In this document: in pieces, positions 1-35,148 of the stretch | Position numbering within the stretch: the stretch's first letter is position 1 | Layout of the letters: each line of letters opens with the position of its first letter | NCBI GenBank assembly: GCA_018065105.1 | Contig: JAGHTX010000098.1 | Location: 1-35,148 of the forward strand | Direction: 5' to 3' | Length of the DNA: 35,148 bases | Origin: Bacillota bacterium | Lineage (GTDB): Bacteria; Bacillota_I; Bacilli_A; Erysipelotrichales; Erysipelotrichaceae | The notes under the pieces: generated by a model | The model's database searches: none | Told to the model about the DNA's origin: nothing | The model's input: only the letters and a program-made list of their open reading frames with translations | Program-made: the position numbers and the translations under genes

Positions 1-149
1 ATTTTTCCAATACACACACGCTTATCCACTGTATATTTTTTATCACTTTTATATTCTTTACCAACAACCTGATATACATATCTGGAACCACTTTTTGTCT
101 GGATTTTAGTGGTCTTAGGACGTTCAACTTTAACATTTTTTAGTAACAT
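1..149 (-). CDS. Transposase-like protein, N-terminal fragment (cut by window edge)
   Basis: The frame opens with ATG at 149 and stays open to the window edge, giving about 49 residues. The peptide is basic and contains TKSGSRYVYQVVGKEY followed by KKYTVDKRVCIGK. This resembles, from memory, the N-terminus of DDE transposases of the IS1634/IS4-like group in Firmicutes (a strand-rich start followed by VDKR-IGK). An AGAGGTG ribosome site lies just upstream. An extended -10 (TGATATAAT on the minus strand, 185-193) and a perfect 24-base palindrome precede it. No catalytic DDE residue is inside the window, so the assignment rests on the N-terminus only; a non-transposase protein is possible. Confidence 0.45.
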   Translation of the reverse strand, partial: MLLKNVKVERPKTTKIQTKSGSRYVYQVVGKEYKSDKKYTVDKRVCIGK

Positions 150-162
150 AGAGCACCTCTCG

Positions 163-186
163 ATATAGTTATACGTATAACTATAT
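163..186. repeat. Perfect 24-bp palindrome between promoter and ribosome site of the transposase-like gene
   Basis: The 12-base arms meet at the CG at 174-175 and match without a mismatch. With the extended -10 at 185-193 (minus), the palindrome covers the expected transcription start and the 5' leader, ending about 13 nt before the ATG at 149. It could be an operator or a 5' mRNA hairpin that limits translation of the element's gene. Confidence 0.7.
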
Positions 187-208
187 TATATCATACTCTG
201 ACCAATAT

Positions 209-252
209 AAAAAGCCGAAATATGCCTAATTTATCGCATATCTCAGCTTTTT
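209..252 (-). terminator. Intrinsic terminator of the ATP-grasp/M14 cassette
   Basis: 17-base arms 209-225 and 236-252 flank a 10-nt loop. Read on the minus strand the two non-Watson-Crick positions are G-U pairs, and the stem ends in a run of U. It lies 50 nt after the stop at 303. Confidence 0.75.
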
Positions 253-302
253 TATTTGTCTTTAAATTTTAGTTATACTGTTTTTTCAAAGTTAAGGTTT
301 CA

Positions 303-1232
303 TTAAATATTTCGCTTAATTTTCACGATAGAAGTATGGGCATATACCATACTCTTCGCATGAATAAAGAATACCTTCCCTTCTTGGGAAGAAATGATTT
401 TTTCCAGTTCCACATGTGTATATGGATCGTAGATAATGGCTAAAGTCTGTCCAATAAAGACTTGTTCATCCACATCTACCAGAGTTTTTAAGAAACCACC
501 ACTGGAAGATTTAATCGAAACCATACGATCTTCATCGACAATTTCGCTCTTGTATCCACCAAGGACCGGATACGAGATAATGCCTTTTTCATACATAAAT
601 CGTAAAATGGCTTCCGCTGCTTCTTTGGCTGTTTTTTCATCAATTTCTTCACAAGCTTTTGTGTATAGCGAATACGCCTTACAACACCAGATTTGCCAGT
701 TGTAGTTCAAAGTAGTGGTATCGTAAGGACGAGGTGAACGCACTACAATACTTGATAAACCAAAGTGTTTGGCTTCTTCGATATCTTCAAATCCTGTTTT
801 CATCATACGTACGTGGGTTGAGAAATGTCCAGGAATATAGAAGCTGGTAAGCTGTACACCATATTTACAGTCTTTGATACGTTCAAATAAACCGTCCGCA
901 ATACGTTGGGTCGTTTCTCCTAGATTGTATCCAGGAAACATACGGTTAATATCGGTTCCATCACTTGGCCAGAAGCGTGATTCTAAGTTTAAAGAATACG
1001 TATTGGCACAAGGAATCACTAAAATTTTACAAGTATTGGTTAAATATCCCTGGCTTTCTAATTGTTTCAAGCGTTCAATCAATAAGGAACAAATATACAT
1101 TTGTTGCACTTCATTCCCTCTTAATGAACCAATTACACAAATAGAGTCTTCCCCTTTTCCAAATTCATATCCGCGAATTCGGAAGGAATCTCGATATAGC
1201 GACTTTAATTCATATACGATCTTTTCTCTCAT
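303..1232 (-). CDS. AstE/AspA-like M14 family paralog lacking zinc ligands (probable pseudoenzyme)
   Basis: 309 residues, homologous along its length to the adjacent upstream gene, a succinylglutamate desuccinylase/aspartoacylase-type M14 zinc hydrolase. The family needs a His and a Glu in GxHGxE and a second His further on. Here the first motif reads SLRGNE (Arg38 instead of His; Glu41 kept) and the second region reads VQLTSF, with Thr129 where the neighbour has His126. The catalytic Glu region (LEMG in the neighbour) is also not preserved. The substrate-side motif DINRMFPG (about 94-101) and the C-terminal beta domain remain. The start overlaps the preceding stop by four bases (ATGA), so it is translationally coupled. 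Inference: a binding or regulatory partner of the active paralog rather than a metallohydrolase. Confidence 0.75.
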   Translation of the reverse strand: MREKIVYELKSLYRDSFRIRGYEFGKGEDSICVIGSLRGNEVQQMYICSLLIERLKQLESQGYLTNTCKILVIPCANTYSLNLESRFWPSDGTDINRMFPGYNLGETTQRIADGLFERIKDCKYGVQLTSFYIPGHFSTHVRMMKTGFEDIEEAKHFGLSSIVVRSPRPYDTTTLNYNWQIWCCKAYSLYTKACEEIDEKTAKEAAEAILRFMYEKGIISYPVLGGYKSEIVDEDRMVSIKSSSGGFLKTLVDVDEQVFIGQTLAIIYDPYTHVELEKIISSQEGKVFFIHAKSMVYAHTSIVKIKRNI

Positions 1233-2152
1233 TGTTTTCCCTCCAGAATTCTTCCAATCAAACTTCCTTCGTTACAGATTGGATACTTTCGGATAGTAAA
1301 CAATAAACCATCCCAGTCACTGATTACTTCACAAAGCTTGTTTCCACTTAATGGATCGACAATCATTCCAATCACCTGTCCTTTTTTTACAGGTGTGTTT
1401 ACTTCCATTTCACTGATAAACAGTCCTGCACATTGCGCATTTAGAAAACGAATTTCCTGATCATAGCCAATAATAGGTTCCATAACTGGATACTCGTTTT
1501 TCAACATTCCCAACTGGTGCATCGCATTTAATAAACCTTGTACACTATTTTCCCCATATTCGAGGGTCAATCGTGAGCCAATACCCATTTCTAAGACCAA
1601 AGTTGGTGTATTCAATTTGTTTAGGCAATATCCCAACGTTGATTCCAAAATCGTACTTGTAGAGTGAATCCACACAAAATTGGCATTGACCCACTTTGAC
1701 ATAGGAACTAATTTTTCTTTGAACAATTCATTTATTCTTAATTGTGGAAGCTCCACTAAGTACGCATTGCTAGCATGGATATCAATCACCAAATCGGCTC
1801 CCTTGATATCCTGAATAATACAATAGGCTAGATATTCAACCATACTTCCATCTTCATCTCCAGGGAAAATACGGTTCATATCTAGGTCAAACATCGGTAC
1901 CTTTCTTTGAATGGAATCCATTCCTAGTGGATTCATACAAGGATAGATATCAACAATTCCGTCTAATTGGTCATATACTTCTCTAATTTTTTGTTGCAGC
2001 TGATACGCTACGTATTGTCCTTCTAATTCATCTCCATGAATTCCGGTAACCACGCAAATTCTTTTCTTGCTGGTTCCATTTTGAATACGCTGCTTTGTCA
2101 GCTTATATTTCTCATCAATCGGAAGAGAAACGCTCGCAAAGGTCTCAATCAT
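1229..2152 (-). CDS. Succinylglutamate desuccinylase/aspartoacylase family zinc hydrolase (M14)
   Basis: 307 residues with the full M14 AstE/AspA signature: GIHGDE (zinc ligands His39 and Glu42), DMNRIFPG (substrate-binding Asn-Arg, about 91-98), DIHAS (zinc ligand His126) and LEMG (candidate catalytic Glu188). The C-terminal third is the beta-rich domain of the family. Members cleave N-acyl amino acids or related amides in the cytoplasm; the substrate here is unknown. The gene overlaps the upstream transglutaminase gene by 8 nt and the downstream paralog by 4 nt, in an operon with an ATP-grasp ligase and an alpha-E protein. The context suggests it trims or hydrolyses a peptide-like product. 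No signal peptide is visible. Confidence 0.85.
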   Translation of the reverse strand: MIETFASVSLPIDEKYKLTKQRIQNGTSKKRICVVTGIHGDELEGQYVAYQLQQKIREVYDQLDGIVDIYPCMNPLGMDSIQRKVPMFDLDMNRIFPGDEDGSMVEYLAYCIIQDIKGADLVIDIHASNAYLVELPQLRINELFKEKLVPMSKWVNANFVWIHSTSTILESTLGYCLNKLNTPTLVLEMGIGSRLTLEYGENSVQGLLNAMHQLGMLKNEYPVMEPIIGYDQEIRFLNAQCAGLFISEMEVNTPVKKGQVIGMIVDPLSGNKLCEVISDWDGLLFTIRKYPICNEGSLIGRILEGKQ

Positions 2153-2927
2153 ATAAGATTTCCTCCATACTAATTTCTATATCCTGAGTTTGGGAAATAT
2201 TCATTCCATAAAAGATTCCCTTGTTCACTAATGTGTCATGATAATCTCTTCCTCGAGAAAAAATCACATAGTTGTCATCGACTAATAAATCATTGGTAGG
2301 ATCTATGCCATACCAGCGACCGTTCGCATAAAATTCAACCCAGGCATGTGTATACTTTTCTTCACACATGACACCTGCTACATAGCGAGCTGGTATTTCA
2401 GATTGGCGATATAGGCCAATTAATATATGTGCATAATCCTGACAAACCCCTTTTTTATTTGTAAAGGCAGTTTGGGCATCGGTTTTAATATTGGTAGAAC
2501 CTTTTTGATAAGTCATTGTATGATATAAAGCCTTCGAAAGGGCAAGTGCCTTTTGATAAGGATCTTCATAACTTGAAAAAGGTTCTAAGTATTCCTGCAT
2601 TTCTTCATTCAGCTGCGTAAATTTTGTTTGTTTCAAATACACAGGCAATAAAGAATCATCGGTATCGTATTGTGTCCAATCGACTTCCACAAGACTTCCT
2701 ACATATAAGGAAAGCCGATCGTGTTCTCCTTCTTTATATCCATAGATCATAGAATTTGAAAAACAGTCCTTACTTAAAGAGTAGTAATCGGCATTAATAC
2801 GAACCTTATTGGTTAATACACGTTGACGAGGCTGGGTGTTTGGTAAACATTTCAAAGTAAAATAATGATGATTGATTTTGTCGGAAAACGTGAAATCCAT
2901 TGTGTATTTTAATTGAAAAGTTTTCAT
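2145..2927 (-). CDS. Transglutaminase-like cysteine protease/transferase
   Basis: 260 residues. The N-terminal half is a beta-rich region typical of bacterial transglutaminase-like proteins encoded with ATP-grasp/alpha-E genes. The C-terminal half carries the papain-like catalytic triad: Cys162 in GVCQDYAH, His194 in THAWVEFY and Asp209 in DPTN. No secretion signal is seen, so it is probably cytoplasmic. It starts 3 nt after the stop of the alpha-E gene and overlaps the next gene by 8 nt. Known context (Iyer, Aravind and colleagues' work on amidoligases) links this triad of families to synthesis of peptide-like metabolites; the transglutaminase may cleave or exchange amide bonds. The reaction has not been deduced from sequence. 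Confidence 0.85.
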   Translation of the reverse strand: MKTFQLKYTMDFTFSDKINHHYFTLKCLPNTQPRQRVLTNKVRINADYYSLSKDCFSNSMIYGYKEGEHDRLSLYVGSLVEVDWTQYDTDDSLLPVYLKQTKFTQLNEEMQEYLEPFSSYEDPYQKALALSKALYHTMTYQKGSTNIKTDAQTAFTNKKGVCQDYAHILIGLYRQSEIPARYVAGVMCEEKYTHAWVEFYANGRWYGIDPTNDLLVDDNYVIFSRGRDYHDTLVNKGIFYGMNISQTQDIEISMEEILYD

Positions 2928-2930
2928 ATT

Positions 2931-3590
2931 CTACAACAACCCTTCTACACATTCGATGCACGCTGGATAATCAATAATTGTTTCTTCAACACCCGTTTTT
3001 AATTGTTCCATTTTTAATAAATCGTAAGGAAGAATCGTTTTATTTAAACGGTGATGTAAGCTGTCATACGCTTTCTTAATATCTTTCTTTTCCTTACGAA
3101 GACGAAGATACATGTCCATTCTTTCTTGTCTTTGTCCCAGTTTAATAATGTCTCGCACATCGTAGTCCAAAACATTTTCAGAAAGGCTGGCCCAAAAAGC
3201 CAAAATGTGATCGACCACAAGTTGTAAATCCAATAAGAAAGAATCAAATTCATGAATGGATTTCAAATCATCCAAAGCCAATTCTAAATACGTCATTGTT
3301 TCGGTTCCAATTTCATTACGAAGCACGATACAGTTATCATAGGCTCGATATAGATTGGCAATAATACTATCGGTGATGTCTTCGTCTCTTACATATCTTT
3401 GTACAAAATCTGTAGGACTTTCATAAATCATTGGAATTTGTAAGTTTTGGCAATATTCCTGATACATTGTTGGATGATCCAGCATTTCATCATAACAGCG
3501 AAAAAATTCTTTAATTGTTAAGTAGACGCGTTCACTATAACGTCCTAACCAAATTAGGTTGTCTACACGTTCTAACGAGATAATACCCAT
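2931..3590 (-). CDS. Alpha-E domain protein (DUF403), short form
   Basis: 219 residues, predicted all-helical. Family marks are NLIWLGRYSERVY near the N-terminus, the central AYDNCIVLRNEIGTET and the late GQRQERMDMY. Alpha-E proteins are almost always encoded next to circularly permuted ATP-grasp and transglutaminase-like genes, and their biochemical role is unknown; a partner or carrier-like role has been suggested. Many family members are about 300 residues, so this one is about a third shorter, yet it begins and ends with family-like motifs and no frameshift is obvious. The start overlaps the ATP-grasp gene by 19 nt, indicating coupled translation and probably fixed stoichiometry. Confidence 0.8.
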   Translation of the reverse strand: MGIISLERVDNLIWLGRYSERVYLTIKEFFRCYDEMLDHPTMYQEYCQNLQIPMIYESPTDFVQRYVRDEDITDSIIANLYRAYDNCIVLRNEIGTETMTYLELALDDLKSIHEFDSFLLDLQLVVDHILAFWASLSENVLDYDVRDIIKLGQRQERMDMYLRLRKEKKDIKKAYDSLHHRLNKTILPYDLLKMEQLKTGVEETIIDYPACIECVEGLL

Positions 3591-4885
3591 GTGTCCTTGA
3601 AACCTCCTCCTTGACTGGAATTGACAATAAAGCTATCTGGATTACGCGAGAATCGAGTTAATCCACTCTTCCAAACTTTTGTCTCTTTTCCACTTAATAC
3701 GAATACACGTAAATCAGCCTTTCGTTCGACTGTTTCTCCATTTTCTACAATTGGTAAATCTTTAAAATCAATGACCTCTTGAGCAATAAAGCGACGAGGT
3801 TCACGTAACATTTTTTCTATAAAGGCTTCTTTTTGTTCTGGGGAAAGCGTATTTCCAAAGAACACTCCATAGCCTCCGGCTTCCGCAACATCTTTAATGA
3901 CTAAATCATCAAAATGTTCTAAAACGTATTCTTTATCTTTTTCATAATATGGAAGATAGGTTGGCGCATTGTTTAAAATTGGTTCTTCGTGCAAATAATA
4001 CTCAACCATTTTTGGCACAAAGTAATAAATTCCTTTATCATCCGCAACCCCATTTCCTGGCGCATTGATAATCGCGATATTTCCTTTTTTATAAATTTCC
4101 ATTAAATGTGGAATTCCAATTAAGGATTCTTCTAAGAATGTCATCGGATCTAAATATTCATCACTGATACGACGATATAGAGCTCCGATTTTTTCTAAGC
4201 TTCCATCGTAATTTTTAAAATATAAGTAATCTTCTTTAACCACGACATCGTTCGAAGAAACAAGTTTACTTCCCGTTTGTTCTGCCAAATACGAGTGTTC
4301 AAAATAAGCGGCATTCATTCTTCCAGGTGTAAAGATAGCGTTGATTCCTCCCGTATTGACACTATCCATCACTTCTTTTAGTAATTTGGCATAATCACGG
4401 TTTTCTTCCACATCGTTGGTTCTAAATGTCTTTGGGCTGGCTCTACGACATAAATCACGGGCAATCATTGGATAACTGGCACCGCTAGGCACACGTAAGT
4501 TGTCTTCTAATACGTACCACTTTCCATCTTTTCCTTCGACTAGATCGATTCCGGAAATGTGGGAATGTACATGTTGTGGTGGTGTAATCCCTTCGCATTC
4601 CACCAAATATCCCGATGAGGAATAAATAAATTCGGTTGGAATGATGCCATCCTTTACAATTCGTTTTTCCCCATAAATATCGTCTAAGAAGGCATTTAAG
4701 GCATCGACTCTTTGAATCAATCCTTTGTTCAAATAATCAAAATCTTCTTTGGTGATAATTCGTGGAATACAGTCAAAAGGAAACAATTGTTCGTGAAAAG
4801 TATTGTTCTTATAAATTCCAAACTTTACTCCATATCTTTTTAATAAATGGTTAATTTTACTTTGTTGCTCAATTAAGTTTTTCAT
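3572..4885 (-). CDS. Circularly permuted ATP-grasp ligase (DUF404/DUF407, CP_ATPgrasp_2)
   Basis: 437 residues. Diagnostic signatures are EDNLRVPSGASYPM in the first half and NSSQGGGFKDTWVL at the C-terminus, with GGYGVFFG and a late KADLRVFV segment in the nucleotide-binding core. ATP-grasp enzymes form amide or ester bonds via an acyl-phosphate; this permuted branch is thought to make peptide-like products, with substrates unknown. I chose ATG 4885 because AAGGA sits 8 nt upstream; an in-frame GTG at 4906 lies inside a terminator U-tract and is unlikely. It is the first gene of a five-gene cassette. A terminator hairpin stands only about 22 nt upstream of the start, leaving no room for a promoter between them. 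Confidence 0.88.
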   Translation of the reverse strand: MKNLIEQQSKINHLLKRYGVKFGIYKNNTFHEQLFPFDCIPRIITKEDFDYLNKGLIQRVDALNAFLDDIYGEKRIVKDGIIPTEFIYSSSGYLVECEGITPPQHVHSHISGIDLVEGKDGKWYVLEDNLRVPSGASYPMIARDLCRRASPKTFRTNDVEENRDYAKLLKEVMDSVNTGGINAIFTPGRMNAAYFEHSYLAEQTGSKLVSSNDVVVKEDYLYFKNYDGSLEKIGALYRRISDEYLDPMTFLEESLIGIPHLMEIYKKGNIAIINAPGNGVADDKGIYYFVPKMVEYYLHEEPILNNAPTYLPYYEKDKEYVLEHFDDLVIKDVAEAGGYGVFFGNTLSPEQKEAFIEKMLREPRRFIAQEVIDFKDLPIVENGETVERKADLRVFVLSGKETKVWKSGLTRFSRNPDSFIVNSSQGGGFKDTWVLSR

Positions 4886-4906
4886 ACTTCCATTCCTTTC
4901 AAACAC

Positions 4907-4940
4907 AAAAAAAGACGCTCTACCGAAGTAGAACGTCTTT
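4907..4940 (-). terminator. Strong intrinsic terminator in front of the ATP-grasp cassette
   Basis: A 13-bp stem (4911-4923 with 4928-4940, one G-U on the minus strand) is closed by a C(UUCG)G tetraloop and followed by seven U on the minus strand. It can end the flavin reductase operon. Because it lies between the only visible promoter and the ATP-grasp start, it may also act as an attenuator. Confidence 0.85.
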
Positions 4941-4952
4941 GTTCATGCGCCT

Positions 4953-4980
4953 ATTTTAACATGTTTTCAAAATTTTTCAA
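4953..4980 (-). promoter_or_regulatory. Candidate promoter for the ATP-grasp cassette
   Basis: On the minus strand TTGAAA (4975-4980) and TAAAAT (4953-4958) are 16 bp apart, and TG-T precedes the -10 (extended -10). Transcription would start about 4946, just before the terminator at 4907-4940. Confidence 0.45.
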
Positions 4981-4981
4981 T

Positions 4982-5033
4982 AATTTTCATTAATTATTTC
5001 AATGTCAAATTTTCATTAATTATTTCAATGTCA
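4982..5033. repeat. Tandem 26-bp duplication across the flavin reductase stop codon
   Basis: Bases 4982-5007 and 5008-5033 are identical. The copy at 5008-5033 contains the last codons and stop of the flavin reductase; the other is non-coding. It looks like a recent slippage or short tandem duplication. Confidence 0.9.
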
Positions 5034-5580
5034 TTCCTGCATGGAAGGCAGCACCCACAACTTCTGTTAATTTTACATAGGTATTGTTGAATGGATCAAA
5101 GGCAATCGGTTCAACTTTTTGAATGTCTACCTTGCCATTTTCATCTAAAACCGCTTCATCCACGCTTACATTGATAATGTCACATACCAACACACAGCTA
5201 TCTGAATCGTAAGAAATTAATTTACATTCTACGCAGATTGGTAGTTCATCAATCATAGGTGCATCGACAAATTCCGCTTTTGTATCGTGCCATCCGGCTT
5301 TTTCAAATTTGTTTGCCACATCGTTTCCGCTGGCAATTCCCACATAGTCGCAAGCTACCATTTGGCTGGCAGTCGCCATAGAAATAGTGAACTCTTTTTT
5401 TAATTCAATATTCTTTACGGTTTTGTGGTGTGCACTTAAACATAAAGTGATTTCAGTATCGTTACTAATACCTCCCCAGGCAGCATTCATCGCGCAAGGA
5501 ACACCATTTTCATCGTAAGTTCCGATAATAAATACAGGTTGTGGATACGTATAAGGTTTCTTTCCAAAATTTTTTCTCAT
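5020..5580 (-). CDS. Flavin reductase family protein (FMN-binding split barrel)
   Basis: 186 residues. The N-terminal pattern YPQPVFIIGTYDENGVPCAMNAAWGG, followed by LCLSAHHKTVKNI and a FTISMAT strand, matches flavin reductase-like split-barrel proteins that bind FMN and often use NAD(P)H. Cytoplasmic; the physiological partner is unknown. It is the last gene of a five-gene minus-strand operon, starting 12 nt after the DUF1294 stop with a TAGGAGGATG ribosome site. Its end is duplicated in a 26-bp tandem repeat without changing the protein. Confidence 0.85.
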   Translation of the reverse strand: MRKNFGKKPYTYPQPVFIIGTYDENGVPCAMNAAWGGISNDTEITLCLSAHHKTVKNIELKKEFTISMATASQMVACDYVGIASGNDVANKFEKAGWHDTKAEFVDAPMIDELPICVECKLISYDSDSCVLVCDIINVSVDEAVLDENGKVDIQKVEPIAFDPFNNTYVKLTEVVGAAFHAGMTLK

Positions 5581-5592
5581 GATTTCATCCTC

Positions 5593-5853
5593 CTAAAATA
5601 AATACATCCAAAGCAGTACTTGTATAATCAGTATACAAGGAATTCCGACCGTAAACTTTAATTTTTTTGTCTTATGACGAAAACCGTACATACCAACCAG
5701 TGCGCCTACACTTCCGCCAAAAATAGCCATTAGAATTAGCGTATTTTCTGAAATTCTCCATTTCTTATTTTTCGCTTTGTACTTATCTATTCCATATATC
5801 AAAAACGTAAGAATGTTTATAGTCGCAAAATACACAAATAGTATATTAGTCAT
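5593..5853 (-). CDS. DUF1294 small membrane protein
   Basis: 86 residues with three hydrophobic segments (about 3-20, 38-57 and 68-86). The family pattern includes YGIDKYKAKNKKWRISE, the glycine-rich IFGGSVGALVGMY and a FRHKTKKLKF loop. This matches DUF1294 inner-membrane proteins of unknown function. The start overlaps the HD-protein gene by 8 nt (ATGACTAA), so translation is coupled to that gene. Confidence 0.8.
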   Translation of the reverse strand: MTNILFVYFATINILTFLIYGIDKYKAKNKKWRISENTLILMAIFGGSVGALVGMYGFRHKTKKLKFTVGIPCILIIQVLLWMYLF

Positions 5854-6454
5854 CCAAGTCTACATCCTTAATAATGGTTACATCTACATTGGGTTCGATA
5901 TAGTTTTCTTTGGCATATTGCCACAATACTTCTGAACCCTCGTGGGTACGCGCATTTCTTTTTAAAACACTAGATAGATGTACTTCATGTTCTTTCCAGG
6001 CACGACCATTTGTAGCCGCATTTAACATGATTGGTTGAAGATTGTCCATCGTACGGGCAAACTTGGCTTCTTTGGTTTCGCGGGCTTCAAATTCTTCCCA
6101 TAGCGCACGCAAGAAATTTCCCTGATCTTCTGGAAGTAAGGCATACAAACGATCTGCCGCTTTTTCTTCACGTTCTCTTTGGCTTTGTTTGCCTACTTCA
6201 TCGTATGCGTAGGTATCTCCTGCATCAATTTCTACCACATCGTGTAGTAGAACCATCAACATCGTTTTGGCCACATCGATTTCTTCATTGGCATATTCAC
6301 TTAATAAATATGTCATGACGGCTAAATGCCAGGCGTGTTCGGCATCGTTTTCTTTTCGAGAAGCACTGGAAAGATAGGTTTGTCTTCCAATTTCTTTTTC
6401 TTTATCTATTTCTTTAATAAATTCAAATTGTTTTTGTAGTCTTGTTTTTTCCAT
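5846..6454 (-). CDS. HD-domain hydrolase, YfbR-like (putative 5'-deoxynucleotidase)
   Basis: 202 residues. Metal-binding HD residues are visible in DAEHAWHLA, MVLLHDVVEID and, later, ARTMDNLQP. Length and motif order fit HD_3/YfbR-type phosphohydrolases, which act on deoxynucleoside monophosphates, though many homologs are untested. I chose ATG 6454 because GGAGG lies 7 nt upstream; that ribosome site is inside the last codons of the esterase gene. It overlaps the DUF1294 gene by 8 nt. Confidence 0.8.
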   Translation of the reverse strand: MEKTRLQKQFEFIKEIDKEKEIGRQTYLSSASRKENDAEHAWHLAVMTYLLSEYANEEIDVAKTMLMVLLHDVVEIDAGDTYAYDEVGKQSQREREEKAADRLYALLPEDQGNFLRALWEEFEARETKEAKFARTMDNLQPIMLNAATNGRAWKEHEVHLSSVLKRNARTHEGSEVLWQYAKENYIEPNVDVTIIKDVDLDD

Positions 6455-6456
6455 GA

Positions 6457-7194
6457 TTATTCCTCCCATAAAAACTTCATATATTGTTCGACCTGTTTAG
6501 CCCAGGATGCTTCGTTGTGTTCTCCCTGGTTTTGAAAATAGGTCCACACCTGACATCCTTTTTCTTTAAAAGCCGATTCTAAGATTCCGTGGTTGGTTCT
6601 CGTTCTTTTTCTTTGTTCGTATTCTCCATAGCTCATATAAATACGCGTATTGGAATCCACATACTTCATCTGTTTACGAATCTGATAGACACAAAAGCCA
6701 ATGGCACTTGATAAGCAGGCCGCTTTAGAAAACACATGGTTGTACTCCCCAATCGCACATAAAGCCATTAGTCCTCCCATGCTGCTTCCGGCAATACCGG
6801 TTGCTTCTCGATGGGGATGCGTTCGATATGTATAATCTATATAAGGTTTTATATCCGATACAATCCAGTTCAGCGTTTCTCTTCCCATTCCCCAGAAGCC
6901 TTTTTTATATTTTCTAGGGAAATAGTAAGGACAATATTCTACAATTCGCTGCTCTCCTTCATGTGCACATTCGATACCGACCACGATCATCTTTTTATGC
7001 CAGGAATCATGAAATTCTTTCAATTTCCAGCAGGTTCCATATGTCGCATCTTCGTTAAAGAACAAATTGTGTCCATCAAAGTAATACATGACCGGATATC
7101 TTTCTGAACTTGTATAGTAATCATCGGGTAAATAGATGTGTAATCTTCTAGTGCTGTTCGCAAACGGAAAATAGTGTTCTTCTTTTACAATCAT
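6457..7194 (-). CDS. Putative esterase (Esterase D / PF00756-type alpha/beta hydrolase)
   Basis: 245 residues. The nucleophile elbow is GSSMGG with Ser138. A late GEHNEASW supplies the likely catalytic His (about 228), and YMSYGEYEQ lies near the acidic residue. The N-terminal YPVMYYFDGHNLF is typical of the family, which includes acyl-ester, feruloyl and siderophore esterases. No signal peptide, so cytoplasmic. Its ATG overlaps the trpF stop by four bases (ATGA). The substrate cannot be assigned. Confidence 0.8.
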   Translation of the reverse strand: MIVKEEHYFPFANSTRRLHIYLPDDYYTSSERYPVMYYFDGHNLFFNEDATYGTCWKLKEFHDSWHKKMIVVGIECAHEGEQRIVEYCPYYFPRKYKKGFWGMGRETLNWIVSDIKPYIDYTYRTHPHREATGIAGSSMGGLMALCAIGEYNHVFSKAACLSSAIGFCVYQIRKQMKYVDSNTRIYMSYGEYEQRKRTRTNHGILESAFKEKGCQVWTYFQNQGEHNEASWAKQVEQYMKFLWEE

Positions 7195-7793
7195 ACACTT
7201 CTTACCGCTTGTACAAATCGAACAATTTTCTCTGGATCCTTGCCAGGTTTGTCTGTATATTCAACCCCGCTGGAAACATCCACTCCATCAATTGGTAAAC
7301 TTAGAGCATCTTTCACATTTTCAGGGGTTAATCCACCGGCTAATAAGATCATTTTATTGGTTTGTGGTAGTTCTTTGATCAAATTCCAGTCAAAGGTTTT
7401 TCCACTTCCTGGACTAGGTGCATCTAAGACAAAACCCGCTACATTCTTCTTTTGATTGTACTTGTTGAAGGCATCCATATCGGATACATTAAAGGCTTTT
7501 AGCACAGGTATTTGAATCGCATCAAAGAGAGTTTCTTCTATTTCTCCATGAATTTGAATATAGTCAAAACCGGCTTCTTCTATTGCCTGAATTTGTTCCT
7601 GACTGGGTTTTACCGTAACGGCTACCTTTTTAATCGTTGGGTCAACCAATCTCATAATCTTTTTGGCATTTTCAATGGTGTTATTTCTCTTACTTTTAGG
7701 AAAGAATAGAACAAATCCGGTAAAGTCCACTTTTCGTTCATTTACATATTTTGTTTCAGATTCTTTCGTTAATCCACAAATTTTAATTTTCAT
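7191..7793 (-). CDS. trpF: Phosphoribosylanthranilate isomerase
   Basis: 200 residues, the usual length. The start MKIKICGLTK contains the catalytic Cys6; the phosphate-binding region includes LDAPSPGSGKTFDW (catalytic Asp124) and LLAGGLTPENV, followed by GVDVSSGVE. TrpF isomerises N-(5'-phosphoribosyl)anthranilate in tryptophan synthesis. No other trp gene is in the window; trpF instead leads an operon with an esterase, HD hydrolase, DUF1294 protein and flavin reductase. A TATAAT on the minus strand (7801-7806) ends 7 nt before the ATG, but AGGGAA between them may serve as a ribosome site. Confidence 0.9.
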   Translation of the reverse strand: MKIKICGLTKESETKYVNERKVDFTGFVLFFPKSKRNNTIENAKKIMRLVDPTIKKVAVTVKPSQEQIQAIEEAGFDYIQIHGEIEETLFDAIQIPVLKAFNVSDMDAFNKYNQKKNVAGFVLDAPSPGSGKTFDWNLIKELPQTNKMILLAGGLTPENVKDALSLPIDGVDVSSGVEYTDKPGKDPEKIVRFVQAVRSV

Positions 7794-7847
7794 ATTCCCT
7801 ATTATACTTCATTTTGTGTTTGTTGTTTCGTAAAATGCATAAGAATC

Positions 7848-7862
7848 TCACAAGATTTGTGA
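7848..7862. repeat. Short dyad TCACAA-N3-TTGTGA in the trpF/GH1 intergenic region
   Basis: Perfect 6-base arms separated by 3 bases lie in the 153-bp divergent region. This could be an operator, but the element is short. Confidence 0.35.
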
Positions 7863-7890
7863 ATGCGTTTTCAAAATATGCATAGTTCCT

Positions 7891-7929
7891 TTTCTATACC
7901 CATTTCTTTCATTATAATGAGTATAGAAA
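7891..7929 (+). promoter_or_regulatory. GH1 promoter flanked by a 9-bp inverted repeat (candidate operator)
   Basis: TATAAT lies at 7913-7918 with no good -35. TTTCTATAC (7891-7899) and its exact inverse GTATAGAAA (7921-7929) bracket the -10 about 30 bp apart centre to centre. The right arm covers the expected start of transcription, suiting a repressor site. Confidence 0.5.
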
Positions 7930-7946
7930 CAAGGAGGAATTATACT

Positions 7947-9434
7947 ATGAGTTTTCCAAAAGGATTTTATTGGGGTGGAGCTACCGCTGCCAACCAATAC
8001 GAAGGAGGATGGAACGAAGGTGGACGTGGTCCGGCTTTAACCGACTTCACAACAGGAGGAAGTGTAAAAGAACCAAGAATGGTTACTTGGATGGACAAAG
8101 AAGGTGTCATTCATAAAACACCAAACAAACCAATGGACGATACACTTCCAGAAGGTGCTGTAAAATATTGTGAAATGGAAGGATGTTTATATCCAAACCG
8201 TGAAGCCACTGACTTCTATCACCACTACAAAGAAGATATCGCATTGTTTAAGGAAATGGGATTCAATATGTTCCGTATGTCTATTTCCTGGTCAAGAATC
8301 TATCCAACAGGATTTGAAGCTGAACCTAACCAAGAAGGATTGGACTTCTATCGTGCTGTATTTGAAGAATTAAAAAGAAACGATATTGAACCATTGGTAA
8401 CGATTCACCACTTTGATACACCACTAGCTATGGTAGAAAAATATGGAGACTGGCTACACCGTGACTGCATCGATTTATTCGTAAAATACGCAACAACTGT
8501 ATTTACCGAATACAAAGACTTAGTAAAATACTGGTTAACATTTAACGAAATCAACAACGTTATTTCTTTATGTTCTATGTTTGGTGGAATGTTCAACACA
8601 GATGAAGAATATCAAAAACGTTGTACACACCTACACTATCAATTGGTAGCTTCTGCTAAAGCCATCAAAGCAGGACACGAAATTAATCCTAACTTTATGA
8701 TTGGTTGTATGTTAAGCTCACCAACTGTATATCCTCACACATGCGACCCAGAAGACGTTATTAAAGCACAGCACGAAATGCAAGAATGTTTCTGGTACGC
8801 TGGAGATGTTCACGTATTCGGATACTATTCACCTTTCGCAAAACGTATCTGGGCAGAACACAATGTAACATTAGATATCACAGAAGAAGACAAAGCTGCC
8901 TTAAAAGAAGGAACGGTTGATATGTTCACTTTCTCTTACTACATGACAAACAATACAACAACTCACAAAGGAGAAGCACAAGTAGGAGGAAACTTCGCAG
9001 CGGGTACTCGTAACCCATATCTAGAATATTCAGACTGGGGATGGTCTGTTGACCCTCGTGGTTTACAATATACATTAGAAATCACATACGATCGCTATCG
9101 TATTCCTCTAATGGTTGTTGAAAACGGAATTGGTGCATTCGACGAATTAGAAGCCGATGGTAGTGTGCACGATCCATATCGTATCGACTATTTCGCAAAA
9201 CACATCAAAACGATGGGACAAGCCATCGACAATGGTGTCGATTTAATTGCGTATACTCCATGGGGATGCATCGACTTAGTTTCTGCGGGAACTGGAGAAA
9301 TGCGTAAACGTTACGGATTCATCTTTGTTCACAAATTTGATGATGGAACTGGAGATCTATCTCGTAGCCGCAAAGATTCATTCTACTGGTACAAAAAAGT
9401 GATCGCTTCTAACGGAGAAGATTTATCGAAATAA
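7947..9434 (+). CDS. 6-phospho-beta-glucosidase (GH1)
   Basis: 495 residues from ATG 7947, which has AAGGAGG 9 nt upstream; an in-frame ATG at 7863 would add 28 unrelated residues and is rejected. It begins FPKGFYWGGATAANQYEG as in family GH1. The acid/base Glu201 is in TFNEINN and the nucleophile Glu392 is in VVENGIG. The SAGTGEMRKRYGF segment matches the phosphate-binding Ser-Lys-Tyr region of 6-phospho-glycosidases. It cleaves phosphorylated beta-glucosides such as cellobiose-6-P after PTS uptake. No PTS gene is adjacent, so the transporter must lie elsewhere. It is a single-gene transcript between its own promoter and a clear terminator. Confidence 0.9.
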   Translation: MSFPKGFYWGGATAANQYEGGWNEGGRGPALTDFTTGGSVKEPRMVTWMDKEGVIHKTPNKPMDDTLPEGAVKYCEMEGCLYPNREATDFYHHYKEDIALFKEMGFNMFRMSISWSRIYPTGFEAEPNQEGLDFYRAVFEELKRNDIEPLVTIHHFDTPLAMVEKYGDWLHRDCIDLFVKYATTVFTEYKDLVKYWLTFNEINNVISLCSMFGGMFNTDEEYQKRCTHLHYQLVASAKAIKAGHEINPNFMIGCMLSSPTVYPHTCDPEDVIKAQHEMQECFWYAGDVHVFGYYSPFAKRIWAEHNVTLDITEEDKAALKEGTVDMFTFSYYMTNNTTTHKGEAQVGGNFAAGTRNPYLEYSDWGWSVDPRGLQYTLEITYDRYRIPLMVVENGIGAFDELEADGSVHDPYRIDYFAKHIKTMGQAIDNGVDLIAYTPWGCIDLVSAGTGEMRKRYGFIFVHKFDDGTGDLSRSRKDSFYWYKKVIASNGEDLSK

Positions 9435-9441
9435 TATTTTG

Positions 9442-9469
9442 GCTCGTACAATCCTGTGCGAGCTTTTTT
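9442..9469 (+). terminator. Intrinsic terminator after the GH1 gene
   Basis: A 9-bp stem (9442-9450 with 9455-9463, one G-U), a 4-nt loop and six T. Confidence 0.85.
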
Positions 9470-9511
9470 GATGTGCATCTTGAAGCATTTTTTTGATAGT
9501 TTGTCAGACAT

Positions 9512-9542
9512 TTGATACATTTTCTTCGTTTCATGTTACAAT
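9512..9542 (+). promoter_or_regulatory. Promoter of the DMT transporter gene
   Basis: Extended -10 TGTTACAAT (9534-9542) with a poorly spaced TTGATA (9512-9517, 19 bp). Confidence 0.45.
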
Positions 9543-9566
9543 AGACTCGTTTTAGGAGGAAAGCCC

Positions 9567-10493
9567 ATGAGTTCCAAAACTTTTCGTAATTCATGTTTAT
9601 TAGTTTTAACCGCTTTAATCTGGGGTGTTGCCTTTGTTGCCCAAAGTTCAGGAGGCGATGCCATTGGTCCCTATTCATTTAACTGCATTCGTTCTCTGAT
9701 TGGGGGAATCGTCTTATTGCCTGTCATTAAAATACTCGATTCTTTTCAGTTAACCAATCGTAAACCTATGACCAAAAGAGAATGGTCTCTATTATTAAAA
9801 GGAGGCATTTCCTGCGGAATCATTCTATGTCTGGCCAGTAACTTTCAACAGTTAGGAATCAGTGCTGGAACACCAGCTGGAAAAGCGGGTTTCTTAACCG
9901 CCTGCTACATCGTGCTGGTACCTATCTTAGGCATTTTCTTAAAAAAGAAATGTCCATGGAATGTCTGGCTTGGTGTTATTTTTACCGTCATTGGTTTATA
10001 TCTTCTATGTTTGGACGAACGATTGACCTTCCAGTTTTCTGATATTCTGGTTCTAATCTGTGCCTTCATATTTAGCTTACATATTCTTGTTATCGATCAC
10101 TTCTCCCCTTTAGTGGATGGGGTGCGCATGTCATGTATCCAGTTCTTTACTTGTGGAATTCTAACCGCATTTCCTATGATTGGATGGGAAATTATCCCAA
10201 ACGGTACACACTGGATCCAATCCCTCTATACAATGGATGCCTGGATTCCTATTTTGTATGCCGGGGTTTGTTCTTGTGGAATTGCCTACACGCTACAAAT
10301 CATTGGACAACAAGATGTAAATCCTACCATTGCCTCTTTGTTGATGTCTTTAGAATCGGTATTTTCTGTACTGGCCGGTTGGGCTTTACTTCATGAAGTA
10401 TTGAGCACAAAAGAAATCTTTGGATGTGTCATTATCTTTATTGCGATTCTTTTGGCCCAGATTCCTTTTGAAAACTTACATAGAAAAAAATAA
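9567..10493 (+). CDS. EamA/DMT superfamily transporter
   Basis: 308 residues with about ten hydrophobic segments in two repeats, the EamA arrangement. The N-terminal LVLTALIWGVAFVAQSSGG and the second-half GVCSCGIAYTLQIIGQQDVNPT followed by LMSLESVFSVLAGW are characteristic of drug/metabolite exporters. Substrate unknown; located in the cytoplasmic membrane. AGGAGG lies 8 nt before the ATG. Monocistronic, converging on the unknown gene at 10522. Confidence 0.85.
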   Translation: MSSKTFRNSCLLVLTALIWGVAFVAQSSGGDAIGPYSFNCIRSLIGGIVLLPVIKILDSFQLTNRKPMTKREWSLLLKGGISCGIILCLASNFQQLGISAGTPAGKAGFLTACYIVLVPILGIFLKKKCPWNVWLGVIFTVIGLYLLCLDERLTFQFSDILVLICAFIFSLHILVIDHFSPLVDGVRMSCIQFFTCGILTAFPMIGWEIIPNGTHWIQSLYTMDAWIPILYAGVCSCGIAYTLQIIGQQDVNPTIASLLMSLESVFSVLAGWALLHEVLSTKEIFGCVIIFIAILLAQIPFENLHRKK

Positions 10494-10518
10494 ATGCGAT
10501 GATTTCTCACATCGCATT
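10493..10518. terminator. Bidirectional terminator between convergent genes
   Basis: 9-bp perfect stem 10493-10501 with 10510-10518, 8-nt loop, A-run on the left and T-run on the right, so it can serve both the DMT gene and the minus-strand operon. Confidence 0.8.
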
Positions 10519-10521
10519 TTC

Positions 10522-11439
10522 TTATTGTCCATTTTTTACTTCCTGGATCAAATCTAAAATTTCTTCTATTTTTGAATCACAAGGAATTTGATTTTCCACA
10601 CACCATGTAACAACCATAAACGTTACATTGTCCACATAATAGGTATTGTAGTTTCCCATTTCTCCATAGTTTTGTACAACTTTTTTAAAGTCGTGTAGAG
10701 CACGAGGACCATGAATGGCTTCAGCTAATTCCGCCTGGTATCCTTCGTCTTCTTGCTGGTCCATATAATCCAGCATGATCGAATAGGTATCCAAATCTTC
10801 TCTTCCTGGTAGGGCAATGAAGTTTTCTGTTAAATCCACTTGTTGCGCCAATTTAACTTGTTCATCCGAATAATCATCTTCTTCTACAAAAGCAGGGACC
10901 ATCACAATTTCTCCACTAAAGAAATTGTAGTATTGTTTCCAATATGGATCTTCATCAAAGAAAGCTTCGACCACATCTTCGATAAAGATTGGAACAATTT
11001 CGTCGTTTTCTTCTTGAAGACCAATGGTATACCATTCTTCTTCCTCATCTAGAAACGCTTCGCATCTTTGTTTCCAGATATCCATATTTTCTTTCATGCA
11101 GGCAGACAATTGCTCAAAAGCTTCTTCGCTTACAATTTCATGTTCTGCCATACTCTTATAAAACTTCTTAATACTGGCAGCTACTTTTTTCATGGTATTT
11201 GGGTTTGAACAAATACCTTTACGAATCGCATAGTCGCCTAAAAATAACGACACTTCTTCTCCACATCCCATTTCAATAGGTTGTTTGGTATAACGATTCA
11301 TATAATCGTTGATATAAAGAACAACGTTATCGATGTGTCCTTTTACGGCTCTTTCTTTGGTTCCACTTAGAACTAAATCTGTTTTAAAGATTTCTAAATA
11401 TTCCCCGTTTTCTTTTAATGTGTATTCATATTCTCTCAT
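10522..11439 (-). CDS. Unknown protein with SAM-like (integrase N-terminal-like) region
   Basis: 305 residues, acidic. I do not recognise the whole protein. Residues about 20-110 (LVLSGTKERAVKGHIDNVVLYINDY followed by FLGDYAIRKGI and NTMKKVAASIKKFYKSMAEHEIV) have the spacing of the helical SAM-like domain found at the N-terminus of tyrosine recombinases, but no catalytic Arg-His-Arg-Tyr domain follows. The middle is rich in Glu and Asp, and the C-terminus (HDFKKVVQNYGEMGNY then VTWCVENQIP) is slightly reminiscent of UPF0158-type proteins. It overlaps the 2H phosphoesterase gene by four bases (ATGA) and is last in its operon. Function unknown. Confidence 0.6.
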   Translation of the reverse strand: MREYEYTLKENGEYLEIFKTDLVLSGTKERAVKGHIDNVVLYINDYMNRYTKQPIEMGCGEEVSLFLGDYAIRKGICSNPNTMKKVAASIKKFYKSMAEHEIVSEEAFEQLSACMKENMDIWKQRCEAFLDEEEEWYTIGLQEENDEIVPIFIEDVVEAFFDEDPYWKQYYNFFSGEIVMVPAFVEEDDYSDEQVKLAQQVDLTENFIALPGREDLDTYSIMLDYMDQQEDEGYQAELAEAIHGPRALHDFKKVVQNYGEMGNYNTYYVDNVTFMVVTWCVENQIPCDSKIEEILDLIQEVKNGQ

Positions 11440-11972
11440 ATTGATTCCTCATTTAAATTCATTGTCCACACATCTTCATGTGGATTTACCTTTGCCAGAC
11501 CAATCTTTGTGATTCTTCCTTTTATCGGTGTGAAATGCGATTGGCAATACGCAAAGCCAGCTAACATCTCTTCCTTGGATAATTTTTTGGCCAAGGTAGA
11601 ATGCGGATACCAGTATCCTGGCTGATAATACTTATTCATACGAACATAAGGCGCTTTTTCCATTTGTTCATAAATCGTCTTTTGAAGACTTTGTAGATTA
11701 TAATCCATGACGGGTGCCATGTACAGTACATATGGAAAAAAGGCTCCAATGGAAACGAAATAGATTTCCATACTCGTCAGTTTTCCTTCCAGTTCTTCAA
11801 CAACGGGCAATAGATCTTCTACCTTTTTGGCATCCATTGCCGCCAGTGTTAAATGCGGTGGTACATTGTGGTCGATCATAAATGTATTTCCCGTAATCGA
11901 AGAAATATCGCTCATTATTTTTTGTATCGAACGATTGGTGTTCTCATCAAAATACACAGATACTAAATACAT
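11436..11972 (-). CDS. 2H phosphoesterase (2'-5' RNA ligase / LigT-like)
   Basis: 178 residues with two HxT-type motifs, PPHLTLA (His40, Thr42) and YPHSTLA (His124, Thr126), the defining pair of the 2H phosphoesterase superfamily. Members hydrolyse or form 2'-5' or cyclic phosphodiester bonds on RNA or nucleotides; the substrate is unknown here. It starts 3 nt after the DUF5714 stop, with AGGAAAA inside that gene's end, and overlaps the next gene by 4 nt. Confidence 0.8.
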   Translation of the reverse strand: MYLVSVYFDENTNRSIQKIMSDISSITGNTFMIDHNVPPHLTLAAMDAKKVEDLLPVVEELEGKLTSMEIYFVSIGAFFPYVLYMAPVMDYNLQSLQKTIYEQMEKAPYVRMNKYYQPGYWYPHSTLAKKLSKEEMLAGFAYCQSHFTPIKGRITKIGLAKVNPHEDVWTMNLNEESI

Positions 11973-11975
11973 AAC

Positions 11976-12530
11976 TTATTTTCCTGGAAAAAACGGACAT
12001 CTTCTTGTGATGCACTGTTTGTTGCGTGGATAGAATTCACACTCTGGTTTTTCGGTTTCCAAGCTGACTGGATAGTGCGTATTGATGTATTCAATCGCCG
12101 TTAACAGCGAAATCATTCCATCTCTTTTACAACAGCGAGGTCCATTTACTTCACCTAGAGTTTGAATGGCAGCAGAAGTAAACTTCATATGTTCTCCCCA
12201 GTTTCCATCACTAGAAAGTGGTCCTGTTCCATCAATAATGGCCAGAGCGGCTCCTACGGAAGAAACGGCTCCACATACGCCCCATAGACCACACATAGCT
12301 CCTGGCATACGTTCTCCTTCCTGCGCTATCTTTTCTAATGCTTGTTCAATATCAATCTTTCCTCCTGCATTATAAAAAGACTGTAGGATGCAGGCACCAT
12401 CTAAAATATGATGCTCCGGTCCATGTATATTCACAAGAGAATTCTTAGCGACGTTTTTAAACATTTGAATCGGATTGATTCCGGATTCTTTTTTTATGGC
12501 TTCAATAATTAAATAACTTTTTTCATTCAT
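11976..12530 (-). CDS. DUF5714 domain cysteine-rich protein
   Basis: 184 residues from ATG 12530. The cysteine-rich core (MCGLWGVCGAVSSVGAAL, then NGPRCCKRDG, a C-terminal CEFYPRNKQC and CPFFPGK) matches my recollection of DUF5714 proteins, which are found in anaerobes and have unknown function; metal or Fe-S binding is plausible. An upstream TTG at 12545 falls within the predicted promoter and is rejected. There is no ribosome site, and TATACT ends 6 nt before the ATG, so the mRNA may be leaderless. First gene of a three-gene operon. Confidence 0.65.
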   Translation of the reverse strand: MNEKSYLIIEAIKKESGINPIQMFKNVAKNSLVNIHGPEHHILDGACILQSFYNAGGKIDIEQALEKIAQEGERMPGAMCGLWGVCGAVSSVGAALAIIDGTGPLSSDGNWGEHMKFTSAAIQTLGEVNGPRCCKRDGMISLLTAIEYINTHYPVSLETEKPECEFYPRNKQCITRRCPFFPGK

Positions 12531-12536
12531 ACACTC

Positions 12537-12566
12537 AGTATACAAGAAGAAAGAAAAGGAAGTCTA
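12537..12566 (-). promoter_or_regulatory. Promoter of the DUF5714 operon, overlapping the preceding terminator
   Basis: On the minus strand TAGACT (12561-12566) and TATACT (12537-12542) are 18 bp apart. The -35 lies in the terminator stem of the upstream hydrolase gene. Predicted start of transcription coincides with the ATG at 12530. Confidence 0.4.
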
Positions 12567-12579
12567 CTTTGAGACTTCC
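12551..12579 (-). terminator. Intrinsic terminator of the alpha/beta hydrolase gene
   Basis: 8-bp perfect stem (12558-12565 with 12572-12579), 6-nt loop, then TTTTCTTTCTT on the minus strand. The stem reaches into the last codons of the gene. Confidence 0.7.
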
Positions 12580-13274
12580 TGAATGAATTGAAGAATTTGT
12601 TGAACGGTGATTTTTTGTTGGTCGTCTTTGGAAATGGTTGCCTGCCCATCTCCTTTTTGATCTCCATAGTTTCCAAACCCGGCGTGATTTCCTCCCTGGA
12701 TTACGTATTCTTTTGTATCCTTTGGAAGATTCTTCCTATTTTTATCATACGATTTTCTACTCAATACACCATCTTCACTGCCATATATCGATAAGACAGG
12801 TAGATTGGATGCGGATAGATTTTTTGTAGAATAGGAGGCCAAAAGAATCAAACCTTTAAATTGATCACTGTGCGCAGCTAAACACATACAGGCAGCACTT
12901 CCACCTAAAGAGTGTCCTCCCACATACCAGTTTTTTATATTTGGGTACTGTTCCATAATTTCATCGGCTGCATGGGTATCTAGTATCGCAAGATTGGCTG
13001 GCATGTGTACTACCACGCATAATATATTATTTTCTGACAATCTTTCCATTAATGGAGCATAGGATGAGAATTCCACTTTTCCACCAGGATAAAAGATCAA
13101 TCCTACTGTCGAATCTGCATTCCCATACACAATCTTCTCGGCACTTTCTTCCATTGTGTTTTCTAAAGATACACTTTCTTCGACTTGATAATAGTCTTGG
13201 ATATACCAATAACTTCCGGCAATTAACAGGACAATAATACTACATAAAACAACGCCTATTTTTTTTAGTTTCAT
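12564..13274 (-). CDS. Membrane-anchored or secreted alpha/beta hydrolase
   Basis: 236 residues. An N-terminal basic start and hydrophobic segment (about 5-20) form a signal anchor or signal peptide, with no lipobox. The catalytic triad is visible as Ser122 in GGHSLGG, Asp about 173 in YGSEDG and His about 197 in GGNHAGFG. The oxyanion strand LIFYPGGKVE is typical of the alpha/beta hydrolase group related to PF12695. Substrate unknown; it probably acts outside the membrane. GGAGG lies 7 nt before the ATG, and a terminator hairpin ends just before it, so transcription must read through from the methyltransferase genes or start within the hairpin. Confidence 0.75.
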   Translation of the reverse strand: MKLKKIGVVLCSIIVLLIAGSYWYIQDYYQVEESVSLENTMEESAEKIVYGNADSTVGLIFYPGGKVEFSSYAPLMERLSENNILCVVVHMPANLAILDTHAADEIMEQYPNIKNWYVGGHSLGGSAACMCLAAHSDQFKGLILLASYSTKNLSASNLPVLSIYGSEDGVLSRKSYDKNRKNLPKDTKEYVIQGGNHAGFGNYGDQKGDGQATISKDDQQKITVQQILQFIQEVSK

Positions 13275-13285
13275 ATATTTCCTCC

Positions 13286-13316
13286 AAAAAATAGTGCAAG
13301 AGATTTTCTTGCACTA
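13286..13316 (-). terminator. Intrinsic terminator after the RlmCD-like gene, abutting the next ribosome site
   Basis: 10-bp perfect stem (13292-13301 with 13307-13316), 5-nt loop, six U on the minus strand. The U-tract ends directly at the GGAGG of the hydrolase gene. Confidence 0.85.
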
Positions 13317-13320
13317 CATA

Positions 13321-14853
13321 TTAATCTTTCTTAAATCGCTTGTGTTCAAAACGCTTTTTTTCTCCATCGAATTTCTTATCCTTGCGATCAAAACGTTTTC
13401 TTTCTCCATCGAATTTCTTATCTTTACGATCGAAGTTTTTTCTATCTTTGTCAAACTTGCTTTCTCCATCTTTTCTAGGGGCTCTACGATCGTCTCTTTT
13501 TTCAAAAGAACGCGAATCTCTTCTAGGCTTTCTTTGTTTCGAAGGGTCCATCTTCTTTAATAGAACAACCGTTTCTACCAATCCAGTTTGACTGAACATA
13601 TCAAATGGCTGTACCGAAAGAATGCGATATTTTTGTTGAAGAACGTCTAAATCTTTTGCCAAAGTACTTGGGTTACAAGAAACATAGATCATGGTTTCAA
13701 TTTCGGAATCCAAAATCGCATTTTTCATTTCTTCATCCAAACCCGTTCTTGGTGGGTCAACAATTAAGCAGTCTACTTTTTCGACACGTTTTACATACGA
13801 TAATTCTTTTGCCGCATCCCCATGAATAAAATCGACATTTTCAATTCCATTTCTTTGGGCATTGTCTTCGGCATTTTCTACCGCATCCAGAATGGATTCG
13901 ATACCAATTACTTTTTCTGCTTTGTCGTGAACAAATAACGAAATAGCTCCAATTCCCGAATACGCTTCGACAATGACATGGCTTTGTGGGGTTAATCGGG
14001 CTACTTCTTCATACATCTGGATGGCTTGTTTGGTGTTTAACTGGAAGAAGGAACGTGGTAGTAAAGAAGCCGAATAATTGTTCAATTGGACTTCTACTTT
14101 TTCTTCCAATGCCAGGTGAATCATTTTGTCTCCAAACAATTCATGACTTTCTTCGTATTTCGAACGAACACTTTGCCAAAGGGAGCATACTTCTTCAATA
14201 TCTGCCACTTTTTGAATCATTTCTTCTGGTAAAGTATCTTCTCCCGTAATGAATACGACTTGTACTTTTTGATTGTATTCTTTTAAGACCAGCGTTTTTA
14301 AGCCGTCTCCTTTTTCTTTGTTGTAAAGGAAAAGATCGAATTGATTTACGATGTCTTCAATTTCCTTACGAACCTTTTCGATCGTCTTGGAGTGTGTGTA
14401 ACAACGATCTAAAGCGACAAAATTCGTTGTATTGCGTTCATACATTCCTGTCACGATACGCCCATCAATGCGTCCAAAAGGAAGTTTACAACTATTACGA
14501 TACGCTAGTGGTTCTGGATTTTTCACAATCGGAAGGATTCTTCCTTCATAATGTGCATATTTACTTAAAGAATCTTTTAGAATGGATTCTTTCATTTTAC
14601 ATTGTCCCTTATAATTTACAGACATTAACGAACACCCACCACATTGTTTCCAAATAGGACAGAATGGATGTCTACGATATTTACTTGGTTCAATTACTTC
14701 TACTAATTTGGCGATGTTGTATGTTTCTTTTTCTTCGACGATATTGATTTCTACGGTTTCATCAATGATCGCTCCAGGTACGAAGGTTGCTTTTTTGTCA
14801 ATGTAGGCAACACCTTCTCCGTTTATACCCCATCTTTTAATTTCTGTTTTCAT
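13321..14853 (-). CDS. rlmCD: 23S rRNA (uracil-5-)-methyltransferase, RlmCD/TrmA family, with repetitive charged tail
   Basis: 510 residues from ATG 14853 (GGAGA 5 nt upstream, ATGA overlap with rlmA); an upstream in-frame ATG at 14865 lacks a ribosome site. The N-terminal region is TRAM-like. Cys65, Cys71, Cys74 and Cys151 match the Fe-S ligand pattern of RumA. SAM-binding VEAYSGIGAISL, VDPPRTGLDE and catalytic Cys393 in YVSCNPSTLA follow. In B. subtilis the homolog methylates U747 and U1939. Residues about 435-510 are an unusual tail of Lys, Arg, Asp, Glu and Phe, including two 14-residue repeats built on DRKDKKFDGE; it is probably disordered and may bind RNA. The symbol is by homology; RlmD-like specificity is possible. 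Confidence 0.85.
   Translation of the reverse strand: MKTEIKRWGINGEGVAYIDKKATFVPGAIIDETVEINIVEEKETYNIAKLVEVIEPSKYRRHPFCPIWKQCGGCSLMSVNYKGQCKMKESILKDSLSKYAHYEGRILPIVKNPEPLAYRNSCKLPFGRIDGRIVTGMYERNTTNFVALDRCYTHSKTIEKVRKEIEDIVNQFDLFLYNKEKGDGLKTLVLKEYNQKVQVVFITGEDTLPEEMIQKVADIEEVCSLWQSVRSKYEESHELFGDKMIHLALEEKVEVQLNNYSASLLPRSFFQLNTKQAIQMYEEVARLTPQSHVIVEAYSGIGAISLFVHDKAEKVIGIESILDAVENAEDNAQRNGIENVDFIHGDAAKELSYVKRVEKVDCLIVDPPRTGLDEEMKNAILDSEIETMIYVSCNPSTLAKDLDVLQQKYRILSVQPFDMFSQTGLVETVVLLKKMDPSKQRKPRRDSRSFEKRDDRRAPRKDGESKFDKDRKNFDRKDKKFDGERKRFDRKDKKFDGEKKRFEHKRFKKD
13348..13431. repeat. Two 42-bp coding repeats in the methyltransferase tail
   Basis: Units 13348-13389 and 13390-13431 are near-identical in DNA and encode 14-residue tail units, differing mainly at single bases. 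Confidence 0.75.
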
Positions 14854-15623
14854 TTCTTTCTCCATATTGTTACATAAAACTCAAATGTAACATCTAATTC
14901 TTCTAGCGACTGTACTTTCTCCAGTCCAGCCCTAGGACTGTTGTATCGGTATGGGGTCATTTCTAATAAGGCCCACACATCCTTTACTTTTTTTACTTCC
15001 GCAATTTTGTCACGAGATACCATTTCAAACCCTTCTAAGAGTTCGGATGGTGTATCGTTGTAGCGAACTTTTTCATACATTTGTTCTTTTAATTCCACCA
15101 GGTGATTTTCTCCTGGACCTACAACGATTAAATAGCCCGATGTTTTTAACACTCTATGCATTTCTTCTCGAGCAATGGGTGTAAAAATGGTTGTCATACC
15201 ATCTATAGTTTCATCAAAAAAAGGCATATCGAATAGACTGGCGACAAAATATTGGGTTTTCTTATCTTGTTTAGAGGCATAATGTATTGCTTCCTTGCTC
15301 AAATCAAAGGCATAGCTTTTTTCTACAATTTGGGCAAAGGCCTTTGTGTAATAGCCTTGTCCACAACCGGCATCGACCAGTGTTTGTATGTTGTATTCCT
15401 GAATCTTTTGTTTGACAAACTGGCGCATAAAATCGTAATAGTCTTTTTCAAGAAATTGGGTTCTCGCATCGACCATTAACTTATTGTCTCCTTTTTGTTT
15501 CTTTTGTTTCAAAGAAAGATTCACATAGCCAGATTTCGCTAGATCATAACTGTGTTTACTAGGACATATATAGCTTCTATTGACTAAGGTTAGCTTTTCT
15601 CTACACTTTGGACATCTAAACAT
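14850..15623 (-). CDS. rlmA: 23S rRNA (guanine-N1)-methyltransferase, RlmA family
   Basis: 257 residues from ATG 15623. The N-terminal zinc site is complete (Cys4, Cys7, Cys20, His24), followed by HSYDLAKSGYVNL, a family signature. The SAM site is VDAGCGQGYYT, and TIFTPIAREEMHRVL follows. The family methylates N1 of G745 (RlmA-I) or G748 (RlmA-II/TlrB, linked to tylosin resistance), both in helix 35 near the exit tunnel; which base cannot be told from sequence alone. Co-transcribed with the RlmCD-like gene through an ATGA overlap. TGCTATAAT ends 6 nt before the ATG and no ribosome site is present, suggesting a leaderless mRNA. Confidence 0.88.
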   Translation of the reverse strand: MFRCPKCREKLTLVNRSYICPSKHSYDLAKSGYVNLSLKQKKQKGDNKLMVDARTQFLEKDYYDFMRQFVKQKIQEYNIQTLVDAGCGQGYYTKAFAQIVEKSYAFDLSKEAIHYASKQDKKTQYFVASLFDMPFFDETIDGMTTIFTPIAREEMHRVLKTSGYLIVVGPGENHLVELKEQMYEKVRYNDTPSELLEGFEMVSRDKIAEVKKVKDVWALLEMTPYRYNSPRAGLEKVQSLEELDVTFEFYVTIWRKK

Positions 15624-15629
15624 GGCACT

Positions 15630-15657
15630 ATTATAGCACAATAAAAGAGTAGTCCAA
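15630..15657 (-). promoter_or_regulatory. rlmA promoter nested in the patatin terminator
   Basis: On the minus strand TTGGAC (15652-15657) and TATAAT (15630-15635) are 16 bp apart, with TG-C before the -10. The -35 lies in the loop of the terminator hairpin 15645-15666. Transcription would start at or within one or two bases of the ATG at 15623. Confidence 0.6.
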
Positions 15658-15666
15658 GCTACTCTT
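15641..15666 (-). terminator. Intrinsic terminator of the patatin-like gene
   Basis: 8-bp perfect stem (15645-15652 with 15659-15666), 6-nt loop, TTTTAT tail on the minus strand. The stem includes the stop codon at 15659. Confidence 0.75.
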
Positions 15667-16513
15667 GCGCTTTATTTAGGAAAGATTTTAGGGCCTTCAT
15701 TTTGTTTCGAGCATCCCCAGTTCCTAAATTATACATATTCTGAATGTTTTCTGAATCTTTTTCAATACGTCCCATCTTAAGGTATTTCGAAGGCTGGATC
15801 ACAAAGATCTTTCCTTCGGATTCTAGTTTTCTTAATGCTTCCATCTGGGCATTGTACATTTCATGACGATAAATGATCGCATCGGCTAGTTTTGGATATT
15901 TTTTTCTATAAAAGACATTTGTCAAAGGTTTAGACATCGGCTTCTTTACATACCCATCCCACTTTGTCAATACAACTACGAGTTTATCATAGCCCATGTC
16001 TAACATTTTTTGAAAAGGAATACTATCCGCAATGGCACCATCTAAATAGTCCTCATTTCCAATTCTTACGGGTTTGGATAAAAATGGCATGGATCCAGAA
16101 GCTCTTAGTGTATCCATCTGATCAAAAATACTTTTCATTAAAATGTATTCGGCTTTTCCTGTTTTAACATTTGTGACAACGGAATAGAAAGGAATGTTTG
16201 AGTTTTTAAACGTTTCATCATCAAACACATCCAATTCTCTAGGAACCCGAACATAAGCGTATTCGGTATTAACAATATTTCCTTCCGATAGTAAAGGGCG
16301 TAGTCCCATATAGTTGGGATCGGCATTAAATTTCTTATTATAACGTAACACTCTTCCTTTTTGATTCGACAAGATATTTACCCCAAATAGAGCACCGGCA
16401 CTCACTCCCATGATTCCATCAAAAGAAATACCTTCGTCCATAAAAGTATCGAGAACCCCAGCAGAGTAAATCCCTCGCATGGCTCCTCCTTCTAGAACCA
16501 ATCCTATTTTCAT
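15659..16513 (-). CDS. Patatin-like phospholipase
   Basis: 284 residues from ATG 16513 (GGAG 8 nt upstream; an in-frame GTG at 16522 is less likely). The oxyanion loop is LEGGAMRG, the nucleophile Ser38 is in GVSAG, and the Asp158 partner is in YLDGAIADSIP, completing the Ser-Asp dyad. This resembles the YjjU/RssA-type bacterial patatins. It hydrolyses lipid acyl esters; no signal peptide, so it acts in the cytoplasm or at the inner membrane face. Monocistronic between its own promoter and terminator. Confidence 0.88.
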   Translation of the reverse strand: MKIGLVLEGGAMRGIYSAGVLDTFMDEGISFDGIMGVSAGALFGVNILSNQKGRVLRYNKKFNADPNYMGLRPLLSEGNIVNTEYAYVRVPRELDVFDDETFKNSNIPFYSVVTNVKTGKAEYILMKSIFDQMDTLRASGSMPFLSKPVRIGNEDYLDGAIADSIPFQKMLDMGYDKLVVVLTKWDGYVKKPMSKPLTNVFYRKKYPKLADAIIYRHEMYNAQMEALRKLESEGKIFVIQPSKYLKMGRIEKDSENIQNMYNLGTGDARNKMKALKSFLNKAQE

Positions 16514-16542
16514 TTTCACCACTCCTCATGCACATTGTTCAT

Positions 16543-16571
16543 ATTATCTTACTTTTATGGAAGGTTTTCAA
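16543..16571 (-). promoter_or_regulatory. Promoter of the patatin-like gene
   Basis: On the minus strand TTGAAA (16566-16571) and GATAAT (16543-16548) are 17 bp apart. It overlaps, back to back, the plus-strand TATAAT at 16573-16578 serving the carboxylesterase gene. Confidence 0.6.
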
Positions 16572-16595
16572 TTATAATGAATACAGGTGATACGT

Positions 16596-17876
16596 ATGAA
16601 CATTATTGAATCAAGAAATGGAAAATTACAAGGAATCCAAATGGATGGATATACCTTATACAAGGGAATCCCTTTTGCCAAGGCGCCCGTCGGAAAGCTT
16701 CGTTTTGAAGCTCCTGAACCGCTAGATTACTGGGAAGGCATAAAAGATTGTACAAAATGGCCAAACAAAGCGATGCAGTTTGATTTTGAAGATCCCAATG
16801 AATTCTATTATGGCGAGTTTTATTTTAACGAAGAATACAACGTAGAAAAAAGCGAAGATTGTTTGTATCTAAATCTATGGTTACCAGACAATGCGAAAAA
16901 CTGTCCGATTGCCATGTATATTCATGGTGGCGCTTTTGATCATGGATATGCTTCCGAGATGGAATTTGATGGGGAAGCTTTCACAAAGAAAGGAATTATT
17001 TTAGCTTCGATCCAGTATCGTGTCGGTGTTTTTGGCTTTCTAGCGCATCCTAGCCTATCTAAAACTTCAGGAAACAATGGAATCTTGGATCAGATTATGG
17101 CTTTGAACTGGCTATACGATAACGCTTCGTGTTTTGGAGGAAATCCAGAAAATATAACAGTCTTTGGACAATCGGCTGGATGTATGTCAACACATACTTT
17201 ATGTGCCACTGAATTAACCGAAAATAAAATTTCAAAGGCCATCCTGCAAAGTGCCAGCGGTTATAAAGGAGGATTATGTAGCGATTATCCTTTAGAAGAA
17301 GCGTATAAAGTGGGAGAATACTATTTTCATTTATTAGGAATATCTTCAAAAGAAGAATTAAAGTCCTTAGATAGTGAGACTTTATTCAAGACACAACTTC
17401 AAATGCAGGCAGAACTTGCTCAACAGGGAAATGGATTGCCTTTCCATCCTGTAATTGATGGCATTGTTCTTAAAGATGGATACAATGCACTGCTGGAACA
17501 AGGAAAACTGAAACGCATTCCCTATATGTTAGGTAGTGTAGAAGATGAAATTGATAAAATGCCACCTTTCCAATCGGAACATCCTTGCGAAGAAGGTGTC
17601 ATCAACTGGTCATTGAAGTTAGAAGAAATATGGAACGAACCAAGCTTCGTATACTATTTTAAGCATCGTTTTAAACCCGATAATTTTGGTGCCTATCACT
17701 CTTCGGAATTGTGGTATATGTTCTCTACTTATAAAAGAAGTCAAAGACCATACGATGAAAGTGATGAAAAATTAGCGGAAGAAATGGTAAGCGCCTGGAC
17801 CGATTTTATGAAAACTGGTAATCCGGGATGGAAGCCTTGTGATCAAAAGAATCGTTTCGTAAAAGAATTTGAATAA
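16596..17876 (+). CDS. Type B carboxylesterase, short form
   Basis: 426 residues from ATG 16596 (AGGTGA upstream; the in-frame GTG at 16587 is inside that site). Family marks are YKGIPFAKAPVGKLRF, EDCLYLNLW, the oxyanion YIHGGAF and nucleophile Ser193 in FGQSAGC. SVEDEIDKMPPF holds the likely acidic residue and AYHSSELWYMF the His. Many family members are near 490-500 residues; this one is compact, but all three catalytic regions are present. Cytoplasmic, since no signal is seen. TATAAT at 16573-16578 is the likely -10, without a clear -35. The natural ester substrate is unknown. Confidence 0.88.
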   Translation: MNIIESRNGKLQGIQMDGYTLYKGIPFAKAPVGKLRFEAPEPLDYWEGIKDCTKWPNKAMQFDFEDPNEFYYGEFYFNEEYNVEKSEDCLYLNLWLPDNAKNCPIAMYIHGGAFDHGYASEMEFDGEAFTKKGIILASIQYRVGVFGFLAHPSLSKTSGNNGILDQIMALNWLYDNASCFGGNPENITVFGQSAGCMSTHTLCATELTENKISKAILQSASGYKGGLCSDYPLEEAYKVGEYYFHLLGISSKEELKSLDSETLFKTQLQMQAELAQQGNGLPFHPVIDGIVLKDGYNALLEQGKLKRIPYMLGSVEDEIDKMPPFQSEHPCEEGVINWSLKLEEIWNEPSFVYYFKHRFKPDNFGAYHSSELWYMFSTYKRSQRPYDESDEKLAEEMVSAWTDFMKTGNPGWKPCDQKNRFVKEFE

Positions 17877-17910
17877 AGCTAGCCTGAGAACCTTTTAGGT
17901 TAGCTTTTCT
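17876..17910 (+). terminator. Intrinsic terminator after the carboxylesterase gene
   Basis: 10-bp stem (17876-17885 with 17897-17906, one G-U) followed by TTTTCT. It begins inside the stop codon. Confidence 0.8.
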
Positions 17911-17927
17911 TATGCCAACTGCACTAT

Positions 17928-17970
17928 AATCACATTATTTTTATTATAAATGTGATTCCAATCACATTAT
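17928..17970. promoter_or_regulatory. Three AATCACATT-type motifs upstream of the ATPase gene
   Basis: AATCACATTAT occurs at 17928-17938 and 17960-17970, exactly 32 bp apart, with an inverted AATGTGATT at 17949-17957 between them. The array ends 24 bp before the -35 of the ATPase promoter. It looks like a multi-site operator, though nothing names the protein that binds. Confidence 0.5.
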
Positions 17971-17993
17971 TATATATTTTTATGTGTTTTCAA

Positions 17994-18022
17994 TTGAATT
18001 CCATAGTACTCCTTTTTATAAT
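17994..18022 (+). promoter_or_regulatory. Promoter of the AAA/DUF4143 gene
   Basis: TTGAAT (17994-17999) and TATAAT (18017-18022) are 17 bp apart; the ATG is at 18075 after a roughly 45-nt leader. Confidence 0.7.
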
Positions 18023-18074
18023 AATACTGTGGTATCCGTGCAAAAATACAAATAAGAAGGTGAAGTGAAATATT

Positions 18075-19418
18075 ATGAAACGATATATAATGGAAAAATT
18101 AGTAAAGTGGAAAGAATCTACTTATCGAAAACCTTTAATTTTAAAAGGAGTACGCCAGGTAGGAAAGACTTGGATTTTAAAAGAGTTTGGTAGGCAATAT
18201 TATGAAAATGTTGCTTATTTTAACTTTGATGAAAATGAAGAATATAAACAATTTTTTGAAACTACAAAGGATGTTAATCGTATTCTACAAAACTTAATGA
18301 TGGCAAGTGGCCAAAAAATTTTACCAGAAATAACTCTGATTATTTTCGATGAAATCCAGGATTGTCCTAAAGTCATTAACTCATTAAAATATTTCTGTGA
18401 AAATGCTCCTAAATATCATATCGCTTGCGCCGGTTCCCTTCTAGGCATTGCTCTGGCAAAACCATCTTCTTTTCCAGTAGGAAAAGTTAATTTCATGCAG
18501 ATTGATCCTATGACATTTTCAGAATTTCTAATTGCCAACGGTGATGAGAACCTTGTTCATTATCTAGATAGTATAGATCGGGTTGACCCTATTCCTGATG
18601 CTTTCTTTAATCCTTTGTATGAAAAGTTGAAAATGTATTATATTACTGGCGGTATGCCTGAATCTGTACTCATGTGGACAGAAGCACGTGACGTTTCTTT
18701 AATGCAGGAAGCATTATCGGGAATCATAGGTGCTTATGAAAGAGATTTTTCAAAGCACCCTAATATCAATGAATTTCCCAAAATATCCATGATTTGGAAA
18801 TCTATTCCTTCTCAACTCGCAAGAAAGAATAAAAAATTCCTATTTAAAGTAGTAAAAGAAGGAGCACGAGCTCGTGAGTATGAAAATGCTCTTCAATGGC
18901 TAGTTGATGCTCGCCTAGTACATAAAATTTATCGTAGTACTTCGCCTGGATTACCTGTTGCTGCTTACGATGATCTCTCTGCTTTCAAAATTTATCTTGT
19001 AGATGTAGGTTTGCTTCGTCGCTTTGCACAATTAGCTCCTACTGCCTTCAAAGAAGGAAATCGCCTTTTTTCAGAGTTTAAAGGAGCACTGACGGAAAAC
19101 TTTGTCTTACAAACGTTGATTACTCAATTTGAAGTAATGCCTCGATACTGGACACAAAAAAATCCACCCTATGAAGTAGATTTTTTGATTCAACGAGAAA
19201 ACGATATTTTCCCTGTCGAAGTTAAATCTGAATCTAACACGACTAGTAAGAGTTTAAAGAAGTTCAAAGAATTATTTCCAGATACAGTCAAGCTTCGAGT
19301 TTGCTTTTCTCTAGATAACTTAAAGTTAGATGATGATGTTTTGAATATTCCTTTATTCATGGCAGATCAAACAGATCGTTTAATCGGATTAGCATTAGAA
19401 GAAAGATATCATAAATAA
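18075..19418 (+). CDS. AAA ATPase with DUF4143 C-terminal domain
   Basis: 447 residues. Walker A is GVRQVGKT (Lys31, Thr32) and Walker B is LIIFDEIQ (Asp92, Glu93), in the AAA_14 pattern. The DUF4143 half ends with YEVDFLIQ then FPVEVKSE, a nuclease-like PD-(D/E)xK arrangement (Asp, Glu-x-Lys). Such proteins are common and scattered in anaerobes, often as single genes, and their function is not established. The AAGAAGGTGAAG stretch is the likely ribosome site. Own promoter, own terminator, no partner gene. Confidence 0.85.
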   Translation: MKRYIMEKLVKWKESTYRKPLILKGVRQVGKTWILKEFGRQYYENVAYFNFDENEEYKQFFETTKDVNRILQNLMMASGQKILPEITLIIFDEIQDCPKVINSLKYFCENAPKYHIACAGSLLGIALAKPSSFPVGKVNFMQIDPMTFSEFLIANGDENLVHYLDSIDRVDPIPDAFFNPLYEKLKMYYITGGMPESVLMWTEARDVSLMQEALSGIIGAYERDFSKHPNINEFPKISMIWKSIPSQLARKNKKFLFKVVKEGARAREYENALQWLVDARLVHKIYRSTSPGLPVAAYDDLSAFKIYLVDVGLLRRFAQLAPTAFKEGNRLFSEFKGALTENFVLQTLITQFEVMPRYWTQKNPPYEVDFLIQRENDIFPVEVKSESNTTSKSLKKFKELFPDTVKLRVCFSLDNLKLDDDVLNIPLFMADQTDRLIGLALEERYHK

Positions 19419-19421
19419 AAT

Positions 19422-19454
19422 AAAGCTATCCCTTAGATGATAAAGGATAGCTTT
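19422..19454. terminator. Bidirectional terminator between the ATPase gene and thiI
   Basis: 10-bp perfect stem (19422-19431 with 19445-19454), 13-nt loop, T-rich on both strands. It suits the convergent genes. Confidence 0.8.
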
Positions 19455-19470
19455 TATGTTTAAATTGTTT

Positions 19471-20679
19471 CTAGAATAATTCCAATTCGCCAACTAAATC
19501 TTCTTCTACTTTCACTGGAGAAATCCAAACTGGTTGGGCATTGTCGATACATTCTTGTACCATACTTTGCCAATCCCAGCGAGATTCATAGCGTTCGCAT
19601 TTGTCGATTCTTGGTTTGGTAACAGGATTCTTTGGTGTAAAGATTGTACAACAATCTTCAAAAGGCAAGATGGAAGTTTCAAAAGTACCAATCTTACGGG
19701 CAATGTCAATGATTTCCACTTTGTCCATAGTTACGACTGGACGAAGAATAGGTGTAGTTGTGACATTGTTGATCGCTTGCATACTTTCTAGTGTTTGGCT
19801 GGCAACTTGTCCTACCGATTCTCCTGTTGCGATAGCTTGGGCATGACGTTTTTCAGCCAATCCTGTGGCAATACGCATCATCATACGACGCATCAAGGTA
19901 ATCGCATAACTTTCATCGGCATGTTTGTAGATTTCTAATTGTAGATTTGTGAAAGGTACGACATGAACTAAGATTTCTCCCTGGTAACCAGAAATCAAAC
20001 GTGCTAATTCTAACACTTTATCTTGTGCCGCTTGAGAAGTGTATGGTGGAGAAGCATAGTGAATACATTCTACGTGTACCCCACGTTTCATCATTAAGTA
20101 TGTTGCGACTGGAGAGTCAATTCCTCCAGATAATAAAGCCATGGCTTTTCCTCCACAACCAACTGGGAAGCCTCCAGCCCCTTCAATACGGTCTGTCATG
20201 ATGTATGTTCCATCACGGTGTACTTCGATAATGATTTTTACATCTGGATTTTTAACGTTTACTTTCCATTCGGTATTTTTTAAGATTTCAGTGGCTACCA
20301 AACGGTTAATTTGATCCGAAATCAATGGGAACATTTTATCCGAACGACGAGCCGCTACTTTAAATGTTTTGAATTCGGTAAAGTCCAAGCTTTCCATGCA
20401 GGCTTTTTTAATTTCTTCAATGTCCGATGGAACTTTGATTGCCAAAGATAAAGAAGAAATTCCAAAGACTTTAGATACAATGGCACAAACTTGATCGGCA
20501 TCTTCTCCATTTAAATAGATATACATACGGTCGTGTTGTGCATCATATTCCAATGAAGGGAACGTTTTAAGAGCTGCCTTCATATTTTTCTTTAGTTGTT
20601 TAATAAATACGTTTCTATTTTTTCCTTTAAGTGATAGTTCACCATAACGGATTAGGATGTGGTTATAATGATAAGCCAT
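19471..20679 (-). CDS. thiI: tRNA 4-thiouridine synthase ThiI (no rhodanese domain)
   Basis: 402 residues. The N-terminus YNHILIRYGELSLKGKNR leads into the ferredoxin-like/THUMP region; the PP-loop is LLSGGIDSP (183-190), and the conserved Cys pair is in PFEDCCTIF. The protein ends about 60 residues later, without the rhodanese domain of the E. coli enzyme, as in B. subtilis. It adenylates U8 of tRNA and inserts sulfur; it may also support thiazole synthesis. The start overlaps nifZ by 17 nt, pairing it with its sulfur donor. Confidence 0.93.
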   Translation of the reverse strand: MAYHYNHILIRYGELSLKGKNRNVFIKQLKKNMKAALKTFPSLEYDAQHDRMYIYLNGEDADQVCAIVSKVFGISSLSLAIKVPSDIEEIKKACMESLDFTEFKTFKVAARRSDKMFPLISDQINRLVATEILKNTEWKVNVKNPDVKIIIEVHRDGTYIMTDRIEGAGGFPVGCGGKAMALLSGGIDSPVATYLMMKRGVHVECIHYASPPYTSQAAQDKVLELARLISGYQGEILVHVVPFTNLQLEIYKHADESYAITLMRRMMMRIATGLAEKRHAQAIATGESVGQVASQTLESMQAINNVTTTPILRPVVTMDKVEIIDIARKIGTFETSILPFEDCCTIFTPKNPVTKPRIDKCERYESRWDWQSMVQECIDNAQPVWISPVKVEEDLVGELELF

Positions 20680-21793
20680 ATTCTTTAATAATCTCCTTCA
20701 CAATTTGTATAAATTCTTTTGCCTCTTCGATTGTGTTATCTTTGGAAAAAGACAAACGAATCATATGTGTCGCAATCTTTTCCGATTTGTTCATGGCCAT
20801 TAAAGTAGCCGAAGCATTTGTGGAATGCGATGAACAAGTACTTTTTGCGGATACATAAACATCTCTCTGGTTTAAAGCGTTTAATAACACTTCGCTGGTA
20901 ATACGATCAAAGGAGATATTTAAAATGTATGGTAGAGCATTGTCTGGTGAGTTAATGCTTGTTCCTGGAATAAGAGCCAATTCTTTACGCAAGTAATCGT
21001 TAATTTCTTTTACTTTTTTATAACTCGATTCCATTTCTTCCATTGCCAGACGAATGGTTTTTGCCAAAACAATATTCACGGGTGCGTTTTGAGTTCCTCC
21101 ACGCAATCCTTGTTCCTGTTGACCACCTTGTAACATAGGTACAACGCGAATGTTTTTCTTTTTCATCAATAGAGCACTACCCTTTAGTCCATGAATTTTG
21201 TGGGCAGAGATAGTTGCCATATCTAAAATTTCAAAAGGAATACTGATTTTGGTAAAGCTTTGTACGCAATCCACATGAAAAGCACAAGTTGGATTGGCGT
21301 GTACAACCTTTTCAATCTCACGAATAGGATTGATGGCTCCCATTTCGTTATTGACATGCATTACCGATACCAAGATCGTATCTTTACGCATTTTTTCTTT
21401 TACGATTTCCGGGGTTACAATTCCTTCTTCATTAATTGGTAAATATTCAATTTCAAATCCAAATCGTTTTAACCATCCCATGGAATGATCGATACTGGCG
21501 TGTTCTACATTGCTGACCAAAATGTGGTGTCCTCTATTTTCGTTGGCTAGAGCATATCCACAGATGGCTAGTGTATTGGATTCACTGGCACATCCTGTAA
21601 AGATGATTTCCTTTGGTTCTACGTGCATAAGACTCGCAATTTGGGCACGACTCTTTTCCATTAGGTTTCCTGCTTTTTTTCCTAACGCATGTAGACTGTC
21701 TGGATTTCCATAAGTTGTTTGTAAAAGTTGGCTATAAACACTACAAACCTCTGGGCGAACAGAGGTTGTAGATGAGTTATCGAAATAAATCAT
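20663..21793 (-). CDS. nifZ: Cysteine desulfurase, sulfur donor for ThiI
   Basis: 376 residues, class V aminotransferase fold. It begins MIYFDNSSTT; PLP binds Lys199 in SAHKIHG, and the persulfide-forming Cys320 is in KSTCSSH. Other family marks are HVDCVQSF and RGGTQN. In B. subtilis NifZ (YrvO-type paralogs excluded) sits beside thiI and supplies its persulfide sulfur, and the same arrangement is seen here. It begins 2 nt after the ezrA stop. Confidence 0.9.
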   Translation of the reverse strand: MIYFDNSSTTSVRPEVCSVYSQLLQTTYGNPDSLHALGKKAGNLMEKSRAQIASLMHVEPKEIIFTGCASESNTLAICGYALANENRGHHILVSNVEHASIDHSMGWLKRFGFEIEYLPINEEGIVTPEIVKEKMRKDTILVSVMHVNNEMGAINPIREIEKVVHANPTCAFHVDCVQSFTKISIPFEILDMATISAHKIHGLKGSALLMKKKNIRVVPMLQGGQQEQGLRGGTQNAPVNIVLAKTIRLAMEEMESSYKKVKEINDYLRKELALIPGTSINSPDNALPYILNISFDRITSEVLLNALNQRDVYVSAKSTCSSHSTNASATLMAMNKSEKIATHMIRLSFSKDNTIEEAKEFIQIVKEIIKEYGLSL

Positions 21794-21795
21794 TT

Positions 21796-23565
21796 TTACG
21801 CTTGATTCATAACAGCAGGATCTTTTTGGGCAACTAATTTTTCATAGATACCAGGGTGTAAGCTCTCGATTGCTTGAATAGCGATTTTCAATGCACGTGT
21901 GTATTCTCCATTTTGGAAACATAATTCAGCACGTGTTAATTCAGAATCCATAGCTGGGTAAGTAGAACGGAAACGGTTTCCGAATACGATTGCGTTTTCT
22001 ACCATGACCGCAACACCGGATAAGTTGTTGGCGTTGTTGTATAGTTTGTATACAAAATCGATTGCGTCTTGTAAATCGGCATTTAACATTGGCACATCCA
22101 ATGGTGAGTGGCTTAATACAACTTTTACACGTTTGATTAAATCTTCACCTTGAAGAATGTCTTTATCAAATTGTTCTGAAATACTTGGTAATTGACGGAT
22201 GTTTGCGTTTAAGCGAACTTCATTTAAGATCAATTGAAGTTTAACTAATTGTTTTTGAGCACGAGATTCATCACTGCTTGCTCCAATTAATAACTTCTTC
22301 ATATCGCGAATTTCGTTTCCAAAATCAACGACTTCGTTTACATATGTACGATATTGGTTGATCATTTCACGGCTTGGTTTTTCAACATCTAACATACCTT
22401 TTAAATCATCGCGTTGCTTGCGTAAATCTTCAACTCGAGCATCGGCGATTGTGAAACGGTGTGACCAGTCTTCCAATCCAAAACGATCTTTAATATTTCC
22501 GTATAAGTTCTTAATTTCTGTTAGGTCTGTATCGATTGTATCGATCAATCCTAAGTTAGCGATTAAATCGTTGTGAATTTCTTCGTACGCTGTACGTTCC
22601 ATTGAAACTTCATCTTGAAGGCTGATTACTTCATCGGTGATTTCTGTTAGAACTCTTTCAGCTTCTCCTAAGTTTCCTCTGTCTAATAATTCAACACTGG
22701 CACTTAATGTCGCTTCAAGGTTTTCTAAACGACTTTCTGGAGAAATAGAAGTTAAGTCAATTTTTAATCCCTTCGCTTCTTCAACAAGAGCTTTTACTTC
22801 TTTTATAGCTTGAGGAAGTGTTGTTTTGGCTTTTTCATAAAGTCCTGGACATTTACCCATTTGTGAGCTGACTTCGTCAACGATACGTGCAATTTTGTCT
22901 TCTTCTTCTTTGGCTTTATTGAATTCAGAAGCATACATCCATTCTTCGAAGCTTGAGAAATCATTTTCAATTTCTTGGAAACGAGAATCGAAATATTGGC
23001 TTGCTCCAAAGTAAGAAGGTCGTTTGTCTTCGTATACTGTTTTTAAGTTACGGAAACGTTCTTTAAGAGCGTTTGAATATTCACGAATTTCTTTTTCTTT
23101 TTGAAGAATATTGTCTAAACCTTGATTCACGATACGAATACGTTCTTGTGTTTCGTCCATTAATTCCTTCATTTCATCCATAGTACGTAAAGCTTTTTTC
23201 GCTTTATGACGATCTAATAATTCGTCCACTTCATCATATAATTTAATGCAGTGTTCTACGGAATCTTTGCAGATTTGATATTTTGGAGTTAAATCTTGAA
23301 CGCGCTCTAATACTTCATTATTTGACTTTGCGAAAGCTTTTGCCTTATTGAATTTAAATTCTAAAGAGTTGTTTCGAATGTCATTGATATCCATTTCCAT
23401 TTCTTTAAAGCGAGATTCTGCTTTTCTACGCTTTAATGTTTTTGAAACCAATAAAATTAATATTAAAACTAAAACAGCTACTAAAATATAAATAGCAACA
23501 TCTATAGAAACATTCGTTTTCAAAAATTTAACAAAGTCATTCAAATACTTCATTACTTGTTCCAT
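21796..23565 (-). CDS. ezrA: Septation ring formation regulator EzrA
   Basis: 589 residues with one N-terminal membrane helix (about 22-41, IDVAIYILVAVLVLILILLV), then a basic KTLKRRKAE stop-transfer and a long coiled-coil body of spectrin-like repeats. Length, topology and location match EzrA of Firmicutes, which controls FtsZ ring placement and links division to wall synthesis. AAGGGGG lies 8 nt before the ATG. First gene of ezrA-nifZ-thiI, divergent from rpsD, as in several Bacillota. Confidence 0.88.
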   Translation of the reverse strand: MEQVMKYLNDFVKFLKTNVSIDVAIYILVAVLVLILILLVSKTLKRRKAESRFKEMEMDINDIRNNSLEFKFNKAKAFAKSNNEVLERVQDLTPKYQICKDSVEHCIKLYDEVDELLDRHKAKKALRTMDEMKELMDETQERIRIVNQGLDNILQKEKEIREYSNALKERFRNLKTVYEDKRPSYFGASQYFDSRFQEIENDFSSFEEWMYASEFNKAKEEEDKIARIVDEVSSQMGKCPGLYEKAKTTLPQAIKEVKALVEEAKGLKIDLTSISPESRLENLEATLSASVELLDRGNLGEAERVLTEITDEVISLQDEVSMERTAYEEIHNDLIANLGLIDTIDTDLTEIKNLYGNIKDRFGLEDWSHRFTIADARVEDLRKQRDDLKGMLDVEKPSREMINQYRTYVNEVVDFGNEIRDMKKLLIGASSDESRAQKQLVKLQLILNEVRLNANIRQLPSISEQFDKDILQGEDLIKRVKVVLSHSPLDVPMLNADLQDAIDFVYKLYNNANNLSGVAVMVENAIVFGNRFRSTYPAMDSELTRAELCFQNGEYTRALKIAIQAIESLHPGIYEKLVAQKDPAVMNQA

Positions 23566-23594
23566 GTTGTATACCCCCTTCGCATACTGTCTGT

Positions 23595-23623
23595 ATTATA
23601 ACAAAAGAAAAATAATCTTGCAC
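23595..23623 (-). promoter_or_regulatory. Promoter of ezrA-nifZ-thiI
   Basis: TATAAT on the minus strand at 23595-23600 with a weak GTGCAA 17 bp upstream (23618-23623). Confidence 0.5.
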
Positions 23624-23632
23624 TATTTTTTC

Positions 23633-23661
23633 TTGATTTTAAAGAGGTGTTTTGGTATTAT
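23633..23661 (+). promoter_or_regulatory. Promoter of rpsD
   Basis: TTGATT (23633-23638) and TATTAT (23656-23661) are 17 bp apart. The predicted start near 23668 leaves a leader of about 160 nt. Confidence 0.7.
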
Positions 23662-23667
23662 TGTTAG

Positions 23668-23830
23668 GCATAAATTAATAGCAGCATACAAAGCTACAGG
23701 CTATGCGTTGTAAGCAATGATTATGTGATAACGAGTAAACTAAAAGCTGATAGTGGAAAGTATCTTTTACAACACATCTGGAGTGATTTGTACTTTTATT
23801 GATTTGTGAAAAACAATAGGAGGAAAACTT
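23668..23830 (+). ncRNA. Structured rpsD 5' leader (candidate S4 autoregulatory RNA)
   Basis: About 160 nt separate the promoter from the rpsD start. Paired elements include GCATA (23684-23688) with TATGC (23702-23706) and GTTGTAA (23707-23713) with TTACAAC (23767-23773), so two stems sit side by side. No terminator is present, which favours translational control. B. subtilis rpsD is known to be autoregulated through its leader by S4; that this leader is homologous is inference. Confidence 0.5.
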
Positions 23831-24439
23831 ATGTCAAGAAACACAGGAAGTACTTGGAAGAAGAGTCGTCGTTTAGGTTTCTCTATCTTAGAAACAGGAC
23901 AAGAATTAACTAAACGTAACTATGCTCCAGGACAACACGGAAACGCACGTCGTGCAAAATTAACAAACTACGGTATTCAATTACAAGAAAAACAACGTAT
24001 TCGTTTAACTTACCAATTAAGCGAAAAACAATTCTACAACACTTACTTAAAAGCTAGTAAAAAAGCAGGATCTGCTGGTGAAAACTTATTAGTAATGTTA
24101 GAATCTCGTTTAGATAACTTAGTATATCGTATGGGATTTGCTCGTACTCGTCGTGGATCTCGTCAATTAGTTAACCACGGACACATCTTAGTAGATGGAA
24201 ACAAAGTAGATATCCCTAGCTACCAAGTAAAACCAGGAAGCGTTATCGAAGTTCGTGAACGTGACAAGAACATGAAAGTTATCGTTGAAGCTTTAGAAGC
24301 TCAAACAACTACAGTTGCATTCGTTGAAGTTGACAAAGACAAGAAAAAAGGAACTTATGTTCGTATTCCAGAACGTAACGAATTATTCACTGCTGAACCA
24401 ATCAACGAATTATTAGTAGTCGAATTCTATAACAGATAA
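23831..24439 (+). CDS. rpsD: 30S ribosomal protein S4
   Basis: 202 residues. It starts SRNTGSTWKKSRRLGFSILE and contains KRNYAPGQHG and the S4 RNA-binding domain (LESRLDNLVYRMGFARTRRGSRQLVNHGHILVDG, given here as positions about 94-127). It lacks the N-terminal zinc cysteines of some S4 forms. S4 nucleates 30S assembly on 16S rRNA and is usually an autogenous repressor. AGGAGG lies 8 nt upstream of the ATG. Codon use is strongly biased (many TTA, CGT, AAC, GAA), as expected for a highly expressed gene. Confidence 0.97.
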   Translation: MSRNTGSTWKKSRRLGFSILETGQELTKRNYAPGQHGNARRAKLTNYGIQLQEKQRIRLTYQLSEKQFYNTYLKASKKAGSAGENLLVMLESRLDNLVYRMGFARTRRGSRQLVNHGHILVDGNKVDIPSYQVKPGSVIEVRERDKNMKVIVEALEAQTTTVAFVEVDKDKKKGTYVRIPERNELFTAEPINELLVVEFYNR

Positions 24440-24463
24440 TCGATTGACAAAAATTCCAAAAGA

Positions 24464-24488
24464 AAAGCCATTCGCAAGAATGGTTTTT
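24464..24488 (+). terminator. Intrinsic terminator after rpsD
   Basis: GCCATTC (24467-24473) pairs with GAATGGT (24478-24484) around a GCAA tetraloop and is followed by a long T-run. Confidence 0.85.
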
Positions 24489-24507
24489 TTTAAACACGTA
24501 TGCCATA

Positions 24508-24547
24508 AAAAACTGGATATTTCCACTTGTGAAACCATCCAGTTTTT
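24508..24547. other. Extra 11-bp hairpin between rpsD and the lipoprotein gene
   Basis: AAAAACTGGAT (24508-24518) and ATCCAGTTTTT (24537-24547) pair perfectly, and the 18-nt loop can pair further (CAC with GTG). T-runs on both sides would let it act as a second terminator in either direction; a relic of an inserted element is an alternative. Confidence 0.55.
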
Positions 24548-24591
24548 AACTATTGTCCCGTAAGTTAACCGAATACAAAATCTTAATGTAC

Positions 24592-24619
24592 AAAAAAACA
24601 GTTGCATAATACAACTGTT
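24592..24619 (-). terminator. Intrinsic terminator of the lipoprotein gene
   Basis: 8-bp stem (24597-24604 with 24612-24619), 7-nt loop, seven U on the minus strand. Confidence 0.85.
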
Positions 24620-24642
24620 CATACTTTCTATTAGGTATTGAA

Positions 24643-25194
24643 TTATGAGTTTGATTCACTGTGTGTAGTTTCTGCAATCACTGCATTTGAATCTGCGTCA
24701 ATAATTTTAACTTTAACTTCATAATTAGAAATAGCTTTTAAACTGTGTGCCATTTTCGCAAATCTTTTTAATACTTCTGCAACATCTTCTTCTTCAGCTG
24801 TATAATCTCCACTCTTTGTTACAATTTCGAAATTTTCAAAATCATCGTCATAAGTAATAGCTGTAATAGGATCTTTTTCATCATCTACATATTGAGCGAT
24901 AAATCCTTCAATTTGATCTTTTAAATCGGCTAATGCGACAGAAGCTTTTTCTTTATCCATTGTCATAGTAACAGATCCATCTTCATTAAATGTTCCAGAG
25001 TTATATCCTTTTTCTTCCACCCATTTATCTACCCAATCTTGATCTACATTGGATGTAACATCCTCAGCTGCATAAGTAATGGATACTTCTTTTACTTCTT
25101 CTACTTCTTTGGCAGGTTGACTACTTGATCCACCACATCCAACACATGCCAATGCCATACCGGCTGATAATAATGTCACAATTAATTTCTTCAT
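24643..25194 (-). CDS. Putative lipoprotein, acidic, function unknown
   Basis: 183 residues. The signal sequence MKKLIVTLLSAGMALACVGC is followed by GGSSSQP; Cys20 is the likeliest lipidated residue, though Cys17 is possible because neither gives a textbook lipobox. The mature part is acidic, with a NEDGSVTMTMDKEKA segment and a C-terminal beta-strand (NYEVKVKIIDADSNAV). No family was recognised. It is a single-gene unit with promoter TTGAAA-17-GATAAT (25229-25257, minus) and its own terminator. Confidence 0.75.
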   Translation of the reverse strand: MKKLIVTLLSAGMALACVGCGGSSSQPAKEVEEVKEVSITYAAEDVTSNVDQDWVDKWVEEKGYNSGTFNEDGSVTMTMDKEKASVALADLKDQIEGFIAQYVDDEKDPITAITYDDDFENFEIVTKSGDYTAEEEDVAEVLKRFAKMAHSLKAISNYEVKVKIIDADSNAVIAETTHSESNS

Positions 25195-25228
25195 GTTAAT
25201 ATCTCTTTCTTTAATTTTCTTTATCGCT

Positions 25229-25257
25229 ATTATCTACAATTATGTTGCCATTTTCAA
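25229..25257 (-). promoter_or_regulatory. Promoter of the lipoprotein gene
   Basis: On the minus strand TTGAAA (25252-25257) and GATAAT (25229-25234) are 17 bp apart. Confidence 0.6.
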
Positions 25258-25628
25258 CAAATTTACATCATCTTTCTATGTTTTCAGAAAGAGAATTTAA
25301 ATAATAAATTTTAGCGACTGTTTATTTATTCCGTGTAATTTTTCAAGCTAGCTGTTTCTTATAGTTTCTCTATTACCTGAATAATACTAATTTTTTCAAA
25401 GAAAAGATAAAAAACAACCATTTCTATTTTTAATCTTAGGTTTTATAGTATTCCAAATTTTTCTAGTCAAAATGTGATAATATCTTTTTCTATTTTTGTC
25501 TCCTCCCTAAGCTTTCTAGCTTTCTTTACGTGCGTAGAATAACGAAGAAATCTAAATTTAAACTGTATTTAATCTTAACGTTTACTTAATTTGATAAATA
25601 TTGTGTATTCTTTCACTTCCAAAAACAT

Positions 25629-25660
25629 AAAAAAAGTATGGAAACTTGACAATTCCATAC
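25629..25660 (-). terminator. Intrinsic terminator with no visible gene upstream
   Basis: 8-bp perfect stem (25636-25643 with 25653-25660), 9-nt loop, seven U on the minus strand. The nearest minus-strand gene ends at 26050, about 390 bp upstream. Confidence 0.7.
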
Positions 25661-25864
25661 AAAGGACTAGGATTTTATTTTTTAAGAGGCAAATAATGAA
25701 ATAATGAGAATCCTAGAAGATTAGATATACAATCATTCAATAACATTGAAGACAATTCTGATTCCTACTCACTAAGGAGAGAGACGTAAGCTTGGAAACG
25801 AATTATAGTGGATTATTATAGGAGAATACATTACGAACAATCATACACCTGCAGAACCGAGAGG

Positions 25865-25906
25865 CACCGGTTCCATAATTAATATATCACAGTATGGTAC
25901 CGGTTT
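25865..25906. repeat. 12-bp inverted repeat in the gene-free region
   Basis: ACCGGTTCCATA and TATGGTACCGGT match in 11 of 12 pairs around a 15-nt A+T-rich loop. The arms are G+C-rich compared with the surroundings, so a selected RNA or DNA structure is likely. Confidence 0.65.
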
Positions 25907-25918
25907 CAATAGGAGAAT

Positions 25919-25948
25919 AAAAAGTCTTGTGTTATTTTTCACAAGACT
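25919..25948 (-). repeat. First copy of a 30-bp terminator sequence flanking the AbiE module
   Basis: Identical base for base to 27551-27580, the terminator of the fructan operon. It forms a 9-bp stem with a U-run on the minus strand and lies about 100 bp after the AbiEii stop, so it may terminate that operon. Confidence 0.85.
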
Positions 25949-26049
25949 GAATCTTTATTCATTTTCCTATCGCATCCATTAGAAATTATATATTTATCAA
26001 TATCTATTGATTTTAATATTTAATTGATTTTTTGCATGAATTTACACTA

Positions 26050-26886
26050 TTATTTACCAACTTTTTGAATCAAAATGCGAACAGTTTTTATGACTTCATC
26101 AAAGCTTATTTCAGAAGCATAAATATACTTTTTCTGATACGATTTCCACAGATTTTGAATACCACCATCGGAAGCTACCATTTGAATTATTTCCTCGGTG
26201 TTTTCAAACTGACTATTTCGTTTCTGCGATGTTGCGACAAATGCATCATGTAAAACCTGGTAATTGATTGAATCTTCATATAGATTCGTTAATGCATACA
26301 CATCATAAAAATCTCTCATTCGTGTATTAAATATATGCCTTACCAAAATTGTCTGCAGTTTTTCTGCTAAAACTGTTTCCAAATTGTATGCCCATATTTT
26401 AATTGCCCTATCTTCAAGTAAAAGATTGTGAGAATACTCAATTTCTCGAGGAGTAATAATATCTCCTGTAGAAATATCAATTTTTATTGGGGTTATCATT
26501 CTATCAATTATTGCGTTTAACTCTATTCGAATTCCAGGATATTCAAAATCATCCATAATTTTTTCAACTTTCATAATCTCAAAAACAACACCATCATCCA
26601 AAGATATCTCTGATATTTCTTTGATGATTATTAATGCATCTTCTTCACTAAGATTTAAATTTTTAATACTTGTATCAATATCCATTGTAGATCTCATCGC
26701 AACACCGACCATCGATGTTACTAATATTCCACCTTTGATAATAAAATTATCTCTATACTTTGAATATGATAATCTATCTAAAAATCTATCCATCATATAG
26801 ATGCGTAACAACAATCTTGCATCTGCGTTATTTTTACTAGCTAAACTTTTTATCTTCCCTTTAATCTGTGCCACTGTTAGCTTCAC
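26050..26886 (-). CDS. abiEii: Type IV toxin AbiEii (nucleotidyltransferase)
   Basis: 278 residues. AbiEii/AbiGii motifs appear in order: FIIKGGILV, RSTMDIDTSI (metal-binding Asp pair), PIKIDISTGD, then ETVLAEKLQTIL and RMRDFYDVYAL. These are the four motifs of the DUF1814 nucleotidyltransferases; homologs inhibit growth by modifying tRNA 3' ends or related targets and can abort phage infection. It starts with GTG at 26886, sharing one base with the antitoxin stop (TAGTG), with GGAGG 10 nt upstream. All motif residues are present, so it looks intact. Confidence 0.9.
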   Translation of the reverse strand: MKLTVAQIKGKIKSLASKNNADARLLLRIYMMDRFLDRLSYSKYRDNFIIKGGILVTSMVGVAMRSTMDIDTSIKNLNLSEEDALIIIKEISEISLDDGVVFEIMKVEKIMDDFEYPGIRIELNAIIDRMITPIKIDISTGDIITPREIEYSHNLLLEDRAIKIWAYNLETVLAEKLQTILVRHIFNTRMRDFYDVYALTNLYEDSINYQVLHDAFVATSQKRNSQFENTEEIIQMVASDGGIQNLWKSYQKKYIYASEISFDEVIKTVRILIQKVGK

Positions 26887-27464
26887 TAAAGTAATACCTC
26901 CATATACATCCTAAGTAGCTTTTCAACCTTGAATACTTTGGCGTATTCAAATAATCGAATCAAATTCTTATCTTTTCGTTTTATATATGCTTTTATTGCA
27001 GTGGCAAAATCTTGAATTTCAAATTTACTTCTATTTCGAATCAAATCAACTATCGTTCTTTCAAGATCATACATAGGAATGGTATTCCCAAAATTGTCCA
27101 CTACTTCTATTTTTCCAAGGTACAAATACTCTTTCTTCACATAATAAACCTTATATCCTGATTTAATTAATTTTGTCGCATTATATCCACTATATACAGT
27201 TATAGTATAAGATAATGGCTCTCTGTCGATTAGATTATAATAATATAACGCCTCATCGTGAGAAACTACACCGCCAGGACACCGCTTATGAAGGATCCAT
27301 AGTTTATCTACAATCTCATTTGGGGATACATACATACCTGGACCAACTTTCTCATATTCGTTTGCCTTAACATATTTATAAAAACCTTCTCTAGATATAC
27401 TGAGCTCTTTTGATTTTGATACTTCAAGAATGCCTTCTACTCTATCTAATGTCATTTTTCGCAT
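26886..27464 (-). CDS. abiEi: Type IV antitoxin AbiEi
   Basis: 192 residues. The N-terminal winged-helix region (about 1-60, with ISREGFYKYVKANEYEKVGPGMYV) and the central VSHDEALYYYNLIDREP and PMYDLERTIVDLIRNRS are typical of AbiEi antitoxins. AbiEi is known to neutralise AbiEii without stable binding and to repress its own operon. ATG 27464 has AGGTGG upstream. The module is more A+T-rich than the flanking sugar genes and lies between 30-bp direct repeats, consistent with horizontal gain. Confidence 0.88.
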   Translation of the reverse strand: MRKMTLDRVEGILEVSKSKELSISREGFYKYVKANEYEKVGPGMYVSPNEIVDKLWILHKRCPGGVVSHDEALYYYNLIDREPLSYTITVYSGYNATKLIKSGYKVYYVKKEYLYLGKIEVVDNFGNTIPMYDLERTIVDLIRNRSKFEIQDFATAIKAYIKRKDKNLIRLFEYAKVFKVEKLLRMYMEVLL

Positions 27465-27480
27465 GTATGATCACCACCTT

Positions 27481-27518
27481 CGTGCTTATATGATATTTTA
27501 TATACGCACGTTTGTCAA
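27481..27518 (-). promoter_or_regulatory. AbiE promoter and candidate AbiEi operator
   Basis: On the minus strand TTGACA (27513-27518) and TATCAT (27490-27495) are 17 bp apart. An inverted repeat (27481-27491 with 27500-27510, 10 of 11 pairs) covers the -10 and spacer, where AbiEi autorepression would be expected. Confidence 0.7.
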
Positions 27519-27548
27519 CTTTGTGGATTCCTGCACAAAACTCTATAC

Positions 27549-27580
27549 AAAAAAAGTCTTGTGTTATTTTTCACAAGACT
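27549..27580 (-). terminator. Terminator of the fructan operon, second copy of the 30-bp repeat
   Basis: 9-bp stem (27555-27563 with 27572-27580) with the GH32 stop codon in the loop and seven U on the minus strand. Bases 27551-27580 equal 25919-25948. Confidence 0.85.
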
Positions 27581-29069
27581 TTAATTCATATTGTTCAATA
27601 GAGATATTGGCTTCTCCCATTGTCTTCAAAGATATTCCATCGGCTTCTAATGGTGTATATAGAACAAAAGTTGCAGCTTGTTCTCCATCATTGATAAACA
27701 TCTCTACACTATTACGATCCAAGATAAAACGAATCTTTAGATTTCCTTTTTGATCTCTTACCTTGAATTCACGAGAATGCAAGACATCCATACGAGCACC
27801 TGTATACTTACGATCTACTTTGATTACATCTTCTTCTGGATTATAAGATACATAGAAATAATGTTTATCATCTTTTGCCAATTTAATGTCCAACTTACGA
27901 TAGCTATCTTCTTTTGTTGGAGAAACATTGATTGTTAGATCTAAATATCGTCCTTTGATGCCTTCAAAAGAAACATCTTCCGAATATTTATCCCCACAAA
28001 TGGTTTGTTGAACACATTTTTTATTGGTACGATAGTTTTCGATTTCTCGTACTGGATTTTGAATCAAATGATTGTCCACAACACGAATTTCTCTAGGTAA
28101 TGTCATTTGGGCAAACCAGTGTTTTCCCGGATCCTTGAATGAAGTACAATCCCAGTTTGACATCCAGGCAATCATAACTCTTCTTCCATCAAATGTTTTT
28201 ACGGTTTGTGGTGCATAGAAGTCAATTCCGTAATCAATCGAATGATAGATTTCCTTGTTGAACTTATATTGTTCTTTATCGTAATTTCCAATAAAGGCAA
28301 TCGTGTTGTATCCTGGGTGGAATTCATATCCATCCGATTCCATTTCCTGTGGACTGACCATCAATACGTATTTTCCATCTAATTCAAATAAATCCGGACA
28401 TTCCCAAACTTTACCCAGTTTTTCATCGTTGTAGGCAAGGATAGAAACATATTCCCAGTTTAGGGCATCTTCACTCTTATAAAGTAAGATTTGTCCGCTT
28501 CCATCTTCTGGTCTGGAACACATGATCGCATAATACGTATCTTCTTCTAGCCAGATTTTTGGATCTCTAAAATCTTCTAACCAGCTGCCCTTTGGAGCTG
28601 TGGAAGCCAATACATTCGGATTGCCTTCGTATTTCACAAAATCTATTCCATCACCAATCGCAATACAGTGATTTTGATATAATGTTTCCTTTTTTTCGAC
28701 ATGACCAGGATGTAAATTGTCTTTTGTCATTCCTGTATAGAACAACAATTGTCTACCATCTTTCATCTCAATGGCACTACCTGAAATACATCCTTCGATA
28801 TCATAAGGTTGGTCTGGGGCAATGGCACATGGCAAGAATTCCCATTTCACAAAATCTTGAGTTTTCACATGTCCCCAGTGCATAGGTCCCCATACCACAT
28901 CAAAAGGGTGATATTGGAAGAATAAATGATATTCTCCTTTATACGTAGAGAACCCATTTGGATCGTTGATCCATCCAGTCATTCCTGTTACATGGAAGGC
29001 AGGTCTTTCTGGATCGGTGATTGCTTTTTGGCTCGCTTCGTATTCTCTAGATTTCTTTAAATCCGCCAT
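27564..29069 (-). CDS. GH32 beta-fructofuranosidase, last gene of the fructan operon
   Basis: 501 residues. Nucleophile Asp36 in GWINDPNG, transition-state motif FRDPKIW, acid/base Glu in WECPDLF, and the C-terminal beta-sandwich (IRFILDRNSVEMFINDGEQ). No signal peptide, so it acts on imported, probably phosphorylated, fructosides. It resembles the GH32 gene at 31311 much more closely than the other two, indicating a duplication now separated by scrB and the HAD gene. The ribosome site AAGGA lies inside the end of the HAD gene. Its last codons lie in the 30-bp repeat that also occurs beyond the AbiE module. Confidence 0.92.
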   Translation of the reverse strand: MADLKKSREYEASQKAITDPERPAFHVTGMTGWINDPNGFSTYKGEYHLFFQYHPFDVVWGPMHWGHVKTQDFVKWEFLPCAIAPDQPYDIEGCISGSAIEMKDGRQLLFYTGMTKDNLHPGHVEKKETLYQNHCIAIGDGIDFVKYEGNPNVLASTAPKGSWLEDFRDPKIWLEEDTYYAIMCSRPEDGSGQILLYKSEDALNWEYVSILAYNDEKLGKVWECPDLFELDGKYVLMVSPQEMESDGYEFHPGYNTIAFIGNYDKEQYKFNKEIYHSIDYGIDFYAPQTVKTFDGRRVMIAWMSNWDCTSFKDPGKHWFAQMTLPREIRVVDNHLIQNPVREIENYRTNKKCVQQTICGDKYSEDVSFEGIKGRYLDLTINVSPTKEDSYRKLDIKLAKDDKHYFYVSYNPEEDVIKVDRKYTGARMDVLHSREFKVRDQKGNLKIRFILDRNSVEMFINDGEQAATFVLYTPLEADGISLKTMGEANISIEQYELKSCEK

Positions 29070-29071
29070 AA

Positions 29072-29842
29072 CTAATCCTTCATACTATCTTCTAAGGCAT
29101 CGACGATGGTTTCTACGACTTTATCCGCTCTTTGTTGCACGATTACTGGTGCATATGGGAATGTATAAGAAACATCGGCTGCATCAATTAATGGTAAATC
29201 GTTAATAGAGTCTCCGATTCCATATAAAATGACATCTCCATATTCGTCTTTTAAGAATTGGCGTAAGATTTCAACACCTTTTCCTTTGGAACATCCTCTT
29301 GGGGCAATATCAACTTCAATAACGTTTTGGAAAGCTTCTACCTTATCTCCAAAACGAGCATTGACATCAGCGGCAATACGAGCGGCATCTTCTAAACTTT
29401 CGGTGTGTACACTGACCTGGTGAATCAATCCTTTTGGGGCGTTGTCTACACAATCGATCACATAGTAGAATCCTGGATAGTCCATTTTCGCAAATACACA
29501 GATATCTCCTTCGATATCTAATGTAATACGATATCCTTGAGGATTTAATTCTTTACATAAAATATCGGCTACTTCTCTGTCGACACCTTGTTTCTTAATT
29601 TCTTTTAGGTCTTTGTCTACAATGTTGGCACCACTACTTGTGATATAAAAATCCGGTTTGACAAATCCTGTAATAAATGGAGTTAAACCTCCCACTTGTC
29701 TTCCTGTACAAAGTCCAAATAAGTGTCCTTGGGCTTGATATTCTCTAATTTTTTCTACCGATTCCATTGGTAGTTTTCGATCGTCTTCGGCTTTATAGAA
29801 ATATAAAGTTCCGTCAAAATCACTCGCAAATACTTTTTTCAT
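29072..29842 (-). CDS. HAD-IIB (Cof-like) phosphatase
   Basis: 256 residues. Motif I DFDGTL (Asp8 nucleophile, Asp10), motif II with TSSGANI, motif III Lys in SKGKGVEIL, and motif IV GDSINDLPLI. The Cof-type cap lies between motifs II and III. These enzymes dephosphorylate sugar phosphates and cofactors. Its position between two GH32 genes suggests a role in balancing fructose or sucrose phosphates from the PTS; that is inference. Confidence 0.88.
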   Translation of the reverse strand: MKKVFASDFDGTLYFYKAEDDRKLPMESVEKIREYQAQGHLFGLCTGRQVGGLTPFITGFVKPDFYITSSGANIVDKDLKEIKKQGVDREVADILCKELNPQGYRITLDIEGDICVFAKMDYPGFYYVIDCVDNAPKGLIHQVSVHTESLEDAARIAADVNARFGDKVEAFQNVIEVDIAPRGCSKGKGVEILRQFLKDEYGDVILYGIGDSINDLPLIDAADVSYTFPYAPVIVQQRADKVVETIVDALEDSMKD

Positions 29843-29855
29843 ATACTTCTCTTTT

Positions 29856-31295
29856 CTATACTACAAAATCATCACTTACAGATGATGTTAATTCATAAAT
29901 TGTTAGAGATGCATTGTCACTCATTGTATAATGCATTTCTTCTTGGGTTGGATACATGTGCGATGTAAATACGGCTTCTCCACCATTGATAAAATATTCA
30001 ATTGAACTGTGATCTACAAAGATTTGTAGAGAAGTTAGTTTTTCTACAGGTACCGTTAAAACTTCTCCTACTTTTTCATTAAAACGTTTATCTAATCCTG
30101 TACGATCGATTTCAATTCCTTTTCCTTCTTCGTAGTGAAGACGGATACCACCTTCTCCATTTTCTTTCGTGAAAAGGTTTAGATCAAAGCTTGCATCGTT
30201 CACATCCACCAACAATTCACATTGTCTGGATAATTCTTTGATTTCTTTCTTGCGTAAAGCTTCCATTTCCTGTAAAGGTGTTTGAATTAATTTTCCATCT
30301 ACAATTCGTAGTTCTCGAGGAAGTGTCATACTTCCTTCGTAATCTTCTTCTTCGGTAGGATAATGGTTGTCTGGAAGTCCGATCCAGGAAATGATGATCG
30401 CTTTGTCTTTGTCTTGCACATTGCTGGCAAGTTGGGCTGCATAGAAATCAAATCCATAGTCTAAATGTTTATACTCTCCATTTGGAGTAAAAGTTAACGT
30501 ATCAAAATCCATTTTTCCTAATAGATAGACATTATGATTTGTACTTTCGCTTCTTCCTGGTAGTTTTGTATATTGTGGAGAGAATAATAAAATATCGGTA
30601 TCTCCAATACGTTCAATACATGGGCATTCCCACATACCACCAAAAGATTCATATCCTGGTACCTTTAATTGTCCGGCAAATTCCCATCCAGATAATAAAT
30701 CTTTGGATTTATACACTTGTACACATCCTTTAAGATCTAGAGTTTGTGCTCCAATAAAGATGTAGTACATTTGTTTTTCTTCGTTATAGAACACTTTTGG
30801 ATCTCTTTGGTGTTCACTATAGTCATCTCTTGGTCCAAAAAGTGGTTTTTCCAGTTTGACTGGTTTTCCATCTACCAATTTGGCAGCACATGTCCATGGT
30901 GTTCTTTCCCAGTTTTCGTTACGATGATTTCCTGTATAGAAGAAATACAATTCATCATCCTTACAAATAGCGGAACCAGAGTGACATCCTTTATTGTCAT
31001 AAATGGTATCTGGATGTAATCCAACTCCTTCGTTTTTCCAGGAAATTAAATCTTTCGAAGTAACATGGTACCAGTACTTCAATCCATGAACCGCACCCCA
31101 AGGTGTCCATTGGTAAAATAAATGCCATGTTCCATTTAAATAAGTAAATCCATTTGGATCACTGGATAATCCAGTAATTGGCTGCACATGATAAGCTTGG
31201 CGATACACGGATTTAGAAATGGATTCGTAAAGATCTTTGATTTGATCTGCACTTTCCAAAACCTTGTATCGTTCTTCTCTTGACCATTCTTTCAT
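29856..31295 (-). CDS. scrB: Sucrose-6-phosphate hydrolase-like GH32
   Basis: 479 residues. The segment VHGLKYWYHVTSKDLISW, YTGNHRNENWERTPW and the general plan resemble ScrB of lactic acid bacteria. Nucleophile Asp46, RDP at 164-166 and acid/base Glu223 (MWECP) are present. The first motif is GLSSDPNG, with Ser where the family usually has Asn before the nucleophile, and the acid/base motif reads ECPC instead of ECPD. It would split sucrose-6-P into glucose-6-P and fructose. The start follows the 31311 gene by 15 nt, with a weak AAAGAAG ribosome site. Confidence 0.85.
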   Translation of the reverse strand: MKEWSREERYKVLESADQIKDLYESISKSVYRQAYHVQPITGLSSDPNGFTYLNGTWHLFYQWTPWGAVHGLKYWYHVTSKDLISWKNEGVGLHPDTIYDNKGCHSGSAICKDDELYFFYTGNHRNENWERTPWTCAAKLVDGKPVKLEKPLFGPRDDYSEHQRDPKVFYNEEKQMYYIFIGAQTLDLKGCVQVYKSKDLLSGWEFAGQLKVPGYESFGGMWECPCIERIGDTDILLFSPQYTKLPGRSESTNHNVYLLGKMDFDTLTFTPNGEYKHLDYGFDFYAAQLASNVQDKDKAIIISWIGLPDNHYPTEEEDYEGSMTLPRELRIVDGKLIQTPLQEMEALRKKEIKELSRQCELLVDVNDASFDLNLFTKENGEGGIRLHYEEGKGIEIDRTGLDKRFNEKVGEVLTVPVEKLTSLQIFVDHSSIEYFINGGEAVFTSHMYPTQEEMHYTMSDNASLTIYELTSSVSDDFVV

Positions 31296-31310
31296 TTTCT
31301 TTGCTTCTTT

Positions 31311-32771
31311 CTATATTTCAATATCGTATTTTTCTACATCCACTCTGACCATTTCATCACTTTCAAAAGTAATTCCTTCAGCACTCAATGGTGAATAGAT
31401 CATAAAGGTTGCGGCTTGTCTTCCATCGTTGACAAAGAGTTCCACACTATATTTATCGATTAAAAATCTTAATTTTAATTCTTCTTTTTCATCAATCACA
31501 AAGTCACGGACATGAACAATGTCAAAACGTCCTCCCGAACGAGTACGGTCCACACGAATCACGTTTTTATCCTTACGATATCGAATGGATACATAGTGGT
31601 CTTTATCTTGTCCAATATGCATTTTAAATTTTGAATAATTCTTGCCTTTTACCGTAACGGTTAGGTCGATAATTCTTCCAGAAACGCCTTCTAGACTAGT
31701 GACTGTCTGAATCGGAACTTCTTTATAAACCACTTTATTGGTGCGATACGCTTCTAGTTCCTTAACTGGATTTTGAATCAATCGTCCATTTTCTACATGC
31801 AGTTCTCGAGGACAGGTCATAGAGCCAAATAAGCGAATACCCGATGGTTGGGAATGAATATTTGTCCAGTTTTGCATCCAGGCAATCATCACACGTCTTC
31901 CATCTTTGGTTTCTAGCGTTTGAGGGGCATAGAAATCAATTCCGTAATCTACCGATTGTACACTTTCACGATTGAACTGATAGTTATTCTTATCGTATTC
32001 ACCAAGTAGAGCCATAACGCCATACCCGGCATGGAATTCCAGTCCAATAGGAATCATTTCTTGTGGAGATGTGATTAATACACGTTTTCCATCGAGTTCA
32101 AAAAAGTCTGGGCATTCCCACATTTTTCCGTATACATTGTAAGAACGATCGATGATTCCTCTATATTCCCAATGCAGCGCATCTTCACTTTCATAAAGAA
32201 GAACAGCCCCACTTCCATCTTCGGTACGATTTCCAATCACTACGTAGTATTTTCCGTCTTCTTTCCAGATTTTTGGATCACGGAAGTCAATTTCACTCGC
32301 TCCTACAGGAAGATCCTGAGCGGATAATACAGGTCTATCTATTTTTTCATAATCAACACCATCTCCTAAGGCGATGCATTGTTGTTGAATATCTTCTAGA
32401 ATACCGTCACTTCGACGTACTTCTTTTACCCCTGTATACATCAACAATTGTTTGCCATCTTCTAACTCAATGGCACTTCCAGAGAAGCATCCTTTCTCAT
32501 CCACTTCACTATCGGGAGCCATCGCAATCGGTAGTCTTTCCCACTTGATAAAGTCTTTTGTCTTTACGTGTCCCCAATACATAGGTCCCCAGTGTGTTGA
32601 GAATGGATGATATTGAAAGAAAAGATGATAATCCTCTTTATATAGAGAGAATCCATTTGGATCGTTGATCCAACCAATTCCACCAGTCAGGTGAAAAGCG
32701 GGTCTTTCTTTGTCTGCGTATTTTTTATACGTATCTTCAAATTCTCTAGCTTTGTTTAATAAGTCACTCAT
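31311..32771 (-). CDS. GH32 beta-fructofuranosidase (paralog of the 27564 gene)
   Basis: 486 residues with Asp37 in GWINDPNG, FRDPKIW, WECPDFF and the C-terminal sandwich (LRFLIDKYSVELFVNDGRQ). The first 100 residues are nearly collinear with the gene at 27564 (RPAFH, YHLFFQYHPF, WGHVKTKDF). AAGGGGAG precedes the ATG by 5 nt. Cytoplasmic. Likely acts on short fructo-oligosaccharides or their 6-phosphates; exact chain preference is not readable. Confidence 0.92.
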   Translation of the reverse strand: MSDLLNKAREFEDTYKKYADKERPAFHLTGGIGWINDPNGFSLYKEDYHLFFQYHPFSTHWGPMYWGHVKTKDFIKWERLPIAMAPDSEVDEKGCFSGSAIELEDGKQLLMYTGVKEVRRSDGILEDIQQQCIALGDGVDYEKIDRPVLSAQDLPVGASEIDFRDPKIWKEDGKYYVVIGNRTEDGSGAVLLYESEDALHWEYRGIIDRSYNVYGKMWECPDFFELDGKRVLITSPQEMIPIGLEFHAGYGVMALLGEYDKNNYQFNRESVQSVDYGIDFYAPQTLETKDGRRVMIAWMQNWTNIHSQPSGIRLFGSMTCPRELHVENGRLIQNPVKELEAYRTNKVVYKEVPIQTVTSLEGVSGRIIDLTVTVKGKNYSKFKMHIGQDKDHYVSIRYRKDKNVIRVDRTRSGGRFDIVHVRDFVIDEKEELKLRFLIDKYSVELFVNDGRQAATFMIYSPLSAEGITFESDEMVRVDVEKYDIEI

Positions 32772-32792
32772 AAAAACTCCCCTTTTTAAATA

Positions 32793-32815
32793 AGAGGATA
32801 CTTCTCATATCCTCT
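32793..32815 (-). terminator. Weak terminator-like hairpin between two GH32 genes
   Basis: 8-bp perfect stem (32793-32800 with 32808-32815), 7-nt loop, but only TATTTAAAAA follows on the minus strand. It may lower downstream expression or mark a processing point. Confidence 0.5.
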
Positions 32816-32821
32816 AGAATT

Positions 32822-34183
32822 TTATTTATATTGAATATGGAATGAATTCATTCCTGCATACTGCATTGCGATTGGTGAATTACTTTCAATAGTTAAATCT
32901 TCCAAACTATAGTTACGACAAGTCATAACCTTTTGTCCTTTGTTGATAAAGATTTCAAAACAAGAGGTATCCATAAAGATTTCGAATACTTCCATCTTTT
33001 CTATTTCTATATGTCTACTTGTTCTTCCATATCCATCACAAAGATAAGATAGTGTAAATAAGGCATTTTCATAGCTTAGCCCTAAATTTCCTAAGCGAAT
33101 ATGAAAATCTTTCTTTTCATTTTGGAATTGGATCCAGCAAGTCTTTTCCAAAGAAATCGGATTGGAATCCAATACAACTTCTTTTCGTTCTTTTCGAAGA
33201 CTTAAAATTTCTTCGACTGGATATTGGTATAATTCTCCATTCACATTTGTGATCACTCTTGGTAGTGTCAAGGCCATTTGCCATCCATTTTCAACCGTTG
33301 GGTTCTTATACGGAATATCTGGAATTCCCATCCAGGCAATCGAAATCAATCTATTTTTACTGTCTCTAAAACATTGTGGTGCATAGTAGTCGTATCCATA
33401 ATCCAAGACCTGATAGTCATACGCTAATTTTCCATCCACTTTGAAATATCCATTGGAATCTTTGTTTTCGTATTTGTATCCATCTTGTTGAATTCCTTGT
33501 GGACAAGTAATTAAGAAATCCTGTCCATCCACGGTTTCCAAATCTGGACACTCCCACATATAACCAAATGGTGTTTCGGTATCGATTCGATAGGCATATT
33601 TCCAGTTTTTTAGATCTAAAGAATTGTATACAAGAGCACAACCCACATCGTTGTTGTCTCTGGCTCCTAAAACCATACTGTATAAACCATTCTTTTCAAT
33701 AATTTTTGGATCTCGTACATGACATGTCATGTCGGCTGGATAATTGATATTCGATAATAAAGTTTCCTTTTTGGAAAAAGTCATTCCATCTTTACTGTAA
33801 ACATAATTGATAAAAGCGCCTCTTCCCGAATGAATGTAGTCGTGTTTTCCAGGAAACTTTACATTTCCGGTATAGAATAGATGCATTCCATTTTCTACGA
33901 AAGCTGCTCCTGAATAGACTCCATCTTTTTCGGTATATACATCTGGATATAGCGTGATGCCTTCATCCTTGTAGTTTACGTAATCTTTTGTCGTATAATG
34001 TCCCCAGTGCTTTAATCCTCCATTGGGATTATAGGCATATTGGTAAAAAATATGGATGGTATCGTCCATTTGACAAAGACCATTGGGATCGTTTAACCAT
34101 CCACCTGGTGGCATAAGATGATACTTAAGATAAAAGGGATCTTTGAGCATCATTGCCAAATTCTTAGTTAATTCTTTGTCCAT
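32822..34183 (-). CDS. GH32 fructan hydrolase (distinct branch)
   Basis: 453 residues from ATG 34183 with GGATGG upstream; ATG 34192 is an alternative adding three residues. Motifs: GGWLNDPNG (Asp32), CHVRDPKI and MWECPDLE, and a C-terminal MDTSCFEIFINKGQ strand. It is diverged from the other three GH32 proteins and lies nearest the HPr and PTS genes. No signal peptide. Probably an intracellular exo-acting fructosidase; specificity unknown. Confidence 0.88.
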   Translation of the reverse strand: MDKELTKNLAMMLKDPFYLKYHLMPPGGWLNDPNGLCQMDDTIHIFYQYAYNPNGGLKHWGHYTTKDYVNYKDEGITLYPDVYTEKDGVYSGAAFVENGMHLFYTGNVKFPGKHDYIHSGRGAFINYVYSKDGMTFSKKETLLSNINYPADMTCHVRDPKIIEKNGLYSMVLGARDNNDVGCALVYNSLDLKNWKYAYRIDTETPFGYMWECPDLETVDGQDFLITCPQGIQQDGYKYENKDSNGYFKVDGKLAYDYQVLDYGYDYYAPQCFRDSKNRLISIAWMGIPDIPYKNPTVENGWQMALTLPRVITNVNGELYQYPVEEILSLRKERKEVVLDSNPISLEKTCWIQFQNEKKDFHIRLGNLGLSYENALFTLSYLCDGYGRTSRHIEIEKMEVFEIFMDTSCFEIFINKGQKVMTCRNYSLEDLTIESNSPIAMQYAGMNSFHIQYK

Positions 34184-34201
34184 ACATACCATCCATGCTT
34201 G

Positions 34202-34459
34202 TTATAGATTTTCTTTAAATGCGTTTTCCAAAGCTATAGCACACTCTTCTTCATCGATTCCTTCCACACGAACCACAATTGTGTCTTCGCATTTTACATT
34301 GGAACCCATGAATTGAAGGAGTTTCTTAATATCGAAGCTTCCTTCTTTTGTCCAAAGCGTTGTATAGCTTTTAAACTGTTTCGCAACAGCTGTAATTCGG
34401 CCAGCAGGACGTGCGTGCATTCCTTGTTGGTCAGTTATTGTATAACGAAACTCTTTCAT
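34202..34459 (-). CDS. HPr-like phosphocarrier with Lys at position 46
   Basis: 85 residues, the normal HPr length. The active site GMHARPAG carries His15, phosphorylated by enzyme I. The regulatory site that in Gram-positive HPr is Ser46 (usually KSIMGV) here reads KKLLQF, with Lys46. HPr kinase therefore could not phosphorylate it, and it should not form the CcpA corepressor. This is the opposite of Crh, which keeps Ser46 but lacks His15. It lies 4 nt after the PTS permease stop and before four GH32 genes, so it is probably a pathway-dedicated phosphocarrier. Confidence 0.85.
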   Translation of the reverse strand: MKEFRYTITDQQGMHARPAGRITAVAKQFKSYTTLWTKEGSFDIKKLLQFMGSNVKCEDTIVVRVEGIDEEECAIALENAFKENL

Positions 34460-34463
34460 AAGA

Positions 34464-35148
34464 CTATGCAGCTTTTTTTACGTTATTACAGTCGAATCCG
34501 TTAGTTAAAGCCACGATAACTGTATCTGAATATCCTGCTGCTTTAATTTCTTTTGAATCGAATGTCATTAATAATTGTCCTTTAGTTACTTTATCACCTT
34601 GAGCCACTTTGCATTCGAATCCTTTTCCGTTCATTTGAACAGTATCTACACCAACGTGTACTAATACTTCCATTCCGTTATCTCCAGTGATTCCTACAGC
34701 GTGGTTAGTAGGGAATACCATTGTGATAGTTCCATCAAATGGAGCGTAAACATTTCCATCGTTTGGTACGATTCCTACGCTTGGTCCCATTGTTTCTTGA
34801 GCGAACATTGGATCTGGGATTTCAGAAGCTGGTACAACTTCACCATTAACTGGTTGAACAACAGCACCTTTGTCACATGTGATTACTTCAGCAGTTGGAG
34901 CTGGTTTTGCAGCTTTTTTAGCTTTAGGTTGATCTTTGTATCCAAATACCCAAGTTAATGCGAATGACACACCTGCAGCAATCGCAAACATTGTCATGTA
35001 TTTAACTGGAGCGTGTAAGCATAGTAATAAACCGAAGATACCAGTAACACCTGTTCCACTAGCACCTAATCCAGTGATAGAAGCGAACATTGCCCCAGCA
35101 GCACCACCGATACATCCGCAGATGAATGGTTTACCGAAACGAACGTTA
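34464..35148 (-). CDS. PTS permease EIIC-EIIA end (sucrose/beta-glucoside class), cut by window edge
   Basis: The frame stays open to the window edge; about 228 residues are visible. The N-terminal part (GKPFICGCIGGAAGAMF, then hydrophobic helices) is the end of a glucose-superfamily EIIC domain. A Lys/Ala/Pro linker leads to EIIA with THAVGI-type TNHAVGIT and the phospho-His motif LVHVGVDTVQMNGKGF. Since the downstream genes are GH32 enzymes, the substrate is likely sucrose or fructo-oligosaccharide. It would phosphorylate the sugar during import. The promoter and any regulator are outside the window. Confidence 0.85.
   Translation of the reverse strand, partial: NVRFGKPFICGCIGGAAGAMFASITGLGASGTGVTGIFGLLLCLHAPVKYMTMFAIAAGVSFALTWVFGYKDQPKAKKAAKPAPTAEVITCDKGAVVQPVNGEVVPASEIPDPMFAQETMGPSVGIVPNDGNVYAPFDGTITMVFPTNHAVGITGDNGMEVLVHVGVDTVQMNGKGFECKVAQGDKVTKGQLLMTFDSKEIKAAGYSDTVIVALTNGFDCNNVKKAA

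Follow-up and report, generated by a model that had tools for sequence, protein, structure and literature searches.

The window analysed here comprises 35,148 nucleotides (positions 1–35,148, forward strand) of contig JAGHTX010000098.1 in assembly GCA_018065105.1, a Bacillota bacterium which is placed in the Erysipelotrichaceae by GTDB. An operon of five genes is found near its start on the minus strand, encoding in this order a circularly permuted ATP-grasp protein, an Alpha-E protein, a transglutaminase-like protein, and two AstE/AspA-like proteins which will be called ACTIVE and PSEUDO. Neighbouring genes of the operon overlap or are separated by very short gaps, all of them on one strand. 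The features of the locus are as follows.

207..252, minus strand: hairpin followed by a T run, 3' of PSEUDO, the probable operon terminator
303..1232, minus strand: PSEUDO, inactive AstE/AspA-like subunit in which R38, T129, and Y190 replace His, His, and Glu, with E41 and N96-R97-M-F-P-G retained (PF24827 and alignments)
1229..2152, minus strand: ACTIVE, predicted AstE/AspA-like zinc amidohydrolase with H39, E42, H126, E188, and N93-R94 (PF24827 and alignments)
2145..2927, minus strand: transglutaminase-like protein (PF01841 and PF08379)
2931..3590, minus strand: Alpha-E protein (PF04168)
3572..4906, minus strand: circularly permuted ATP-grasp protein (PF14403), the true start likely being the ATG at 4885
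4911..4940, minus strand: leader hairpin with a U tail, located after the promoter and before the first gene; it is kept in the Bacillota copies of the operon, where compensatory changes are seen
4953..4980, minus strand: sigma-70-like promoter TTGAAA-16-TAAAAT before the leader hairpin (consensus match only)

PSEUDO is the final gene of the operon and overlaps the gene for ACTIVE by 4 nucleotides (ATGA). Its reading frame of 309 amino acids contains no internal stop, so that the earlier description of the frame as intact was correct. Elsewhere in the window (26050–27464, minus strand) a gene of the AbiEii type (type IV toxin-antitoxin) overlaps an upstream gene for 192 amino acids, which is a possible toxin-antitoxin pair.

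Active Site Residues and Family Membership

In a pairwise alignment PSEUDO and ACTIVE are 22% identical (E 4e-14). Histidine 39, glutamate 42, asparagine 93 with arginine 94, histidine 126, and glutamate 188 of ACTIVE are matched by arginine 38, glutamate 41, asparagine 96 with arginine 97, threonine 129, and tyrosine 190 of PSEUDO, the pairing of histidine 126 with threonine 129 being obtained by shifting through a local alignment gap. The original prediction had described PSEUDO as an M14 pseudoenzyme with two of three zinc ligands gone (Arg38 and Thr129) and with Glu41 and the NR-FPG motif remaining (here N96-R97-M-F-P-G), next to a paralog keeping His39, Glu42, and His126, and each of these residues was found as described. 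It had not mentioned a third loss, which is the replacement of the catalytic glutamate by tyrosine 190. PSEUDO thus lacks the combination of HxxE...H ligands and glutamate that marks a zinc enzyme of the AstE/AspA family, and ACTIVE possesses it.

The M14 label itself held only in part. The proteins are M14-like, but they belong to the AstE/AspA branch and not to the PF00246 carboxypeptidases: with the PF24827 profile PSEUDO scored 31.4 bits and ACTIVE 71.7 bits at a curated cut-off of 25, which makes both of them members. A carboxypeptidase (PF00246) label for the pair was rejected, as the whole genome gave no PF00246 match at E<=0.001 and ACTIVE scored 14.7 bits with this profile, below the cut-off of 21.6.

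Among 98 homologues of PSEUDO, position 38 is arginine in all 98, position 129 is alanine in 61, threonine in 29, serine in seven, and proline in one, and position 190 is tyrosine in 95 and phenylalanine in three; histidine at 129 and glutamate at 190 do not occur (0/98 each). Glutamate 41 and the asparagine–arginine pair at 96 and 97 are retained across the homologues. The ligand losses are not a matter of chance, since arginine 38 is fixed and residue 129 is never histidine. Of the two replacements for which fixation had been suggested as a check, Arg38 is thus invariant while Thr129 itself varies, although the loss of histidine at this position is fixed, and orthologs with restored ligands, named as counterevidence at the time, were not encountered among the 98. 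Complete HxxE...H ligands with the catalytic glutamate are present in 93 of 94 homologues of ACTIVE.

It might be argued that PSEUDO is still a hydrolase which binds its metal via a rearranged site. In the D,L-carboxypeptidase Csd4, which is of the M14 type, one histidine ligand is replaced, the first ligand being Gln46, and the glutamate and histidine ligands are retained (PMC4220969); a single changed ligand therefore need not kill an M14 enzyme. In addition, histidine 140 of PSEUDO is invariant in 81 aligned homologues. Csd4 and PSEUDO share a first ligand other than histidine, but Csd4 works as a carboxypeptidase, whereas in PSEUDO two ligands and the general base were lost together, and a cation would be repelled by the arginine which stands in place of the first ligand. 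A rearranged metal site is therefore considered very unlikely.

Predicted Structure and Conserved Positions

Separate AF2 models yielded a mean pLDDT of 88 for PSEUDO and 90 for ACTIVE. The PSEUDO model could be superimposed on the Rhodobacter sphaeroides protein 3cdx and on DoeB (6twm) over 295–298 residues, 298 in the case of 6twm, with a Z score of 28.9 and an rmsd of 2.9–3.0, and on the cyanophycin-dipeptide hydrolase CphZ with a Z score of 26; the ACTIVE model matched the same structural group. The monomer prediction that had been proposed as a check thus yielded an AstE-type fold which is intact in the model of PSEUDO, with the catalytic set gone.

Fifty-one positions of PSEUDO are at least 97% invariant, and they cluster round the old active site (residues 86–112 and 169–182). 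Only one of these 51 lies in the C-terminal domain, compared to 13 of 66 for ACTIVE (Fisher p 0.003), so that this domain is relaxed in PSEUDO. The pattern has the look of a retained binding pocket; it could also be an interface.

Distribution, Age, and Selection

A scan of GTDB genomes yielded 80 loci, the majority of them in Lachnospiraceae, Ruminococcus-type Clostridia, and Bacteroidales. Nearly all of them show the order ATP-grasp, Alpha-E, transglutaminase, ACTIVE, and PSEUDO as far as the contig reaches, and no sixth conserved operon gene was found across the 80 loci. In a maximum-likelihood tree PSEUDO forms one clade (100/100) and ACTIVE another (96/96), separate from each other and standing beside other AstE proteins. 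The stem branch of PSEUDO is long (4.5 changes per site), and its sister relation to ACTIVE could therefore be affected by long branches.

Comparison with the nearest relative (locus L008, 84% identical) gave a dN/dS of 0.041 for PSEUDO and of 0.093 for ACTIVE, values which are approximate since dS is saturated (1.6–2.6). They point to strong purifying selection on PSEUDO. A decaying duplicate was accordingly rejected as an explanation and is judged extremely improbable: 98 homologues over Bacillota and Bacteroidota have the same losses in open frames. The one locus which speaks for decay is that of Floccifex porci (L009, 4259–6765), a broken operon in which the Alpha-E gene is frameshifted, the genes for the transglutaminase-like protein and ACTIVE are deleted, and PSEUDO alone of the pair is left, shortened by 54 residues. 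The earlier view of PSEUDO as a pseudoenzyme and not a product of simple decay is borne out by the fixed losses, the low dN/dS, and the single ancient clade.

A further explanation is that PSEUDO has become an enzyme with a new chemistry, its old zinc pocket (Arg38, Glu41, Tyr190, and an invariant Asn-Tyr-Asn-Trp-Gln segment) catalysing a metal-free reaction. The number of nearly invariant positions, most of them round the old active site, would be in accordance with this, and a long stem followed by stasis fits neofunctionalisation. On the other hand, neither a conserved nucleophile nor a cofactor motif could be identified, and the strict dependence on ACTIVE described below is explained more easily by a partner role. 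We know of no metal-free relatives, and this explanation is regarded as unlikely.

In the family of the window's organism PSEUDO was found in three of 272 genomes including its own, all of them from the same genus, and among sampled genomes of the phylum that of the window was the only one with it. A horizontal acquisition in this lineage therefore seems likely from its distribution.

Pairing of the Two Genes

PSEUDO occurs in 18 of 196 Lachnospirales genomes and in six of 198 Bacteroidales genomes, and the same 18 and the same six also carry ACTIVE; a nineteenth Lachnospirales match to PSEUDO is another AstE protein and was left out of the count. The two genes are adjacent in each of these 24 of 394 sampled genomes, and neither ACTIVE without PSEUDO nor PSEUDO without ACTIVE was found in the 394. 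Three candidates for ACTIVE without PSEUDO (L135, L151, and L152) were rejected as weak matches which represent further AstE proteins, none of them encoded in an operon of this type. In several genomes the pair stands without the rest of the operon, and four of these (G827, G732, G773, and G749) give no Alpha-E match anywhere in the genome; because of these genomes the pair is seen as a unit of its own. The pairing with an intact paralog noted originally thus extends to complete co-occurrence and adjacency, stand-alone pairs included.

With the signal of the other operon genes removed by regression, the distances of PSEUDO and ACTIVE showed a partial correlation of r 0.42, second only to that of ATP-grasp with Alpha-E (0.49). 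Such co-evolution and pairing could reflect a shared pathway instead of contact. PSEUDO might then be a free-standing sensor or carrier of a substrate or product of the pathway which forms no stable complex, the genes travelling together via the common metabolite. Asparagine 96 and arginine 97 and the large invariant pocket region, retained in the absence of the catalytic residues, would suit such a role. So would a second pair in Anaerostipes sp. 992a (L163, 5407–7400, also L100), located directly after a sodium/proton exchanger gene, in which ACTIVE carries H39Y and R94T: this arrangement suggests ligand binding without hydrolysis. Judged from their residues both partners look noncatalytic there. 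It seems that such a pair may be maintained in the absence of catalysis, and for this reason the sensor explanation is not dropped. Against it stand the strict adjacency in every genome, stand-alone pairs included, and the co-evolution above background, which favour physical coupling, as well as the lack of an effector domain in PSEUDO. A sensor or carrier acting on its own is therefore held to be rather improbable.

A 629 amino acid frame in L025 (1231–2955) was considered as a natural fusion of the subunits and rejected, as the N-terminal part fused in frame to PSEUDO is unrelated, probably owing to a chimeric metagenome assembly.

The Leader Hairpin and Nitrogen Genes

A terminator-like hairpin (4940–4911) lies between the promoter-like site (4980–4953) and the first gene of the operon. 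The element has the consensus GAACAAAGGCGTTCTGC-loop-GCAGAACGCCTTTTTT and stands before the operon at most of the Bacillota loci, including many of L008–L049. The hairpin covaries: nine of 13 pairs are changed on both sides, a value as high was reached in 0 of 500 shuffles, and 100% of cells are paired, the latter partly by construction because the training rows had been picked as hairpins. No Rfam match was found for the leader, and the glnA motif (PMC2864571), which was tried as its identity, did not match.

A model with 16 operon leaders in its training set was searched against four genomes; its matches at these operons are a recovery only, those at nitrogen genes are independent. In Anaerostipes the best matches outside the operon precede the genes for PII, the ammonium transporter (Amt), and a second PII, and in another Lachnospirales genome matches were found before glutamine synthetase (glnA) and an ABC-transporter ATPase gene. 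In L020 a match lies by an ABC ATPase gene directly 3' of the pair, followed by a gene for a family-3 solute-binding protein. The other three matches in the genome of the window's organism are not located before recognisable nitrogen genes, and the remaining matches are ordinary terminators or have no assigned role.

Among the genes which NtrC activates most strongly in B. cenocepacia are those of the DUF404/407, DUF403, and transglutaminase-like types, together with glnA and glnB (PMC5491218). As the leader is common to nitrogen genes in relatives and as NtrC activates these genes in B. cenocepacia, nitrogen control is likely for operons of this class, and by extension it may apply to the organism of the window. 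The leader hairpin itself is possibly an undescribed nitrogen-responsive attenuator.

Comparison with Known Systems and Proposed Function

Among the AstE/AspA proteins (PF24827) the pair resembles DoeB/EutE (6twm), 3cdx, and CphZ (8eip) in its full-length fold and in the NRxFPG motif. ACTIVE has the same HxxE...H ligands and glutamate base as these relatives, whereas PSEUDO is without two of the three ligands and the base, and two diverged paralogs which are always encoded together distinguish the present case. To our knowledge no such joint encoding has been noted for DoeB/EutE, 3cdx, and CphZ.

A parallel is offered by the heterodimeric metalloprotease TldD/TldE, in which the metal is bound in TldD only and both proteins are needed for activity (PMC5810440). 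There, too, one paralog has a metal site and the other has none, and a complex of PSEUDO and ACTIVE may be supposed by analogy. The two systems differ in their sequence families, which are unrelated; neither PSEUDO nor ACTIVE gave a PmbA/TldD Pfam match at E<=0.1.

The Anbu-type operon consists of circularly permuted ATP-grasp, Alpha-E, transglutaminase-like, and Anbu peptidase genes (Iyer et al. 2009, as cited in PMC5666114). The first three are also found together in the window, but in the peptidase slot the Anbu NTN-hydrolase has given way to the active/inactive AstE-like pair; there was no match to this hydrolase among the five operon genes and the upstream neighbour. Neither an inactive aspartoacylase-type pair nor the replacement of the Anbu peptidase by an active/inactive AstE pair was found described in the searchable literature other than Iyer et al. 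2009. Thus the operon class was already known, and the pair seems to be undescribed as far as this literature goes.

In many gut bacteria the two genes are without exception passed on as a pair, mostly within what appears to be a nitrogen-starvation operon, and the inactive copy therefore probably works as a partner of the active one and is not a gene in decay. We give about an even chance to the explanation that the pair is a nitrogen-regulated heteromeric amidohydrolase of the TldD/TldE kind, with one catalytic subunit and one ligand-binding, zinc-free subunit. A heteromer and a substrate-sensing subunit had both been proposed in the original prediction, and both may still be supposed; the five-gene operon and its nitrogen-type leader had not been described there. 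The adjacent genes would then encode two kinds of subunit of one enzyme. ACTIVE would hold the zinc site and cut an N-acyl-amino-acid or a short peptide-like compound at an amide or isopeptide bond, and PSEUDO would be its obligate noncatalytic partner, shaping or gating it. PSEUDO would most likely bind the substrate, the product, or a ligand signalling nitrogen status, and may hold a carboxylate-bearing ligand via N96-R97 together with R38. In the window and in most relatives the pair would work with the circularly permuted ATP-grasp ligase, the Alpha-E protein, and the transglutaminase-like protein, the operon presumably being induced under nitrogen limitation. A more far-reaching proposal, possible though rather doubtful, is that the obligate AstE pair replaces the Anbu peptidase in a peptide ligase/hydrolase system of nitrogen starvation in gut bacteria, that the remodelled and zinc-free pocket of the inactive subunit senses a nitrogen metabolite, and that the operon and core nitrogen genes have the undescribed leader-hairpin attenuator in common.

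What the Alpha-E/ATP-grasp/transglutaminase operons do has been an open question ever since they were predicted in 2009. The variant described here, with its own hydrolase pair of the metabolite type and with a leader also found before nitrogen genes, suggests nitrogen limitation as a growth condition and N-acyl or isopeptide-linked amino acids as substrates for work on them, and the pair would provide a clean bacterial case of a fixed dead paralog becoming an obligate partner. As a separate observation, genes for citrate synthase, isocitrate dehydrogenase, and an aconitase-like protein lie 3' of the pair in L038, L039, L042, and L048, a route to 2-oxoglutarate which would fit nitrogen assimilation.
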